64,000 nt of DNA, taken from Janthinobacterium sp. 64. GTDB lineage: Bacteria > Pseudomonadota > Gammaproteobacteria > Burkholderiales > Burkholderiaceae_D. Below, in pieces: positions 1-64,000 of the stretch. Made by a program: the position numbers and the translations under genes. A model generated the notes under the pieces. It had not been told where the DNA came from and made no database searches. It saw only the letters and a list, made by a program, of their open reading frames with translations. The stretch is taken from positions 1,550,001 through 1,614,000 of the forward strand of contig NZ_PHUG01000001.1 of NCBI RefSeq assembly GCF_002813325.1. Reading direction: 5' to 3'. How positions within the stretch are numbered: the first letter of the stretch is position 1; every line of letters starts with the position of its first letter.

Positions 1-1007
1 CGCACGAACTGCGTCGGGTCGTACTCGATGCGGTATTCCACGCCTTGCGGGAAGTCTTTTTTCAGCTCGTCCATCTTGGAGCGCACGTCGGACGACAGTT
101 GCAGCGCGTTGGCGTTCGGCGCCTCGAAAATACCCATGCCGACGGCCGGATTATTGTTCAGCAAGGAGCGCAGCGAGTAGCTGTTGGCGCCCATTTCCAC
201 GCGCGCCACGTCTTTCAGGTGCGTGACGGCGCCGTCGGCATTCGTGCGCACGATGATGGCGCCGAATTCCTCGGGCGTCTGCAGACGGCCCTGGGTATTG
301 ACGGTCAGCTGGAAGTCCGAGTTCTTCGCTGGCGAGGCGCCGATCACGCCGGCGGCCACCTGCACGTTCTGCTCGCGAATCGCGTCGACGACGTCATTGG
401 CCGTCATGCCGCGCGCCGCTACCTTTTGCGGGTCGAGCCAGATGCGCATGGCGTAGTCGCCGGCGCCAAAGATCTGGATATCGCCCATGCCGGGCAGACG
501 GGCCAGCTGGTCCTTGACGTTCAGCACCGCGTAGTTACGCAGGTACATGTCGTCATAGCGCTTGTTCGGCGAAACCAGGTGCACCACCATGGTCAGATTC
601 GGCGACGATTTGACCGTCGTCACGCCGATCTGGCGCACTTCCTCGGGCAGGCGCGGCAAGGCGCGCTGCACGCGGTTCTGCACCTGCGTTTCGGCCTGCT
701 CGACGTTGGTGCCGATCTTGAAAGTCACGGTCAGCATCATCGAACCATCGGAGGTGTTTTGCGAGGACATGTAGAGCATGTTCTCGACGCCGTTGATCTG
801 CTCTTCGAGCGGCGCGGCCACGGTTTCGGCGATCACTTTCGGGTTGGCGCCCGGGTACTGCGCGCGCACCACCACGGATGGCGGCACGACGTCGGGATAT
901 TCGGAGATGGGCAGGCCGAAAATCGACAGCAGCCCGGCCACGAATATGACGATCGACAGCACCGCCGCGAAAATCGGCTTGTCGATGAAAAAGCGGGAAA
1001 AATTCAT
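1..1007 (-). CDS. RND efflux pump inner-membrane transporter, MexF/OqxB-like (3' part outside window)
   Basis: This is the first 335 residues of a proton-driven HAE1-family multidrug exporter of the inner membrane; the rest lies beyond the left edge. The protein opens with the family N-terminus MNFSRFFIDKPIFAAVLSI (first membrane helix) followed by the hallmark porter-domain stretch ISEYPDVVPPSV and the GxNxxxAE-like PGANPKVIAETVAAPLEEQI. The PN1/PN2 porter subdomains and the start of the docking domain are present. It starts 2 bases after the stop of the upstream membrane-fusion-protein gene, so the two form one operon. MexF/OqxB is the closest recognisable subfamily; substrate cannot be told from sequence. 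Confidence 0.93.
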   Translation of the reverse strand, partial: MNFSRFFIDKPIFAAVLSIVIFVAGLLSIFGLPISEYPDVVPPSVVVRAQYPGANPKVIAETVAAPLEEQINGVENMLYMSSQNTSDGSMMLTVTFKIGTNVEQAETQVQNRVQRALPRLPEEVRQIGVTTVKSSPNLTMVVHLVSPNKRYDDMYLRNYAVLNVKDQLARLPGMGDIQIFGAGDYAMRIWLDPQKVAARGMTANDVVDAIREQNVQVAAGVIGASPAKNSDFQLTVNTQGRLQTPEEFGAIIVRTNADGAVTHLKDVARVEMGANSYSLRSLLNNNPAVGMGIFEAPNANALQLSSDVRSKMDELKKDFPQGVEYRIEYDPTQFV

Positions 1008-1009
1008 GT

Positions 1010-2254
1010 TTATTCCTTGGAAGTCGATGCTGCTTTCGCGGCGATCTTGGCGTCTTTTACTTCAGGTTTTGCCGGAGCGACGGGCGCGGTCGGATCGAAA
1101 TCCATGGCCACCATCTGCGGCGTCACGGGGGCGCCGGGGCGCACGCGCTGCAAGCCGTTGACGACGATCTTCTCGCCCGCCTTGAGACCTTCGCGCACCA
1201 CGCGCAAGCCGTCCGAGGTCGGGCCCAGCTTGACGGCGCGGTATTCGGCCTTGTTGTCGGCGCCCACCACGTAGACGTATTTGCGGCTTTGATCCGTGCC
1301 GACGGCGCGGTCGGAGATCAACAGCGCCGTGCTTTGCGCCTGCGGGCCGTTGCCGCCGTCGAGCAAGATGCGCGCGAACAGGCCAGGCACCAGCTGGCGC
1401 TCGGCGTTGGCGAAGGTGGCGCGCATGCGCACGCTGCCCGTGGCCGGATCGAGCTGGTTGTCGACGAATTCCAGCTTGCCTTCATGCGGGAAGCCCGTTT
1501 CATTGGCCAGGCCGACCTTGACGGTGACGGGCGTGCCCTTTTGCGCCGTACCGGCCACGCGCAGATACGTATCTTCATCGCCGTCGAAGCTGGCGTAGAT
1601 GCGGTCCGTCGACACCACGGAAGTCAAAATGGCGGAAGCGTCGATCAGGTTGCCGACGGTGATTTCGGCCTTGCTGACACGGCCGCTGATCGGCGCCTGC
1701 ACCTGCGTGTACGACAGGTTCAGCTTGGCCGCTTCATACGCGGCTTGCGCCGAGCGGACATTCGCGTCCAGCTCTTTCAGGCCCGAAGCCTTTTCATCGA
1801 ATTCGCGCTGGGCGATGGCTTTTTCGGCCAGCAGCTTTTCAGCGCGCGACAGTTCCAGCTTGGCCAGTTCCGCCTTGGCGCGGGCCGAGGCTGCCGTGCC
1901 TTCGGCGCGCGACACTTCGGCCTGGAACGGGCGCGGATCGATGATGAACAGCACGTCGCCCTTTTTCACTTCGCTGCCCGGCTTGAAATTGACGGCCGTG
2001 ATGAAACCGCCGACTCTCGAGCGGATTTCCACGCGCTCGATCGCTTCCAGGCGACCCGAGAATTCCTGCGTTTCCGTGATCTGTTTTTCAACGACGGCGG
2101 CGGCCGAGATGGGCGGGCCGCCGGCCGCTGGCGCGTCGGGCACCTTGCTATTGGCCGAATCGCAGCCAGCCAGGCTCACGGCCACCAGTCCTGCCAGCGC
2201 GAGCGAGGCAGCCAGGGGCTTCAGCAGAGTGGAAAATTGTTGAACGTTTTTCAT
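1010..2254 (-). CDS. RND efflux periplasmic adaptor (membrane fusion protein), MexE/OqxA-like
   Basis: A 414-aa periplasmic adaptor that links the RND pump encoded directly downstream to an outer-membrane channel. The N-terminus is a lipoprotein signal (LAGLVAVSLAGC, lipid Cys near residue 30). The barrel-sandwich hybrid halves are visible as VEIRSRVGGFITAVNFKPG and QAPISGRVSKAEITVG, flanking an alpha-helical hairpin (about residues 105-175), then the beta-barrel and membrane-proximal domains. The C-terminal tail is rich in Lys/Ala. It is the first gene of the operon, with a long leader of about 200 nt from the predicted promoter. No outer-membrane component is visible before the window ends. 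No adjacent TetR/LysR regulator gene is present. Confidence 0.93.
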   Translation of the reverse strand: MKNVQQFSTLLKPLAASLALAGLVAVSLAGCDSANSKVPDAPAAGGPPISAAAVVEKQITETQEFSGRLEAIERVEIRSRVGGFITAVNFKPGSEVKKGDVLFIIDPRPFQAEVSRAEGTAASARAKAELAKLELSRAEKLLAEKAIAQREFDEKASGLKELDANVRSAQAAYEAAKLNLSYTQVQAPISGRVSKAEITVGNLIDASAILTSVVSTDRIYASFDGDEDTYLRVAGTAQKGTPVTVKVGLANETGFPHEGKLEFVDNQLDPATGSVRMRATFANAERQLVPGLFARILLDGGNGPQAQSTALLISDRAVGTDQSRKYVYVVGADNKAEYRAVKLGPTSDGLRVVREGLKAGEKIVVNGLQRVRPGAPVTPQMVAMDFDPTAPVAPAKPEVKDAKIAAKAASTSKE

Positions 2255-2453
2255 TTTATTTCCCTGTTTTATGAAAATTTCTAATGGTATGGGCGGCAGG
2301 AAGCAACCCAGCTAAAAGTGGAAACTGCAGCGTATGGTGGTGCCATGGCGCCCGACGGCGCTCGATCAAAGGTAAACAGGCCGCCAGCGGGTTAAAAGCG
2401 GACGGGGACGACGAAGCTGGCTGTGCGAGCGCACAACGCAGACAAGATGGGAA

Positions 2454-2499
2454 CTACACTGCGTAGTGTAGCAACCGAAACTCAAAAAGTAAACTAGTT
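2454..2499 (-). promoter_or_regulatory. Promoter and operator-like palindrome of the mexEF-type operon
   Basis: Read on the minus strand there is a -35 TTTACT (2488-2493), a 17-nt spacer and a -10 TACACT (2465-2470). A perfect 7-bp inverted repeat with a 4-nt centre (ctacact gcgt agtgtag, 2454-2471) covers the -10 and the start-site region, and a second 8-bp palindrome (aactagtt, 2492-2499) covers the -35. Operators in such positions are typical for TetR-type repressors, but no regulator is adjacent, so the cognate protein is unknown. The predicted leader to the start codon at 2254 is about 200 nt. Confidence 0.6.
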
Positions 2500-2535
2500 A
2501 GTGTAAGTTTTTTTGCGGTGCCGCAGATGGCGGCG

Positions 2536-3396
2536 TCATGACTCGGGCTCCTGCCCCAATCCAGCGACAAAGCTGGCGATTTCACTCAATACCTGCACCT
2601 TGCAGGCGCACTCATTACGGGCGGTCGCGTCTTGCAGCGGCGCGGCGGCCATGCGGCGCACGGTGGTTTTGATGCCGCAGGCGATCAGTTTGCTGCCGTA
2701 TTGTTCAGCCTCATCGCGCAATGGGTCGTCTTCGCTGGACAGGATGAGCGCCGGCGGCAGGTTCTTCAGGCGGCTCGACTGCAATGGCGACGCGTACGGA
2801 TGGGTACGGTCAGCGGCATTCGGCAGGTAGCCGCGGTAGGCGGCGGCGCATTGGTCCGCCACTTCCGCCAGGTCGGGACAGCTCGGCAAGCTGCGCATCG
2901 AGCAAGTCGACAGGCCGGGGTCGAGCATGGGCATGATCAGCACCTGGCCCGCGAGGGGCGGTCCGCCCCGGTCGCGCGACATCATGGCGCACACGGCAGC
3001 CAGGTTGGCGCCCGCTTCGATGCCCGACACCACCATCTGCTTGCCCGTCCAGCCCAGCTTGGACTTGTTCTTTTTTGCCCACAGCAGCACGGCGTGCGCG
3101 TCTTCCACGGCGGCAGGAAATGGACGCACCTTCGCCAGCGTGTAGTTCGCGGCCAGCACCACGTGGTCCGGGTTGCTCAGCACGAGGCAGCGCAGGAAGT
3201 CGTCCGCGTCTTCCAGGTCGCCGGCGACAAAGCCGCCACCGTGGAAGAAGACGATCAGGCTCGGCTGCCTGGCGCCCGGTACGCCGGCCGTGTAGACGCG
3301 CGCGCCGAGCGCATCCTGCGCGCCCTGCACCTCGATGTCGCGTATCTTCAGCGCCTGGCCAGGTGCCAGTTCGGCCGCGGTGCCGGCAACGCTCAT
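2536..3396 (-). CDS. Alpha/beta-hydrolase fold protein of the HSL/acetyl-esterase type lacking the catalytic Ser and His
   Basis: A 286-aa protein with the hormone-sensitive-lipase fold: the oxyanion motif HGGGF is at residues 52-56 and the acid region SSEDDPLRDE (Asp224) is intact. The nucleophile elbow, normally GDSAG, reads GIEAG at 125-129, so the serine is a glutamate (codon at 3016-3018), and the usual HGF catalytic histidine near residue 250 is missing (RRMAAAPLQD). It is therefore most likely a catalytically dead pseudoenzyme. The start chosen (ATG at 3396) overlaps the TGA of the upstream small gene as ATGA, implying translational coupling; an earlier in-frame ATG at 3447 would lie inside that gene. 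Confidence 0.8.
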   Translation of the reverse strand: MSVAGTAAELAPGQALKIRDIEVQGAQDALGARVYTAGVPGARQPSLIVFFHGGGFVAGDLEDADDFLRCLVLSNPDHVVLAANYTLAKVRPFPAAVEDAHAVLLWAKKNKSKLGWTGKQMVVSGIEAGANLAAVCAMMSRDRGGPPLAGQVLIMPMLDPGLSTCSMRSLPSCPDLAEVADQCAAAYRGYLPNAADRTHPYASPLQSSRLKNLPPALILSSEDDPLRDEAEQYGSKLIACGIKTTVRRMAAAPLQDATARNECACKVQVLSEIASFVAGLGQEPES

Positions 3397-3605
3397 TGCG
3401 CCACCACCGGCTGCACCGCAGCATCGCCTACGGTGTCGTTCAGGCACAACAGGGCGACGCCGCCCACTTCATGGGTCAGGGCGCTGTAAGCACTGGCTTC
3501 GCTTTGCGCCGCCAGTGAATACGCATCCGTCGATACCATCGCGGCCAGAGCGAGCGAGCTCATAGCGAGAGCGAACACTGCAAAGATTCCATTCCGATAA
3601 GCCAT
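3393..3605 (-). CDS. Small exported protein of unknown function
   Basis: A 70-aa protein with a Sec-type signal peptide (hydrophobic FAVFALAMSSLALAAM, likely cleavage after residue 21-22) and a short mature part of about 48 residues with no recognisable domain. A good ribosome binding site (AGGAGA) lies 7 nt before the ATG. Its stop overlaps the start of the hydrolase-like gene downstream (ATGA), so both are probably co-translated. The gene is divergent from a LysR regulator at 3754, which is a natural candidate regulator. I do not recognise a family; function is unknown. Confidence 0.6.
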   Translation of the reverse strand: MAYRNGIFAVFALAMSSLALAAMVSTDAYSLAAQSEASAYSALTHEVGGVALLCLNDTVGDAAVQPVVAQ

Positions 3606-3616
3606 GATGTTTCTCC

Positions 3617-3659
3617 TGTTGTACTGCCTGCGGCATCACATTTATGCTGCAGTACAACA
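3617..3659 (-). repeat. 11-bp inverted repeat in the leader of the small exported protein gene
   Basis: tgttgtactgc (3617-3627) is perfectly complementary to gcagtacaaca (3649-3659) with a 21-nt loop. It lies immediately upstream of the ribosome binding site of the gene starting at 3605 and in the divergent region shared with the LysR gene. It could be a regulator site or an mRNA hairpin that controls access to the ribosome binding site; the sequence alone does not decide. Confidence 0.55.
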
Positions 3660-3753
3660 ACTATAGACTTGATCTACAATCTGATAAAGAGTGCAATGAC
3701 GAATTGATTGTTCAGGATTCTGAATAATCGCGTCTAAAGTGATAGGATTTCAA

Positions 3754-4716
3754 GTGAACAAGCTGCAAGCCATGGAAGTTTTCATCCAAGTCGTCGATGC
3801 GGGCGGCTTTACGCGCGCGGCGGAAAACATGCAGTTGCCAAAAGCCACCGTGTCGACCCTGATCCAGTCGCTGGAAGCGAGCTTGTCGGTCAAGTTGCTC
3901 AACCGCACCACGCGCCACGTCAGCATCACCTCCGACGGCGCCGCGTATTACGAACGCTGCGTGCGCATCCTGTCGGACGTGCGCGAGGCCGAGGAATCGC
4001 TGTCGCGCACGCGCTTGAGCCCCAGCGGACGCCTGCGCGTGGATGCGCCCACGGCCCTGGCCAGCGAACTGATCATCCCCGCCCTGCCCGATTTTTTTGC
4101 CCGCTACCCGGACATTTCGCTGGAACTCGGTTGCAGCGACCGCCCCGTCGACCTGATCGAGGAAGGCGTCGACTGCGCCGTGCGCGGCGGCGAATTGGGC
4201 GACCTGAACCTGATCGCGCGCCGGGTCGGCGTGCTGCACTTCATGACGTGCGCCTCGCCCGGCTATCTGGCGCACCATGGCACGCCGCTGCACCCGGACG
4301 ACCTGCCCCGCCACCGCGGTGTGAATTTTTTCTCCGCCAAGACGGGCAAAACGTTTGACTGGGATTTCACGCGCGCGGGCGAACGCATCCAGATCGCCAT
4401 GCCCAGCCATATCGCCCTGAACGACTCGAACGCCTACACGGCCGCCGGCCTGGCGGGCCTGGGCATCGTGCAAATGACGCATTTCATGCTTGCGCCGCTG
4501 ATAGAACAGGGCAAAATGGTGGAATTGCTCAGTGAATGGGAATCCGACCCGCTGCCCATCCACGTGATCTATCCGCCCAACCGCCACCTGTCCGCCAAGG
4601 TGCGCGTGTTTGTCGAGTGGGTCGCCGACATGTTTACCAACCACCCGGCCACGCAGCTCAAGGGCAAGAGCAGTCCCGCGAGCGCGCGTGCCACCCAGAC
4701 CGAGGCCCAGCCATGA
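3754..4716 (+). CDS. LysR-family transcriptional regulator
   Basis: A 320-aa LysR-type regulator: N-terminal winged helix-turn-helix at about 1-60 (KLQAMEVFIQVVDAGGFTRA, then TVSTLIQSLEASLSVKLLNR), a linker helix, and a periplasmic-binding-protein-like effector domain from about 90 to 295. The GTG start at 3754 (VNKLQAMEVF) matches the usual length of this subfamily; an upstream GTG at 3739 would add five residues. The gene ends in an ATGA overlap with a 2-hydroxyacid dehydrogenase gene, which is the likely operon partner and possible target. The effector is unknown. Confidence 0.9.
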   Translation: MNKLQAMEVFIQVVDAGGFTRAAENMQLPKATVSTLIQSLEASLSVKLLNRTTRHVSITSDGAAYYERCVRILSDVREAEESLSRTRLSPSGRLRVDAPTALASELIIPALPDFFARYPDISLELGCSDRPVDLIEEGVDCAVRGGELGDLNLIARRVGVLHFMTCASPGYLAHHGTPLHPDDLPRHRGVNFFSAKTGKTFDWDFTRAGERIQIAMPSHIALNDSNAYTAAGLAGLGIVQMTHFMLAPLIEQGKMVELLSEWESDPLPIHVIYPPNRHLSAKVRVFVEWVADMFTNHPATQLKGKSSPASARATQTEAQP

Positions 4717-5690
4717 CCGCAGCAAGCACATCGCCGCAACCGCACCGCATCGTCTTTCTCGACCGCGACAGCCTGATCGCCACCGTGCGTGCGCCCGCCT
4801 TCGCGCACAGCTGGGAAGAGCATGCGCACACCAAGGGCAGCGAACAGACGGTGTCCCGCCTGCAAGGCGCCACGATCGCCATCACGAACAAGGTGCCGCT
4901 GCGCGCGGCCGAGCTGGCGCAATTGCCCAATCTGAAGATGATCGCCGTGGCCGCCACCGGCACGGATATCATCGACCTGGCCGCCTGCCGCGAACGGGGC
5001 ATCGTCGTGGCGAATATCCGCGACTATGCGCGCGCCACCGTGCCGGAACATACCTTGGCCCTGATGCTCGCCCTGCGCCGCCAGCTGGTCGCTTACCGCG
5101 CGGACGTGGAAGCGGGCCTGTGGCAGGCGTCCGACCGCTTCTGCCTGTTCGGCCACCCGATCCGCGACCTGGCCGGCAGCCGCCTGGGCCTGCTCGGCTA
5201 CGGCGCGCTGGGCAAGTCCGTGGCGCAGCTGGGGCGCGCCTTCGGCATGCAAGTCATCGTACATAACCGCTCGCCCATCGAGGACGACGGCGTGACGCAA
5301 GTGAGTTTCGACGAATTGCTGGCCACGTCCGACGTACTGAGCCTGCACCTGCCGCTGACGGACACCACGCGCAATATCCTTGGCGCGGCAGAACTGGCGC
5401 GCATGCAGCCAACGTCGCTGCTGATCAACACGGCACGGGGCGGCCTGGTCGACGAGGCGGCGCTGGCCGAGGCGTTGACCCGTGGCGTGATCGCCGGCGC
5501 CGGTTTCGACGTGCTGTCGAAGGAGCCTCCGCTGCCCGACAACCCGCTGTTGAATCTGCGCCTGCCCAACTTCATCCTCACGCCGCACACGGCCTGGGCC
5601 AGTGGCGAAGCCATGCAAAAGCTGGCCGACATCTTGATCGGCAACGTGGAAGCGTTCGAACGGGGTGCGCCCACGAACGTGGTGGCATGA
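4713..5690 (+). CDS. D-2-hydroxyacid dehydrogenase (glycerate dehydrogenase / hydroxypyruvate reductase type)
   Basis: A 325-aa cytosolic NAD(P)-dependent dehydrogenase. The Rossmann motif is LGLLGYGALGKSVAQLG (about 155-171). The catalytic set is present: Arg in NTARGGLVDE, Glu in the SKEPPL segment and His in TPHTAW. Length and the opening RIVFLDRDSL fit the glycerate dehydrogenase subfamily, but other 2-hydroxyacids are possible. The ATG at 4713 overlaps the LysR stop, and its own stop overlaps the next gene (both ATGA), making a three-gene translationally coupled operon. Confidence 0.88.
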   Translation: MTAASTSPQPHRIVFLDRDSLIATVRAPAFAHSWEEHAHTKGSEQTVSRLQGATIAITNKVPLRAAELAQLPNLKMIAVAATGTDIIDLAACRERGIVVANIRDYARATVPEHTLALMLALRRQLVAYRADVEAGLWQASDRFCLFGHPIRDLAGSRLGLLGYGALGKSVAQLGRAFGMQVIVHNRSPIEDDGVTQVSFDELLATSDVLSLHLPLTDTTRNILGAAELARMQPTSLLINTARGGLVDEAALAEALTRGVIAGAGFDVLSKEPPLPDNPLLNLRLPNFILTPHTAWASGEAMQKLADILIGNVEAFERGAPTNVVA

Positions 5691-6142
5691 GCGTATTGCA
5701 CGAACTCGATGAATTGCTGTGCGGCGACGACGAGGAATACGAGCGCCTCGACCTGTTTCAGGAAGCAGACGAGCTGATCAGGCAGCTGCGGACGGCCGAC
5801 GTGCCCGCGCTGCTACAACTGTGGCAGCAGCGCGATTTAACCTGGCAGCAACGGTTCACGCAAGCGAGCGCCAACATCGACGGCGCCGTGCTGCGCGCCT
5901 TGCTGGCCGGTTTGCTGCAGGTCAGGGAGACGCCTCACGGCGTGTTCGAATTGATGGCACGCCTGCCTGCGACAGCCGACGCCTCCCCGCTCAGCGAGGC
6001 CCTGCTCGACTACGCCGGGCAAGCCTGGCATGCGAACCCGGCACAGCACCGGCAAATCCAGATCAGCTGCTGGAGTTGCGGGCTGTCGGGCCGGCTGTTG
6101 AAGCGGCTGGGGTTTTCCGCCTGGAAGGAGGCTGGACTGTAG
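5687..6142 (+). CDS. Hypothetical protein in the LysR-dehydrogenase operon
   Basis: A 151-aa acidic, helix-rich soluble protein with no signal peptide or membrane segment. It starts in an ATGA overlap with the dehydrogenase stop. The N-terminus is very acidic (ELDELLCGDDEEYERLD), and there is a conserved-looking CWSCG pair of cysteines near residue 130. I recognise no family. It faces a convergent DUF1993 gene whose stop begins 3 bases beyond its own. Confidence 0.65.
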   Translation: MSVLHELDELLCGDDEEYERLDLFQEADELIRQLRTADVPALLQLWQQRDLTWQQRFTQASANIDGAVLRALLAGLLQVRETPHGVFELMARLPATADASPLSEALLDYAGQAWHANPAQHRQIQISCWSCGLSGRLLKRLGFSAWKEAGL

Positions 6143-6145
6143 TTC

Positions 6146-6646
6146 TTACGATGCGGCCGGCGTCTCGAATGAAAATCCCGGCGCATAGGCGTGATAGCCG
6201 TCAAAATCGCCCTTGCCGATGGCGGCACCTTGGCTGCGGGCGATCGCATACGCCATGCCGAAGTGAAAGTAGAAATTCGGCAGGATGTATAAATTCAAAT
6301 AGTCATCGGCCGGCAGCGCGATGTCGGCAAAGCCGGCGCGGTCGCGGCAGAGGCGTTCGGGCGGCCCGTCAAAACGCTCTGCGGGAATGTCCTTGAGGTA
6401 GCGCATGGTCTGCGCGATCTGTTCCTGCAGGCTGGCGGCAGCGCTGAAATCGGCCACGTCCAGCCCCGCCAGCGGGCAGCAGCCGCGCAGGGAAAAGCTC
6501 ACGGCCGCGCGCACTTGCTGGGCGAACGGCAGCATGTCCGGATGCAAACGCGCCGCCAGCAGTTGCGGCGCCGTGCCCGTCTTGTCGAGCATGGCGGACA
6601 GCTGCGCCAGCGAGCGGGAAAAAACGGTAACGGGACTGATCTGCAT
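6146..6646 (-). CDS. DUF1993 family protein
   Basis: A 166-aa cytosolic protein matching the DUF1993 pattern: an N-terminal helix with LAQLSAMLDK, a central L.PDMLPFAQQV segment, and the C-terminal LPNFYFHFGMAYAIARSQG followed by GKGDF. These proteins have a DinB/YfiT-like four-helix fold; no activity is assigned. The start at 6646 is preceded by a GGAAGAGAA stretch and gives the usual length; an upstream in-frame ATG at 6859 would lie in the neighbouring gene. Confidence 0.85.
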   Translation of the reverse strand: MQISPVTVFSRSLAQLSAMLDKTGTAPQLLAARLHPDMLPFAQQVRAAVSFSLRGCCPLAGLDVADFSAAASLQEQIAQTMRYLKDIPAERFDGPPERLCRDRAGFADIALPADDYLNLYILPNFYFHFGMAYAIARSQGAAIGKGDFDGYHAYAPGFSFETPAAS

Positions 6647-6687
6647 GAGGTTCTCTTCCAGTTGAAAATGCTGTGCCACACCTAGGC

Positions 6688-7236
6688 TCATGGCTCGCCG
6701 GCGATGCGCGCATACAGCCAGAAGTTGCCGGATCTTCCACGAATTTGCCGGTAGCTGCGCAAATAACCTTCGCGCTCGAAAGCGCAGCGCTCGAGCACGC
6801 GGATCGAACGTGCATTGCTCTCCAGCACGGCCGCCTGGATGCGCAGCAAGCCCAGACACTGGAAGCCCCAGTCCACGACAGCGTTCACGATGGCCGTGGC
6901 CACGCCCTGGCCCCAGACGGCAGGCGACAGGTCGTAGGCGATTTCCGCCGTGCGGTGCTGCGGAGAAATGGCATTCAAGCCGACCGTGCCCACCAGCCGG
7001 CCGCCGTCGCGCAGCACCACGGCCAGGCGGATGGGCGAGGACGGCTGGGCCGATGCGTAGTCATCGAAATTGGACTGCAAGTCGTCGACGCTGCGCAAGT
7101 CCCAGCTCGTATGCTCGACCACAACAGGGTCCGCCAGATATGCGTACCACGCGCACGCATCGCTGCGTTCCAGGTGGCGCAAGGTCACCAGGGGATGATC
7201 GGTGCGCGGCCATTGCGCCTTCCCGCGATGGCTCAC
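6688..7236 (-). CDS. GNAT-family N-acetyltransferase (RimJ/RimL type)
   Basis: A 182-aa acetyl-CoA-dependent acetyltransferase. The acetyl-CoA loop is seen as LSPAVWGQGVATAIVNAV (Q/RxxGxG/A type), and the typical C-terminal RIQAAVLESNARSIRVLE motif follows. The start is a GTG at 7236 that overlaps the TGA of the upstream acetyltransferase gene (GTGA), so the two are translationally coupled. Longer in-frame readings upstream run through the neighbouring gene and are not supported. Substrate unknown (ribosomal protein, other amine or antibiotic). Confidence 0.82.
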   Translation of the reverse strand: MSHRGKAQWPRTDHPLVTLRHLERSDACAWYAYLADPVVVEHTSWDLRSVDDLQSNFDDYASAQPSSPIRLAVVLRDGGRLVGTVGLNAISPQHRTAEIAYDLSPAVWGQGVATAIVNAVVDWGFQCLGLLRIQAAVLESNARSIRVLERCAFEREGYLRSYRQIRGRSGNFWLYARIAGEP

Positions 7237-7796
7237 GCGGCGTCCTTGCGGCGCGCTTCCCACTCGCGCCGCAGCAAGCCGTACAGGGCCGTATCGCTGA
7301 CGTGGCCGCCGACGATCCAGCGTTCGGGCAAGAAACCTTCCTGCTTGAAACCCTGGCGTTCCAGAGCGCTGGCCGAAGCCGTATTGAGCGGATCGATATC
7401 GGCTTCCAGACGGTTCAGGTCGCGCTCGATGAAGGCGTATTCCAGCAGTGCCGACAGGGCTTCCTGCATATAGCCCTTGCCCCAGTGCGGGCGCGCCAGC
7501 GCATAGCCGATTTCGGCACGCCGGTTCTGGCGGTGCTCGGAAAACAGGCTGCAGCTGCCCATGTATTCGCCCGTCGCCTTCAGCGTGACGGCGAAGCGGA
7601 AGAATTCCTCGTTGTCGAAAGCGGCGATGTCCTCGGCAAGCTTGCGCGCGGCAATGCTGGCATCCTGCCATGGCGGTTCGCTGAAATAGCGCATCACTTC
7701 GGGATCGGCATGCATGGCGTAGAAGCGCGCTTCATCCGATGGTTGCGGTTTGCGCAGGATCAGGCGCTCGGTGGTGAGGATTTTCGTGTAGGCCAT
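7233..7796 (-). CDS. GNAT-family N-acetyltransferase (RimJ/RimL type)
   Basis: A 187-aa acetyltransferase opening with the RimJ-like pattern TERLILRKPQPSDEARFYAM. The acetyl-CoA-binding segment is ARPHWGKGYMQEALSALLEY, followed by RLEADIDPLNTASASALER. It is the first gene of a two-acetyltransferase operon; the second begins at its stop. It differs clearly from the second copy, so this is not a recent duplication. Substrate cannot be inferred. Confidence 0.88.
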   Translation of the reverse strand: MAYTKILTTERLILRKPQPSDEARFYAMHADPEVMRYFSEPPWQDASIAARKLAEDIAAFDNEEFFRFAVTLKATGEYMGSCSLFSEHRQNRRAEIGYALARPHWGKGYMQEALSALLEYAFIERDLNRLEADIDPLNTASASALERQGFKQEGFLPERWIVGGHVSDTALYGLLRREWEARRKDAA

Positions 7797-7889
7797 GCGA
7801 CTCCAATCGAAGGTTCAAACGGGCAATGCCTATTATTCCATGCAACTATAACGATGTGGCAACTTTGTGGCTTTGCTTTTTAATGTAGT

Positions 7890-9521
7890 ATGGCAATATT
7901 TTCGACAATATCATTGATGCAACTTCATGATCCGCTTATGCATGCAGTAAAAGAAGCAGCACATACCGACGCCGTCACGGCGCAGTCCGAGGTCTTGAGC
8001 AAGCACAAGCGACCCGTGATCGTCTGGGCCAGCATCGCCTTCTTTTGCATGTGCGCCATGCTGCTTGGCATGACTGTCTGGATCGTCTGGTCTTCGCATA
8101 CGGTCCGCCTGCGCGAGGCCAGCACGGCGACGGAAAACATGGCGCGCGCCCTGGCGACGCAAGCGTACATGGAACTGGAAATCGCCGATGCGATGCTGGA
8201 AGATATTGCCGAACACGTCCGCAACGAAGGCAATAATGATGCTACCGGCGAGCGGCTGCAATCGCATCTGCAGCAGCTATCGAAAAATATCGCGGAAATT
8301 GCCGGCGTCTTCATTTTCGACAGCCACGGAGACTGGCTGGCCAGCTCGTCCGGCGCCGGGCAGGACAGCAACAATGCGGACCGTGACTACTTTACGTATC
8401 ACAAGACGCATGCGCAACTGGGCAGCCGTATCAGCGCGCCCGTGCGCAGCAAATCGAGCGGGCAATGGGTCTTGCCCGTCTCGCGCCGGGTGGAATTGGC
8501 GGACGGCTCGTTTGCCGGCGTGGTGCTGGTCACCCTGGGACTTGCCTCCTTCGAACGCATCTACGATAACCTCAACCTCGGCAAGACGGGCACGGCCTTC
8601 TTTGCCCTCGACGACGGCACCTTGATCTACCGCCGGCCATTCCAGCCTGGCGTCATCGGCATGGATATTTCTTCGGGCGCACTCTTGCGCACCTACCGCG
8701 AAAAAGGGCCTGTGGGCACGGCCATGATGACGGCGAAGGTGGACGAAATCGAACGGCTGTACAGCTATCGCCACCTGCAGCGCTTTCCCGTCATCGTGGC
8801 GGCGGGGCTATCGGAGGAAGATATTTTTGCCGAGTGGCAACGCGTGAGCATGCAAATCGTGCTGGCGTCACTGGTCGCGGGCGCGGCACTGATCTACCTG
8901 TTCCGCAAGTTGATGCGCCAGATTGCCATACGCGACCGTATCGAGGCGAGCCTGCGCTCGGCCAGTACACAATTGCAGCGCGCCAATGCGGACCTGGCGG
9001 CGCGGGCGGCGCAAGACGGCTTGACGGGACTGGCCAACCGCCGCTGTTTCGATGAAACCCTGGCGCATGAACTCAAGCGCGCCCAGCGCAGCGGGCACGA
9101 AGTGTCGCTGATCATGCTCGACGTGGATTTCTTCAAGAAATTCAACGACCAGTATGGCCACGTGGCGGGCGATGTATGCCTGCAGGCAGTTTCCGGCGCC
9201 GTGGCGCGCAGCGTCGGCCGGGCCGAAGACCTGGCGGCGCGCTACGGCGGCGAAGAATTCGCCGTGATCATGCCCGGCACGGGCGCCGCGGGCGCCCTGG
9301 AGGTCGCGCAAGCCATCCGGGCAGCCGTGGAAGCGCTGCAGATTCCCCACGCGGCCAGCGCGAACGGCGTCGTGACCGTCAGCCTGGGCGCAGCCACAGT
9401 CCAGTCCGGCCAGGAGCATGGCACGGATAGCAGCGAGCTGATACGCCAGGCCGATGCCTTGCTGTACCAGTCGAAAAACACGGGCCGCAACCGCGTCAGC
9501 GGCGGCGTGCCAGCAGCATGA
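7890..9521 (+). CDS. Membrane diguanylate cyclase with periplasmic dCache sensor
   Basis: A 543-aa inner-membrane signalling enzyme that makes c-di-GMP. Order: cytosolic N-tail, membrane helix about 43-67 (SIAFFCMCAMLLGMTVWIVW), a dCache-type periplasmic sensor about 75-320, second helix about 322-345, short coiled linker, and a GGDEF domain about 372-535. The active-site loop is RYGGEEFAV (GGEEF, a functional variant) near residue 452. No clear ribosome binding site precedes the ATG at 7890; a start at 7917 is equally possible. Its stop overlaps the next gene's start (ATGA). Confidence 0.9.
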   Translation: MAIFSTISLMQLHDPLMHAVKEAAHTDAVTAQSEVLSKHKRPVIVWASIAFFCMCAMLLGMTVWIVWSSHTVRLREASTATENMARALATQAYMELEIADAMLEDIAEHVRNEGNNDATGERLQSHLQQLSKNIAEIAGVFIFDSHGDWLASSSGAGQDSNNADRDYFTYHKTHAQLGSRISAPVRSKSSGQWVLPVSRRVELADGSFAGVVLVTLGLASFERIYDNLNLGKTGTAFFALDDGTLIYRRPFQPGVIGMDISSGALLRTYREKGPVGTAMMTAKVDEIERLYSYRHLQRFPVIVAAGLSEEDIFAEWQRVSMQIVLASLVAGAALIYLFRKLMRQIAIRDRIEASLRSASTQLQRANADLAARAAQDGLTGLANRRCFDETLAHELKRAQRSGHEVSLIMLDVDFFKKFNDQYGHVAGDVCLQAVSGAVARSVGRAEDLAARYGGEEFAVIMPGTGAAGALEVAQAIRAAVEALQIPHAASANGVVTVSLGAATVQSGQEHGTDSSELIRQADALLYQSKNTGRNRVSGGVPAA

Positions 9522-10291
9522 GGCCGCCCATGTTCAGCAAAAGAATCGCCCTCACCATGCCGCTCTCCATCGGCGCACTGGCCATCTGGCTGGGTCTGAG
9601 CATGGGCGGCCGCTGGCTGGAAGCGGCCGGCTACGCCTTGCCGGGCGCCGCCGTCACTGGCCGTATCGGCCTGTCGTGGGCGCTGGCCGCCGTGTTCGCA
9701 CTGGCGCTGCTGCTGGCATCAAGCCGGCGCCGCGCAGCGGGCTTGTGTGCGCCGCAGCCATGGAAAACCACGTGGCTGGTCTTGCCACCGCTGCTGTATG
9801 CCTTGCTGATGTTGCTGCTGGCCTGGGCGGGCGGCTGGCCACAGCCGCGCGTGCTGCTGATCGTGGCGTGCAATGCGGCGCTGGTGGCCATCTCGGAAGA
9901 ACTGATGTTCCGCGCCATCTTGCTGCAGGGCATGCTGGACCGCTACGCCGTCTGGCCCGCCGTCCTGATGTCATCGGCGCTGTTCGGCCTGGCCCACTTG
10001 GCCAACGGCCTGGCTACGGGCGACGTCAGCGGCGCCCTGTGGCAAGCCGTCGCCGCCACCCTGCAGGGCATCGGCTATGCGGCCATTCGCCTGCGCACCC
10101 GGTCGGTATGGCCCATGGTGCTCGTGCATGGCCTGTGGGACTACGCGCTGGTGACGGCCACCTTGCCGAACCCGGCCGAAGATGGCGCGTCCATCCTGCC
10201 GACTATCGCGCTGCTGGCCGTGCTGCCCCTGTGCCTGTATGGCGTCTACCTGCTGCGCCCCAGCCAGAGGGCGGGCTTGTTGCAAGCATAA
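9518..10291 (+). CDS. CPBP-family (CAAX/Abi) intramembrane metalloprotease
   Basis: A 257-aa polytopic membrane protein with six to seven hydrophobic segments. The CPBP motifs are present: EELMFRAILLQG (EExxxR) near residue 128, LFGLAHLANG (second-motif His) and a late VHGLWDY His. This family includes CAAX prenyl endopeptidases and bacteriocin-immunity-type proteases; the target is unknown. The ATG at 9518 overlaps the diguanylate cyclase stop; an alternative ATG at 9530 exists. The two genes are likely one operon. Confidence 0.87.
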   Translation: MRPPMFSKRIALTMPLSIGALAIWLGLSMGGRWLEAAGYALPGAAVTGRIGLSWALAAVFALALLLASSRRRAAGLCAPQPWKTTWLVLPPLLYALLMLLLAWAGGWPQPRVLLIVACNAALVAISEELMFRAILLQGMLDRYAVWPAVLMSSALFGLAHLANGLATGDVSGALWQAVAATLQGIGYAAIRLRTRSVWPMVLVHGLWDYALVTATLPNPAEDGASILPTIALLAVLPLCLYGVYLLRPSQRAGLLQA

Positions 10292-10300
10292 GGAATCCAC

Positions 10301-10960
10301 ATGGCTTTTTTTTCACGTGACTACGAAGTATTCCTGCTGCTGGCCGCGCCCGATGCGGCGCCGCTGTGGCAGGCGGCGCAATGGACGCCGTTTGCCGCCG
10401 GCCTCGATGGCCTGATCGCGCAAGCGCGGGGCAAGGCCGGCGTGCGCAGCCATCAATACAATCCCAAGGGCAAGTCGATTGCGTTTGGTCGCCTGGGCTG
10501 GAACGCCACATCGCACGCGAAGTGGACGCACACGGCGGAAACGACCGAGGCCCGTTTCATGAGCCTGGAAGCGTGGGCGCCCACCTGGACCGTCTGCGAA
10601 AAAGACGACCAGGCGCCCGATGTGTTCCTTGCCCTGGCCAATGAATCGCTGCTGGGACTGGCAGGCAAGCCCTTGCAGTTCAGCCAGCGCCTGGTGTGCG
10701 CCATCGCCACGGACATGGGCCCGGAGGCGGCCGCCACCTTGCAGGCTGCGCTGGCGCAACTGGCAGCGCGGCAAGACGCCGTCGTCTTCGCCCGCACGCA
10801 TCGCCAGTGGGGCCGCGCCTCGGCGTATGGCGGTTTCACGGCCGCCATCCAGGACATGCTGATCGGCGGCCTGTTCCGGCAGGACGACCCGCATGCGCGG
10901 CCCCTCGATGACGCCGCGTTCCGCGAGCCATGGGAAAGGCTGGCGCCAGCCTCCGCTTAA
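10301..10960 (+). CDS. Hypothetical protein
   Basis: A 219-aa soluble protein without signal peptide or membrane segment. It begins 9 bases after the CPBP protease stop, with an AAGGAA ribosome binding site, so it is probably co-transcribed. It has Trp-rich stretches (RLGWNATSHAKWTHTAE and SLEAWAPTWTVCEKDD), but I recognise no family. Its stop overlaps the stop of the convergent lactate dehydrogenase gene. Function unknown. Confidence 0.65.
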   Translation: MAFFSRDYEVFLLLAAPDAAPLWQAAQWTPFAAGLDGLIAQARGKAGVRSHQYNPKGKSIAFGRLGWNATSHAKWTHTAETTEARFMSLEAWAPTWTVCEKDDQAPDVFLALANESLLGLAGKPLQFSQRLVCAIATDMGPEAAATLQAALAQLAARQDAVVFARTHRQWGRASAYGGFTAAIQDMLIGGLFRQDDPHARPLDDAAFREPWERLAPASA

Positions 10961-12102
10961 AACGTCCCCGGCAGCAAAATCTTCTTGTCTACCTGCTGCA
11001 GGTCGCGCAAGCCGCAAAAGGCCATCGTCAGGTCCAGTTCATTGCGGATGATGTCCAGGCACTTGGTCACGCCCGGGCCGCCCATGGCGCCCAGGCCGTA
11101 TAAAAACGGGCGGCCGATGTAGACGCCCTTTGCGCCCAGGGCCACGGCCTTGATCACGTCCTGGCCCGAGCGGATGCCGCCATCCATGTGCACTTCGATC
11201 TGGCTGCCGACGGCGTCGACGATGGCGGGCAAGGCTTCGATCGACGATTGCGCGCCGTCGAGCTGGCGCCCGCCGTGGTTCGAGACGATCAGCGCGTCGG
11301 CGCCACTGTTGACGGCCAGGCGCGCGTCTTCCGGGTCCATGATGCCTTTGATGATGAGTTTTCCGCCCCAGCGCTGCTTGATCCATTCCACGTCCGCCCA
11401 CGACAGGCTCAGGTCGAACTGCTGCTGCGTCCAGGCCGACAGCGACGACATGTCGGAGACGGACGTGGCGTGGCCAACGATGTTGCCGAAGCCACGCCGT
11501 TTCGTGCCCAGCATGCCCGCCACCCAGCGCGGCTTGGTGGCCATGTTGAGGATATTCGGAATCGTCAGCTTCGGCGGCGCCGACAGGCCGTTGCGCAAGT
11601 CCTTGTGGCGCTGGCCCAGCACCTGCAAGTCCAGGGTCAATACCAGCGCGCCGCACTTGGCCGCCTTGGCGCGGTCGATCAGGCGGTTGATGAATTCGCG
11701 GTCTTTCATCACGTACAGCTGGAACCAGAATGGTTTCGTCGTGTTCGCCGCCACGTCTTCGATCGAGCAAATGCTCATGGTCGACAAGGTGAACGGCACG
11801 CCGAAGCGCTCCGCCGCCTGGGCCGCGAGGATTTCGCCATCGGCATGCTGCATGCCCGTCAAGCCCGTGGGCGACAGGGCCACCGGCATGGACACCACCT
11901 GTCCGACCATGGACGAGGCCAGGCTGCGGTTTTCCAGGTTGACGGCCACGCGCTGGCGGAACTTGATCTTGGCGAAATCGCTGTTGTTGGCGCGGTACGT
12001 CGATTCCGTCCAGGAACCGGAATCGGCGTAGTCGTAAAACATGCGCGGCACCCGTTTCTGGGCCAGCACGCGCAAGTCTTCGATGCAGGTGATGATACTC
12101 AT
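10957..12102 (-). CDS. lldD: FMN-dependent L-lactate dehydrogenase / alpha-hydroxy-acid oxidase
   Basis: A 381-aa membrane-associated flavoenzyme of the glycolate oxidase / flavocytochrome b2 family that oxidises L-lactate (or a similar 2-hydroxyacid) to the 2-oxoacid. Active-site residues are seen in order: Tyr in MFYDYADSG, Tyr in QLYVMKD, Lys in IIKGIM, and His and Arg in SNHGGRQLDG; the phosphate-binding DGGIRSG and GRPFLYG segments follow. Length is normal. The ATG at 12102 is preceded by GAGGAAACGC. No lactate permease or LldR is adjacent, so the gene symbol rests on homology only. The PhyH dioxygenase gene lies 82 bp upstream on the same strand. Confidence 0.88.
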   Translation of the reverse strand: MSIITCIEDLRVLAQKRVPRMFYDYADSGSWTESTYRANNSDFAKIKFRQRVAVNLENRSLASSMVGQVVSMPVALSPTGLTGMQHADGEILAAQAAERFGVPFTLSTMSICSIEDVAANTTKPFWFQLYVMKDREFINRLIDRAKAAKCGALVLTLDLQVLGQRHKDLRNGLSAPPKLTIPNILNMATKPRWVAGMLGTKRRGFGNIVGHATSVSDMSSLSAWTQQQFDLSLSWADVEWIKQRWGGKLIIKGIMDPEDARLAVNSGADALIVSNHGGRQLDGAQSSIEALPAIVDAVGSQIEVHMDGGIRSGQDVIKAVALGAKGVYIGRPFLYGLGAMGGPGVTKCLDIIRNELDLTMAFCGLRDLQQVDKKILLPGTF

Positions 12103-12184
12103 GCGTTTCCTCGGTCGATGGCAAGTCGGACCATGATCGTGCATTTACCCGCAATTGTCTATCCGGCAGGCAATGCCGCCACAC

Positions 12185-13141
12185 TTACCAGCCGCGCGCG
12201 CCGAGGATTTTCTCGCCCAGTTCAGTCAAACGCGCCTGCGGATAGCGCAGCTTTTCCTTCTCCTCGGGGTCGCCGGGAAACGCATAGCCTTGCGGCGCGC
12301 TGCGCTCGCGCCAGCTTTGCACGCGCCAGTCGCGCAGGGATCGATTGTCTTCCTGGGCTGGCGTGAAGGAAATGTATTGCGCCAAACGTACCTGGTCCTC
12401 CGACGTGTTCGGGCGGATGCCGTGCGCCAGCAGGCTGTTGAAGATCAACAACTCGCCTTTCTTCATGGCGATGAATTCCATCGGGTACGGCACCGTCGCC
12501 AGGTCCGGCTGCCACGGGTTGCGGTCCAGCGGCACGCTCTTGCGCCACGCCAGCAAGTTGTTGAACAGTTCCGGATAGCATTGAAAACCGCCGCTCTCGG
12601 GTGACGTATCGGACAAGGCCAGCACGCCCTGCACGTTGACGGGCAGCGGGTCGAGCGTGGTGTCGGCATCCCAGTGGATGAAGCCGCCAAACTTGCGCTT
12701 GCCATGGTTCGGCGTGTTCAGGTTGGCGCGGTCGATCGTCACCCACAAATCCTGGCGGTCCCAGATGTCGACGAAGGCATCGTAGACGCGCTGGGTCTGG
12801 CGGTTATCCCACAGGGTCTGGTGGTGGTAGGCCTCGACCATGCCGGAGCCGTTGAGTTCTTTCATCGCATGGTCGCGCAATTGCTCCCGGTTCCAGGTGG
12901 AGGCATCATACTGATCCAATCCTTGGAATTCCCACAAAAAATCGCTGGTGCGCCGTACCTGCTCGGCAGACACGGCATCCTTGACGATGACGTAGCCATA
13001 AGTTTGCCAATGCAAGAAGTCGCTGTCGGACAGCACGCGCAGCGGCAGCTGTTTTTGAATGTCGCGCAACTGGGTCTGTTCCGTGTAGGCCACGGACGGG
13101 TTGCCGGGACGGTCTTCGCCGTATTGATATCGGTCTTGCAT
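12185..13141 (-). CDS. Phytanoyl-CoA dioxygenase (PhyH) family Fe(II)/2-oxoglutarate oxygenase
   Basis: A 318-aa non-heme iron oxygenase. The metal-binding facial triad is visible as HWDAD (HxD) in GGFIHWDADTTL and the distal His in LLAHGIRPN, with the 2-oxoglutarate-binding Arg probably in that segment. The substrate is unknown; members hydroxylate small molecules and lipids. The start at 13141 has a strong AGGAG ribosome binding site 8 nt upstream; an upstream in-frame ATG at 13192 is less likely. The gene is divergent from an AraC regulator (start 13257), which likely controls it, and may be co-transcribed with the downstream lactate dehydrogenase gene. Confidence 0.85.
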   Translation of the reverse strand: MQDRYQYGEDRPGNPSVAYTEQTQLRDIQKQLPLRVLSDSDFLHWQTYGYVIVKDAVSAEQVRRTSDFLWEFQGLDQYDASTWNREQLRDHAMKELNGSGMVEAYHHQTLWDNRQTQRVYDAFVDIWDRQDLWVTIDRANLNTPNHGKRKFGGFIHWDADTTLDPLPVNVQGVLALSDTSPESGGFQCYPELFNNLLAWRKSVPLDRNPWQPDLATVPYPMEFIAMKKGELLIFNSLLAHGIRPNTSEDQVRLAQYISFTPAQEDNRSLRDWRVQSWRERSAPQGYAFPGDPEEKEKLRYPQARLTELGEKILGARGW

Positions 13142-13256
13142 CGCTGTCTCCTGTGTTGGTGTGAGACAGATTGTGCGATGGCATGGCGCCATGAAATGCG
13201 CGCTGAGCGGCCAATACTGATACTATCCTGACTATTCATACGTTTCAAACGTCACG

Positions 13257-14129
13257 ATGACGCCTTTATTTGAACAAGTCACGATACCGACGGGCCACTC
13301 CTGGGGCTTGCTGTGGCGCGAACTCGACACCATTCCCTTCATCTGGCATTACCACCCGCAATTCGAGCTGACCCTGACCGTCAATGCGCGGGGGCAACGC
13401 TACATCGGCGACCACCTGGGCGACTTCGAGCCGGGCGACCTGGTGCTGCTGGGGCCGAATTTGCCACACACGTGGTCGGCCAGCGAGCGCATCGACGGCG
13501 CGCAGCCGATGCTGGCCGTCGTCGTCTGGTTTGCATTGGAATGGGTGGAGCAGCTGGCGGCCTGTTTTCCCGAGTTGCAGAGCTTGCGGCAACTGGCGGC
13601 CCGCGCCGGCCCTGCCCTGCATTTTTCAGCGGAGACGAGCGCGCGCAGCGCAGATAAACTGCTGCAACTGCATGCCCTGCCCGTGCCGCAGCGCTTGCCG
13701 CTGCTGCTCGATGTGCTGCTGGACCTGGCGGGAGATACGGGGGCGCGGCCGCTGGCGTCGATGGCGCAGGCGCTGCTGCCCGATGGGCAGCACAAGCGCA
13801 TGGCTATCGTGTTCGATTTCATGCACGCGCATTTCCGGGAAGAGATCGCGCTGGAAACCCTGGCGCAGCGGGCGGCCCTGTCGCTGGGCGCCTTCCACCG
13901 CTGTTTCAAGCGCCACGCGCATTGCACGCCGGGCGAGTACCTGGCGCGGCTGCGCATCGGCCGCGCCTGCCAACAGCTGATCGAGAGCGATCTGGCCATC
14001 GCCGTCATCGCGCAAGAGGCGGGCTACCGCAACCTTGCGCATTTCAACCGCCAGTTCCGCGCCGCCAGGCAAGTCACGCCGCGCGCATTCCGCCGGCAAT
14101 ACCGGCATGCCAGCAGAGTGGCGCCATAA
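13257..14129 (+). CDS. AraC-family transcriptional regulator with N-terminal cupin
   Basis: A 290-aa regulator. The N-terminal half (about 15-110) is a cupin-like sensor with FIWHYHPQFELTL and GDLVLLGPNLPHTW; the C-terminal 100 residues form the double helix-turn-helix of AraC, with ETLAQRAALSLGAFHRCFKR and IAVIAQEAGYRNLAHFNRQF. It is divergent from the PhyH dioxygenase gene across 115 bp and is the obvious candidate regulator. The ligand is unknown. Confidence 0.9.
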   Translation: MTPLFEQVTIPTGHSWGLLWRELDTIPFIWHYHPQFELTLTVNARGQRYIGDHLGDFEPGDLVLLGPNLPHTWSASERIDGAQPMLAVVVWFALEWVEQLAACFPELQSLRQLAARAGPALHFSAETSARSADKLLQLHALPVPQRLPLLLDVLLDLAGDTGARPLASMAQALLPDGQHKRMAIVFDFMHAHFREEIALETLAQRAALSLGAFHRCFKRHAHCTPGEYLARLRIGRACQQLIESDLAIAVIAQEAGYRNLAHFNRQFRAARQVTPRAFRRQYRHASRVAP

Positions 14130-14144
14130 AGCGTCCGGACAACG

Positions 14145-14177
14145 AAAAAGGGGATCAGATTTTACAATCTGACCCCC
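14145..14177 (-). terminator. Rho-independent terminator of the solitary tRNA-Arg gene
   Basis: On the minus strand, 7 nt after the tRNA CCA end, there is a hairpin GGGGGTCAGATT-GTAA-AATCTGATCCCC followed by TTTTT (14149-14145). It also lies just beyond the stop of the convergent AraC gene but lacks a T tract on that strand. Confidence 0.8.
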
Positions 14178-14184
14178 GATATTC

Positions 14185-14261
14185 TGGTGCGGCTGGCAGG
14201 AATTGAACCCACGACCCCTTGGTTCGTAGCCAAGTACTCTATCCAGCTGAGCTACAGCCGC
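14185..14261 (-). tRNA. tRNA-Arg (anticodon ACG)
   Basis: A 77-nt cloverleaf with acceptor stem GCGGCTG pairing with CAGCCGC, D-arm GCTCAGCTGGATAGAGT, anticodon stem CTTGG/CCAAG with loop CTACGAA (anticodon ACG), T-loop GGTTCAATTCC, and an encoded CCA end. It is identical to the three tandem copies at 16824-17226, but has its own promoter and terminator. Confidence 0.97.
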
Positions 14262-14271
14262 CTAAGACAAG

Positions 14272-14299
14272 ATTATAGCAGGGCTTTGCGGAATGGCAA
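14272..14299 (-). promoter_or_regulatory. Sigma-70 promoter of the solitary tRNA-Arg gene
   Basis: On the minus strand: -35 TTGCCA (14294-14299), 16-nt spacer, perfect -10 TATAAT (14272-14277), 10 nt before the mature 5' end of the tRNA at 14261. Confidence 0.75.
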
Positions 14300-14533
14300 A
14301 GGGCGTGGCGGCACTATTTCACAATTGACGGCCTCCTCCTGTTTTTCAGGGGCCGACCCGGCCCGATCACTTGCATCTTTAATCATGTTTATTTTCTGAC
14401 TGCGGCGCAAAACCGACAAGCTTGTTTCTTCTTAGTCATTATCAATGCATCCATGAAAAATAAATTGCAATTCATGGCAAATTTTGAGAATGTTTACTGG
14501 CAGTAATTCCAAAAAAAATACCAAGGGGATGTC

Positions 14534-16690
14534 ATGAAAATAAACTTGCCTAAATTGCCGCTGGCTGCCGCCTGCGCCGCCACCTTCATGCTGGCCGCCT
14601 GTGGTGGCGGCAGCAGCAGCAGCAGCAGCCCCGCCGACCCGGCGCCACCCTTCGTGCCCGTCGTACCGGCGCCGGCAACGACGGTCAGCGGCACGGCCGC
14701 CGTCGGCGCGCCCATCACGGGCAGCGTCGTGGCCATCGATAGCAAGGGCAAAGTGTCGGTAGCGGTCAACACCGGCGCCGGTGGCGCCTTTACGGTCGAC
14801 GTGGCCGGCATGACGGCGCCGTTTTTCCTCAGCATCACCGGCACGTCCGGCGGCAAGCAAGTGACGCTCAATTCCATCGCCACCGCAGCGGGGCAAACCG
14901 TCAACATCACGCCGCTGACCGACCTGATCGTCTCCGCGGCGTCGGGCCAGCCCGGCGGCACGGCCCTGGCCACCGTCTGCGCCCCCGTCGCCAATGCGGT
15001 CTCGACCGCCTGCACGGCGGCGCTGGCTACTGCCGCGACCCAGCAACGGCTCGATGCGGCCGTGGCCGCCGTCGTCGCCATGATCAAACCGATTAATACC
15101 GGCAATACCAATCCGCTGACAGGCGCCTTTGTTGCCAACGGCACGGGCATGGATGCCGTGCTGGACCAGATCCTCGTCGCGCCCGCGGAAGCGCAAGGCG
15201 CCATGGCCACCGTCACCCTGATCGCCACCAACAGCGCGCTGGGCAGCGTGACCTTGCCCGCCACCGCCGGCGGCGCGCCGACGATACCGGCAGCGACGCC
15301 GCCATCGGATGCCGATCTGACCAAGGCGAGCGCCGCAGCCAGTGTCTTGCCGGAAATCCGCGCCTGCATGGCCTCGCTCAGCGCGCTGTATCCGAAGACG
15401 GGCTTCACCGTGCCGTCAACGGCGGCCGTGTTGCCGTTCATCGACAGCTCCTTCAATTTGGGGACAGGCGTGGGCCAGGCGGACATCCTGTCCGCCCTGA
15501 CCAGCCCGGACCAGGCCGCCCATGCGGGGCTGATGATCGAAGCACTGGGCTTGTCCAGCGTCAACATGCAACCCTTGAGCACGGATGAAATTGCCACGCT
15601 GACGTCCTCGTCCAGCACCTCGACAACGCGCGTCGCGGACTTCATCGGCAATCGCCTTGGCGCGGGAGCGACGGCCATCACCTTTACGGCAGGCAAACCG
15701 AGCAGTGCATGGGTGCAGTTGCGCATCGGTGGCGACGCGGGCATGCTCAACTGGAAACTGGTGAAGACCAGCGACACCAGTGCCTGCCCTGGCGGCTGGA
15801 AACTGGCCGGCAGCGGCCACCTGGACATGCACATGAATGCACGCATCGAGCGCAGTGTCGACGGCGCGGGCACGGCCAGTTTTGCGCGCGAATGGGCCGT
15901 GCACGTGGAACTCGACACCGTGCTGCAGGAGAATCCCGCCATCAACAAGATCGATGTGCGGGGACCGGGCCTGACGACGTTCGGCGACTTCCAGATACCG
16001 GGCACGGCCGGCAGCAAACTGCAGCTGATCCTGCCAGCGACCGGCTACACGCATATGCGGGTGGCCGACAGCAATGGCGCCGCCAGCGCTTTCTACAATA
16101 ATGCGGAAGCCATTCAAAGTTGCCAGGACCTGGCCGGCCTGCCCGCCAACACGCCGGGCCTGGGCGCCGGCACGGCCTGCATCGACGAGACGAAAGTCGC
16201 GCCGGGCAAGGTGTATGTCTGGACCCTGAAAACGCCGAATGGCCCCGTCAGCGCCTTCCCGTTCCAGATCAATGCCGTGCCGCTGTCGAAAGCCTTTGCC
16301 AGGGCCAACCAGGCCAGCCTGTTCGCCACGCTCACCGGCATCACGCCGGCGAAACTGTCGTCGCTCCCGGCCGCTACGCTGCTGGACGGCGCGGTGACCT
16401 TCAGCTACACGCAGTCTGCCACCTACGGCTCGAAAATGGATAATTGCGGCCTGCACTTGTTCAATGGCGCCACTACGGTGCTGAATGCGGAACAAAATGC
16501 GGTTGGACAAGAAACCTCGTGCACCTTCACGACCTCGGGCCTGAATTCCCTGGCATCGAATGTGCCGGACCCGACGCAATCGGGCGCTTCGCTGTTCAAG
16601 TTCACGGGCCCCGTGACGAATGGCGGACTGTGGCTGACCACCATCGTCCTGGGTAACCAGGCTTCCTCGGGCCAGCCTTATCCGAATTGA
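14534..16690 (+). CDS. Large surface/periplasmic lipoprotein of unknown function
   Basis: A 718-aa lipoprotein: signal peptide with lipobox FMLAACGGG (lipid Cys near residue 22) and a Ser/Pro-rich tether. Residues about 48-110 (VSGTAAVGAPITGSVVAIDS) look like a carboxypeptidase-regulatory / Ig-like beta domain as seen in many Oxalobacteraceae lipoproteins; the remaining 600 residues have no domain I recognise, though there are scattered Cys residues that could pair in the periplasm. AAGGGG lies 8 nt before the ATG. It sits alone between the solitary and tandem tRNA-Arg genes, on the opposite strand, behind an AT-rich region with a 7-bp inverted repeat (14451-14457 with 14471-14477). Confidence 0.8.
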   Translation: MKINLPKLPLAAACAATFMLAACGGGSSSSSSPADPAPPFVPVVPAPATTVSGTAAVGAPITGSVVAIDSKGKVSVAVNTGAGGAFTVDVAGMTAPFFLSITGTSGGKQVTLNSIATAAGQTVNITPLTDLIVSAASGQPGGTALATVCAPVANAVSTACTAALATAATQQRLDAAVAAVVAMIKPINTGNTNPLTGAFVANGTGMDAVLDQILVAPAEAQGAMATVTLIATNSALGSVTLPATAGGAPTIPAATPPSDADLTKASAAASVLPEIRACMASLSALYPKTGFTVPSTAAVLPFIDSSFNLGTGVGQADILSALTSPDQAAHAGLMIEALGLSSVNMQPLSTDEIATLTSSSSTSTTRVADFIGNRLGAGATAITFTAGKPSSAWVQLRIGGDAGMLNWKLVKTSDTSACPGGWKLAGSGHLDMHMNARIERSVDGAGTASFAREWAVHVELDTVLQENPAINKIDVRGPGLTTFGDFQIPGTAGSKLQLILPATGYTHMRVADSNGAASAFYNNAEAIQSCQDLAGLPANTPGLGAGTACIDETKVAPGKVYVWTLKTPNGPVSAFPFQINAVPLSKAFARANQASLFATLTGITPAKLSSLPAATLLDGAVTFSYTQSATYGSKMDNCGLHLFNGATTVLNAEQNAVGQETSCTFTTSGLNSLASNVPDPTQSGASLFKFTGPVTNGGLWLTTIVLGNQASSGQPYPN

Positions 16691-16772
16691 CGCCCCGTTG
16701 GCAGACTGACACGCGCCGCGCTGCCGGCGGCGCGTTTCAAGCGACAGTTTCAAGCGACAGTCTGGCTGGACG

Positions 16773-16808
16773 AAAAAAAACCCGGAAAGTTACCTTTCCG
16801 GGTTTTTT
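16773..16808. terminator. Bidirectional Rho-independent terminator
   Basis: AAAAAA-CCCGGAAAG-TTAC-CTTTCCGGG-TTTTTT forms a 9-bp GC-rich stem with A tract on one side and T tract on the other, so it works both for the lipoprotein gene (plus) and the three-gene tRNA-Arg transcript (minus). Confidence 0.9.
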
Positions 16809-16823
16809 CTGTACTGCTGATAC

Positions 16824-16900
16824 TGGTGCGGCTGGCAGGAATTGAACCCACGACCCCTTGGTTCGTAGCCAAGTACTCTATCCAGCTGAGCTACAGCCGC
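16824..16900 (-). tRNA. tRNA-Arg (anticodon ACG), tandem copy 3 (last in the transcript)
   Basis: The same 77-nt tRNA-Arg(ACG) sequence with encoded CCA as the copy at 14185. It is the promoter-distal gene of a three-copy transcript and is followed 15 nt later by the terminator at 16773-16808. Confidence 0.97.
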
Positions 16901-16990
16901 AAACTCTGACACACTTCGCCGGACGGCGCGAAGCTTGAAACTTTCATCAGAACGAAGCGAACTTCGTTCCGGCAAGGATACTGAAAATAC

Positions 16991-17067
16991 TGGTGCGGCT
17001 GGCAGGAATTGAACCCACGACCCCTTGGTTCGTAGCCAAGTACTCTATCCAGCTGAGCTACAGCCGC
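16991..17067 (-). tRNA. tRNA-Arg (anticodon ACG), tandem copy 2
   Basis: Identical 77-nt tRNA. The 90-nt spacer to the next copy (16901-16990) contains an 8-bp hairpin with a UUCG loop on the transcribed strand (16950-16969), possibly used in processing. Confidence 0.97.
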
Positions 17068-17149
17068 AAAACTTCTACAACATTCCATGAACAACATGGA
17101 GGTGAAACTTGTTACAACAAAACCAGGCAAAGTCTGATTTTCAGTATTC

Positions 17150-17226
17150 TGGTGCGGCTGGCAGGAATTGAACCCACGACCCCTTGGTTCGTAGCCAAGT
17201 ACTCTATCCAGCTGAGCTACAGCCGC
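17150..17226 (-). tRNA. tRNA-Arg (anticodon ACG), tandem copy 1 (first in the transcript)
   Basis: Identical 77-nt tRNA with encoded CCA, nearest to the promoter at 17237-17265. The spacer to the second copy is 82 nt and unlike the other spacer. Confidence 0.97.
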
Positions 17227-17236
17227 GCAGGCAAAC

Positions 17237-17265
17237 ATTATAGCGTATTCATTTCGCTTTGAAAA
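17237..17265 (-). promoter_or_regulatory. Promoter of the three-copy tRNA-Arg transcript
   Basis: On the minus strand: -35 TTTTCA (17260-17265), 17-nt spacer, perfect -10 TATAAT (17237-17242), 10 nt before the tRNA 5' end, the same distance as in the solitary copy. Confidence 0.65.
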
Positions 17266-17651
17266 GTTCGATTTTTCAATCGCTTAGCTGATTTGGCAGA
17301 ATACCGCCCCGCACCATCAACCACCTTTTCACTGCCGAAAAGCGCACGCCTTTCATCGATGGACACCGCTGCTTTCACAGTGGCGCCCAGCGCATCGAGA
17401 AGTTGCTGTCTCGAAAGAAGCGGGATTATAGGGACTGCCTTCCCGCCTGTCCAGTGCTATCTGCAGGCGGCACGCAAGCGTGCGATGGTGGCGCGCCGCT
17501 TGGGGCTACAATACCAGTCAGACAGGGGCGCCCGTGTCTCCGCTGATGCATGACGGCAGGCTATTCCATCATGACCCACTCACTGAGCTTGGCGACGGCG
17601 GCGCGGCGGGGCACCAACCCGTGCGGCAGACTCACCGTTGCAGGATTTCCG
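17266..17651. other. Non-coding stretch between tRNA promoter and hybrid kinase gene
   Basis: About 385 bases with no convincing gene. In-frame ATGs at 17550 and 17571 could extend the kinase upstream, but neither has a good ribosome binding site. I see no clear promoter, repeat or terminator. Confidence 0.5.
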
Positions 17652-20141
17652 ATGGCTAAGCATGACCACAAGCAAGATCTGCTCTCCCCATCAGCGCCGC
17701 TGAGCCTGTCAGACGAGCGCCTGGCCAACTTGTTGGAAAGTATTACCGACGGCTTCTGCCTGCTCGACCACGACTGGACCATCCGCTACATCAATACGCG
17801 CGGCGCCGACATGCTCGCGCCGCAACGGCCACCCGGCAGCCAGCTGGCGGGCAGCAGCCTGTGGCAAGCCTGCCCCCACTTGCAGGGGACGGAACTGGAA
17901 GTGCAATACCGGCGCAGCATGGCGCAGCAGTGCAGCTGCAGTTTCGAGCTGCTGCATCGGCCGCTGGGGCGCTGGCTGGAAGTGCGCGTCTTCCCGTCCA
18001 GCGAAGGCTTGACCACGTATATCCAGGACATCAGCCAGCGCAAGGCGGCCGAGGAAAGCCTGCGCCAGAGCGAAGAAGACTTGCGCGCGCTGGCCAACTC
18101 CATCCCGCAACTGGCCTGGATCGCCAGCTTCGACGGCACCATCGTCTGGTACAACCAGCGCTGGCACGACTACACGGGCACCAGCGCCGAACAGATGGCG
18201 GGCGACGGCTGGAGCATCGCCTATGACGCGCGGTACCTGCCGCCCATGCTGCAAGGCTGGAAAGCCGCCTTGCAGCATGGCGCGCCGTTCGAAATGGAGT
18301 TCCCCATCCGCGGCGCCGACGGCCAGTACCGCTGGTTCCTGACGCGCGCCAATCCCGTGCGCGACCGGGGCGGCCAGCTGCTGCGCTGGTTTGGCACGAG
18401 CACCGACGTCGACCAGGTCAAGCACGCGCAGGAAGCCTTGCGCGACGAGACGCGCGTGCTGGAATTGCTCAACAATACGGGCGCGGCCCTGGCCGGAACG
18501 CTGGACTTGCCGGCCCTGCTGCAGGAAACCGTCGATGCGGCCACGCGCATCAGCGGCGCGCGCTTCGGCGCCTTCTATTATGACGATGCGGGCGATGTCA
18601 ACGACGGCGCCCCCCACCTGCCGTCGGCGCGCGCCGTCAACGGCCTCAGCCTGCGTCAGGCCGACACCATCGCCGCGGAACTGCGCCAGGGACCGGCCAT
18701 GCGCCAGAACGACTTGCTGGCCGCGCCCGACGCCAGCGCCGATGGCATGCCGGCGTTGCGCAGCTGCCTGAGCCTGCCCATCAGCTCGCGCTCGGGCCTG
18801 TTGCTGGGACGCTTGCTGCTCGGCCATCCGCAGGCCGGCATGTTCAGCGCGCGCAGCGAACGCATCGTCTCGGCCATCGCGGCGCAGGCCGCCGTCGCGC
18901 TCGACAATACGCGCCTGTACGCGGCCGCCACGCGCGCCGCCGAAGAGCGCAAGGTGCTGCTCGACAGCGAACGCGAGGCGCGCGCCGAAGCCGAGCGCAC
19001 GAACCAGCTGAAAGACGATTTTCTCGCCACCCTGTCGCATGAACTGCGCACGCCGCTGTCGGCCATCCTGGGCTGGGCCCAGGTGCTGCGGCGCGGCACG
19101 CGCGACCAGGCCGACCTGCACCGCGGCCTGCAAAGCATCGAACGCAATGCGCGCGCGCAGGCGCAGCTGATCGAAGACTTGCTCGACATGAACCGCATCA
19201 CCTCCGACAAGGTCCTGCTCGACCTGCAGCCCCTTGCGCCCGCCAGCGTCATCGCCTCGGCCATCGAAACCCTGCGCCCGGCGGCCGACGCCAAGCACAT
19301 CGCCATCCACAGCAGCATCGCCAGCGATGCGGGCACGATCATGGGCGACCCCGGCCGTATCCAGCAAGTGATCTGGAACCTGCTGTCGAATGCCCTGAAG
19401 TTCACGCCGCAAGGGGGACGGGTCGATATCGGCGTGCGCCGCGAGGCGAGCCGCCTGGCCATCACGGTGGCCGACAACGGCGTGGGCATCAAGAAAGACT
19501 TCCTGCCCCACGTATTCGACCGCTTCCGCCAGGCAGATGCCTCCACCACGCGCCGGCACGGCGGCCTGGGACTGGGACTGGCGATCGTCAAGCACCTGGT
19601 GGAACAGCATGGCGGCACGGTCACGGCCAGCAGCGCAGGCGACATGCAGGGCGCCAGCTTTACCGTGCGCCTGCCCCTGGGCACGCCCAGCGCTGGCGTA
19701 CGCCAGGCGCGCGATGCCCCGTCCGCCAGCCCCGACTTGCGCGGCGTCAGGGTGCTGCTGGTCGACGACGAAGCCGATGCGCGCGAACTGACGGAACGCA
19801 TCCTGCGCGACAATCACGCAGAAGTACACAGCGCCGGCAGCGTGGCGCAAGCGCTGCAACTGCTGGAGCAGGTGCGCCCGCATGTCCTGGTCAGCGACAT
19901 CGGCATGCCCGATGCCGACGGCTTCGACCTGCTGGCGCAAATCCGCGCGCACGCCTCCCCCGACGCCGCCCGCCTGCCCGCGCTGGCGCTGACGGCATTT
20001 GCGCAACCGCAGGATCGCCAGCAGGCGCTGGCCAGCGGCTTCCAGGCCTGGGTCTCGAAACCGCTGGACCCGCCAGAACTGCTGGCGGCCGTGGCGCAAC
20101 TGGCCGCAGCGCACGCCGCTCCCCCGCCCCTAACAAGATGA
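17652..20141 (+). CDS. Hybrid sensor histidine kinase with PAS, PAS, GAF and receiver domains
   Basis: An 829-aa soluble kinase with no membrane segment. Order: PAS about 25-135 (LLESITDGFCLLDHDWTIRY), PAS/PAC about 145-270 (LANSIPQLAWIASFDGTIVW), GAF about 285-430, HisKA with phospho-acceptor His463 in LSHELRTPLSAILG, HATPase_c with the N, G1 (DNGVGIK) and G2 (GGLGLGLAIVK) boxes, then a C-terminal receiver with phospho-acceptor Asp749 in LVSDIGMPDADG. ATG 17652 is chosen because AGGA precedes it; starts at 17550 or 17571 would add 34 or 27 residues. The response regulator gene 312 bp downstream may be a partner. Confidence 0.9.
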   Translation: MAKHDHKQDLLSPSAPLSLSDERLANLLESITDGFCLLDHDWTIRYINTRGADMLAPQRPPGSQLAGSSLWQACPHLQGTELEVQYRRSMAQQCSCSFELLHRPLGRWLEVRVFPSSEGLTTYIQDISQRKAAEESLRQSEEDLRALANSIPQLAWIASFDGTIVWYNQRWHDYTGTSAEQMAGDGWSIAYDARYLPPMLQGWKAALQHGAPFEMEFPIRGADGQYRWFLTRANPVRDRGGQLLRWFGTSTDVDQVKHAQEALRDETRVLELLNNTGAALAGTLDLPALLQETVDAATRISGARFGAFYYDDAGDVNDGAPHLPSARAVNGLSLRQADTIAAELRQGPAMRQNDLLAAPDASADGMPALRSCLSLPISSRSGLLLGRLLLGHPQAGMFSARSERIVSAIAAQAAVALDNTRLYAAATRAAEERKVLLDSEREARAEAERTNQLKDDFLATLSHELRTPLSAILGWAQVLRRGTRDQADLHRGLQSIERNARAQAQLIEDLLDMNRITSDKVLLDLQPLAPASVIASAIETLRPAADAKHIAIHSSIASDAGTIMGDPGRIQQVIWNLLSNALKFTPQGGRVDIGVRREASRLAITVADNGVGIKKDFLPHVFDRFRQADASTTRRHGGLGLGLAIVKHLVEQHGGTVTASSAGDMQGASFTVRLPLGTPSAGVRQARDAPSASPDLRGVRVLLVDDEADARELTERILRDNHAEVHSAGSVAQALQLLEQVRPHVLVSDIGMPDADGFDLLAQIRAHASPDAARLPALALTAFAQPQDRQQALASGFQAWVSKPLDPPELLAAVAQLAAAHAAPPPLTR

Positions 20142-20453
20142 TGCAAAGAAATACATATTGCAGAACAAAATGACTATTTTCATGGGTTGGCCTTCCTACT
20201 TCCAGACGCGGCACTGTCCTACAAGCAACTAAGCTGAAATTTGCTACACTGAAATGCAGAAGTACCGCAGAAGTACCACCTGCACGGCAGGCAGGAGACA
20301 GGCGGCCTTGGCTGCCATCAGTGGCAGAAGCGAGCTCAAGCGCTGTTGTGCGCCCCATCTTGTTGCAAGGCGCTACTATCTTTCTCACCGCCGTCAGCCG
20401 ATCATCAGCGGTAGAAGCCAGCGTTGCATAGACCGTACTAACCGAGACCCTAC
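20142..20453. other. Intergenic region with an 11-bp perfect tandem repeat
   Basis: 312 bases between the hybrid kinase and the REC-GGDEF gene. It contains two adjacent perfect copies of GCAGAAGTACC (20257-20267 and 20268-20278), just after a -10-like TACACT (20246-20251). No gene, terminator or clear -35 is seen. It may hold the promoter of the downstream regulator. Confidence 0.5.
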
Positions 20454-21437
20454 ATGCCCAGCCAAGATGAGATTTTGAAAGCCAAAATTTTGGTCGTCGA
20501 CGATTCGCCCGACAATGTCGACCTGATGCTGGAAATCCTGCGCGATGCCGGCTACACCAACGTCACGGCCACCATGCGTCCGGCCCAGGTCTGCCCCCTG
20601 CACCAGGAGCATTGCTACGACCTGATCTTGCTGGATCTGCAAATGCCGGAGCTCAATGGTTTCCAGGTCATGAAAGGCTTGAAGGAAATCGAGCACGGCG
20701 GCTACCTGCCCGTGCTGGCCCTGACGGCGCAACCGAGTTTCAAGATCGCCGCCCTGGAAGCGGGGGCGCGCGACTTCATCAGCAAGCCGTTCGACCTGAT
20801 GGAAGTGCACAAGCGTATCCACAACATGCTGGAAGTGCGCCTGCTGTACAAGGAACTGGCGCAATACAGCAAGCAGCAGCAGGAACTGGCGCTGCACGAC
20901 CCGCTGACGGGCTTGCCGAACCGGCGCCTGCTGGAAGACCGCATCGAACACACCTTGCAGCAATCGGCCCGCAACCGCGGCAAGTCGGCCATCCTGTACC
21001 TGGACCTGGACGGCTTCAAGGCCATCAACGACAGTTACGGCCACGGCTATGGCGACGATATCCTGAAAATGGTGGCAGGCCGCCTGGTGGGCGCGTCGCG
21101 CAAGGAAGACACGGTGGCGCGCATCGGCGGCGATGAATTCGTCATCGTGCTGGGCAACCTGGCTGGCAAGGGCGATGCGCGCGAACCGGCCGCCAAGCTG
21201 ATCGAAGTCATTTCCGAGCCCTATTTCATCAACGACCTGACCTTGCGCCTGTCGACCAGCATTGGCATCGCCATCTACCCGGACGATGCCAGCACCGTCG
21301 AATCCCTGCTGGGCGCGGCCGACACGGCCCTGTATGAAGCCAAGCGCGCCGGCAAGAACCGCTTTTGCTGCTCGCCCCACGAAGTGATCGCGTCGCAGGT
21401 CAACATGCAAAAGAGCAGCATCGCCTCGCTCGCCTGA
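20454..21437 (+). CDS. Response regulator with GGDEF output (diguanylate cyclase, PleD/WspR style)
   Basis: A 327-aa soluble response regulator. The receiver domain covers about 8-130, with the acidic pair in ILVVDDSPDN, the phospho-acceptor Asp in LILLDLQMPELNG, the Thr in LALTAQ and the Lys in ISKPFD. The GGDEF domain covers about 150-315, with LDGFKAINDSYGHGYGD and the active site RIGGDEFVIVL. Phosphorylation probably activates c-di-GMP synthesis. The hybrid kinase upstream is a candidate donor. A terminator follows. Confidence 0.93.
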   Translation: MPSQDEILKAKILVVDDSPDNVDLMLEILRDAGYTNVTATMRPAQVCPLHQEHCYDLILLDLQMPELNGFQVMKGLKEIEHGGYLPVLALTAQPSFKIAALEAGARDFISKPFDLMEVHKRIHNMLEVRLLYKELAQYSKQQQELALHDPLTGLPNRRLLEDRIEHTLQQSARNRGKSAILYLDLDGFKAINDSYGHGYGDDILKMVAGRLVGASRKEDTVARIGGDEFVIVLGNLAGKGDAREPAAKLIEVISEPYFINDLTLRLSTSIGIAIYPDDASTVESLLGAADTALYEAKRAGKNRFCCSPHEVIASQVNMQKSSIASLA

Positions 21438-21460
21438 ACGCGCTTTTCGCGCAGCATGTG

Positions 21461-21497
21461 AAAAACCGGCAAGCCTCACGGCCAGCCGGTTTTTTTC
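21461..21497. terminator. Bidirectional Rho-independent terminator
   Basis: AAAAACCGGC ... GCCGGTTTTTTT with a 14-nt loop between the convergent genes ending at 21437 and 21511. Confidence 0.85.
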
Positions 21498-21510
21498 TGC
21501 CTGGGAAGCG

Positions 21511-21966
<456 letters not shown>

Positions 21967-22029
21967 CTATGGCAGCGCGCGGCGCCCCGGTATGTGCGCA
22001 GCCGTACGTAACGACGGGAACAATTCCAC

Positions 22030-22058
22030 TTGGCGCACACGATAATCTTGCCTATCAT
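22030..22058 (+). promoter_or_regulatory. Possible sigma-70 promoter of the orphan histidine kinase gene
   Basis: -35-like TTGGCG (22030-22035), 17-nt spacer, -10 TATCAT (22053-22058), followed by the small inverted repeat atcat-ataaaa-atgat. The leader to the ATG at 22189 would be about 125 nt. The -35 match is weak. Confidence 0.35.
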
Positions 22059-22188
22059 ATAAAAATGATGGGAGGAGATTAAAATTGCCGAAAAGACAGA
22101 AATTTTCCATCCATGCGCCCTGCGATGAAATCCTCATGTATGATCCACCACTTGAATTTGGTCCACCTTTCACCATTCACGGGGCGCT

Positions 22189-22902
22189 ATGTCCGCACAA
22201 ACAGATCCGAACAAGGAAGCGGCCCAGGCCGATGCGGAACGCGCCGCCGATCTCAGCGAGTTGCTCGGCCATGTCAACACCAGCTGGGACAATGAACGGC
22301 GCGCCCTGTCGCGCCAGCTGCACGACAGCCTCGGTTCTTCGCTGACGGCGCTGACTATGCACCTGTCGCTGCTGACGCAAAAAATGCCGCAGGAAGCGGC
22401 CTTGCTCGACCGCGCCGCGACCATGAAGCAATTGCTGCTGAATGTGATTGAAACCAACCGGCAAATGCAGATGAAGCTGTGGAACGACAAGCTGGAGTTT
22501 CTCGGCGTCAATGTCGCGCTGGGCGAACTGGCTGCGCAATTTGCCGACCAGCACAAGATCGCCGTGCGCTGCAGCCTGCCCGAGGATGAACTGATTTGCC
22601 CCCGCAACGTGGGCGTGGCCCTGCTGCGCACCCTGGAAGAAGCGCTCAGCAACATCGCCACGCACGCCAACGCCACAGAGGTGGACATCATCATCGACGA
22701 CAACGACGAAGCACTGATGATGACGGTCAAGGATAACGGCATGGGGCTGCCAGCGAGCGAACCCGTCGAAATGAGCAAGCACGGCCTGCGCTCCGTGCGC
22801 GAGCGCGTGCATTACCTGGGCGGCAGCCTGAGCCTGACTGCCAACCCGCAAGGTGGCACGGCCCTGACCGCCGTCTTGCCGCGCATTAATCCGAAAGAAT
22901 AG
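22189..22902 (+). CDS. Cytosolic sensor histidine kinase (HisKA_3 / NarX-like), orphan
   Basis: A 237-aa kinase core with no sensor or membrane domain. The dimerisation helix carries the phospho-acceptor in RQLHDSLGSSLTAL (HisKA_3 type, His near residue 44). The ATP-binding domain shows EEALSNIATHANAT (N box), VKDNGMGLP (G1) and HGLRSVRERVHYLGG (G2). Such kinases normally pair with NarL-type regulators, but none is adjacent. It may be co-transcribed with the secreted DUF6265 protein 65 bp downstream. Confidence 0.88.
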   Translation: MSAQTDPNKEAAQADAERAADLSELLGHVNTSWDNERRALSRQLHDSLGSSLTALTMHLSLLTQKMPQEAALLDRAATMKQLLLNVIETNRQMQMKLWNDKLEFLGVNVALGELAAQFADQHKIAVRCSLPEDELICPRNVGVALLRTLEEALSNIATHANATEVDIIIDDNDEALMMTVKDNGMGLPASEPVEMSKHGLRSVRERVHYLGGSLSLTANPQGGTALTAVLPRINPKE

Positions 22903-22967
22903 TCTTTTCCAGGCCGCATCGGGCCAGAACACTGCCGGGGCACCCCGAACCTCAGGACAATACGACC

Positions 22968-23483
22968 ATGCAACGACTCATCCCCTCCCTGCTGGCAGCG
23001 CTGCTGACCCTGGGCAGCGCCCAGGCCGCCGACAACACCGTGCCGCCGCCGGAAACCGTGGACAAGCTGGCCTGGCTGGCCGGCTGCTGGAACGTCGACG
23101 GCGCCGAACCGGGTTCCGGGGAACAATGGAGCACGGCCGCCGGCGGCACCATCCTGGGCACCAGCCGCACCATCAAGGGCGGCAAGACGACGGCCTTTGA
23201 ATTCGTGCAGATCCGCCTGACGGAACCGGGCCAGCTCGCTTACATCGTGCAGCCGTCGGGACAGCCGCCCGTGATCTTCAACCTGCTGCGCCAGGACAAG
23301 CCGAATGAATTCATCTTCGCCAACCTGGACAATGACTTCCCCAGCCGCATCATCTACCGCCACGACAGCGAGCGCATCTTGCACGCCAGCATCACCGGCA
23401 CCTTGAAGGGCAAGCTCACCACCATCGACTTCCCCATGACGCGGGGCCGCTGCGAAGCGTCGCCCCTCGCGCGCAGCAAGTAA
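22968..23483 (+). CDS. Secreted DUF6265 family protein
   Basis: A 171-aa protein with a Sec signal peptide (IPSLLAALLTLGSAQAA, cleavage near residue 20). The mature part begins with the family motif LAWLAGCW and continues as an eight-strand-like barrel (GEQWSTAAGGTILGTSR), as in DUF6265 proteins. Function is not known. It lies directly after the orphan kinase gene. Confidence 0.8.
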   Translation: MQRLIPSLLAALLTLGSAQAADNTVPPPETVDKLAWLAGCWNVDGAEPGSGEQWSTAAGGTILGTSRTIKGGKTTAFEFVQIRLTEPGQLAYIVQPSGQPPVIFNLLRQDKPNEFIFANLDNDFPSRIIYRHDSERILHASITGTLKGKLTTIDFPMTRGRCEASPLARSK

Positions 23484-23540
23484 CAAGCGGCGTCGAAGCC
23501 GGAAGCGGGGCCGCGTCTTGCGGCCGCGCTTGCATCAGCG

Positions 23541-24029
23541 TTACAAACGAGCGCCAACGTCCGCAGGAGAATGCATGGTGAACGCAGCGGCCATGCCCAG
23601 CCAGCCCGCAAGCCAGGCAACGAAGGCCGCCACGTGGCCATACTCCCAGCGCCCACGCAGGCGCGCATAGGCTGCGGCGAACTCCGCCTGGCTCACGTCG
23701 GTGCTACTCCCCCATTCCGCATTGACAGGAGCGACAAGGAAAGCCCACAGCAGCAAGGAGGCAAGCAGTGCGGCAGCCGACGCGGCCAGCAGGCGTCCCT
23801 GGGGCAGATGCCTGGAGCGAAAAGCCAGCACGGCAACGGCCGCCATGGCGGCCATTTGCACGGCGCCCCCTACCGGGCCAAACAGGGCATACAAGGTGCT
23901 CGTCACCTGCGCATACAGGGCAGGCGGATAGCCGAGTTTGACGGGCAGCTCCAGCAGATGCGTGGCACCAGGCGCCAGCCCCAAAGCTGCCAGGGTCAGG
24001 GCGATGACTTGCAGTAATCGTGATGGCAT
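23541..24029 (-). CDS. Hypothetical four-helix membrane protein
   Basis: A 162-aa integral membrane protein with about four hydrophobic segments (LLQVIALTLAALGLAPG, VQMAAMAAVAVLAF, LLAASAAALLASLLLWAFLV and HVAAFVAWLAGWLGMAAAF). The ATG at 24029 is preceded by GGAGG at good spacing; the upstream in-frame ATG at 24095 is not. The layout resembles DUF1772-type proteins, but I cannot confirm that. Confidence 0.7.
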   Translation of the reverse strand: MPSRLLQVIALTLAALGLAPGATHLLELPVKLGYPPALYAQVTSTLYALFGPVGGAVQMAAMAAVAVLAFRSRHLPQGRLLAASAAALLASLLLWAFLVAPVNAEWGSSTDVSQAEFAAAYARLRGRWEYGHVAAFVAWLAGWLGMAAAFTMHSPADVGARL

Positions 24030-24154
24030 GCCTGCCTCCTCCCCCAGAGCGCGCACCGTCCACTGGCCATCGCAAAGAAAGATTTTCATCTGCATGGCGT
24101 TCGCCTCGCTGGCGCGATCGCCCTTCCAATAAGACCAGGCGGACGTGGTGGAGT

Positions 24155-24715
24155 TCAGCGTATCGACCGCATCTGGAAGCCTTTTTTATAGCCGGTGTCG
24201 GGCACCCTGGCGCCGGGCGCATAGCTTGGCGAGGCCGTGCCCTTGCAGTGCCGCCGGGTCCACATCGTCGCGCCCCGCTGGCTGCCTGCGATCAGCGATT
24301 TCACGGGCAGGACGTGGCCCTTGCGCAGCATCCAGCAAATGGTCGGTCCCAACTGGGTAAACGTGACCTTGTCGCCCTTGTAGCGCTTGCCCGTCCACAG
24401 GCAGAAGTGATCCTTGCCGCAGGACGCGGCCAAGGCTTCGCTTGTACCGGCCGGTGCGATCCTGAGCTCGGTGCCGTTGGCCAGCGTGATGACGGTGACG
24501 CCGTCCGCCGTCACCGCCTGCCGGGCAGCGGCCCCGTCCTGCGACGCAGCCTCAAGGGTAAATGCGGCAATATCGGCCTTGGAAAGCACCGGCCGCTCGT
24601 CGTCCTGCGGATCGGCGGTGGCAAACGGCACGGCCGCCAGGCACAGCAGAACGACGAACAGGCCAAGCCAGCGGCGAGAGATGACGGCCATGTTGGCAAA
24701 TGCATACGCAGGCAT
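24155..24715 (-). CDS. Secreted peptidase-inhibitor I36 / crystallin-like protein
   Basis: A 186-aa exported protein: signal/anchor about 10-32 (WLGLFVVLLCLAAVPFATA) and a C-terminal domain of about 80 residues with the pattern FCLWTGKRYKGDKVTF typical of the I36 inhibitor / gamma-crystallin-like fold, with paired Cys residues. The start at 24715 is supported by GGAGGG 7 nt upstream; an in-frame ATG at 24760 is possible. Exact target, if any, is unknown. Confidence 0.65.
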   Translation of the reverse strand: MPAYAFANMAVISRRWLGLFVVLLCLAAVPFATADPQDDERPVLSKADIAAFTLEAASQDGAAARQAVTADGVTVITLANGTELRIAPAGTSEALAASCGKDHFCLWTGKRYKGDKVTFTQLGPTICWMLRKGHVLPVKSLIAGSQRGATMWTRRHCKGTASPSYAPGARVPDTGYKKGFQMRSIR

Positions 24716-24807
24716 GGCATGTCCCTCCGTTCCGGTCGGTACGCGTGATGGTGCAAGCACCCTCAGTTAGACAAGCCGGCAGCGGGAAATTTCCACGCAC
24801 AGACGAC

Positions 24808-24832
24808 AAAAAGGGGCCTTGCGGCCCCTTCT
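24808..24832 (-). terminator. Rho-independent terminator after the NDH-2 gene
   Basis: Minus strand: AAGGGGCC-GCAA-GGCCCCTT followed by TTTGTC, 23 nt after the NDH-2 stop at 24855. Confidence 0.8.
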
Positions 24833-24854
24833 TGATCTGCCACAAACCAACTAT

Positions 24855-26153
24855 TTAATGCAGCTTGACCTGCGGCGTGCTGCGCTTGATCAGGAAGCGG
24901 CCCATGGCCATGACGGCCGTGCGCACGGTGCCCAGCACGGCGTTGTGGTGCATCAGGTGCAGGCTGACGTACATCATGCGCGCGATAAAGCCTTCGACGA
25001 ACCAGCTCAGGCCCTTCAGCGAGCCCATCAGGGTACCCACCGAGGTGGTGCGGCCGAACGATACGAGCGAACCGTAGTCCAGGTATTCATAGGGCTTGGT
25101 TTGCGGCGGCTTGCCCTTCGCTTGCAGCAGGAAAGTTTTCAGCAGGTAATCGGCTTGCTGGTGGGCGGCCTGGGCGCGTGGCGGCACCGGCTTGCCGTCC
25201 GGCCCCATGCAAGCGGCGCAATCGCCCAGCGCGTAGATATTTGCATGGCCCTGCACATTGAGCATGCCCGTCACTTCCAGCTGGCCGGCGCGGTTGGTCG
25301 GCAAGCCCAACGTGGCCAGGAATTCGGGCGCGCGGATACCGGCTGCCCACACGCAAATGTCGGCCGCATAGCTGGTGCCGCTGGCCACCGTCACCTTGTC
25401 GGCTTCGATCGTGGTGACGCGCGTATCGGTCACCACGCTGATGCCATGCTGGTGCAGCAACTTCGAGGCGGCAATCGAGACGCGCTCGGGCAGCGGCGCG
25501 AGAATGCGCGGCGCCCCTTCGAGCAGGGTGATGCGCACATCCTTGATGGCGTTGAGATTCTGAAAACCATACGCGGCATACACGCCGCTCGCTTCGCGCA
25601 ATTCGGCCGCCAGCTCGACGCCCGTGGCGCCGCCGCCGATGATGACGATATCGACGCCGGGATGGCCCGCATCGCCCTGGCGCTGCTCGGCCATGGCCAG
25701 CAGTTTCAGCAGGGTCAGACGGAATCGTTCGGCGTCTTCCGTGGCATTGAGGGAAATCGTGTTTTCCCTGGCACCCGGCACGCCGAAGTAATTCGAGGTG
25801 CTGCCCACGGCCAGCACCAGCTGGTCGTAGCTGACGGTGCGCTGTGGCAAGAGCTGCTCATCCTTGTCCGTGGCGATGGCGCCCACGGTGAGGCTGTTCG
25901 AGGCCGCGTCGAGCGCGATCAAAGGACCATAGACATAGGTAAAACCATTGTCATGCGCCAGCATCTGGTAAGACAGGCCCTCCTGGTGTATATCCAGGGT
26001 GCCGGCCGCCACCTCATGCAGCGACGGCTTCCAGATATGGTACAGGCGGCTGTCGACCAGGGTCACCTGGCCGGGGCCGAGCTTGCGGCTGAGTTTGCAG
26101 GCCAGTTCCAGACCGCCTGCGCCTCCCCCTACGATAACGATTTTACTATGCAA
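24855..26153 (-). CDS. ndh: Type II NADH dehydrogenase (NDH-2)
   Basis: A 432-aa peripheral membrane flavoprotein that passes electrons from NADH to ubiquinone without proton pumping. The FAD-binding Rossmann motif is KIVIVGGGAGGLELA at the N-terminus, the NADH-binding motif is VDIVIIGGGATGVELAAEL near 170-188, and the second FAD motif is ANIYALGDCAA. The C-terminal amphipathic region (LMHHNAVLGTVRTAVMAMGR) is the membrane-anchoring part of this family. AGGAGG precedes the ATG. It lies 15 bp after a secreted His/Asp-rich protein gene on the same strand. Confidence 0.9.
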   Translation of the reverse strand: MHSKIVIVGGGAGGLELACKLSRKLGPGQVTLVDSRLYHIWKPSLHEVAAGTLDIHQEGLSYQMLAHDNGFTYVYGPLIALDAASNSLTVGAIATDKDEQLLPQRTVSYDQLVLAVGSTSNYFGVPGARENTISLNATEDAERFRLTLLKLLAMAEQRQGDAGHPGVDIVIIGGGATGVELAAELREASGVYAAYGFQNLNAIKDVRITLLEGAPRILAPLPERVSIAASKLLHQHGISVVTDTRVTTIEADKVTVASGTSYAADICVWAAGIRAPEFLATLGLPTNRAGQLEVTGMLNVQGHANIYALGDCAACMGPDGKPVPPRAQAAHQQADYLLKTFLLQAKGKPPQTKPYEYLDYGSLVSFGRTTSVGTLMGSLKGLSWFVEGFIARMMYVSLHLMHHNAVLGTVRTAVMAMGRFLIKRSTPQVKLH

Positions 26154-26168
26154 AGATCCTCCTGTTTA

Positions 26169-26666
26169 TCAATCCCGGTGCCCGTTGCCGTTGCCGTTGC
26201 CGTGACCATTGCCATTGCCTCGGCCCGGCTTGTTGTCATGCTTGTCGCGCTTGTCATCATGCTTGTCAAAGTGCTTGTCGTGCTTATTGTCATGACGGCC
26301 GCGGTCGCCGTAATCGGGACGGCCATGGTCGCCATGCTGCTGGCGATAGCGGGGCGCATATTGGTTGTTATACCAACTATCTTGGACGAAATAGACCTCT
26401 TGGTTACAGGCATTATACTTGCGGCAGTGCTTGGACCAGTGCTTGGCATGGCCGGGCGGCACGCGCAGGTAGATGGGACGGGCCGAATAGTATTGCGGGC
26501 GCTGCACGATGACGGGCTGGGCATAGATCAATTGCGGCGCGGGATAATCGCCGATGTCGAGACGTCCGTAAAAGCCGGGCTGGCCGACGGTGACGGAGAC
26601 GCCGACCTGGGCAACAGCGGCGGTAGCGGCCGACAGCAAGACAGCGGCAAGAATCAGGGTTTTCAT
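26169..26666 (-). CDS. Secreted protein with His/Asp/Lys-rich repeat tail
   Basis: A 165-aa exported protein: signal peptide TLILAAVLLSAATAAVAQ, a middle part with VPPGHAKHWSKHCRKYNACN (two Cys), and a low-complexity tail of HDK/HDN and GNGHGNGNGNGH repeats (about 115-165) that looks like a metal-binding or polyampholyte tail. AAAGGAGTG lies 7 nt before the ATG at 26666; an earlier in-frame ATG at 26735 is less likely. Function unknown. Confidence 0.75.
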   Translation of the reverse strand: MKTLILAAVLLSAATAAVAQVGVSVTVGQPGFYGRLDIGDYPAPQLIYAQPVIVQRPQYYSARPIYLRVPPGHAKHWSKHCRKYNACNQEVYFVQDSWYNNQYAPRYRQQHGDHGRPDYGDRGRHDNKHDKHFDKHDDKRDKHDNKPGRGNGNGHGNGNGNGHRD

Positions 26667-26756
26667 GGTGACACTCCTTTTAGTTATGCCGTCATTGTAG
26701 ACCTTGTGTGACCAACTGTTTGTTCGCAAGGACACATAAGGAATCTCGTCGCAATC

Positions 26757-27530
26757 TCACCACAGCTTGCCCAAGGGCACGACCAGCCCGCTGAACAGCG
26801 ACCAGTCCGGCGACGCCGCCGTCAAGCCGCGCGCCATGCCGATGTCGATGGCCAGCCGTGGCGTGGGGCTGTAAGTGGCCGCCAGCAGCAACTGCGCCGT
26901 GGCCGGCGCGCCGCGCAAACGCGTGCCCGACACTTCCGCCGTGGCGCCCCAGCGTTCACTGACGGGTGTGGAAAAGGAAGTGGCCCAGCCCGCTTGCACC
27001 CTGCCCGTACCAGGGTCGGAGGCCCCCAGACGCGTGGCGTTCAGGTTGGCGTCCATGTGCACGGCGCCCAGGTCGCGGCTGACAATGCCGTTCAGCGACA
27101 CGTCGCTCTTGCCGCTGCCGATGCTGTCCTTGGCCGTGGGTAACTTCCAGCCCAGTTCCAGGCCCAGCGCCGTGGCGCTGTCGAGCAAAAAGGCGCGCTT
27201 GAGCACGACGGTCGTGTCGCCCACGCCCGTCTCGCGCCGGCCCGCGTCATCGCGCGCGCGCACGAACCCCTCGCCTTCGAGCAGCACGCCCCATTCGGGC
27301 GTGAACGCCAGCTTGAACGCGTATGGCAGGCTGGCGCGGCGCGCATCATCCGTTTTGGACAGCAAGCCGCCGGCCTCGAATTCCAGCTGGCCTGGCACGG
27401 GCAGCTGGGCGGGACTGGCCACGGAAGGCCGGTAAGGCAGGACGGGATCTCCCTGCTGCGCCTGCGCCAATGGCGCCAGCGAGACCAGCAACAAGGAGCA
27501 ACATAACAGCGGCAGGGATGGAAACGGCAT
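26757..27530 (-). CDS. Outer-membrane beta-barrel protein (transporter-like)
   Basis: A 257-aa protein with a signal peptide (LLCCSLLLVSLAPLAQAQ) and a mature part of alternating amphipathic strands ending in an aromatic residue (VVPLGKLW), as expected of an outer-membrane barrel. The layout, with GLELGWKLPTAKDSIGSGKSD in the middle, resembles the MetA-pathway / transporter OM family. The start at 27530 places the signal peptide properly; an ATG at 27578 would add a non-signal extension. Substrate unknown. Confidence 0.72.
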   Translation of the reverse strand: MPFPSLPLLCCSLLLVSLAPLAQAQQGDPVLPYRPSVASPAQLPVPGQLEFEAGGLLSKTDDARRASLPYAFKLAFTPEWGVLLEGEGFVRARDDAGRRETGVGDTTVVLKRAFLLDSATALGLELGWKLPTAKDSIGSGKSDVSLNGIVSRDLGAVHMDANLNATRLGASDPGTGRVQAGWATSFSTPVSERWGATAEVSGTRLRGAPATAQLLLAATYSPTPRLAIDIGMARGLTAASPDWSLFSGLVVPLGKLW

Positions 27531-27608
27531 GGAAGACCCGGAAGTGGCAAACGCGCAATAGCGACAGCCTACCACCACCGCGCCGATTGCGCCCGAACCC
27601 GCCCCATT

Positions 27609-29264
27609 TCAGGCCAGGCGCCGCACGCCCTGCCTGGTGGCGGGCGCCGGCCGGCGCAGCGGCGTGACATTGCTGGCCGGCGCCACGGCCAGCTGTTGCG
27701 CCTGGGCATGCAGGCGGAACACGCCGACCAGTTCCGTCAGGATCTGCGCCTGGTCTTGCAGCGATTCGGCGGCGGCCGCCGCCTCTTCCACCAAGGCCGC
27801 GTTCTGCTGCGTCACCTGGTCCATTTGCAGGACGGCCTGGTTGACTTGCTCGATGCCGGCGCTCTGTTCGGCGCTGGCGGCCGTGATTTCCTGCATGATG
27901 TCGGCCACCTGGCGCACGCTGGCGACCACTTCATCCATCGTCTTGCCCGCGTCATGCACGAGCCTGGAACCGATTTCCACCTGCTCGACGGAGTCGCCGA
28001 TCAGGGTCTTGATTTCCTTGGCGGCACTGGCAGAACGTTGCGCCAGGTTGCGCACTTCGGCCGCCACGACGGCGAAACCGCGCCCCTCCTCGCCCGCCCG
28101 GGCCGCTTCCACTGCTGCGTTCAAGGCGAGGATATTCGTCTGGAAGGCGATGCTGTCGATGACGCTGATGATGTCGACGATCTTGCGCGAGGAGGCATTG
28201 ATCGAATCCATCGTCTGCACCACCTGCCCCACCACGGCGCCGCCCTTGCCGGCCACATCGGATGCGGCGCCGGCCAGCGCATTGGCCTGGCGCGCGTTAT
28301 CCGCATTCTGCCGCACGGCCGAGGTCAGCTGCTCCATCGACGATGCCGTCTCTTCCAGCGAACTGGCCTGTTCTTCCGTGCGCGATGACAGGTCGAGATT
28401 GCCCTGGGCAATTTCACTGGAGGCCGTATGGATGGTGTCCGTACCCGCACGCACCTGGCTGACGATGCCCACCAGCTTGTCGCGCATGGCTTTCATGGCA
28501 AACAGCAGGCTGGTGCTGTCATGGCTGGCCGTGCGGATATCGATGGTCAGGTCGCCCTCGGCGATGGCGCCCGCGATCCTGACGGCATACGCCGGTTCGC
28601 CGCCGAGCTGGCGCGTCAGTCCGCGCGTGATCAGCGCGCCCAGCGCCAGGCCGGCCGCCATGCTGCCCAGCACCAGCGCGATCATGAAGCTGCGGCTGGC
28701 CTGGAACACGCCGGACGCCTGCTCGGCCGCCGCCTTGGCGCGCTCTTCTTTCTGCAGCGACAATTTATCCAGCACATCGTCGAGCTCATCAGCATGCTGG
28801 CGCGTCTTGGCCATCAGCGCGGTCAGCTGCGCACTGCGTTGCGCCAGCGGCTCGGCCGCGGCCAGCGCCAGCGACTGCTGCAGGGTGCTCACATATTCGG
28901 TTTCAACGGTGGCGAAGCGGGCAAACAGCTCCTTGGCGGCCGGCGTGACGAACAGCGGCCGCGCCTTGGCCAGGTTGCTCTTGTTCTCTTCCAGGTATTT
29001 GGCGATGTCGGCCTGGCGTCCCGCGCGCTCTTCGCTGGTGGTCGCCAGCAGAAAATTGCTGCGCGCGCGGCCCACCTTGATCAGGGCGATATTGGCTTCC
29101 TTGATGTACGACAGGCCCAGCAACTCATTGTTGTACATCTGCCCCGCCATGGTGTCGATCTTGCCCATGTTGAAGATGCCGATGCCGGCCACGATGGCCC
29201 CCATCAGCGCCACGCAAAAGAAGGCCGCGAGCAGGCGCGTCCCCACCTTCATTTGATTCAACAT
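27609..29264 (-). CDS. Methyl-accepting chemotaxis protein
   Basis: A 551-aa chemoreceptor: membrane helix about 10-32 ([20 protein letters not shown]), periplasmic four-helix-bundle ligand domain about 33-185 (4HB_MCP type), second helix about 190-210, HAMP about 212-262, and a long signalling coiled coil with the conserved hairpin tip [20 protein letters not shown]. The methylation helices are Glu/Gln-rich ([20 protein letters not shown]). There is no C-terminal NWETF-type pentapeptide. GGAGG stands 4 nt before the ATG at 29264; an upstream in-frame ATG at 29300 is unlikely. The ligand is unknown. Confidence 0.93.
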
Positions 29265-29294
29265 GTTTCCTCCCAGGCAAGATGGTAGCCAATA

Positions 29295-29357
29295 ATTCAA
29301 GCGTATGACTTGAATATAAGGAAAAAACAGTCACTAAAATGCTCGAATTGTCACTAA
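29295..29357. promoter_or_regulatory. Operator-like repeats upstream of the chemoreceptor gene
   Basis: Two features lie within 95 bp of the start: a perfect 7-bp inverted repeat attcaag-N7-cttgaat (29295-29315), and two direct copies of gtcactaa exactly 20 bp apart (29330-29337 and 29350-29357), i.e. on the same face of the helix. This suggests a regulated promoter, but I cannot name the regulator. Confidence 0.45.
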
Positions 29358-29425
29358 CCAACAATTCCTTGATTGTAAGCAACATGCCCCGGGGCTTGCC
29401 GTGCTAGCAAGCCCCGGGGGAGGCG

Positions 29426-30811
29426 TCAATGCCCGCTGTGCCCGCCTGGTTTGCGCACCGTCATCTCGACGCCGCCTTGCGCCGCCGCTTTGCCTGTACC
29501 CTGCCCGCGCACCGGTTCCGGCAAGGCGCCCGTCCATTCATAGGCCAGCGTGCCGGCCGGATGCTTGTACCAGCCCGGATCGCGGTAATCGCCCGGTTTC
29601 TGCTCCTTGCGTACCTTGACCGTGGTAAACATGCCGCCCATGCCGATGGCGCCGAACGGGCCGTCGCCGGCCATCATCGGCAAGGTATTGTCGGGAATCG
29701 GCATCTGCATGTCGCCCATGTCGGCCATGCCCCGCTCGCCCATCACCATGTAGCCGGGCACGAGCTGGTTGATCTTCGCCGCCACGCCCTGATGGTCGAC
29801 GCCGATCATGGTCGGCACGTCGTGCCCCATGGCATTCATCGTGTGGTGCGACTTGTGGCAGTGGAAAGCCCAGTCGCCGAGGTCCGTTGCGGTAAACTCC
29901 ACGGCGCGCATCTGGCCCACGGCCACGTCCGTGGTGACTTCGGGCCAGCGCGATTCGGGGCGCGTCCAGCCGCCATCCGTGCCCGTCACCTCGAATTCAT
30001 GGCCATGCATGTGGATCGGGTGGTTGGTCATGGTCAGGTTGCCCACGCGCACGCGCACCTTGTCGCCCTGGCGCACGACCATGGGGGCTATGCCGGGGAA
30101 GACGCGGCTGTTGAAGGTGAACAGATTGAAATCCGTCATGGTCATGATCTTCGGCGTGTAGCTGCCGGGATCGATGTCGTAATTGCTGAGCAGGAAGACG
30201 AAATCGCGGTCCACCTTCATGAAATTCGGGTCTTTCGGGTGCGTCACCCAAAAGCCCATCATGCCCATGGCCATCTGCGTCATTTCATCGGCATGCGGGT
30301 GGTACATGAAGGTGCCGGGCCGCTTGGCGACGAATTCATAGACAAAAGTCTTGCCGGGAGGAATGCCCGGCTGGGTCAGGCCCGTGACGCCATCCATGCC
30401 GTTGGGCAAGCGCTGGCCATGCCAGTGCACGCTCGTGTGTTCCGGCAATTTGTTGGTGACGAAGATGCGCACGCGGTCGCCCTCCACCACTTCAATCGTC
30501 GGCCCCGGCGACTGGCCGTTGTAGCCCCACAGATTGGCTTGCATGCCGGGTGCCAGTTCGCGCACGACGGGTTCGGCCACCAGATGAAATTCCTTGACGT
30601 TGTTGTTCATGCGCCAGGGTAAGGACCAACCGTTGAGGGTGACGACGGGGTTGTAGGGACGCCCGTTTGGCGGTGGCGGCGGCGCCTTGGTATCGGCACC
30701 GGCCATGCTGACGGCTTCCGGCAACGAGGCCGCACCGACTCGGCTGACGGCCGCGGCGCTGAGGGCGACGGCGCCCGCATTCATGAAAAAATTTCTACGT
30801 GTAATCATCAT
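29426..30811 (-). CDS. Tat-exported multicopper oxidase (copper tolerance)
   Basis: A 461-aa periplasmic multicopper oxidase that probably oxidises Cu(I). The N-terminus is a twin-arginine signal (ITRRNFFMNAG). All copper-ligand motifs are present: HWHG, HPHAD, HPIHMHGHEF and HCHKSHHTMNAMGHD. Met-rich stretches (MGERGMADMGDMQMPIP) follow. It is the last gene of a four-gene operon behind a CueR-type promoter, starting in a TAATG overlap with the TolC-type gene. The three-domain order and Met-rich insert resemble CopA/CueO-like enzymes, but it is shorter than CopA. Confidence 0.9.
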   Translation of the reverse strand: MMITRRNFFMNAGAVALSAAAVSRVGAASLPEAVSMAGADTKAPPPPPNGRPYNPVVTLNGWSLPWRMNNNVKEFHLVAEPVVRELAPGMQANLWGYNGQSPGPTIEVVEGDRVRIFVTNKLPEHTSVHWHGQRLPNGMDGVTGLTQPGIPPGKTFVYEFVAKRPGTFMYHPHADEMTQMAMGMMGFWVTHPKDPNFMKVDRDFVFLLSNYDIDPGSYTPKIMTMTDFNLFTFNSRVFPGIAPMVVRQGDKVRVRVGNLTMTNHPIHMHGHEFEVTGTDGGWTRPESRWPEVTTDVAVGQMRAVEFTATDLGDWAFHCHKSHHTMNAMGHDVPTMIGVDHQGVAAKINQLVPGYMVMGERGMADMGDMQMPIPDNTLPMMAGDGPFGAIGMGGMFTTVKVRKEQKPGDYRDPGWYKHPAGTLAYEWTGALPEPVRGQGTGKAAAQGGVEMTVRKPGGHSGH

Positions 30812-32169
30812 TATTCCTTCTCGGCTGGGCCGCTGCCATTGATGGCCGACTGCAAAGTTGTTTGGGCGATCCAGAAATCGCGCTGGGTCTCGATGGCGCC
30901 GTTCACGCTGGCGACCTGTTCGCGCGCGTCGGCCAGCAGCTCGAACACGCTGGCCAGCATGCCGTTGTAGCGCAGCAGCACTTCATGCGAGATCGTCTTG
31001 CGCAGCGGCACGACCTCATCGCGGTAGTGGCGCGCCAGGTCGTAAGCCGTGCGGTAGCTGGAATAGGCCTCGCGCACTTCGGAGCGGGCTTTGACAGCCG
31101 CGCCCGCCGTGCGCTGCAGCGATTGCTCGTACAGCGCTTGCGCCTTGGCATTGCGCGCCGAACCCCAGTCGAACAGGGGCAATTCCAAGGACACTTCGTA
31201 ACCGTTTTCACGCGGCGCCTCGCTGCTGCTCTTGTTGGTATAGCCCACGTCGAGCACGTTGACGAATCCCGTCACTTTGGACAAGCCCAGCGCGCTGGCC
31301 GTGGCGTGCGCGTCGAGTTTCGCGCTTTGCACGTCGAGGCGCTGCTCCATCGCCTGCGCCTCGATATTGCCGGCGTCCACCGCCTGGGCCGGCAAGTCGG
31401 GCAGGCGCGGCGGCAAAGTAAAGCCGGTCTGCTTGCCCCACAGGCCCAGCAAGCGCGTCAGGTGCTCGCGCGTCACCAATGCCTGGTGGCGCGCGCGGGC
31501 CAGGTCGCTGACGGCGTCCGCATAAAACACTTGCTGGCGCGCCTGGTCGAGGCGGCTCCAGTTGCCCGCCTGCCGCAAGCGCGTGGCCAGTTCCGCGCCC
31601 GCCTCGGCCGACAGCAGCGCGCGCTGCATGAACTGTTCCGTCTGCACGGCGGCGACCGCATTGAAGTAGGCGCGGCGCGTGTCCGACGCCAGCTGCACGG
31701 CGCTGCTGGCCGCCTGCAGCTTGGCTTGCTCGAAGCGGCCCCGCTCGATGTTCACGCGCATCGGCATGGTCAAGAGGCCCGCCAGGTCGAAGCTGACGCC
31801 GCGGTCGATTTCATTGCCGTGGCTGCCGTGCGAGCGGCCAAACGACAGGCCGGGATTGCGCAAGCGCCCCGCCTGCACCAGGTCCGCCTCGGACGCGCCC
31901 AGTTCGGCCAGCGCCACTTTCATGCCGTGATTGTTCATCAGGGCGATGCGCACGGCGCTGTCGGCGTCCAGGGGCTGGGCCAGCAATTGCGCCAGTTTTT
32001 CCTCGCCGCCCTCGCCGGCCAGCGCCGCGGGCGCGCCCGTGCGGACGTCGGCCAGCGTGGACACCGTCCGCATGCCGCCATCGGGGCTGAAGCTGGCGCA
32101 GCCACTGAGCAGCAGGACGGCCGCCAGCGCCAGCGGCGTGAGGCAAGTTGATTGTGTGAAACGTGCCAT
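30811..32169 (-). CDS. TolC-family outer-membrane protein of the copper operon
   Basis: A 452-aa outer-membrane efflux protein: lipoprotein signal with lipobox LLLSGC near residue 22, then two long repeats of coiled-coil alpha-barrel helices (for example ALAELGASEADLVQAGRLRN and ALYEQSLQRTAGAAVKARSE), as in CzcC/CusC. The ATG at 32169 follows the upstream stop by one base and has AAGGA. It lacks adjacent RND partners, so it may use another pump or serve a different role. Its stop overlaps the multicopper oxidase start. Confidence 0.87.
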   Translation of the reverse strand: MARFTQSTCLTPLALAAVLLLSGCASFSPDGGMRTVSTLADVRTGAPAALAGEGGEEKLAQLLAQPLDADSAVRIALMNNHGMKVALAELGASEADLVQAGRLRNPGLSFGRSHGSHGNEIDRGVSFDLAGLLTMPMRVNIERGRFEQAKLQAASSAVQLASDTRRAYFNAVAAVQTEQFMQRALLSAEAGAELATRLRQAGNWSRLDQARQQVFYADAVSDLARARHQALVTREHLTRLLGLWGKQTGFTLPPRLPDLPAQAVDAGNIEAQAMEQRLDVQSAKLDAHATASALGLSKVTGFVNVLDVGYTNKSSSEAPRENGYEVSLELPLFDWGSARNAKAQALYEQSLQRTAGAAVKARSEVREAYSSYRTAYDLARHYRDEVVPLRKTISHEVLLRYNGMLASVFELLADAREQVASVNGAIETQRDFWIAQTTLQSAINGSGPAEKE

Positions 32170-32170
32170 C

Positions 32171-32512
32171 TCAATGTCCTTCATGCTGGTGGTGCTGATG
32201 TTGCGGGGCGGGCTTGGCATCGGGCTTGGGGCCGGGTTTTTCCATCGGCATCTTGTGCCCTTCCATCTTGTGGCCATCCATCTTCATCATGCCCATGTGG
32301 CCGCCGGCCTTGCCGACTTTGTCGTTGACGGCGCGCCAGGTCTGGTCGGGCGTGGCATCGTCCTCGGCGGCGGGACGGTAGCCGGCGAAGGCGGAACGAT
32401 AGGTGGTGGCCGGCACGGACGCTTGCGCCTCTTGCGGGGCGGGCTTGGGCTGGGACTGAGCGGCGGCGGCCAGCGGCAGTACAGCCAGCGCGAGGCTGAA
32501 TAATTGTTTCAT
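32171..32512 (-). CDS. Small periplasmic His/Met-rich protein of the copper operon
   Basis: A 113-aa exported protein: signal peptide LFSLALAVLPLAAAAQ and a C-terminal tail packed with His and Met (GHMGMMKMDGHKMEGHKMPM and HQHHQHEGH), typical of copper-binding. The middle segment (YRSAFAGYRPAAEDDATPDQ) is of the kind found next to CopA-type oxidases. AAGGAATACC precedes the ATG. It probably binds copper in the periplasm; no enzymatic domain. Confidence 0.75.
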   Translation of the reverse strand: MKQLFSLALAVLPLAAAAQSQPKPAPQEAQASVPATTYRSAFAGYRPAAEDDATPDQTWRAVNDKVGKAGGHMGMMKMDGHKMEGHKMPMEKPGPKPDAKPAPQHQHHQHEGH

Positions 32513-32627
32513 GGTATTCCTTGAATGACAGAGTATGGCGCGGCGGGCGCGCAGGTGGAACGTGAAGGCGCGGCGAGCACGGCCGCGATGGACGTGCAAG
32601 GACCGCACCGCCAGGTTCAACGGGCGG

Positions 32628-33053
32628 TCAGGCGGAGTGCGTGCTTCTCGGGGGACGTTCGGGACCAGGCGGGATATGCCCGGCGAACAGGGAATCGGGC
32701 GCCAGCGCCGGTGGCGGCGCGCGCAGGGTCAGGGCGCGCAAGGCGGGCATGCCGGGCGGCGCCGTGGCGCCCACGGTGCAGGCACCATGGTTGCTGCAAT
32801 CGTGGCCATGCTGCATGGCGCCGCCATCGTCCATGCCCATTGTCATCGGCTGGTCCGCCATGTGCATGCCGGCCATGTCGCTCATGTCATGGCACTGGGG
32901 TGCCTGAATTGCCTCGACGGCGAGCGTGACCGCGACTGCCAGCTCGTCCACGCAGCAGCTGCGCATGGCCGACGCAAAGCCCTGCATGGGCAGCGTGACG
33001 GCCAGCAGCCAGAGCAGCGAGCGGGCGAGTGAGCGGAAAAAGGCACGGTTCAT
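32628..33053 (-). CDS. Small Cys/His/Met-rich protein, first gene of the copper operon
   Basis: A 141-aa protein with an N-terminal hydrophobic signal (LLWLLAVTLPMQGFASA), then CC and clusters of His/Met/Cys (CHDMSDMAGMHMADQPMTMG, HGHDCSNHGAC) and a Pro-rich end with RPPR. Proteins of this type (CopL-like or DUF2946-like; I cannot decide) often lead copper-resistance operons. The start codon lies only 7 nt from the -10 of the CueR-type promoter, so the mRNA may be leaderless or the real start is further inside. Confidence 0.65.
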   Translation of the reverse strand: MNRAFFRSLARSLLWLLAVTLPMQGFASAMRSCCVDELAVAVTLAVEAIQAPQCHDMSDMAGMHMADQPMTMGMDDGGAMQHGHDCSNHGACTVGATAPPGMPALRALTLRAPPPALAPDSLFAGHIPPGPERPPRSTHSA

Positions 33054-33059
33054 GGCAGG

Positions 33060-33090
33060 ACTATAAACCTTCCCACGCGAGGAAGGTCAA
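33060..33090 (-). promoter_or_regulatory. CueR/MerR-type promoter of the copper operon
   Basis: On the minus strand: -35 TTGACC (33085-33090), a 19-nt spacer and -10 TATAGT (33060-33065). The over-long spacer holds the dyad ACCTTCC-N7-GGAAGGT (33067-33087), which matches the established CueR operator (CCTTCC-N7-GGAAGG) of E. coli copA. The 19-nt spacing is the hallmark of MerR-family promoters. The regulator gene itself is not in the window. Confidence 0.85.
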
Positions 33091-33094
33091 GTCT

Positions 33095-33616
33095 CTATTT
33101 GCGCACATAGCCGTGCGTCAGCCAGATGACGTACACGCCATAATATCCCTGCCCTTCGAACAGGGCCTGGCCATCGGCAAAAGTCACTTTCTGCACTTCA
33201 TTGATGGTGAAATACGCTCGGCCATCGGCCGCCTCGATGTCGCCCCAATGGCGCGCGCGCGGTGGCCGGTAGCCGCTGGCGCGCCCAATGGCGGCCAGCA
33301 GGTCGCAGATCATGAAGTCGAGCAACATATCGGCCAGCAGCGGCCGGTGCCCCGCCAGCATGGCAGTGATGTCGGGGTAGCCCGCTTCCTTGAGTTCGGG
33401 CAAGTCGCTTTCCTCGCACTGCAAGTCGTCTTCACGGCAAGTCTGGATAAAACTGTTGAACGGCTCGTCGAGCAGGCCCGCCAGCGCCGCTTCCGGCACG
33501 CTCAGGCGGAACGGGTGCAGCGGCAGCGCGCAGCGCTGGCCATAGTTGAGTTCGCGGCAGCCGAGCAAGGCCAGCGGGTGCGGCTGGCCACCGACCTCGC
33601 AGCCGATACCCGTCAG
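33095..33616 (-). CDS. Hypothetical protein downstream of the cytochrome bd genes (start uncertain)
   Basis: A protein of about 173 aa, acidic, soluble and without a recognised domain, e.g. LCEE-like QCEESDLPELKEAGYPDI and a C-terminal EGQGYYGVYVIWLTHGYV. There is no ATG at a sensible place: the open frame runs back through the DUF2474 gene, and its amino-acid content there looks like out-of-frame noise. The only coupling-style start is a CTG at 33616 that overlaps the DUF2474 TGA; a GTG inside the protein (SVPEAAL) is an alternative. Probably last gene of the cyd operon. Confidence 0.5.
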   Translation of the reverse strand: MTGIGCEVGGQPHPLALLGCRELNYGQRCALPLHPFRLSVPEAALAGLLDEPFNSFIQTCREDDLQCEESDLPELKEAGYPDITAMLAGHRPLLADMLLDFMICDLLAAIGRASGYRPPRARHWGDIEAADGRAYFTINEVQKVTFADGQALFEGQGYYGVYVIWLTHGYVRK

Positions 33617-33756
33617 CTGCCCATCCCCGCTGCCCGCATCAGCAGGCGCATCGCCCACGCGGCCAGGCCCAGGGTGGTCACGCTGACCAGCCAGATGCCG
33701 GCCAGCCACGCCAGTCGTTTCCGCCATGATTGTTGTCCCTGTTCAAATTGTTTCAT
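33613..33756 (-). CDS. DUF2474 small subunit of cyanide-insensitive cytochrome bd oxidase
   Basis: A 47-aa single-pass membrane protein (MKQFEQGQQSWRKRLAWLAG then IWLVSVTTLGLAAWAMRLLM). Its size, the Trp-rich N-terminus and position directly after cydB match DUF2474, the CydX-like small subunit of the CIO-type bd oxidase. It starts in a TGATG overlap with the cydB stop. Confidence 0.85.
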   Translation of the reverse strand: MKQFEQGQQSWRKRLAWLAGIWLVSVTTLGLAAWAMRLLMRAAGMGS

Positions 33757-34763
33757 CAGTGATAGCCATCTTCCGGCAAGACTTTGCCACGAAACACATA
33801 ATATGACCACACCGTATACATCAGGATCACGGGGATGATGAACAGCGCGCCCACCAGGGTAAAACCCTGGCTTTGCGGCGGCGACGACGCCTCCCATATC
33901 GATACCGACGGCGGGATAATGTTGGGCCACACGCTGATGCCCAGGCCGCTGTAGCCGAGAAAGATCAGCGCCAGGGTCAGCAGGAAAGGCGCCGTCTGGC
34001 GCCCGCGCCGCAGGGAGCGCAGCAGCAGCCAGCTGGCACCCGTCACCAGCAGCGGCACGGGCAGGAAGCAGAACAGTTGCGGCAGCGCGAACCAGCGCGC
34101 GGCGATGGCCGGATCGACCAGCGGCGTCCAGGCGCTGATGATAGCGATCACGCCCAGCAGCAGCCACACCAGCGTGCGCGTGATGCGGCCCGCGCGCGCC
34201 TGCAGGCTGCCCTGCGTCTTCATGATCAGCCAGGTGCTGCCCAGCAAGGCATACGCCACCACCAGCCCCGCACCCGTGAACAGCGAGAACGGCGTAAGCC
34301 AGTCCAGCGCGCCGCCCGCATAGCTGCGGTTGACGACCTGCATGCCCTGGATATAGGCACCCAGGGTCACGCCCTGGAAAAAGGCGGCCGCCACCGAGCC
34401 GCCGATGAAGGCCTTGTCCCACACATGGCGCTCGTGCTCGCGCGCCTTGAAGCGGAACTCGAAGGCCACGCCGCGGAAGATCAGGCCCATCAGCATGAAG
34501 CTGAGCGGCAGGTAGCAGGCGCTGAGCACCACGGAATAGGCGAGCGGAAAGGCCGCCAGCAGGCCCGCGCCGCCCAGCACCAGCCAGGTTTCATTGCCAT
34601 CCCAGACGGGCGCGACCGTATTCATCATCACGTCGCGCTCGCTCTTCTCGTGGAAAAACGGATACAGGATGCCGATGCCCAGGTCAAAGCCATCCATCAC
34701 CACATACATCATGATGCTGAACAAGATAATAATGGCCCACAGTAGTGGCAGATCAATGCCCAT
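33756..34763 (-). CDS. cydB: Cytochrome bd-type quinol oxidase subunit II
   Basis: A 335-aa inner-membrane protein with eight to nine helices. It starts with the subunit II signature LPLLWAIIILFSIMMYVVMD followed by GFDLGIG and has the conserved WDGNETWLVLGGAGL. With subunit I it reduces O2 to water using ubiquinol. AAGGAGG precedes the ATG at 34763, which lies inside the last 11 bases of cydA. The length is short, as expected of the CioB group. Confidence 0.93.
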   Translation of the reverse strand: MGIDLPLLWAIIILFSIMMYVVMDGFDLGIGILYPFFHEKSERDVMMNTVAPVWDGNETWLVLGGAGLLAAFPLAYSVVLSACYLPLSFMLMGLIFRGVAFEFRFKAREHERHVWDKAFIGGSVAAAFFQGVTLGAYIQGMQVVNRSYAGGALDWLTPFSLFTGAGLVVAYALLGSTWLIMKTQGSLQARAGRITRTLVWLLLGVIAIISAWTPLVDPAIAARWFALPQLFCFLPVPLLVTGASWLLLRSLRRGRQTAPFLLTLALIFLGYSGLGISVWPNIIPPSVSIWEASSPPQSQGFTLVGALFIIPVILMYTVWSYYVFRGKVLPEDGYH

Positions 34764-36168
34764 GCGAATTTCCTCCTTGTGCTGCAGACAGTGGCCGCGC
34801 CGGTGTACGTTGCTGGCCCGGTCCGCCTTGCTCGACGCGCTCGCCTTCATGCGGCTGCGGCCCCACGCGGATCAAGCGCAGCAGGTAGCCGATGCCCGTG
34901 CCAAAGACGGCAAAATAGATGATGACAAAGAACACCAAGGTGATGCCCAGCTGGGTGGCGCCGTGCGCCGAGACGGCGTCTTGCGTGCGCAGCAAGCCGT
35001 GCACGGTCCACGGCTGGCGGCCGACCTCCGTCGTGTACCAGCCGGCCAGCATGGCCACCAGCCCGCTGGGGCCCATCCACAAGGCGCAGCGCAGGAACAG
35101 GCGCGAGCGCCACAGGGTGCCGCGCCAGCGCAGCCACGCACTCCAGATGCCCAGCGCGATCATCAGCATGCCCAGCCCCGCCATGATGCGGAAAGACCAG
35201 AACACGACGGCGGAAGGCGGCCGGTCGCGCGGCGCGAATTCCTTCAAGGCGGGAATCGTGCCATTCCAGTCATGCGCGAGGATCAGGCCGCCCAGGCGCG
35301 GAATTTCCACCTTGTACAGGGTTTCCTCGCGCGCCATGTCGGGCCAGCCGAACAGGATCAGCGGCGTGCCCTCGTCGCCCTTGTTTTCCCAGTGGCCTTC
35401 CATGGCGGCCAGCTTGGCCGGCTGGTGCGCCAGCGTGTTCAAGCCATGCAGGTCGCCGATCACGGCCTGGATGGGCGCGACGATCAGCAGCATCGACAAG
35501 CCCATGCTCATCATCTTGCGGATGGCCGCGTTGTCGTTACCGCGCAGCAAGTGCCAGGCGGCCGATGCCACCACCAGCAGGGCCGTGGCGAGGAAGGCGG
35601 CCACGCTCATGTGCAGCAGCCGGTACGGGAACGAGGGATTGAAGATGACGGCCAGCCAGTCCACGGGCACGACCCTGCCGTCGATGATTTCATGGCCTTG
35701 CGGCGTCTGCATCCAGCTATTCGAGGCGATGATCCACGTGGCGGAAATCAAGGTGCCCAGCGCCACCATGGCCGTGGCGAACATGTGCAGGCCTGGCCCC
35801 ACGCGGTGCCAGCCGAACAGCATCACGCCGAGGAAGCCCGCCTCCAGGAAGAAGGCCGTCAGCACTTCATAGGCCAGCAGCGGGCCCGTGATGCTGCCCG
35901 CGTAATCGGAAAAGAAACTCCAGTTGGTGCCGAACTGGTAAGCCATGACGAGGCCGGAAACGACGCCCATGCCGAAATTGACGGCGAAAATCTTCGACCA
36001 GAAGTGGTACAGGTCGCGGTATACGCCCTCCTGCGTGCGCAGCCACGCCGCCTCCAGCACCGTCAGGTAACTGGCCAGGCCGATGGTGATGGCAGGAAAA
36101 ATGATGTGAAACGAGATGGTGAAGCCGAACTGGACGCGCGCCAGTTCCAGTGCAGTGAGCCCTAGCAT
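34753..36168 (-). CDS. cydA: Cytochrome bd-type quinol oxidase subunit I (CIO type)
   Basis: A 471-aa haem-binding subunit. Conserved pieces include the N-terminal RVQFGFTISFHIIFPAITIG (haem b595 ligand His), ATWIIASNSWMQTPQG, and GRQPW. The Q-loop is short, which is the mark of the cyanide-insensitive (CioA) group rather than E. coli CydA. It heads the operon cydA-cydB-DUF2474, which should support respiration under low O2 or with haem-copper oxidase inhibitors. The upstream region 36169-36325 is AT-richer but I see no clear promoter or ANR box. Confidence 0.93.
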   Translation of the reverse strand: MLGLTALELARVQFGFTISFHIIFPAITIGLASYLTVLEAAWLRTQEGVYRDLYHFWSKIFAVNFGMGVVSGLVMAYQFGTNWSFFSDYAGSITGPLLAYEVLTAFFLEAGFLGVMLFGWHRVGPGLHMFATAMVALGTLISATWIIASNSWMQTPQGHEIIDGRVVPVDWLAVIFNPSFPYRLLHMSVAAFLATALLVVASAAWHLLRGNDNAAIRKMMSMGLSMLLIVAPIQAVIGDLHGLNTLAHQPAKLAAMEGHWENKGDEGTPLILFGWPDMAREETLYKVEIPRLGGLILAHDWNGTIPALKEFAPRDRPPSAVVFWSFRIMAGLGMLMIALGIWSAWLRWRGTLWRSRLFLRCALWMGPSGLVAMLAGWYTTEVGRQPWTVHGLLRTQDAVSAHGATQLGITLVFFVIIYFAVFGTGIGYLLRLIRVGPQPHEGERVEQGGPGQQRTPARPLSAAQGGNSHGH

Positions 36169-36325
36169 ATAACAGCCTTCCCGACGCCTTGCGTCTGTGT
36201 TTTACCCAGGCCTCCACTCTAGGCTTTGCCGGCAAAACATAACAGACTCAGAAATCAGAGAAAACATAGGATCAGTTTGACGTTTTCCGAATGACAAGGT
36301 CAATCTGAGCCGGCGCAAAAACGCC

Positions 36326-37918
36326 TCAGGCAGGCTCGGCGAGGCCCACGCGGTTGCGGCCGTTTTCCTTGGCCACGTACAGGGCCGCGTCGGCCGCCAG
36401 CAGCACGGCGTCCGCACCGAGCACCTTGCCCGCCCCCTGTTCCGACGACACGACACCCAGCGACACCGTGACGGGACCGGCGCCGGGGATCTCGGCGGCG
36501 GCCACCCGGGAGCGCAGGCGCTCGGCCACCTGCAGCGCCACGTCGAGGTCGGCATCGGGCAGCAGCATGATGAATTCATCGCCGCCATTGCGGCACAGCA
36601 CGTCGGCATCGCGCGAGCAGGCGCGCATCAGTTGCGCCAGGCGCAGGATGACTTCATCGCCCACCGCATGGCCCCACTGGTCATTGACTTGCTTGAAATG
36701 GTCGATGTCGATGGCGATGACGGAAAACGGCCGCGCCTGCGCCTGCCAGGCATCGAGCGCCGCCGCCATGCCGCGCCGGTTCGACAGTCCCGTCAGCGGG
36801 TCCGTCTGCACGTCGAATTTCAGCTTGCCGATCTTTTGCTGCAGCAAGGACATGCCCACCAGCAAGGCGCGCTTGATCTGCGCCGCTTCCAGATACCAGG
36901 CGCGGATGCCGCCGATGCGCTCGGACATGCCGGGCGCGTCCATGCGGCTGGCGCTTTCGGCCAGTTGCACCAGGGGCCGTGAAATGAGGCGCGCCAGCCA
37001 CCAGATGAACGGCAGGCTGAGCAAGGCAATGGGCAAGGAATGCCACAGGGTGCTGAGCATCAGCTGGTTCAGCGGCGCCAAAGTGGCGGCCGTGGGCCGC
37101 TGGGCCACGATGCCCCAGCCCGTTGACGGCAGCACGGCATAGCCGGCCAGCATGTCCGTGCCCCGGCTGTTGACGGTGCTGCCGCTGCCGCTTTCCTGGC
37201 GCAGGATGGCGTCGATCACGGTATTCCTGCCGGCCACTTCGCCGACCCGCAAAGGATCGGGGTGGTACAGCAGGCGCCGGCTCTGGTCGACCACATATAA
37301 ATACGAACCATCGCGGTAGTAATGCTGTCCCAGCAAGGTAAACAGGATGTTTTTCTGCTTCAGGTAAATCGAACCGCCCACATAGCCCAGATAGCGTCCG
37401 CCGTGATCGAACACGGGATGGGAAATGAAGACCACCAGGTTGCCCACCGACGACATATACGGCCGGGTGATCAGCGGGCGGCGTTCGCGCAGCGCCAGGC
37501 GCGCCCCTTCCGAAGCCAGTTGGCTGTTCTGCAGGGCCAGCGTCTCGGGCGACACGCCCAGCACCTTGCCCTGCGCATCGACGATCAGGACGGAATTGAA
37601 GCTGTTGGTCTGCCCGCGCAAGCGTTCGACTTCCATCTTGAGGGCAGCCGGATCGTCAAAATGCCGGGGCAGCTGTTCGGCGCTGTAGGCCAGCTGCTGG
37701 CGCGTCGCCAGCAGGAAGTTTTCCGTGCTGCTGGCCAGTTTCAGCGCATACGCGTAGTTCGCCTCCAGGGTCGTATCGATCAGCAACTGGCGCTGCACCT
37801 GATACGTGGCATAAAAGCTGTTAGCCAGGGAGATCACGGCGCTGGTAAACGCCACCAGCACGATCAGACGGCGCAGATTGATGCGCAACAGAGGTTGCGC
37901 CACAGGTTGAAGCGGCAT
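36326..37918 (-). CDS. Membrane diguanylate cyclase with periplasmic Cache sensor
   Basis: A 530-aa inner-membrane c-di-GMP synthase: helix about 16-38, a periplasmic dCache-type domain about 45-285 (with SPETLALQNSQLASEGARLA and GRYLGYVGGSIYL), second helix about 290-312, a HAMP-like linker, and GGDEF about 368-525. The active site is intact (CRNGGDEFIMLL), and the LTGLSNRRGM and IDHFKQVNDQWGHAVGD motifs are present. It is likely transcribed alone. Signal unknown. Confidence 0.92.
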   Translation of the reverse strand: MPLQPVAQPLLRINLRRLIVLVAFTSAVISLANSFYATYQVQRQLLIDTTLEANYAYALKLASSTENFLLATRQQLAYSAEQLPRHFDDPAALKMEVERLRGQTNSFNSVLIVDAQGKVLGVSPETLALQNSQLASEGARLALRERRPLITRPYMSSVGNLVVFISHPVFDHGGRYLGYVGGSIYLKQKNILFTLLGQHYYRDGSYLYVVDQSRRLLYHPDPLRVGEVAGRNTVIDAILRQESGSGSTVNSRGTDMLAGYAVLPSTGWGIVAQRPTAATLAPLNQLMLSTLWHSLPIALLSLPFIWWLARLISRPLVQLAESASRMDAPGMSERIGGIRAWYLEAAQIKRALLVGMSLLQQKIGKLKFDVQTDPLTGLSNRRGMAAALDAWQAQARPFSVIAIDIDHFKQVNDQWGHAVGDEVILRLAQLMRACSRDADVLCRNGGDEFIMLLPDADLDVALQVAERLRSRVAAAEIPGAGPVTVSLGVVSSEQGAGKVLGADAVLLAADAALYVAKENGRNRVGLAEPA

Positions 37919-38045
37919 GGAGGGGACGGGGCAGCGTAGGAATGCGCCTGAAAAAAACGCCCATTATACATGTCCATACAGCAACAAAGTGCCATGAACA
38001 ACGGTTTATTGCCCCATTTGTCCCCACCCGACAAGCCTGGGCCAT

Positions 38046-38603
38046 TCAGGCATGCACGGCGTGCTTGCGTACCCAGTCCGCGTAGCGCTGCATCCAGCCC
38101 TGGAAGAAACCCAGGCTGGCCGGACCGATGCCGCCATGCTCGTCGAACAGGCCATCCTTGGCCTGGATGAACATCTCGGGCTGGTTCAGCAGCGGCACGT
38201 CCAGGTAAGCGAGCACATTGCGCAAATGCTGCTGCGCCAGCGCCGTGCCCGTGGCGCCGACGGACACGCCCAGCACGGCGCCCGGCTTGCCGCCCCACAC
38301 GCTCTGGCCATACGGACGCGAACCGTGGTCGAGGGCGTTTTTCAGCACACCGGGGATCGAGCGGTTGTATTCGGGCGTCAGGAACAGCAAGGCTTGCGAG
38401 GCAGCGATTTCCGATTTCAGGCGCAACACCTGTTCGGCCTGCGCGCCATCGTCATCCTGGTTGTACAGCGGCAAGTCGCCGATCTCAATGTGCTTGAAGG
38501 AAAACTCGGGCGGCGCCAGCTTGATGATGGCGTCGGCCAGCTTGCGGTTGAAGGAATCCTTGCGCAGGCTGCCGACGATGATTGCGACTTGATATTGGCT
38601 CAT
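38046..38603 (-). CDS. NADPH-dependent FMN reductase / quinone reductase
   Basis: A 185-aa flavodoxin-fold enzyme. The FMN phosphate loop is IVGSLRKDSFNRKLA, and the isoalloxazine-binding PEYNRSIPGVLKNALDH motif is conserved. It matches the ChrR/YieF and NAD(P)H:quinone reductase group, which reduce quinones, chromate or azo dyes. Its ATG at 38603 is preceded by GGGGA. The upstream spacer holds a 103-bp palindromic element. Confidence 0.9.
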   Translation of the reverse strand: MSQYQVAIIVGSLRKDSFNRKLADAIIKLAPPEFSFKHIEIGDLPLYNQDDDGAQAEQVLRLKSEIAASQALLFLTPEYNRSIPGVLKNALDHGSRPYGQSVWGGKPGAVLGVSVGATGTALAQQHLRNVLAYLDVPLLNQPEMFIQAKDGLFDEHGGIGPASLGFFQGWMQRYADWVRKHAVHA

Positions 38604-38707
38604 GAAAATCCCCGATGATGGTTGAAAAAAAGCCCTGAGGTGCGATGCACGTCAGGGCTATCTTGCCACACAATCATCGGTTTTGCGCTGCCTTAGCGTG
38701 CGAAACC

Positions 38708-38810
38708 AGCGCACCTGAAAAAATGCTCAGGGCTAGGCGCCTTGCCGAAGACAGTACGAATGTACGGCAAGGCAAGGCAACAACGCCATGGGCGTTTTGG
38801 CAGGTGCGCT
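38708..38810. repeat. REP-like imperfect 103-bp palindrome at the end of alr
   Basis: Outer arms AGCGCACCTG (38708-38717) and CAGGTGCGCT (38801-38810) are perfectly complementary, as are the inner arms GCCTTGCCG (38739-38747) and CGGCAAGGC (38765-38773). The stretches between them pair imperfectly, and several mismatches are U-G wobbles on plus-strand RNA only (they would be A/C on the minus strand). The right arm reaches into the alr stop codon. This looks like a member of a dispersed intergenic palindrome family. Confidence 0.7.
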
Positions 38811-39930
38811 AACGTGCCAATCCCTGGTATTCGCGATAATAGCGCCCGCCCAGATTGGTCAATACCTCGTAGCCGATGGTATTGGCCATGGCCGCGACGG
38901 CATCGACCGGGTGTTCCGCGCAAATCAGGTCGACCAGGCTGCCCGGCACGACGCGCTCTTCGGCGATGGCGCTGACGTCCAGGGTGATGGAATCCATGGA
39001 AATAGCGCCGATCTGCGGCACTTTCACGCCATCGACGATGGCCAGGCCCTGGTTGCTCATGCTGCGCAGCCAGCCATCGGCATAGCCGACGGAAACAGTG
39101 GCCACCTGGCGCGGCTCGCTGGCCGTGTAGCGGCGGCTGTAGCCCACGTGGTCGCCGGCGGCGATCGTGCGCGTCTGCAGCACCTTGCCTTGCAGGCGCA
39201 CCACGGAGCGCAGGGGATTCGGTTCGCCGCCCTGCGGCCCGATGCCGTACAGGGCCGCGCCTGGGCGCACCAGGTCGAAGTGATAGTCGGGCGACAAGAA
39301 GATGCCCGAGGAATTGGCCAGGCTGGCGCGGTACTGCGGCAAACGGGCGCGGATGGCGATGAAACGGGCCAGCTGCTCGCCATTCATGGGGTTGCTGCGC
39401 TCGTCGGCGCACGCCAGGTGGCTCATGAGGTAGCGTACGTTGATGCCATCGAGAAAGTGTGCATCCAGCAGCCAGGCGTCGATTTCCTGCGGCGACAGGC
39501 CCATGCGCGACATACCCGTGTCCACCTGCACGATGGCGTCCAGGGTTTTCCCCAATGCCTTGGCATGCGCGCGCCAGCCAGCCACCTGCGGCTCGCTGTT
39601 GAGCACTGGCGTCAAACCATGGGCCGTGAATTCGCCTTCCGTATCGACGGGCGGGCCGTGCAGCACGAAGATGGCCGCGTCCGGCGCCACGTGCGGGCGC
39701 AGGCTGATGCCCTCTTCCAGATGCGCCACAAAAAAGTGCCGGCAACCTTCTTCATACAGGGCCGCGCCCACTTGCGCGGCGCCCAGGCCATACGCGTCGG
39801 ATTTGACGACGGCCGAGCAGGCAGCCGGGTGCGCCTTGTCGCGCAGCAAGCGGTAGTTGGCGCGCACGGCATCGAGGTCCACCGTCAGGATGGCGCCGCT
39901 ACGTTCCTTTGGAGGCATGCTGGCCGCCAT
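38809..39930 (-). CDS. alr: Alanine racemase (catabolic, DadX type)
   Basis: A 373-aa PLP enzyme converting L- and D-alanine. The PLP lysine lies in AVVKSDAYGLGA near residue 43, and the second catalytic Tyr in the C-terminal half (HVGYSRRYTA); QVDTGMSRMG is also conserved. It begins one base after dadA, so with dadA it forms the catabolic pair for L-alanine degradation through D-alanine; dadX would be the functional name. A start at MPPKER four residues later is possible. Confidence 0.93.
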   Translation of the reverse strand: MAASMPPKERSGAILTVDLDAVRANYRLLRDKAHPAACSAVVKSDAYGLGAAQVGAALYEEGCRHFFVAHLEEGISLRPHVAPDAAIFVLHGPPVDTEGEFTAHGLTPVLNSEPQVAGWRAHAKALGKTLDAIVQVDTGMSRMGLSPQEIDAWLLDAHFLDGINVRYLMSHLACADERSNPMNGEQLARFIAIRARLPQYRASLANSSGIFLSPDYHFDLVRPGAALYGIGPQGGEPNPLRSVVRLQGKVLQTRTIAAGDHVGYSRRYTASEPRQVATVSVGYADGWLRSMSNQGLAIVDGVKVPQIGAISMDSITLDVSAIAEERVVPGSLVDLICAEHPVDAVAAMANTIGYEVLTNLGGRYYREYQGLAR

Positions 39931-39931
39931 C

Positions 39932-41221
39932 TCAGGCTCCCGCGTATTGCAGTTTGCCCTGGCCCTGCGCGCCGCTGTAGCGGCTGACGGACAGGTCGTC
40001 GGCCAAAATCGCCGGCTTTTTCGACGACATCAGGTCGGCCAGCAATTGCGCCGAGCCGCAGGACATGGTCCAGCCCAGGGTGCCGTGGCCCGTGTTGAGG
40101 AACAGGTTGCGCAGCGGCGTGCGGCCGACGATCGGCGTGCCGTCCGGCGTCATCGGGCGCAAGCCCGTCCAGAAAGTCGCTTCCGCCGTGTTGCCGCCGC
40201 CGGGGAACAGGTCGTTGACGACCATTTCCAGGGTTTCGCGGCGGCGCGGGTTCAGGTTCAGGTTGTAGCCGGCGATTTCCGCCATGCCGCCCACGCGGAT
40301 GCGGTCGTCGAAACGGGTCACGGCAATTTTGTAGGTTTCATCGAGGATGGTCGACACGGGCGCCTTGGCCGCGTTGACGATAGGCACGGTGATCGAATAG
40401 CCCTTCAATGGATACACGGGAATATCGAGCAATGGCTTCATGAAACCCGTCGAGTAGGAACCGAGCGCCACCACATAGGAATCGGCCTTGACGATTTCCG
40501 CGCCGCACTGCACGCCAGCGATGTCGTCGCCCTGCGTCAGCAAGGCATCGATGGACACGCCATAGCGGAACTTCACGCCCAGCGCCTCGGCCATTTCCGA
40601 CAGGCGCGTTGTAAACAGCTGGCAATCGCCCGTTTCATCGTTGGGCAGGCGCAGGCCGCCGAACAGTTTATCCTTGACCGCTTCCAGGGCCGGCTCGGCG
40701 CGCGACAGCTCGTTGCGCTGCAGTACTTCATACGGCACACCAGCGTCTTTCAACACTTCGATATCCTTGGCGGCGTCGTTGTATTGCTTTTCGGTGCGGA
40801 ACAATTGCATCGTGCCTTGCTGGCGGCCTTCATAGGTGATGCCGGCCTCGGCGCGCAGCACCTTGAAGCAGTCGCGGCTGTACTCGGCCAGGCGCACCAT
40901 GCGTTCCTTGTTCACGGCATACGCTTCCGGTGTGCAATTACGCAACATCTGCCACATCCATTTGAGCTGGGCGGCGCTGCCGTCGAGCGAGATGGCCAGC
41001 GGCGCGTGGCGCTGCATCATCCACTTCACGGCTTTCAGGGGAATGCCGGGCGCAGCCCATGGCGAAGCGTAGCCGGGCGAGATCTGCCCCGCATTCGCGA
41101 AGCTGGTTTCCAGTGCCGGGCCTGGCTGGCGGTCGATGACGGTCACCTCATGTCCTGCCTTGGCCAGATAGTAAGCACTGGTGACGCCGATGACGCCGCT
41201 ACCCAGAATCACGATACGCAT
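39932..41221 (-). CDS. dadA: D-amino acid dehydrogenase small subunit
   Basis: A 429-aa membrane-associated flavoprotein that oxidises D-alanine to pyruvate and feeds the quinone pool. The FAD motif is [20 protein letters not shown] at the N-terminus; [19 protein letters not shown] is the family signature. GAGGAAACT precedes the ATG. It is divergent from an Lrp-type regulator gene across 105 bp and is followed by alr in the same operon. Confidence 0.95.
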
Positions 41222-41326
41222 AGTTTCCTCATTATATTTTTTAGGCTATTGCCAGATTAACCGCTATCATATTGGGAAAGAGCCAGTATTTGTTCACGTA
41301 TAAATCGAGATATTCAGCAATAAATC

Positions 41327-41827
41327 ATGAGAATCCTTAAAGAATCGGCACGTGGCCTCGACAAGCTGGATCGCCACATCCTGCGCATCCTGCAACAGGA
41401 TGGCCGCATCTCGATGAAAGACCTCGGTGAACAGGTGGGACTGTCGATCACGCCCTGCATCGAGCGGGTCAAGCGCATGGAGCGCGACGGCGTCATCACG
41501 GGCTACCATGCCAAGGTGAACCCGGCCGCGCTGGGCGCCAAGCTGCTCGTCTTTGTAGAGATTACTCTCAATCAAAAGTCGGCGTCCGCCTTCGAACAAT
41601 TCCGCCGCGAAGTGTTGCAAATTCCCGAAGTGCAGGAATGCCACCTGGTATCGGGCGACTTCGATTACCTGATCAAGGCGCGCATCCATGAAATGGCCGA
41701 GTACCGCAAACTGCTGGGCGACATGCTGCTGCAGCTGCCCGGCGCCGCGCAATCGAAAAGCTATGTGGTGATGGAAGAAATCAAGGAAACCCTGGCGCTC
41801 TCGACCGACGTATTGCAGAGCCGCTAA
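41327..41827 (+). CDS. Lrp/AsnC-family regulator, likely activator of dadA-alr
   Basis: A 166-aa regulator: helix-turn-helix about 10-60 (LDKLDRHILRILQQDGRISM, then LSITPCIERVKRME) and a RAM/AsnC ligand-binding domain about 75-155 (with HLVSGDFDYLIKA). It is divergent from dadA, the standard arrangement for a dedicated Lrp-like controller (DadR) of alanine catabolism. The shared intergenic region is AT-rich (41222-41326), suitable for Lrp binding. The start codon has only a weak ribosome binding site. Confidence 0.9.
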   Translation: MRILKESARGLDKLDRHILRILQQDGRISMKDLGEQVGLSITPCIERVKRMERDGVITGYHAKVNPAALGAKLLVFVEITLNQKSASAFEQFRREVLQIPEVQECHLVSGDFDYLIKARIHEMAEYRKLLGDMLLQLPGAAQSKSYVVMEEIKETLALSTDVLQSR

Positions 41828-41975
41828 AGGTAGCACCAGCCAGCACCAAAGGCATCATTTTGTGCGCCTTTGTATAATCTTGTAGCACTTTGCCTGGTTC
41901 GCAAGCACACTCCTCTCCTGACATCACGCCCGTCCCCTCTGAGATTGGAAGCAGTGATGCACATTGGGAGTCCGT

Positions 41976-42323
41976 ATGAACACATTGATAAAACTGGCAG
42001 CTTCCTGCCTCGCGGGCCTGGCCGTGGCCATGTGCACCGCCAGTGAATACAAAGTCAACCGCGCGCCCGACAATGGCGCCATCTATCAGAACATCAAGGT
42101 CGGCAAGACCACCCGCCTCGACCTCGACGCGGCCCTGGGCAATGCCACCGTCGTCAGCTTCGATCCCGGCTATGAAGTCTGGGTCTACAAGAACCAGCTG
42201 CAAACCCCCGCGGTAACGCGGCTACTCCCCCTGCTGGGCGAAAAAGGCACGCGCGAAGTGGCCGTCATGTTCGACCAGGCGGGTATCGTCAGGAAATTCC
42301 GGATACACGAGCCGCGCAAGTAG
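41976..42323 (+). CDS. Small exported BamE/SmpA-like protein
   Basis: A 115-aa protein with a signal peptide (LIKLAASCLAGLAVAMC) and a mature domain of the SmpA/OmlA (BamE-like) type: IYQNIKVGKTTRLDLDAALG followed by DPGYEVWVYK. The Cys after VAM is in lipobox position, but Met at -1 is atypical, so lipidation is uncertain. It is not the housekeeping BamE judging by its truncated C-terminus. The ATG at 41976 was chosen; a TTG at 41964 in frame would add four residues. Confidence 0.72.
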   Translation: MNTLIKLAASCLAGLAVAMCTASEYKVNRAPDNGAIYQNIKVGKTTRLDLDAALGNATVVSFDPGYEVWVYKNQLQTPAVTRLLPLLGEKGTREVAVMFDQAGIVRKFRIHEPRK

Positions 42324-42400
42324 GCCGCGCAGGCACGCCACGGGGACGCGCCCGCCGCGTCCTCTTGTTCTACACTGGCGTTTTATGCTCCGGTGCCACC

Positions 42401-43261
42401 ATGCAATTACCCGCAAGCCTCGCCCATATCACGACGGAACAAGACTGGCAACATACGACAGCGTATCCACCGCTCGGATTTATCCCGTTTGCCGAAGGCG
42501 CGCTGGGCAATGGCGACACCTTCGGCCTGTACTGGCCCATCGGGCGCGAAGCGAGCGAGCCCATCGTCGTCGAGACCTGGCACGACGAGTGGCGCCTCCA
42601 GCCGCACTTTTCCAGCCTGGCGGCCTTCCTGCAAGCCCACGCGGCAGCGGAAGACGAGTATGTCGGCACGCCATCGCTGGCCGACGACCCCGCCTCGCCG
42701 CGCGCCGCCTTCCTGGAAGCCAGGGAACAGATCGCGCAGCGCAACCCAGCGGCGGCCATCGCCCTGCTGGAAGCGGCGCTGGCCATCGTGCCCGAATATA
42801 CGGACGCGCTGGTGCTGCTGCATGGCCAGTATGTGCGTGCGGGAAGAATCGATGCCGCCGTCAGGGTGGCCATCCAGGCCACCATCTCGCCGCCGTCCTT
42901 TGGCGGCCCGCCCCTGAAAGCCTTGCAATGGCTGCGCACGCAGGCGGTGCCGGACGGGGAACCTGACCCCATCTGGCGCACCTGCGGGCAGTTTTCGTTC
43001 CACTTTGGCGGCAGCAAGGAAAATGGGGATTACCCCGTGCTGCGGGCCGCCATCGACACTTATCTGGAACAAGGCAAGCATGTTGCTGCCTCGACCCTGA
43101 TGCAGACGTATGCGGAACTGATGAGCGCGGAAACCGTGTCCTTCCAGGAACGCTACGCCTTCGAGCCAGCCGCTTACATTGCGCGGCAAATCGCCGTCAG
43201 CGCGCAGCTGCCGCAAGGCAGCCGCGACCCTGCCATGCTATGGTCAGGCGGCCTGGCCTGA
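42401..43261 (+). CDS. SMI1/KNR4 (SUKH)-like protein with TPR-like segment
   Basis: A 286-aa soluble protein. Residues about 22-85 (PPLGFIPFAEGALGNGDTFG, then VVETWHDEWRLQPHFSSLAAF) match the SUKH fold used by many toxin-immunity proteins. Residues about 105-165 (AREQIAQRNPAAAIALLEAA, then YVRAGRIDAAVRVAIQA) look like tetratricopeptide-type helical pairs. No toxin gene is adjacent. The ATG at 42401 fits the domain; an in-frame ATG at 42365 adds 12 residues. Its last 18 bases overlap the convergent GlxA-type gene. Confidence 0.7.
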   Translation: MQLPASLAHITTEQDWQHTTAYPPLGFIPFAEGALGNGDTFGLYWPIGREASEPIVVETWHDEWRLQPHFSSLAAFLQAHAAAEDEYVGTPSLADDPASPRAAFLEAREQIAQRNPAAAIALLEAALAIVPEYTDALVLLHGQYVRAGRIDAAVRVAIQATISPPSFGGPPLKALQWLRTQAVPDGEPDPIWRTCGQFSFHFGGSKENGDYPVLRAAIDTYLEQGKHVAASTLMQTYAELMSAETVSFQERYAFEPAAYIARQIAVSAQLPQGSRDPAMLWSGGLA

Positions 43262-44236
43262 CTGCTGCCGGAACAGCTTGCGATACGCCGACGGCGACGT
43301 CTGCAAGTTGGCCCGGAAATGCTGGCGCAGCGACAACGCCGTGCCGAAACCGGCCTCTTGCGCCACGACATCGATCGAGGCCGCGCTCTTTTCCAGCATG
43401 CCTTGCGCATGCGCAAGACGCTGGTTCAGCAGCCATTGCTTGAAGGACGTACCCGTGGCCTGGCGGAAATGGCGCGTAAAGTTGCGCCGGCTCATGGCGG
43501 CCTGTTCGGCCAGTGCGTCGATGCTGTGCGCCTGGCCCAGGCTGGCCGTCACGCAGGCCAGCACCTCGGCAAAGCGCCCTTCGCTGCCGGACACGGGCAA
43601 GGGACGCGCGATGAATTGCGCCTGCCCGCCCTGGCGGTGCGGCGCCACCAGCAGGCGGCGCGCCACGCGGTTCGCCACCTCGGCGCCCGCCAGCTGGCGC
43701 AGCAGGTACAGACAGCAATCGAGGCCGGCCGCCACGCCGGCCGACGTCAGCACGGCGCCATCGTCCACGTACAGCACTTCCCGGTCCACCCTGACCCTGG
43801 GATAGCGGGCCGCCAGCCGGTCCGCCATGCCCCAGTGCGTGGCCGCGCTCTTGCCATCCAACAAGCCTGCCTGCGCCAGCGGAAACGCGCCCAGGCACAG
43901 GCCCACCATGCGCGCGCCGCGCCCACTGGCCGCCTGCAATGCCGCGACCAGCGGCGCCGCCGCATCGCGGCAATCGTCGTGCCAGGCCGGCATGATGACG
44001 ATATCGGCGCCTTCCAGCCCTTCCAGGCCGAACTCGGGCGTGATGGAAAAGCCGGCCGCCGTGCGCAACGGTGCGGGATCGGCGGCGCACACGCGCACGT
44101 GGAAAGGCGGCAGATCGGCCTCGTCCGTCTGGGCGCCAAACACGAGGCAAGGCACGGACAGGTGAAACGGCGTCATGCCGTCGAAGGCGATCACGGCGAT
44201 GCACAAGGGAGCGGCAAGGGCAAGAGTAGTAGTCAT
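43244..44236 (-). CDS. GlxA/FtrA-type transcriptional regulator (DJ-1/PfpI + AraC HTH)
   Basis: A 330-aa regulator with an N-terminal class-I-glutamine-amidotransferase/DJ-1-like domain (about 12-185, nucleophile-elbow motif MVGLCLGAFPLAQAG) and a C-terminal AraC helix-turn-helix pair (about 225-325: IDALAEQAAMSRRNFTRHFR and IDVVAQEAGFGTALSLRQHF). Such regulators often control a neighbouring catabolic gene; here the divergent isochorismatase-like gene at 44349 is the obvious target. Confidence 0.9.
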   Translation of the reverse strand: MTTTLALAAPLCIAVIAFDGMTPFHLSVPCLVFGAQTDEADLPPFHVRVCAADPAPLRTAAGFSITPEFGLEGLEGADIVIMPAWHDDCRDAAAPLVAALQAASGRGARMVGLCLGAFPLAQAGLLDGKSAATHWGMADRLAARYPRVRVDREVLYVDDGAVLTSAGVAAGLDCCLYLLRQLAGAEVANRVARRLLVAPHRQGGQAQFIARPLPVSGSEGRFAEVLACVTASLGQAHSIDALAEQAAMSRRNFTRHFRQATGTSFKQWLLNQRLAHAQGMLEKSAASIDVVAQEAGFGTALSLRQHFRANLQTSPSAYRKLFRQQSGQAA

Positions 44237-44348
44237 GGCCCGATTTTATCGCACATAGGCCTTCGGGCCACTTTTTATTTCAATCACGCGGCCTGAGAAT
44301 GGCGTTATCGAGGAGCTGTTTCCCCTTTCAACCATTCAGGAGTCACGC

Positions 44349-44987
44349 ATGTCCAACACTACCGCCCCGCGCCGCGCCTTGCTCGTCATCGATGTACAAA
44401 ACGAATACTTCACGGGCGACATGCCCATCGAATATCCATCCGTCGACATTTCCCTGCCGAACATCGTCACCGCCATGGCCGCCGCCCGCGCCGCCGGCGT
44501 GCCCGTGATCGTCGTCCAGCACGACGCGCCGGAAGCCTCGCCCATCTTCGCCAGGGGCAGCGACGGCTGGCAGTTGCATCCGCAAGTGGCGTCCTTTGCC
44601 GCCGACCACCGCATCAACAAAAGCATGGGCAGCGCCTTTGCGGGCACGGACTTGCGCGCCTGGCTCGATAGCCACGGTATCGACACCCTGACGGTGATCG
44701 GCTACATGACGCACAACTGCGACGCGGCCACCATCTACCACGCCGCGCACGACGGCTTGCAAGTCGAGTTCCTGCAAGACGCCACCGGCACCCTGCCCTA
44801 CGCCAACGCGGGCGGCACGGCCAGCGCCGAGGAAATCCACCGCGTCTTTTGCGCCGTCTTCCACTCGAACTTCGCCGCCGTCGCCAGCACGCAGGACTGG
44901 ATCGAGGCAGTACGCGAAGGCAAGCCTCTGGAAATAGACAATATTTATCTGTCGAACCAGCGCGCGCGCAAGGCGCAGGCGAACTGA
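44349..44987 (+). CDS. Isochorismatase-family cysteine hydrolase
   Basis: A 212-aa cytosolic hydrolase. The catalytic triad of the family is visible: Asp in LLVIDVQNEYF, Lys in HRINKSMGSAF and Cys in VIGYMTHNCDAATIYHAAH. Members hydrolyse amides or vinyl ethers (nicotinamidase, isochorismatase and others); the substrate here is not clear. It is divergent from the GlxA-type regulator across 112 bp and has AGGAG upstream of its ATG. Confidence 0.9.
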   Translation: MSNTTAPRRALLVIDVQNEYFTGDMPIEYPSVDISLPNIVTAMAAARAAGVPVIVVQHDAPEASPIFARGSDGWQLHPQVASFAADHRINKSMGSAFAGTDLRAWLDSHGIDTLTVIGYMTHNCDAATIYHAAHDGLQVEFLQDATGTLPYANAGGTASAEEIHRVFCAVFHSNFAAVASTQDWIEAVREGKPLEIDNIYLSNQRARKAQAN

Positions 44988-45041
44988 CGCGGGTGGGAAT
45001 GGGCGGGTATCATGCGTCCATTCCCTATTTGATGATGAGCG

Positions 45042-45602
45042 ATGCGAAAATTAATTGTGCTGGGCTCAAGCGCTGTTGGCTTGTTCCTGCTGGCCACGGC
45101 GGCCCTGGTGCTGACGGGCCTGAACGACAAACTGGCCTCCGCCGACGTGATCGTCGTGCCCGGCAACACTATCCTGCCTGACGGCACGCCCAGCCCCCGC
45201 CTGCAGGCGCGGCTCGACGCGGCGCTGACACAGTTCCAGAAACACAGGGCGCCGCGCATCCTCGTCAGCGGGGCGACGGGCAAGGAAGGTTTTGACGAGG
45301 CCGCGTCCATGGCCCGCTACCTGCTCAAGCGCGGCGTGCCGGCTGGCGCCATCATCGAAGATAATCAAGGCTGGACGACGGAAGCCACGGCGCGCAACGC
45401 GGCGCAACTGATGCGCCAGCACGGCTGGCAGACGGCCATGGTCGCCACGCAGTATTTCCACGTGCCCCGCTTCCGCCTGGCGTTGCAACGGGCCGGCATC
45501 AGCGTGAGCGGCAACGTGCACGCGCCCTACTTCGAGCTGCGCGACCTGTATTCCGTGCCGCGCGAAACGGTGGGTTATGCCGTGTATTTCGCGCGGCCAT
45601 AA
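45042..45602 (+). CDS. YdcF/SanA/ElyC-family (DUF218) protein
   Basis: A 186-aa protein with one N-terminal membrane helix (LIVLGSSAVGLFLLATAALV) and a DUF218 domain: ADVIVVPGN, PSPRLQARLDAA, RILVSGATGKEGFDEAASMA and QYFHVPRFRLAL. This fold is linked to envelope integrity (SanA, ElyC), but biochemistry is poorly known. It is the last conserved gene before the viperin cassette. Confidence 0.87.
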   Translation: MRKLIVLGSSAVGLFLLATAALVLTGLNDKLASADVIVVPGNTILPDGTPSPRLQARLDAALTQFQKHRAPRILVSGATGKEGFDEAASMARYLLKRGVPAGAIIEDNQGWTTEATARNAAQLMRQHGWQTAMVATQYFHVPRFRLALQRAGISVSGNVHAPYFELRDLYSVPRETVGYAVYFARP

Positions 45603-45632
45603 ATAGGCACTACTGCGATAGGCACTACTGCG
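45603..45632. repeat. Perfect 15-bp tandem duplication at the left edge of the viperin cassette
   Basis: ataggcactactgcg occurs twice head to tail (45603-45617 and 45618-45632), immediately after the YdcF-family stop codon. A small hairpin (cctgcc-N10-ggcagg) follows within 10 bases. Confidence 0.9.
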
Positions 45633-45735
45633 GCCTGCCTGCCAAAGGGCGCTGGCAGGGACGGACATGGCCAGCCAGGATGTTCATCAGCCCTGTGCCA
45701 GAACAACAACGGTGGCAAAAGGGCGGGCGGCCATT

Positions 45736-46662
45736 TCATACTTTCAGATCAGCCAACTCGCCTGTGTAGCGGGAACAAAACTTCGTCGCCGACACATTGA
45801 TCTGGGAAAATGCCCTGGCGGCACCGACGTCGAGAATGGAATCGCTATATCGATAGCCTTTTTCCCCAGGTATGTTCTGAAAGAAGCGGCCATAGGGGTC
45901 TATCATCAAATAGGACTCGGTCATGTCGGCGTTATCCTCCACACGGACGCAATGATCAAGGTGGGCATGGCGCCGGACAAAGGTGTCAAATTGCGCGTCA
46001 GACAAGGCCAGGTCATCCGTAATTTTGGGTAGCATGCGCAGGATTTTCCATTTCTCCGGCGCCAGAGTGCCAATCAAGTTGCTCATGTCTTCTTGCCAGT
46101 TCAATGCGTTGACGACAGTATTGATCTTTAGCCGAAGCAGGGGATTGATCTGCCGGCCCAAAGCAATCATGTCAACCCAATCAGGCCTCGACAGCGTGCG
46201 CAGCTGGCGGTCAACTCGTCCGATATCCAGATTAGTCTTCGCTTCCGAGGAGTCCAGGCTCAGCCCCAATATGGCAAGATGGGGCGCCAGCACTTGCATC
46301 AAGGCAGGCGTCAGACGACTGCCATTACTGATAATGGAGGTCTCAAGACCCAATCGCCGGGCATGCCGGATGACGTCCAGCGCTTTCTCGGCATACAGCA
46401 GCGGTTCCCCGCCAGCGAGATTGAGCCGCAGCGATGTCCAATGCATGCCGGCCCACAGCGGGTTGCCGGAATTACCAGGTTTAAAAAAACGTCCCACTTC
46501 CTCGACCAATGCCTTGATGGCGGCGCCATCGTGTATCAACTCCTGCGTCGAACCGCCATCGTCCCACTTTGCATAGCAATAGCGGCAGCCATAATTACAC
46601 ACTTCGGTAACATGCCAATTGACGACGAGTTCGCGTACGGACATGGTGGGGGTAAGGCTCAC
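45736..46662 (-). CDS. Prokaryotic viperin: antiviral radical SAM ddhNTP synthase
   Basis: A 308-aa radical SAM enzyme. The [4Fe-4S] cluster motif CxxxCxxC is at Cys22, Cys26 and Cys29 (VNWHVTEVCNYGCRYCYAKW), the SAM motif GGEP at 84-87 (LNLAGGEPLLY), and further family pieces are SIISNGSRLT, LGLSLDSS, LKINTVVNALN and WKILRMLP. The C-terminal part (SDAQFDTFVRRH, ESYLMIDPYGRF, SILDVGAARAF) aligns by eye with the viperin-specific C-terminal region, which ordinary radical SAM proteins lack. Viperins convert an NTP to 3'-deoxy-3',4'-didehydro-NTP, a chain terminator of phage transcription. The GTG start at 46662 is backed by GGAG 6 nt upstream. Usual co-located nucleotide kinase is absent; the divergent neighbour is an ankyrin-repeat protein. 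Confidence 0.88.
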   Translation of the reverse strand: MSLTPTMSVRELVVNWHVTEVCNYGCRYCYAKWDDGGSTQELIHDGAAIKALVEEVGRFFKPGNSGNPLWAGMHWTSLRLNLAGGEPLLYAEKALDVIRHARRLGLETSIISNGSRLTPALMQVLAPHLAILGLSLDSSEAKTNLDIGRVDRQLRTLSRPDWVDMIALGRQINPLLRLKINTVVNALNWQEDMSNLIGTLAPEKWKILRMLPKITDDLALSDAQFDTFVRRHAHLDHCVRVEDNADMTESYLMIDPYGRFFQNIPGEKGYRYSDSILDVGAARAFSQINVSATKFCSRYTGELADLKV

Positions 46663-46849
46663 GGCACACTCCGGTTGTTTGATCAGTCCTCACGATACCC
46701 AGAAAGTTACTCAAAAACCATGAAAAATCCCGCCCCCTCCCCTCGAGATTTGACATTTACAGCGATATCCATGGAAAAGAGGGGGTGGGGACGAGAAGTT
46801 TCCGTGACACCAGCACGAGCAACGTGGGAACATTATTGCAATCAAAACA

Positions 46850-49606
46850 ATGAAAGCAAAAAAAACAATGGCAACCATTCCTAGCTTTGAAGCGCTGTTA
46901 CTTGAAATCCATCAAAGCCTTGATTTAGGTCCCTATTCAAGCAAGGTCAAGGACAAATTCGCCAATCTCGGCATGCGCAACAAAAACCACAAAGACATGG
47001 CGGCCAATGTTTGTGGCGCCATCTTTAATAGCCTGGATATGGATGCTGCAGCTTGCCGAGATGCGGTCCTGGGAATGAGCGAATGGGAGGGGTACCACAA
47101 GGCTGTTGAACTCAACACATGGACCTCGAATGCAGACCAGCACCAAGTGGTATGGCATCTTCTCGGATACTGCTATGTTCCGGCCTTGGCCCGCAGAATC
47201 GCGTTCTGGAATCTCGACGGCGCATTCGACAAGGGAATGCCAGGCGGAGCATTCTGGTTCTTGCCTCACGTCAATATCACCACGGGAACAATGGAGCTGC
47301 CTGTGCCTCACGTTGTCGACTGGCTCATCGACCTGCTGGACTGCTCCATCGGCAAGGCAGGCGTCGGGACAGGATTGCCTGGTGACGACAATACCGACAG
47401 GGACTCCATCGTCAGGAACTTGCACAACTGGAAAAACGCATCTATCCCGCGCGTCCATTCGATCAATGGATACTTCTCTGACGGCGCCAAACTGGTGTTC
47501 AAAGGCGTATTTGAACTTGCAGAAGATCTTGCTGATGACGCCAAGTTTGAAGCGGCCCTCGCCTTCATTCAATTCAGAAATTTATCTGCGGACGACCTTC
47601 GCGATCAGATTCCGATGACACAGCCGGGGCGGCTTGAAGCTATCATGGATGAATCGGCCACCGATGAGGAGAAACAGCTTTTCGTGCAGGCACTGTTGAC
47701 ACGCTATGCAAAGCCAGGCATGGCCATGATCCGGCAGCGACTGCGGGTCGCCCGCATGGTGCAGGATGGATACATCAGATTGCTGAAGTTCCTCTGCCCG
47801 GGCGTACAGGCCACTTGTACGGACCCGTCTCAGAACAAGCTGCTGCAATTGGCGGGAATCTTCGGCACCGTCTACAATCTGACTGTTGATGCTTGGAAAA
47901 ATTCCGACACGCAAGATGAGGAAGACATCCTGTTCGAATCACGGCTGGCCCCCTGGGACAAGGCGGACATCTTTCTCTCGATCTTGCCTTCCATTAAAAA
48001 CGAGCGGCATCTCCCCGTGGCCGACCTGCTGACGCGCCGGTTCGCGAAACTCGCTGATGGCGATGCCCTGGAAGACCTCGTCGCACTCGACATGCACACT
48101 GCCACAACCCTTATCGCAAGCAAATGCCGGCGATTGAAGGAAGAGCATGAAGAAAACATGCGATTACACTCCTTGCTGGAGCGGGTCCGTACCGCCTCAC
48201 CTTGGCGGGCGCTCCAGGGTGAAGCCAGCTATGCCGTCGTCAGCCATATTGCCAATTCGACCACTCCCCCTGCAAAAACCAGGTTGCTGGCGATGCAACG
48301 GTTGCGGGAATTAGCGGCAACGCCCGCGGAAATGGTTGGCGCGATTGTCCTGGAACTGGCCGAACTGTTGAATTGCCCTCACACGAACAGGCCAAGCGAT
48401 GTCCGGCAACAGGTGGAAGCGCTCCTAGCAGATGCCGAAACCAGCGCTGGCCATACGACATGGAAGGCGCCCTTGCTGCAGTACCGCGCCAAGCACTTGC
48501 TGGCACAAAACGCGTTCGACGATGCGGCAAAGCTGATGCGGGCAGCACTCGAAGCTTGCAACGATGGAAACTTCGGCACACTGCGCGGTGAAATCGCCAG
48601 GGATGCGTTTGCCATCGAAGTTGCCAATCTGGGCCTAATTCCTGCCAACCACGAAAAATACCATCGCAATATGCTTGCCTATGGCATGTTTCAGGGCCAG
48701 GTGACATCACTGGAAGACACCGCCGTATGGGTGTCGGAGTATTTCTGGGACGACCTTTACAAGCCCTATCCTGGCATGGAGAGCGTGCAGCCATTGGCAA
48801 AAAAACAGGCGGAGGCATTCATCCAGGAAGCGCTTCCTGTCATCATCGAAGGTAACTGGGATGCCTTGAAGCAGTGGATGAAACACCATGCCAAAACGCT
48901 CAAACAAGGCACTATCCGTGAGGTGCGCAGCAACACCGTGCTCATGGCGTGGCTGAAGATGCAGGATGAATTTGCAAGACAGCTGCCCATACTGCGTGCT
49001 GCGGTCTCTTCCGATCTGCAAGGCGAAATAAGCAAGGTGGAAAAGTTGGTGGCCCATTGGCGCCATGCCATTCATCTGTTGGTTGAAGCATGGCCCAAAC
49101 AAGTCAACATGGCAGACTTCAAAGGACAGACGCCCTTGATGATGGTGGCCGATGCCAGCGATGAGCAACTGACTCTGGCGTTCCTGAATGCCGGCGCCGA
49201 TGTGAATGCCCAGGACTACCTGGGACGCACCGCCTTGCATGCGGCGGTTACTGCCCGGTCAAAAAACTGTGTTTCCATGCTGTTGACACATCAGGCGGAC
49301 ACGTCCAGAGTCACCTACGATGAAGCGAACACCGCACTCCATACGGCCGCGCGCATGGGCTACGCCGACATCGTAGCCCTTGTGATCGAACATCATGCAC
49401 ACCTCGTAGCAAAGGAAAACTCGTTTCACCAGACACCGTTGGAATTGGCAAAAAAGATAATGATTGACTTGCCAGGCTTCCGGAATATGATGGCAACACA
49501 CCATAGGCGCAGCATTGGATCAACACAGGATTTCGATCAAATTATTGCAATGCTGACAGACACTGCATGCGATGATCAGCTCGGCAAAAAGAAAAATGCC
49601 AGCTAA
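46850..49606 (+). CDS. Large ankyrin-repeat protein of unknown function next to viperin
   Basis: A 918-aa soluble protein, no signal peptide or membrane helix. Residues about 754-870 form three to four ankyrin repeats (FKGQTPLMMVADASDEQLTL, LGRTALHAAVTARSKNCVSM, NTALHTAARMGYADIVALVI). The first 750 residues are a mostly helical region I cannot assign, with a conserved-looking Trp/Pro/Gly-rich part near 115-150 (NLDGAFDKGMPGGAFWF). The gene is divergent from viperin over 187 bp, looks less GC-rich than its neighbours, and its stop codon abuts the glpK stop with no gap. ATG 46850 and ATG 46868 are both possible starts; neither has a good ribosome binding site. I infer a role in defence from context only. 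Confidence 0.75.
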   Translation: MKAKKTMATIPSFEALLLEIHQSLDLGPYSSKVKDKFANLGMRNKNHKDMAANVCGAIFNSLDMDAAACRDAVLGMSEWEGYHKAVELNTWTSNADQHQVVWHLLGYCYVPALARRIAFWNLDGAFDKGMPGGAFWFLPHVNITTGTMELPVPHVVDWLIDLLDCSIGKAGVGTGLPGDDNTDRDSIVRNLHNWKNASIPRVHSINGYFSDGAKLVFKGVFELAEDLADDAKFEAALAFIQFRNLSADDLRDQIPMTQPGRLEAIMDESATDEEKQLFVQALLTRYAKPGMAMIRQRLRVARMVQDGYIRLLKFLCPGVQATCTDPSQNKLLQLAGIFGTVYNLTVDAWKNSDTQDEEDILFESRLAPWDKADIFLSILPSIKNERHLPVADLLTRRFAKLADGDALEDLVALDMHTATTLIASKCRRLKEEHEENMRLHSLLERVRTASPWRALQGEASYAVVSHIANSTTPPAKTRLLAMQRLRELAATPAEMVGAIVLELAELLNCPHTNRPSDVRQQVEALLADAETSAGHTTWKAPLLQYRAKHLLAQNAFDDAAKLMRAALEACNDGNFGTLRGEIARDAFAIEVANLGLIPANHEKYHRNMLAYGMFQGQVTSLEDTAVWVSEYFWDDLYKPYPGMESVQPLAKKQAEAFIQEALPVIIEGNWDALKQWMKHHAKTLKQGTIREVRSNTVLMAWLKMQDEFARQLPILRAAVSSDLQGEISKVEKLVAHWRHAIHLLVEAWPKQVNMADFKGQTPLMMVADASDEQLTLAFLNAGADVNAQDYLGRTALHAAVTARSKNCVSMLLTHQADTSRVTYDEANTALHTAARMGYADIVALVIEHHAHLVAKENSFHQTPLELAKKIMIDLPGFRNMMATHHRRSIGSTQDFDQIIAMLTDTACDDQLGKKKNAS

Positions 49607-51100
49607 TCATTCGCTCCAGTCGCGCGAGCGCTCCACGGCCCGCTGCCATTTGTGCAGCCGGCTCAAGCGTTCATCGGCTGCCATGGCCGGCTCGAAACGG
49701 CGTCCCACCTGCCACTGGGCGGCGATTTCTTCCTGCGATGCCCAGAAACCCACGGCCAGGCCCGCCAGGTAGGCGGCGCCCAGGGCCGTCGTTTCCGTCA
49801 CCACGGGACGCACCACGGGCACATTTAATATGTCGGCCTGGAACTGCATCAGCATGTCGTTGCGCGCCGCGCCGCCATCGACGCGCAATTCACTCAAGGC
49901 GATGCCCGCATCATCCTGCATGGCGGACAACACGTCGACGTTCTGGTAAGCCACGCCCTCCAGCGCCGCGCGCGCGATGTGGGCCTTGCCCGTGCCGCGC
50001 GTGATGCCGATCAGGGTGCCGCGCGCATATGGGTCCCAGTACGGCGCGCCGAGTCCGGCGAACGCGGGCACGAAGACCAGGCCGCCCGAATCGGGCACGC
50101 TGGTGGCCAGCGCTTCCACTTCGGACGAGTCGCGGATGATGCCCAGGCCATCGCGCATCCACTGCACGGCCGCGCCCGCAATGAAGGCGCTGCCTTCGAG
50201 CAAATAATCGGTTTGATTGGCATCCGTCCCCAGGCTCCAGCCCACCGTCGTCAACAGCCGGTTTTTCGATGGCAAGGGGCGCTTGCCCACGTTCATCAGC
50301 ATGAAGCAGCCCGTGCCGTAGGTATTTTTCGCCATGCCAGGCTTTAAACACACCTGGCCAAACGTGGCGGCCTGCTGGTCGCCCGCGATGCCGGCAATCG
50401 GCACGGAGATACCCAGCAGGTCAACGTGCGTGTGCGCGGCCACGCCGCTCGATGGCACGACGTCGGGCAGCAGCGAGGCGGGAATGCCCAGCAGCGCCAG
50501 CAGATCCGTGTCCCACTGCAAAGTATGAATGTTGAACAGCATGGTGCGCGCCGCGTTGCTCGTGTCCGTCAAGTGGGCGCCGCTCATCTTGTAGATCAGC
50601 CAGCTGTCGATGGTGCCGAAGGCCAGTTCTCCCCGCTCGGCGCGCGCGCGGGCGCCGGGAACGTTGTCGAGCAGCCATTTCAATTTAGTCGCGGAAAAAT
50701 AGGCGTCCAGCACCAAGCCCGTCTTTTGCTGGATCACGTCCGCCTTGCCCTGCCCGACCAGCTGCTCGCAATAGGCCGCATTTCTACGGTCTTGCCAGAC
50801 GATGGCGTTGGCGACGGGCTCGCCCGTGGCGCGGTCCCACAGCACCGTCGTTTCGCGCTGGTTGGTCACGCCGATGGCGGCCACCTCGCTTGCCGCCACG
50901 CCGCTGTCGCGCAGCAACTGCTGCAGCACGCCTTCTTGCGAAGCCCAGATTTCGTTCGCGTCATGCTCGACCCAGCCCGGCTGGGGGAAAATCTGGCGAA
51001 ATTCGCGCTGCGCGCTGGCGTGCGGCCGGCCCGCATGGTCAAACAGGATGGCACGCGAACTGGTGGTGCCCTGGTCTAAAGCAAGTATGTATTTGGTCAT
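49607..51100 (-). CDS. glpK: Glycerol kinase
   Basis: A 497-aa FGGY-family kinase that phosphorylates glycerol to glycerol-3-phosphate. It starts with [19 protein letters not shown]; the substrate region has [15 protein letters not shown] and IVWQDRR, and ATPase motifs [12 protein letters not shown] and [20 protein letters not shown] are conserved. The start at 51100 is the family N-terminus; a longer reading from 51139 is unlikely. It is the last gene of the glycerol operon, 80 bp after the solute-binding protein gene. Confidence 0.95.
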
Positions 51101-51180
51101 GGTCGCTACTACGTCTATACAGTGAAGAGGCACGGGCAAGCGCCCGTGCCCCGGGACAACGGCGGCAGAAGTTTACACGA

Positions 51181-52909
51181 CTACCTTACCTTGCCCTCTT
51201 TCCAAGCCTGCAATAATTTATCGTAGGCAATCGTTTCACCCTTCGGCTTTTCATTCGCCAGCTTTTTCCATGGAGCGTGCTGGTCCGACAGATACTGGTT
51301 CGGATCGCCCTTGGCATTGAGCTTGGGGGCGCACGCCTTCATGCCGGCACGCTGCAGGCGCGCCATGACCTGGTCCATTTCCTCGGCCAGGTTATCCATG
51401 GCGGCCTGCGGCGTTTTTTTCCGCCGTAATGGCCGTGGCCACGTTTTTCCACCACAACTGGGCCAGCTTCGGATAGTCGGGCACGTTGTTGCCCGTCGGC
51501 GTCCACGCCACTCTGGCGGGGCTGCGGTAGAACTCGATCAAGCCGCCGTATTCGTTCGCGTGCTTCGTGAAGTAATCGTGGCGGATGTCGGAATCGCGAA
51601 TAAAAGTCAGGCCGACGATGGATTTCTTCAGCGACACGGTTTTCGACGTGACGAATTGCGCGTACAACCAGGCGGCAGCCTTGCGGTCATCGGGCGTGGA
51701 CTTGAACAGGAACCAGGAACCGACGTCCTGGTAGCCGTTCTGCATGCCCTCTTTCCAGTACGGGCCGTGCGGCGACGGCGCCATGCGCCATTTCGGCGTG
51801 CCGTCCTTGTTCACCACTGGCAAGCCCGGTTTCGTCATGCCAGCCGTAAATGCCGTGTACCAAAAGATTTGCTGGGCGATTTCACCCTGCGCCGGCACGG
51901 GGCCCGCTTCCGAGAAATTCATGCCGTTCGCCTGCGGCGGCGCGTATTTCTTCATCCAGTCGATGTATTTCGTCAGCGCATACACGGCCGCCGGCGAATT
52001 GGTGGCGCCGCCGCGTGAAACGGACGCGCCGACGGGTGTGCACTTGTCGGCCGCCACCTTGATGCCCCACTCGTCGACGGGCAAGCCATTCGGGATGCCC
52101 TTGTCGGCCGCGCCAGCCATCGACAGCCACGCATCCGTGAAGCGCCAGCCCAGGGATGGATCTTTCTTGCCATAATCCATGTGGCCATACACTTTCTTGC
52201 CGTCCAGTTCCTTCACGTCATTGGTGAAGAAGTCGGCGATGTCTTCATACGCGGACCAGTTCTGCGGCACGCCCAGCTCGTAGCCATACTTGGCCTTGAA
52301 CTTGGCTTGCAAATCCTTGCGCGCGAACCAGTCGGCGCGGAACCAGTACAGGTTGGCAAATTGCTGGTCGGGCAGCTGGTACACCTTGCCGTCGGGCGCC
52401 GTGGTAAAACTGATGCCGATGAAATCTTTCAGGTCCAGGCCGGGATTGGTAAATTCCTTGCCCTTGGCGGCCATGTAGTCGGACAGCGGCTCGACGGCGC
52501 CATAGCGGTAGTGCGTGCCGATCAGGTCGGAATCGGAAATCCAGCCGTCATAGATGCTCTTGCCGGACTGCATGGAGGTTTGCAGCTTTTCCACCACATC
52601 GCCTTCCTGGATGATGTCGTGGCGCACCTTGATGCCCGTGATTTCCTCGAAGGCCTTGGCCAGGGTCTTCGATTCGTAGACGTGGGTGTCGATGGTTTCC
52701 GAGACCACGGAAATTTCCTTGATGCCCTTGGCTTTCAGCTTGGCGGCCGCATCGATGAACCACTGCATTTCAGCAAGCTGTTGCTGCTTGCTCAGGCTGG
52801 ATGGCTGGAATTCCTTGTCGATCCAGGTTTGCGCCTGCTTGGCGTCGGCCAGGGCCGCATTCGACACGAGCATGGCCGCAGCCGCGAAGACCGTGAACTT
52901 CAATTTCAT
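51181..52909 (-). pseudogene. glpV: Glycerol ABC transporter solute-binding protein, frameshifted near the 3' end
   Basis: A periplasmic binding protein of about 576 aa (signal peptide FTVFAAAAMLVSNAALA; type-1 sugar/polyol-binding fold) interrupted by one extra base. The frame runs 505 residues to a TAA at 51392; the last 70 or so residues (MDNLAEEMDQVMARLQRAGM onward, to 51181) continue in another frame. Reading six instead of seven A at 51414-51420 (T on the plus strand) joins ITAEK to TPQAAMDNLAEEM in one smooth protein. It is either a sequencing error, a real mutation, or a slippage site. Position within the glp locus and similarity of layout to the rhizobial glpSTPQUV glycerol importer give the name. 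Confidence 0.82.
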
Positions 52910-52972
52910 CGTGAATCTCCTTTTTAGTTGTCATCTGGCCTGCGATAGCGGGCCAGTGTTCTCATCTACGAC

Positions 52973-53275
52973 TTATCCCCAACGCATTACCACCAACAAC
53001 ACTACAAAACTGATGCCGGCCCCGATGGCCTGCTGCATTTCCGTAAACCCCGCCCACGCCAGATTCACATACGCGGCCGTGAGTAAACCAATGAACAGCC
53101 TGTCGCCGCGCGTCGTCGGCATGGGCAAAAAGCCCTTGCGTGCTATGCTGGGCGAACGGATTTGCCACACCGTCATGCCAGCGAGCATCAAGCCGATGCA
53201 GATGAAGAAGATGGCCACTTCCGGCGTCCACGCCATCCAGCCGAACAGGCTGGCTGTGCTATCGGTATTTTCCAT
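52973..53275 (-). CDS. DUF2160 small membrane protein of the glycerol ABC transporter locus
   Basis: A 100-aa protein with three membrane segments (PEVAIFFICIGLMLAGMTVW, FIGLLTAAYVNLAWAGF, GAGISFVVLLVVM) and the DUF2160 opening FGWMAWTPEVAIFF. It is placed between permease and binding-protein genes, where the rhizobial glycerol importer has its small membrane protein (glpU); its role is not known. It starts one base after the permease stop. Confidence 0.85.
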   Translation of the reverse strand: MENTDSTASLFGWMAWTPEVAIFFICIGLMLAGMTVWQIRSPSIARKGFLPMPTTRGDRLFIGLLTAAYVNLAWAGFTEMQQAIGAGISFVVLLVVMRWG

Positions 53276-53276
53276 G

Positions 53277-54079
<803 letters not shown>

Positions 54080-54083
<4 letters not shown>

Positions 54084-54964
54084 TTCTGGTCTCCCGTGCC
54101 GACTCTCTGCATCCACGTGTACAGCACAAAGCAGAACAGCAGGATGATCAGGAAGTAAATCAATGAAAACGCGGACGCCGGCCCCAGATCGAACTGGCCG
54201 ACGGCCTTTTGCGTCAGGTATTGCGACAAAAAGGTGGTGGCATTGCCCGGTCCGCCACCGGTCAGTACGAACGGTTCCGTGTAGATCATGAAACTGTCCA
54301 TGAAGCGCAGCAAGACGGCGATCATCAGCACATTGCGCAGTTTCGGCAGCTGGATGTAGCGGAATACGGCCAGGCGCGAGGCGCCATCGATGCGCGCCGC
54401 CTGGTAATACGCGTCGGGGATGGCGCGCAAGCCCGCATAGCACAGCAGCACAACGAGAGGCGTCCAGTGCCAGATATCCATCACCATCACCGTCAGCCAG
54501 GCGTCGAGCGAATTGCCGTTGTAATTGTAATCAAAACCCAATTGATTCAAGGTGTAGCCCATCAGGCCGATGTCGCCACGGCCAAAGATTTGCCAGATGG
54601 TGCCCACCACGTTCCAAGGGATCAAGAGGGGCAGCGCGATCAGCACCAGGGCGAGGGACGCCTTCCAGCCATCGGCCGGCATGCACAGGGCAATCAGGAT
54701 ACCGAGCGGAATCTGGATGGCCAGCACGGAACCGGAAAACAGCAACTGGCGCAGCAAGGCGCTGTGCAAGTCGCCGTCCAGCATGACCATGCGGAACCAC
54801 TCGGTACCGACGAAGACCTTTTGCGTGGGGCTCAGAATATCTTGCACGGAATAGTTCACCACCGTCATCAGGGGCAGGATGGCGGAAAAGGCCACGCACA
54901 GCAGCACGGGCAGAATCAGCAGCCAGGCACGGCGGTTGTTATCGGTTTTACCGTTATGTATCAT
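54080..54964 (-). CDS. glpP: Glycerol ABC transporter permease (first subunit)
   Basis: A 294-aa MalF-like permease with six helices. EAA loop: IPDAYYQAARIDGASRLAVF. The start ATG at 54964 overlaps the TGA of the ATPase gene (TGATG); the open frame extends further upstream only as out-of-frame reading of that ATPase. It heads the permease pair in the operon. Confidence 0.87.
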
Positions 54965-56064
54965 CAGGCCACCCGCTTGTCGTTGACATAGTAAAGGGTG
55001 CGTTGCGGCGGAAAGCGCAGCCGCACAGCATTCCCGACGACGGCATCGATGGCGCGCAGCTTGGCCGCCACCGTGGCGCCGCCCAGCTGAAATTCCGCCA
55101 GATAATGCGTGCCCATGTTGCGTACGGCCGTGACCGTCGCGTCCAGGCAATGATCCTTCCCCCCGCCGCCCTCGCCCGCTTTCACGCATTCGACGAATTC
55201 CGGTCGTACGCCCATCGTGATTCTGCCTTGCGCGCCAGCCAGGGCCGCGCGGGCAGCGGCGGACACGGCGAGCAGCTGCCCCGCCACGCGCACGCCGCCA
55301 TCGTCCAGGGTGCAATCGAGCAAGTTCATGCCCGGATTGCCGATAAAGTAGCCGACAAAGGTGTGTGCCGGTTCCTCGAACAGCGCTTGCGCGCTGCCCG
55401 TCTGCACCACTTCGCCCTGCGTCATGACGACCACCTGGTCGGCAAAGGTCAGCGCTTCCACCTGGTCGTGGGTAACGTAGATCAGGGACAATTTCAGTTC
55501 GTGGTGGATTTCCTTGAGTTTGCGGCGCAACAGCCATTTCAGATGCGGGTCGATCACCGTCAGCGGTTCGTCGAACAGCACGGCCGCCACGTCGGGGCGC
55601 ACGAGCCCCCGTCCCAGCGAAATCTTTTGCTTGGCGTCCACGGACAAGCCGCTGGCGCGCAGTTTCAAGTCGCCCGTCAATTCCAGCATCTGCGCCACCT
55701 GCTGCACGCGCTTTTTCACCTCGATCTCTTTCCAGCCGCGATTGCGCAGCGGAAACGCCAGGTTGTCGTGCACGGTCATGGTGTCGTAGATGACGGGAAA
55801 CTGGAACACTTGCGCGATATTCCGAGCTTCCGTGGGCAGCTGCGTCACATCCTTGCCGTCGAACAGCACCTTGCCATGCGACGGTTTCACCAGGCCGGAG
55901 ATGATATTGAGCAAAGTCGTCTTGCCGCAGCCGGACGGCCCCAGCAAGGCGTAGGCGCCACCGTCCTGCCATTCCATGCTCATGGGCCGCAGCGCATAGT
56001 CGGCGGGGGCCGTCGGGTTCGGTTTGTAGGCGTGGGCCAGGTCGACCAGTTCGATGCGCGCCAT
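54964..56064 (-). CDS. glpT: Glycerol ABC transporter ATPase with degenerate signature motif
   Basis: A 366-aa MalK-type ATPase with TOBE-like C-terminal regulatory domain. Walker A is LLGPSGCGKTTLLN, the Q-loop VFQFPVIYD, Walker B AAVLFDEPLTVID and the H-loop IYVTHDQVEAL. The signature, normally LSGGQ, reads GLSVDAKQKISLGRGL, so one of the two composite ATP sites in the GlpS/GlpT dimer is expected to be non-canonical. Translation is coupled with the permease downstream; the partner ATPase gene ends one base upstream. S and T assignment between the two ATPases is by order only. Confidence 0.85.
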   Translation of the reverse strand: MARIELVDLAHAYKPNPTAPADYALRPMSMEWQDGGAYALLGPSGCGKTTLLNIISGLVKPSHGKVLFDGKDVTQLPTEARNIAQVFQFPVIYDTMTVHDNLAFPLRNRGWKEIEVKKRVQQVAQMLELTGDLKLRASGLSVDAKQKISLGRGLVRPDVAAVLFDEPLTVIDPHLKWLLRRKLKEIHHELKLSLIYVTHDQVEALTFADQVVVMTQGEVVQTGSAQALFEEPAHTFVGYFIGNPGMNLLDCTLDDGGVRVAGQLLAVSAAARAALAGAQGRITMGVRPEFVECVKAGEGGGGKDHCLDATVTAVRNMGTHYLAEFQLGGATVAAKLRAIDAVVGNAVRLRFPPQRTLYYVNDKRVA

Positions 56065-56065
56065 G

Positions 56066-57160
56066 TCACACTCCTCCCTGCGCAGGAGCGAACAGCAGGC
56101 CGCCGTCTTGCCCGAAGATCAGCAAGGCATGCGGCTGGCAATACACGGTGCAGGCGCTGCCGATCTCCAGCTTGTGCACGCCACCGAGTTGCGCCACCAG
56201 GGCCAGCTCGCCGCGGCGCGCATGCACATAGGTTTCCGAGCCGCTGATTTCCGCCAGGTCCACCTGCGCCGCAATGGCCACGTCGCCATCGGACTGGGGA
56301 GACAGATGCAGGCTGTGCGCGCGCACGCCGAGGATCACCTCCGTGCTGTCGCCCAGGCGGGCGCGCTGTGCATCGCTCAGGGGTATGGCCAGGCCGTCGG
56401 CCAATTGCGCCACGCCATCTGCATCGACTTGCGCCGGGATAAGGTTGATGGGCGGATCGCTGAAGGTGCGCGCCACGGCGATGGAATTGGGCGCGTTGAA
56501 GACGTCCAGGGTCGGCCCCTGCTGCAGCAGCCGCCCTTCGTGCAGCACGGCCACGTGGCCGCCCAGCTGTAGCGCTTCCAGCGGTTCCGTGGTGGCATAC
56601 ACGACCGTCGTGCTGCCGCTGGAAAACAGTTCCGTCAATTCGCGGCGCAATTCCTCGCGCAATTTGTAGTCGAGGTTGACCAGCGGTTCGTCGAGCAGCA
56701 ACAGCGAGGCATCCTTGATCAGCGCGCGCCCCAGCGCCGTGCGCTGCTGCTGGCCGCCCGACAATTCTCCTGGCGTGCGCTGCAAATACGGCGTGATGTG
56801 CAGGCGCTCGGCCAGCGCCAGCACCTTGGTGCGGATCTGCTCCTCGGGCTCCTTGCGCAAGCGCAAGGGCGAGGCGATATTGTCGTACACGGTGAAGGCT
56901 GGATAGTTGATGAATTGCTGGTACACCATGGCCAGGTTACGTTTGCTGACGGGCACGCCCGTTACGTCGACGCCATCGGCCGTCACCGTGCCCCCGCTGG
57001 GCTTGTCCAGGCCCGCCATCACGCGCATCAGGGTGGTCTTGCCGGCACGCGTAGTGCCCAGCAAGACGTTGATGGCGCCCGGCACCAGCGCCAGCGACAT
57101 CGGATATAAATAATCGTCAGCCCCCTGCTTCCTGCTGATCTTGTCCAGTACCAGTTGCAC
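56066..57160 (-). CDS. glpS: Glycerol ABC transporter ATPase with canonical signature
   Basis: A 364-aa MalK-type ATPase. Walker A is VLLGTTRAGKTTLMRV, signature PGELSGGQQQRTALGRAL, Walker B SLLLLDEPLVNLD, and the H-loop position reads VVYATTEPLEAL, where the usual His (THD) is replaced by Thr-Glu. The GTG start at 57160 has GGAGGAG 8 nt upstream. It would pair with the neighbouring ATPase whose signature is degenerate, giving complementary defects: one subunit has the good signature, the other the good H-loop. Confidence 0.85.
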   Translation of the reverse strand: MQLVLDKISRKQGADDYLYPMSLALVPGAINVLLGTTRAGKTTLMRVMAGLDKPSGGTVTADGVDVTGVPVSKRNLAMVYQQFINYPAFTVYDNIASPLRLRKEPEEQIRTKVLALAERLHITPYLQRTPGELSGGQQQRTALGRALIKDASLLLLDEPLVNLDYKLREELRRELTELFSSGSTTVVYATTEPLEALQLGGHVAVLHEGRLLQQGPTLDVFNAPNSIAVARTFSDPPINLIPAQVDADGVAQLADGLAIPLSDAQRARLGDSTEVILGVRAHSLHLSPQSDGDVAIAAQVDLAEISGSETYVHARRGELALVAQLGGVHKLEIGSACTVYCQPHALLIFGQDGGLLFAPAQGGV

Positions 57161-57234
57161 GCGCGTCTCCTCCAGTGATGGTTTCTTATTCTTCGCCGTA
57201 CCCTCTGTGGGGCGCGGTCGCCAACGTATTGCGC

Positions 57235-58806
57235 TTACGACGACAACGGGTGCTGCAACAGCCAGGCGTCGAGCGTGGCCGCCGTCTCGCGCGGCAGGTG
57301 CAGGCCCAGCTTGGAGCGCCGCCACAGGATGTCGGCCGCGCTGACGGCCCATTCATGGCGCCGCACATAGTCCACTTCCGCCGCGTACAGGCCGGCGACA
57401 ATTTCCTCGCCCATGGCCGCCAGGTCCGTCCGCCCGGCCAGCAGCACATGGATGCGCGTACCGTAGGCCCGTGCATAGCGCGCCACCAGCGCCGCCGGCA
57501 GCCACGCATACTCGCGCTGCAAGCCTTGCACGAACTGGCCGAACTCGCGCACGGACCGGTTCTGCGGCGTGCTGCCGTACACGTCGCCGCCGGGCAGGCA
57601 AGCGTTGGCCGTCCAGGCTGGCCGTGTATTGCCCAGCAAGGGCGCCAGTAGATCGAGCGCTTCCTCGGCCAGCTTGCGAAACGTGGTGATCTTGCCGCCG
57701 AAGATACTCAGCAGCGGCGCGCCTTCCTGGTCCAGTTCGAAACGGTAATCGCGCGTGACGGCCTTGGCGTCGGCCGCCGCGTCTTCCACCAGCGGGCGCA
57801 CGCCCGCATACGTCCAGACCACGTCGGCCGGCACGACGGGCTTGCTGAAATAGTAACTGGAAAGCTCGCACAAGTAACGAATTTCCTCGTCATCGATTTC
57901 CACCTTGCCACGCTCGCCCTGGTAGTCGAGATCGGTGGTGCCGATCAGCGTGAAATCATGCTCATACGGAATGGCAAACACGATGCGTCCATCGGGATGC
58001 TGGAAGATATATGCGTGATCATGCGCGAACAAGCGCTTGACGACGATATGGCTGCCCTTGATCAGGCGCAAATGCCGGCCCTGTCCGCCGGGCGCCGCCT
58101 GCTGCAGGAACTCGGCCGTCCAGGGTCCCGCCGCATTGACGACGCTGCGCGCGCGCACGGTCGTCTGCGTGCCGCTGGCATGCTGCAAGGTGGCCAGCCA
58201 GGAAGCGCCCTCCCCCTCGCCTTCGCGCGCCAGCGTCGTGCAGCGCGTGCGCGTCAGAATGGTGGCGCCCTTGTCCGCCGCATCGATGACGTTGAGCACC
58301 ACCAGGCGCGCATCATCGACCCAGCCGTCGGAATACACGAAGCCGCGCTTGAACTGGGGTTGTAATGGTTGTCCCGCCGCGTGGCGGGTCAGATCGATGC
58401 CGCTGGAGGCGGGCAGGATTTCGCGCTTCGCCAGCATGTCGTAAAGGAACAAGCCGGCGCGTATCAGCCAGGCGGGACGCTGGCCCCTGGCGTGCGGCAT
58501 GACGAAACGCAAGGGCCACATGATGTGCGGCGCCGAGCGCAGCAGCACCTCGCGCTCGATCAGCGCCTTGCGCACGAGGCCGAATTCATAGTATTCGAGG
58601 TAGCGCAGGCCACCGTGTATCAGCTTGGTGGATGCGGACGAGGTGTGCGCGGCCAGGTCGTCTTTTTCGCACAGCACCACGGACAAGCCCCGGCCCGCCG
58701 CGTCGCGCGCGATGCCGGCGCCGTTGATGCCGCCGCCCACCACCAGCACGTCGCATGTCATCGCCGGCTGCGGCACCGCGTCGATTCCCTGCTGCATTGA
58801 GGCCAT
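57235..58806 (-). CDS. glpD: Aerobic glycerol-3-phosphate dehydrogenase
   Basis: A 523-aa membrane-bound flavoprotein oxidising glycerol-3-phosphate to dihydroxyacetone phosphate with ubiquinone. FAD motif: DVLVVGGGINGAGIARDAAG near the N-terminus; STKLIHGGLRYLE and the C-terminal FGGKITTFRKLAEEAL are family signatures. The ATG at 58806 has GGAG 6 nt upstream; one at 58854 is also in frame but lacks this. It is the first gene of the glp operon, divergent from glpR. Confidence 0.94.
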   Translation of the reverse strand: MASMQQGIDAVPQPAMTCDVLVVGGGINGAGIARDAAGRGLSVVLCEKDDLAAHTSSASTKLIHGGLRYLEYYEFGLVRKALIEREVLLRSAPHIMWPLRFVMPHARGQRPAWLIRAGLFLYDMLAKREILPASSGIDLTRHAAGQPLQPQFKRGFVYSDGWVDDARLVVLNVIDAADKGATILTRTRCTTLAREGEGEGASWLATLQHASGTQTTVRARSVVNAAGPWTAEFLQQAAPGGQGRHLRLIKGSHIVVKRLFAHDHAYIFQHPDGRIVFAIPYEHDFTLIGTTDLDYQGERGKVEIDDEEIRYLCELSSYYFSKPVVPADVVWTYAGVRPLVEDAAADAKAVTRDYRFELDQEGAPLLSIFGGKITTFRKLAEEALDLLAPLLGNTRPAWTANACLPGGDVYGSTPQNRSVREFGQFVQGLQREYAWLPAALVARYARAYGTRIHVLLAGRTDLAAMGEEIVAGLYAAEVDYVRRHEWAVSAADILWRRSKLGLHLPRETAATLDAWLLQHPLSS

Positions 58807-58920
58807 CGGGACTCCATCGTTATCAAGGACAAGCGACCAAGAAAGACTAGGCACACCCGGCGACTGTGGTTAAGATCAATACGGATGTCATACGAATGCA
58901 ATATGGATAAGATTACGCCA

Positions 58921-58975
58921 TAAATCGAACTCATAGCAACATGTTTTCACCCACATTTGTTCGATTTTGTTCGCT
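58921..58975. promoter_or_regulatory. GlpR-type operator elements between glpD and glpR
   Basis: Three TTCG half-sites are seen: atcgaac (58924-58930, inverted), gttcgat (58959-58965) and gttcg (58969-58973), the last two as direct copies (tttgttcg / ttttgttcg) 10 bp apart. GTTCGAT resembles the known DeoR-family GlpR half-site (TGTTCGAT). The array lies between the divergent start codons, close to glpR. Confidence 0.55.
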
Positions 58976-59000
58976 TATGCAATTTTAAAGAGACACGCCC

Positions 59001-59759
59001 ATGAATTTGAATCCCCGCCAGCGCCGCTTGCTTGAAGTGGTGCGCCAGAAAGTCACGATGTCGGTCGAGGAGTTGGCCCAGCAACTCGACGTCACGCCAC
59101 AAACCGTGCGGCGCGACGTCAAGCAGATGGAAGAAGCGCGCCTGCTGGCCCGCTATCACGGCGGCGTGGGCTTGCCCTCGTCCGTGGAAAACATCGATTA
59201 CAGCCAGCGCCAGGTCTTCAACAGCGACGCCAAGCGGCGCATCGCCACCGCCGTGGCGGCGCAAGTGCCGCATGGCTGCTCGCTGCTGATCAATATCGGC
59301 ACTACCACCGAAGAAGTGGCGCGCGCGCTGGGACAGCACACGGGCTTGCACGTGGTGACGAACAACCTGAACGTGGCCGCCATCCTGGCCGACAACGCCG
59401 CCTGCGAAGTCATCGTGGCCGGCGGCGTGGTGCGCGGACGCGACCGTGGCATCGTGGGCGAAGCCACCATCGACTTCATCCGCCAGTTCAAGGTCGACAT
59501 CGGCATCATCGGCATTTCCAGCATCGACGAAGACGGCAGCCTGCGCGACTTCGATGCGCGCGAAGTAAAAGTGGCGCAAGCCATCATCGAGCAGTCGCGC
59601 GAGGTGTGGCTGGTGGCTGACCAGCATAAATTCGGCCGCAAGGCGCTGGTGCGCCTGGCCGACCTGGCGCAAATCGATATCTTGTTTACGGATGCGCCGC
59701 CGCCGGCCCGCTTTGCCGACGTACTGCGCGACGCGGGCGTCAAAGTGGTGGTGGCCTGA
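59001..59759 (+). CDS. glpR: DeoR-family glycerol-3-phosphate regulon repressor
   Basis: A 252-aa repressor: N-terminal winged helix-turn-helix (RQRRLLEVVRQKVTMSVEEL, then LDVTPQTVRRDVKQ) and a DeoR/ISOCOT sugar-phosphate sensor domain (NIGTTTEEVARAL, VTNNLNVAAIL, VAGGVVRGRDRGIVG). Divergent position to glpD and the glycerol import locus make GlpR the sound call. Glycerol-3-phosphate is the expected inducer. Confidence 0.93.
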   Translation: MNLNPRQRRLLEVVRQKVTMSVEELAQQLDVTPQTVRRDVKQMEEARLLARYHGGVGLPSSVENIDYSQRQVFNSDAKRRIATAVAAQVPHGCSLLINIGTTTEEVARALGQHTGLHVVTNNLNVAAILADNAACEVIVAGGVVRGRDRGIVGEATIDFIRQFKVDIGIIGISSIDEDGSLRDFDAREVKVAQAIIEQSREVWLVADQHKFGRKALVRLADLAQIDILFTDAPPPARFADVLRDAGVKVVVA

Positions 59760-60114
59760 GCGGCAGGTAGGTCTGCATGAAACGGCGCACTGCCGCGTGG
59801 GCAATACGGCAGGTCGGGGCCAGCGCAGCGAATGGTATGAAATATTTATCAATTCGGCAAAAAAGCTGTTACCATTGATACAACATGAGTTATTTTTTTA
59901 ATCTTCCTCTCCGGTAATACGATTAGCCGCTTGATATTGCTTTTTATCTATCCAGAGCAAGGAAATGAGGAAAAACTCTTTGCCGGTCAGTGATTTCCTG
60001 TGAAAACAGTGTTAAAACTACCTCAAGCACGATGATTATTCCCAAACAAACCACTCGACAGCAAGCGTCAAGGCCCTGACCATGCCGACAACGCCGCCCA
60101 GTGAAGGAAAAGAA
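59760..60114. other. 355-bp non-coding region before the MarR gene
   Basis: Right after the glpR stop a 7-bp inverted repeat gcggcag ... ctgccgc (59761-59797) could be a weak terminator without T tract. The rest is AT-richer than average (about 59830-60060) and probably holds the MarR-gene promoter, but no clean -35/-10 pair was found. Confidence 0.45.
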
Positions 60115-60618
60115 ATGAGCCATAATTTTGAAACGGCCGCCTCGCCGCAAGCAGTCCATTCCAACAGCGTTCCCGTCAGCGAACTGGAAGCCCATCTGGG
60201 CTACTGGCTGCGTTTCGTCTCCAACCACGTTTCCCACAGCTTCCAGAAAAAAGCGGAAGCCAACGGCGTGACGGTGTCCGAATGGGTGGTGCTGCGCGAA
60301 ATGTTCCGTCTGGGCTGCACCTCGCCCACGGTGCTGGCGCAAGTGTCCGGCATGAGCAAGGGCGCCGTGTCGAAGCTGATCGACCGCCTGGAAAGCAAGG
60401 GCATGGTCAGCAAGTCCATCCTGCTGGCCGACCGCCGCCAGCATTCGATCGAACTGACCACGGAAGGCGAGGCGCTGGTGCCCGTGCTGGCCGAGATGGC
60501 CGACCAGAACGACGAGGAATTCTTCGGCAAGCTGCCGCGCCAGCTGCGCGACGACCTGCTCGAGGCTATGAAGGCAGTGGCACGCACGCATCAGCTCAAG
60601 AGCGCGCCCCTGAATTAA
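60115..60618 (+). CDS. MarR-family transcriptional regulator
   Basis: A 167-aa winged-helix regulator. The core reads VSEWVVLREMFRLGCTSPTV, MSKGAVSKLIDRLESKGMVS (recognition helix) and the wing ILLADRRQHSIELTTEGEAL. AAGGAAAAGAA precedes the ATG at 60115; an ATG at 60082 in frame is less favourable. Its target is unknown; it may control the downstream dehydratase-like gene, 79 bp away. Confidence 0.9.
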   Translation: MSHNFETAASPQAVHSNSVPVSELEAHLGYWLRFVSNHVSHSFQKKAEANGVTVSEWVVLREMFRLGCTSPTVLAQVSGMSKGAVSKLIDRLESKGMVSKSILLADRRQHSIELTTEGEALVPVLAEMADQNDEEFFGKLPRQLRDDLLEAMKAVARTHQLKSAPLN

Positions 60619-60697
60619 GGCCGCTTGCGGCAAGCGTGGGACGGTGGCACGGGCGCTTCGGCTATGATGCTGGCCTGACCGTTTATCAGGAACACGC

Positions 60698-61615
60698 ATG
60701 GCCCTGCACATCGAAACCCCTCTGCTCAACTCCCGTGCGCTGAGCCTGCTCAGCGAACGCGCCATCTGGCTCAAGCTCGAAGCCTTGCAGCCGCCCGGCT
60801 CCTTCAAGATCCGCGGCATCGGCCTGGCCTGCGAAGAATACGCGCGGCGCGGCGCCAGCCGCTTCATCTCTTCTTCCGGCGGCAATGCCGGCATCGCCGT
60901 CGCCTACGCGGGACGCCAGCTGGGCATTCCCGTCATCGTCGTGGTGCCGGAAACGACCAGCGCGCGGGCCCGGGCCCTGATCGCCCAGGAAGGCGCCGAA
61001 GTCATCGTGCACGGCGCCGCCTGGCAGGAAGCCAACGCGCTGGCGCAGTCGATGCTCACGCCGCAAGACGCCTTTTTGCACCCGTTCGACGACCCGCTGC
61101 TGTGGCAAGGGCACGCGGGCATGATCGATGAAGTGGCCCGCGCTGGCTTGAAACCGGACGCGGTGGTGCTGTCGGTGGGCGGCGGCGGCCTGCTGGCCGG
61201 CGTGGCCGAAGGCTTGCTGCGCAACGGCTGGGACGACGTGGCCATCGTGGCCGTGGAAACCGAAGGCGCGGCCTCGCTGGCGGCGGCCGTGGCCGCGCGC
61301 GACCACGTGGCCCTGCCATCTGTCGCCAGCATCGCCACCTCGCTGGCCGCGCGCCAGGTGTGCGCGCAAGCCTACGCCATCAGCCAGACGCGCCTGCTGC
61401 ACAGCGTGGTGGTCTCGGACAAGGCCGCCGTCGCCGCCTGCCAGCGCTTTATTGACGACCAGCGCCTGGTGGTGGAGCCGGCCTGCGGCGCGGCGCTGGC
61501 CGCCGTCTACGGCAAGGTGCCGGAACTGGCGCCCTACCGCAATGTGCTCGTCATCGTCTGCGGCGGCGTCACGGCCACCACGCAGCAGCTCGACCACTGG
61601 AGCGCCACTCTGTAA
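60698..61615 (+). CDS. PLP-dependent serine/threonine dehydratase-like enzyme
   Basis: A 305-aa fold-type II PLP enzyme. PLP-lysine motif: PPGSFKIRGIG; the substrate loop is SSSGGNAGIAVAYAG and the phosphate-binding loop VLSVGGGGLLAGVAEG. Length (no C-terminal regulatory domain) and the final CGGVTATTQQL fit the eukaryote-like L-serine dehydratase (SDS) group, which deaminates L-serine/L-threonine to the 2-oxoacid and ammonia. The stop lies 3 bases before the stop of the convergent GGDEF gene. Confidence 0.87.
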   Translation: MALHIETPLLNSRALSLLSERAIWLKLEALQPPGSFKIRGIGLACEEYARRGASRFISSSGGNAGIAVAYAGRQLGIPVIVVVPETTSARARALIAQEGAEVIVHGAAWQEANALAQSMLTPQDAFLHPFDDPLLWQGHAGMIDEVARAGLKPDAVVLSVGGGGLLAGVAEGLLRNGWDDVAIVAVETEGAASLAAAVAARDHVALPSVASIATSLAARQVCAQAYAISQTRLLHSVVVSDKAAVAACQRFIDDQRLVVEPACGAALAAVYGKVPELAPYRNVLVIVCGGVTATTQQLDHWSATL

Positions 61616-61618
61616 TAG

Positions 61619-63622
61619 CTACGGCGCCGCCTCAAGCAGCGCCACGCCGTCGCGGCCCTGCCTCTTCGCGGCATACAGGGCCTGGTCCGCCAGGTCAAGC
61701 AACTGCGCCGGCGTCAGCGCGCCTTCGCGGAAGATGGCGATGCCGATGCTGGTCGTCACCGGCAGCGGGCCGCCGGCCAGCTCGAACGGCTGGCGGATGG
61801 CGTCGATGATCTTCGCACCGATCTGGCGCACTTCCGCCGCGCCGTTCACGCCGTCGAAAATGATCACGAATTCATCGCCGGCCAGGCGCGCCACCAGGTC
61901 GCTGGCGCGCACGCTGCGCACCAGGCGCGCGGCGAATTCCTTGAGCACCTCGTCGCCCGTTTTGTGTCCCAGGCTGTCGTTGATGGCCTTGAAACGGTCG
62001 ATATCGAGATAGGCCAGCGCCATCGGCGCGCGCGCCACGCGCGTGCGCTGCATGCTTTGCGCCAGCTGTTCGTCGAAGCGGCGCCGGTTGGCGATGCCCG
62101 TCAGCGTGTCGGTGGCGGCGGCAAACTGCAGCGCCGTATGCACCGCCTTGGTCTTGGTGATTTCGTGGATCAGGCCATACACGCCTTCCACCGCGCCGCT
62201 CTCGCCCACATCGGGCACATAGCTGGTCTGGAAGGCACGCCGGCCCGCCTCCCCCTCGCCATCGATGGTGAATTCATATTCGACCTCCTCGCCCGAGAAG
62301 GCGCGCTGCAGGTAGGCTTCGCGCAATTGATACGCGTCCTCCCCCAGCACGTCGCGTATCGACTGCATCATGCTTTCCTTGCGCGACCGGCCGAACCATT
62401 TTTCAAACGTGGCGTTGATGAACTGGTAGCGGTGCTCGCGGTCGATGTAGACGATCACCACGGGCACATGGTCCGTCAGCAGCTTCAGGCGCCGTTCGCT
62501 GTCGCGCGTCTGCGCCTCGGCGATTTCACGCTCGGCCACCAGTGAGTAAAAATCGCGGCTCAAGTCGCCGATTTCGTCGCGCCGCTCGATTTGCAGCGCC
62601 CCGATGTCCAGGCGCTGGCGGCCGATTTCATGCACATGGCGGCGCAGGCGCTCCAAAGGCTGCAACAGGCGCAGCACCACGCGCCAGCCGGCCAGTCCCG
62701 CCAGCAGCGCCAACAGCACGGCGGCCAGCAATATCTTGCTGCGCATCGCATGCAGTGGCGCAAAAGCTTCATGCATCGGATAAACCGAGGCCAGTATCCA
62801 GCCCGTGGCGGCGATGCGGTGGTAGGCGAACAAGGCATCGACGCCTTGCGTGGTGGTGCCCGTCAGCCAGCCCTCGAAGCCCTGCATGGCGCGCCGCGTC
62901 GGTTCGCTGATCGGGCCATGCGCTTCGATATGCTGCATGATGCGCGACTTGTCGGGATGCTCGACGATGACGCCGGTGCTGGTCATGATGTACAGATAGC
63001 CGCCCGTGCCCGGCTTGAGCGCGCCCAGGCGTCCCAGGAAATCGGGCTGGCGCAGGTTCACGCTCGCTGCCAGCACATGGCGCATGGCGCCGTGCGCGTC
63101 GAACACGGGCTGCGTCACCACCACGATGGGCATGCCCGAAATGCTGCCGTTGAGCGGCGCGGAAATCACGGAACGCCGGGTCGCCAGCGTCTGGTCGAAA
63201 TACGGGCGGCCTTTCAGGTTCATCCTTGCCTGCGGTTTGACGGGGCCCACACTGGCCAGCACAAAGCCGTCGACGCCAACCACGGCGGCCGTGTAGAACT
63301 CCTTGCCCAGCACCGTTTGCGCGGCCAGGAAGCGCTGCAGGCCGGCGCCATCGTGCGCGCCGCTTGCCGCCAGACTGTCTGCCATCGCGCGCAGCACATT
63401 GCGCTTCGCATCGAGTTCCTCGTCGATGAAGACGGCGGCGCTGGCCAGCGATACATACTGCTGGCGTCCCGTCACGTCGCGCATGCCGCGCTCGGCCACG
63501 CTCAGGGTGGCCAGCGCCAGCGAGGCCACGGCCGCCAGCACGAGCAGGAAGACCACCACGCTCATGCGCGCCTTCAGGCTGGCGGGCAGGCGCCGGCGCA
63601 ATCGTTTGCGCCAGGTCGTCAC
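61619..63622 (-). CDS. Membrane GGDEF protein with Cache, HAMP and PAS domains (AGDEF active site)
   Basis: A 667-aa protein: membrane helix about 21-41 ([19 protein letters not shown]), dCache periplasmic sensor about 50-290, second helix about 300-320, HAMP about 322-375, PAS/PAC about 385-500 ([20 protein letters not shown]), and GGDEF about 505-660. The active-site loop reads [11 protein letters not shown] (AGDEF). Ala at the first position is tolerated in several active cyclases. The GTG at 63622 overlaps the cysC TGA (GTGA) and is preferred over a GTG at 63646. Confidence 0.88.
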
Positions 63623-64000
63623 GGCCGCTGCTGAAGGTAGTGGCACAGGCGCTCGACCGACTCGTCCAGCGCCAGGGTGCCCGTGTCCAGGGTCAGCGCG
63701 GCGGCCAGCGGCGCCTCATACGGCGCCGAAATGCCCGTGAATTGCGCAAGCTGCCCCGCGCGCGCCTTCGCGTACAGGCCCTTGGGATCGCGCGCCTCGC
63801 ACACGGCCAGCGGCGTGCTGACGTGGACTTCGATGAAATGCGCCGCGCCGATGATGGCGGCGGCCATGGCCCGGTCGGCGCGGTATGGGGAAATGAAGGC
63901 GGCGATGACGGTCAGGCCCGAGTCGTTCATCAGGCGCGCCACTTCGGCCGTGCGGCGGATGTTTTCATGCCGGTCATGCGGCGTAAAACCGAGGTCGCGG
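63619..64000 (-). CDS. cysC: Adenylyl-sulfate kinase (3' part; gene continues past the window)
   Basis: The last 126 residues of an APS kinase, which phosphorylates adenylyl sulfate to PAPS. Visible family motifs: [56 protein letters not shown] and [20 protein letters not shown]. The N-terminal Walker A lies beyond the edge, so a CysN-CysC fusion cannot be excluded. Its stop overlaps the start of the GGDEF gene, suggesting co-transcription. Confidence 0.92.

Follow-up and report, generated by a model that had tools for sequence, protein, structure and literature searches.

The two divergent genes described here form, at a probability that we put at about one half, a mobile antiphage cassette in which a viperin would be the effector and an ankyrin-family protein its sensor or controller. 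Judged from sequence, the viperin is genuine, both genes are jointly absent from congeners, the two families are paired divergently with correlated divergence, and an inverted repeat accompanies many of the relatives. Few antiviral enzymes occur in both animals and bacteria. Viperin is among these few, and its chemistry yields 3'-deoxy-3',4'-didehydro-NTPs (ddhNTPs), which act as terminators of phage transcripts. To our knowledge, the control of these chain terminators in bacteria is an open question. The ankyrin protein, inherited with the viperin yet found with other genes in the same divergent slot, is a candidate for that control, and a two-gene insertion with insertion-free congeners makes an easily testable system.

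The window, meaning the whole 64,000-nt stretch of DNA analysed, comes from Janthinobacterium sp. 64 (NZ_PHUG01000001.1, positions 1,550,001 to 1,614,000). The locus holds two divergent ORFs, with these features:

45736..46662, minus strand: prokaryotic viperin (pVip), 308 aa, GTG start (NF038283, PADLOC PDLC02903, tree, motifs)
46850..49606, plus strand: ankyrin-family partner, 918 aa as listed, 912 aa from the probable start at 46868 (PDLC02908; invariant Met7)
46850..48799, plus strand: all-helical core, residues 1-650, TPR-like over about 430-630 only
49115..49603, plus strand: C-terminal ankyrin repeats, about residues 756-918
46729..46789, unstranded: weak paired inverted repeat, arms 46729-46739 and 46779-46789, 39 nt apart (family-wide enrichment)
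45601..49606, unstranded: segment missing from congeners, flanked by a ydcF-like (DUF218) gene and a glycerol-kinase-like gene

Identity of the viperin

By its sequence, the protein encoded at 45736-46662 on the minus strand is a genuine prokaryotic viperin. It scores 341 bits against the equivalog model NF038283 (cut-off 180) and 33 bits against the MoaA model TIGR02666 (cut-off 284). The radical SAM motif CNYGCRYC begins at residue 22 (C22-C29, CxxxCxxC), and GGEP follows at 84. Further viperin motifs are IGR at 147, KINT at 179, WK at 205 and SYL at 250, which we take to line the nucleotide pocket. In a tree of 46 viperins (the window protein and 45 others) and 4 MoaA sequences, it groups with the viperins, split from MoaA at 100/100; its closest neighbour is a Glaciimonas viperin (77% identical). 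The scores and the tree together rule out a MoaA-like identity. An earlier note on this DNA, which had called the protein a viperin-type radical SAM enzyme from its Cys and GGEP motifs and proposed a phylogeny with MoaA as outgroup, is thus borne out.

The same note had remarked on a missing nucleotide kinase, and Pfam indeed detects none in the 8 flanking ORFs (43247-54443). The sole kinase there is an FGGY carbohydrate kinase (49607-51139), which by eye reads as a glycerol kinase. Consistent with this, the PADLOC pVip model "not associated with kinases" (PDLC02903) scores higher, at 323 bits, than the model "associated with kinases", at 280, and the protein falls outside the kinase-associated class.

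The ankyrin-family protein

The 918-aa protein matches the PADLOC "Ankyrin" model PDLC02908 at 961 bits, residues 7-901 aligning to positions 1-879 of 880. The earlier description, a 918-aa divergent ankyrin gene across a 187-bp gap, stands as regards the ORFs and the repeats, and 187 bp do separate the listed starts of the two genes. Translation probably begins at 46868, because Met7 is the conserved start (its column is invariant across 38 aligned rows) and the two nearest homologues have 912 aa each; the real gap would then be about 205 bp. A promoter/terminator scan returned 5 promoter-like sites, against 2.8 expected.

Pfam places the best Ank_2 stretch at residues 741-819 and the best Ank_5 stretch at 824-867. 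Some relatives have no ankyrin repeats, so the 650-aa helical domain is the family core. An enzyme domain was considered and rejected: Pfam finds none in the protein, and in a Foldseek search with residues 1-650 every match stayed above E 0.001, the best one having 0.048. A known fold may still lie outside residues 430-630, since the fold comparison barely covered those parts. Pfam likewise finds no DNA-binding, ligand-binding or P-loop family. A Dot/Icm-type ankyrin effector was also rejected, as the repeat region alone matches, at 37 bits or less versus cut-offs of 450-1400.

Joint insertion and pairing across relatives

The viperin and ankyrin genes form a low-GC insertion of about 4.0 kb. 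The segment is absent from the locus in 9 of the 9 congeners fetched, and in 5 of these 9 the flanks lie just 10-23 bp apart. The two flanking genes have a GC content of 0.65-0.66 and a GC3 of 0.82-0.83; in the segment these values drop to 0.54 and 0.63-0.64. A phage-borne origin was rejected, since the viral contig set, searched with two sequence patterns, yielded zero relatives of the ankyrin protein.

Relatives were collected by means of two conserved peptide patterns and are thus a non-random sample, in which near-relatives inflate the counts; a scan of genome contigs with the single ankyrin protein as query returned zero relatives. From 75 loci two (L082 and L083) were removed as too weak, and 12 of the remaining 73 were not assessable, owing to a short upstream region or an incomplete N-terminus. 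A viperin occupies the divergent slot beside the ankyrin gene at 38 of the 61 assessable loci. Among the 12 others, three (L052, L055, L068) have a viperin in the slot, and L067 has a viperin and a HicA-like gene beside a cut ankyrin gene. Between HMM edges, the gap from ankyrin to viperin is 111-233 bp at 40 of 41 measured loci and 692 bp at one. Divergence in the two families is correlated (r=0.92, n=39, from raw distances that include shared descent).

The association also appears at the genome level: among 398 genomes of the order, own genome excluded, 3 carry both families, 3 the ankyrin family only and 1 viperin only (Fisher p=7.6e-6). This sample overlaps the locus set (G476 resembles L027, G588 resembles L019 and G552 resembles L034), so the pairing count and the co-occurrence test are not independent. 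The ankyrin family was found in 0 of 5 viperin genomes searched, own genome excluded, and in 0 of 7 fetched plasmid stretches with viperin. Chance neighbourhood is rejected by the congener insertion, the 38/61 pairing and the Fisher test. The suggestion that the ankyrin gene is a co-acquired partner is upheld by the joint insertion, the divergent pairing and the genome co-occurrence, the last of which the earlier note had proposed to search for.

That ankyrin divergence tracks viperin divergence, and that repeat architecture is typical of binding proteins, would also fit an ankyrin protein that binds viperin, as a scaffold or as a maturation partner. We regard this as very improbable, given that viperin is missing beside 23 of the 61 ankyrin relatives and that several viperins have no ankyrin partner.

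Several findings count against the cassette reading: ankyrin genes without viperin (those 23 loci and the congener G798), viperins without ankyrin, the weakness of the window's inverted repeat, the 11 viperin-less loci that have neither a HicA-like gene nor the peptide, the 5 of 10 inspected loci without even a weak defence neighbour, and the lack of a Pfam family that would mark the ankyrin protein as a sensor or regulator.

Contents of the divergent slot

A HicA-like third gene is present at 31 of the 38 viperin-bearing loci, and in 24 of these 31 it follows the viperin with a 4-bp stop/start overlap. No HicA-like ORF is seen downstream of the window viperin, where the next gene is 133 bp away, and PDLC02910 (HicA-like) has no match in the window's own genome or in 14 control genomes. 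Where viperin is lacking, a HicA-like gene fills the slot at 7 of 23 loci; a HicA-like gene and/or a Gly/Asn/Pro-rich peptide of about 28 aa (consensus NWPSKTGxxSGGGRGNNPP) does so at 12, and 11 have neither. The peptide has no match in NCBIfam or Pfam (two peptides each) or in PADLOC (one).

The frequency of HicA-like genes in the slot, both with viperin and without it, could mean that the ankyrin protein is an antitoxin restraining or neutralising the HicA-like RNase-type protein, viperin being a second passenger. This is improbable, as the window and G470 carry the ankyrin gene without a HicA-like gene, and G557 and the plasmid locus L127 carry viperin and a HicA-like gene without the ankyrin family.

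Upstream of the ankyrin gene, a paired inverted repeat scoring 11 or more occurs in 24 of 66 relatives; shuffled sequences reach that score in 2 of 330 cases and other upstream regions in 6 of 270. The loci in which the repeat and the peptide were discovered also served for counting them. The window repeat is weak, with a score of 8 that 8 of 400 shuffles reach, and its distance is counted from the listed ATG at 46850, not from Met7.

Proposed mechanism

In the cassette reading, the viperin would be the effector, its family membership predicting ddhNTPs that end phage transcripts. The ankyrin protein would be the constant partner, sensing infection or controlling the divergent operon or its products. 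The HicA-like gene that follows viperin in most viperin-bearing relatives may be a second effector, which the window does not have.

An independent defence effector that travels with viperin, sharing the intergenic region and acting separately, would explain some of the same data, and the neighbourhoods of viperin-less ankyrin genes bear on it. Of 10 such loci inspected, 4 have clear defence neighbours (TmtA, type III and type I restriction genes, Drt1a) and 1 a weak one (a PLD/DrmC-like gene); the other 5 have neither. Ankyrin homologues do occur near defence genes in part of the family, which counts in favour of the cassette reading as well. Some of these neighbours, like the G798 ankyrin gene, whose 14-kb surroundings lack viperin and any HicA-like or zinc-ribbon-like gene, speak for independent action. 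We nevertheless consider it unlikely, because the divergent pair, with its conserved spacing and correlated distances, recurs in Beta-, Gamma- and Alphaproteobacteria, and because no toxic or enzymatic domain was found in the ankyrin protein.

One constant sensor or regulator with exchangeable partners fits the data, since about every second viperin-less relative has a HicA-like gene and/or the peptide in the slot. Tentatively, then, the cassette may belong to a modular antiphage platform. The ankyrin family would act via the shared inverted repeat on a divergent slot that accepts viperin, the HicA-like RNase-type protein, a WG-repeat protein, a zinc-ribbon-like protein or the peptide, and the ankyrin repeats would be an optional recognition module on the 650-aa helical core.

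Relation to known systems

The earlier note had suggested that the module may be undescribed, which is at best partly right. PADLOC-DB 2.0.0 (2023) already models the ankyrin (PDLC02908) and HicA-like (PDLC02910) families, numbered close to the viperin models PDLC02903-02905, with PDLC02907 ("TPR") and PDLC02909 ("Csa3") as numbering neighbours. PMC12988326, working from PADLOC output, names a type of viperin system that contains a TPR protein, which makes a viperin-ankyrin type in PADLOC likely. In Gerdes 2024 (PMC10865869), hicA adjoining viperin constitutes classes 9 and 10, and the text of the paper contains 0 occurrences of "ankyrin". No paper describing a viperin/pVip-ankyrin pair was found in the literature covered.

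Compared with pVip systems (NF038283/PDLC02903), the window viperin is a clear member; the locus differs in having a divergent ankyrin protein in place of a nucleotide kinase. The partner matches PDLC02908 over almost its full length, and the HicA-like family is missing. Relatives share the hicA-downstream layout of Gerdes 2024, whereas the window has no hicA and so falls outside class 10. RRNPP sensors were compared by their TPR domain, N-terminal HTH or Rap-type domain and cognate peptide gene. Rap, PlcR and ComR turn up when the TPR-like region 430-630 is compared by fold, with weak similarity only, and in some relatives a short peptide gene adjoins the ankyrin gene.

The viperin and its partner

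The two open reading frames reported in the earlier note are both present:

45736-46662, minus strand, viperin gene, 308 aa
46850-49606, plus strand, divergent ankyrin-family gene, 918 aa

The curated equivalog model identifies the 308-aa protein as a viperin (341 bits against a cut-off of 180). The protein scores 323 bits with the PADLOC model for kinase-unassociated viperins, and its sequence matches the solved viperin-like enzyme 7n7h (E 1e-25). A MoaA identity was rejected, as the MoaA model gives 33 bits only. A phylogeny with a MoaA outgroup bears out the earlier note's placement: 46 viperin rows separate from 4 MoaA rows at 100/100, with the window protein among the viperins. These rows comprise 12 unlinked and 34 ankyrin-linked viperins, the latter representing 32 of the 41 linked loci plus locus L112 and the window. 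The tree neighbour of the window viperin is from Glaciimonas (L009; 77% identity). Ankyrin-linked viperins are clustered, yet fall in more than one clade (5 changes on the tree against a shuffled mean of 13.7). The window viperin is ordinary for its family.

The ankyrin repeats of the 918-aa protein are confined to its last ~160 residues. PADLOC model PDLC02908 ('Ankyrin') matches this protein over residues 7-901 (961 bits) and a repeat-less relative, L037, over 1-644 (662 bits); because both match, repeat-bearing and repeat-less proteins constitute one family. The conserved start of the family is Met7 of the 918-aa protein, at window position 46868. Repeat-less members, with called lengths of about 640-675 aa, are found at L037, L038, L060, L061, L065, L068, L072, L076 and L081. 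Relatives with 38-41% identity are carried on Acinetobacter plasmids NZ_CP032112.1, NZ_CP082144.1 and NZ_CP061557.1.

Insertion in the host chromosome

The cassette is a two-gene insertion. The interval 45601-49604 is wholly missing, with both flanks alignable, from 9/9 congeneric stretches fetched (L100-L107 and L109, picked from 39 matching genomes). In five of them (L100, L101, L105, L106, L107), 10-23 bp separate the two flanks; the gap is 154, 161 and 396 bp in L102, L103 and L109. At the same site, L104 (congener G782) carries 1597 bp of other sequence (1363-2960) with a 406-codon open frame, and insertions may recur in the ydcF-glpK gap. The cassette genes have a GC content of 0.54 and a GC3 of 0.63-0.64, against 0.65-0.66 and 0.82-0.83 in flanking genes. 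By Pfam, the eight flanking ORFs scanned include an AraC-type regulator, an isochorismatase, a DUF218 (YdcF-like) protein, an FGGY carbohydrate kinase (by eye, glycerol kinase) and transport proteins; one has no match, and no further defence gene was seen among the eight.

Two of 40 congeneric genomes, this one included, carry the ankyrin family. In the second, G798, the ankyrin gene and glpK are on separate contigs, and the 14 kb around the former contain no viperin, HicA-like or zinc-ribbon-like gene. A short direct repeat, GGCACTACTGCG, occurs in two copies at the insertion's left edge (about 45606-45632). Elsewhere in the window, four tRNA-Arg(ACG) genes (14185-17226) are identical across all 77 bases.

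Pairing in relatives

The divergent viperin-ankyrin unit is widespread. From 75 loci collected, 73 were retained and 61 were assessable, with the N-terminus intact and no less than 2.2 kb of upstream sequence; in 38 of the 61, viperin is adjacent and divergent to the ankyrin gene. Record titles place the hosts in Beta-, Gamma- and Alphaproteobacteria. Gaps between HMM edges are 111-233 bp in 40/41 loci; the remaining gap, 692 bp in L027, contains intervening genes. Paired-protein distances correlate at r=0.92 for viperin-ankyrin (n=39, counting the window) and, with n=28 each, at r=0.85 for viperin-HicA and r=0.86 for ankyrin-HicA, all at the floor of 2000 permutations and with common descent of the hosts left in.

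Among 399 Burkholderiales genomes (thresholds E 1e-35 for viperin, E 1e-60 for the ankyrin family), viperin occurs in 5, the ankyrin family in 7 (partial matches in G424 and G428) and both in 4. The association predicted earlier persists with the window's own genome left out: 3 genomes have both genes, 3 have just the ankyrin family, 1 has just viperin and 391 have neither (Fisher p=7.6e-6). In genome G588 the two are on different contigs, and the viperin match is partial (177 bits). The link does not hold everywhere. No true ankyrin-family member was found in G557 or in the four viperin genomes of the class sample (own genome excluded), two of these five giving ankyrin-repeat cross-matches only (≤43 bits). 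For 7 of 14 plasmid viperins, stretches were fetched, and the family is absent from all of them (0/7).

Exchange of partners in the divergent slot

Contents of the divergent slot in the 38 viperin loci
Viperin and HicA-like: 30
Viperin and zinc-ribbon-like: 6
Viperin, HicA-like and WG-repeat: 1
Viperin with none of these (L032): 1

A HicA-like ORF (65-126 aa as called, across every locus that has one) thus lies 3' of viperin in 31/38 loci, its start overlapping the viperin stop by 4 bp in 24/31. Three examples match PADLOC PDLC02910 'HicA-like' (E 5e-33, 3e-22, 6e-21); with Pfam HicA_toxin, one of these passes (29 bits, cut-off 27), another falls short (18 bits) and the third gives no match. 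PMC10865869 already reports hicA adjoining viperin and credits Bernheim 2021 with noticing it earlier. No HicA-like ORF follows viperin in the window, and PDLC02910 has no match anywhere in its genome; genome G470 likewise has viperin and ankyrin without it. A Cys-rich protein of 96-117 aa, zinc-ribbon-like by eye, replaces HicA-like after viperin at L055-L057, L064, L073-L075, L005 and L007, the last two in viperin-bearing genomes that lack the ankyrin family. On a Sulfitobacter plasmid typed as conjugative (L127, NZ_CP025811.1), viperin is directly followed by a HicA-like match, again without the ankyrin family.

Slot partners are exchanged between loci. In the 23 viperin-less loci, HicA-like is retained in 7. 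Eleven have an ORF for a peptide of 27-37 aa built around NWPSKTGxxSGGGRGNNPP or a variant of this core, and one or both are present in 12. The peptide is found in 1/38 viperin loci, against 11/23 of the viperin-less ones (Fisher p=3e-5, discovered and tallied in the same loci). This locus, L027, has a single divergent run of peptide, WG-repeat protein, viperin and HicA-like. Peptide ORFs divergent to the ankyrin gene are present at L010, L011, L014, L020, L034, L035, L042, L049, L050, L060, L069, L080 and L027. Two examples have no match in Pfam and NCBIfam, and one none in PADLOC. Beyond ankyrin loci, the peptide occurs in 9/399 genomes at E 0.01, five of these only at 0.003-0.006. At L124 (7057-7600) it precedes a HicA-like gene in a 10.8-kb stretch that lacks any ankyrin-family match; peptide and HicA-like gene may be a unit in their own right. 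The slot also holds a 44-aa acidic ORF at L060 and L061 and, at L059, a pair of Asn/Gln-rich ORFs (45-47 aa) that resemble each other.

Some ankyrin homologues do lie near defence genes, in keeping with the defence role first suggested. In a PADLOC scan of 10 hand-picked viperin-less loci, clear matches were type III restriction (L018), TmtA (L024), type I restriction (L031) and Drt1a (L059, on the other side of the ankyrin gene from the slot). Matches were weak at L043 (DrmC/PLD, ≤24 bits) and L040 (23 bits), and none was found at L021, L034, L039 and L050.

The intergenic region and a proposed division of roles

Many family members have an inverted repeat upstream of the ankyrin gene. Scores of at least 11 are reached by 24/66 ankyrin upstream segments, 2/330 shuffles and 6/270 upstream regions of other genes (Fisher 5e-14 against the latter, near-relatives kept in). 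The 24 high-scoring repeats have arms of 11-26 bp and spacers of 18-46 nt, and in 21 the ankyrin gene begins 53-66 bp past the right arm. The arms vary among loci, yet are complementary inside each locus. The repeat may be either an operator pair or an RNA hairpin. The window's own repeat is weak (score 8, matched or exceeded by 8/400 shuffles at 50-70 bp).

Taken together, we infer that viperin would be the effector, acting by ddhNTP, and the ankyrin protein a sensor or regulator. This is preferred over readings in which the ankyrin protein would be an independent effector, a HicA antitoxin or a viperin scaffold, because the one constant in the locus set is the ankyrin gene (by which the set was gathered), no enzyme-like feature was found in its product, and it faces a repeat-bearing intergenic region in many relatives.

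The earlier note's suggestion that the module may be undescribed stands in one respect: our literature search found no published description of the viperin-ankyrin pair. It does not extend to the partner families, both of which are already in PADLOC-DB. PMC12988326 names a type of viperin system that includes a TPR protein; therefore, a viperin-ankyrin type has probably been catalogued too.
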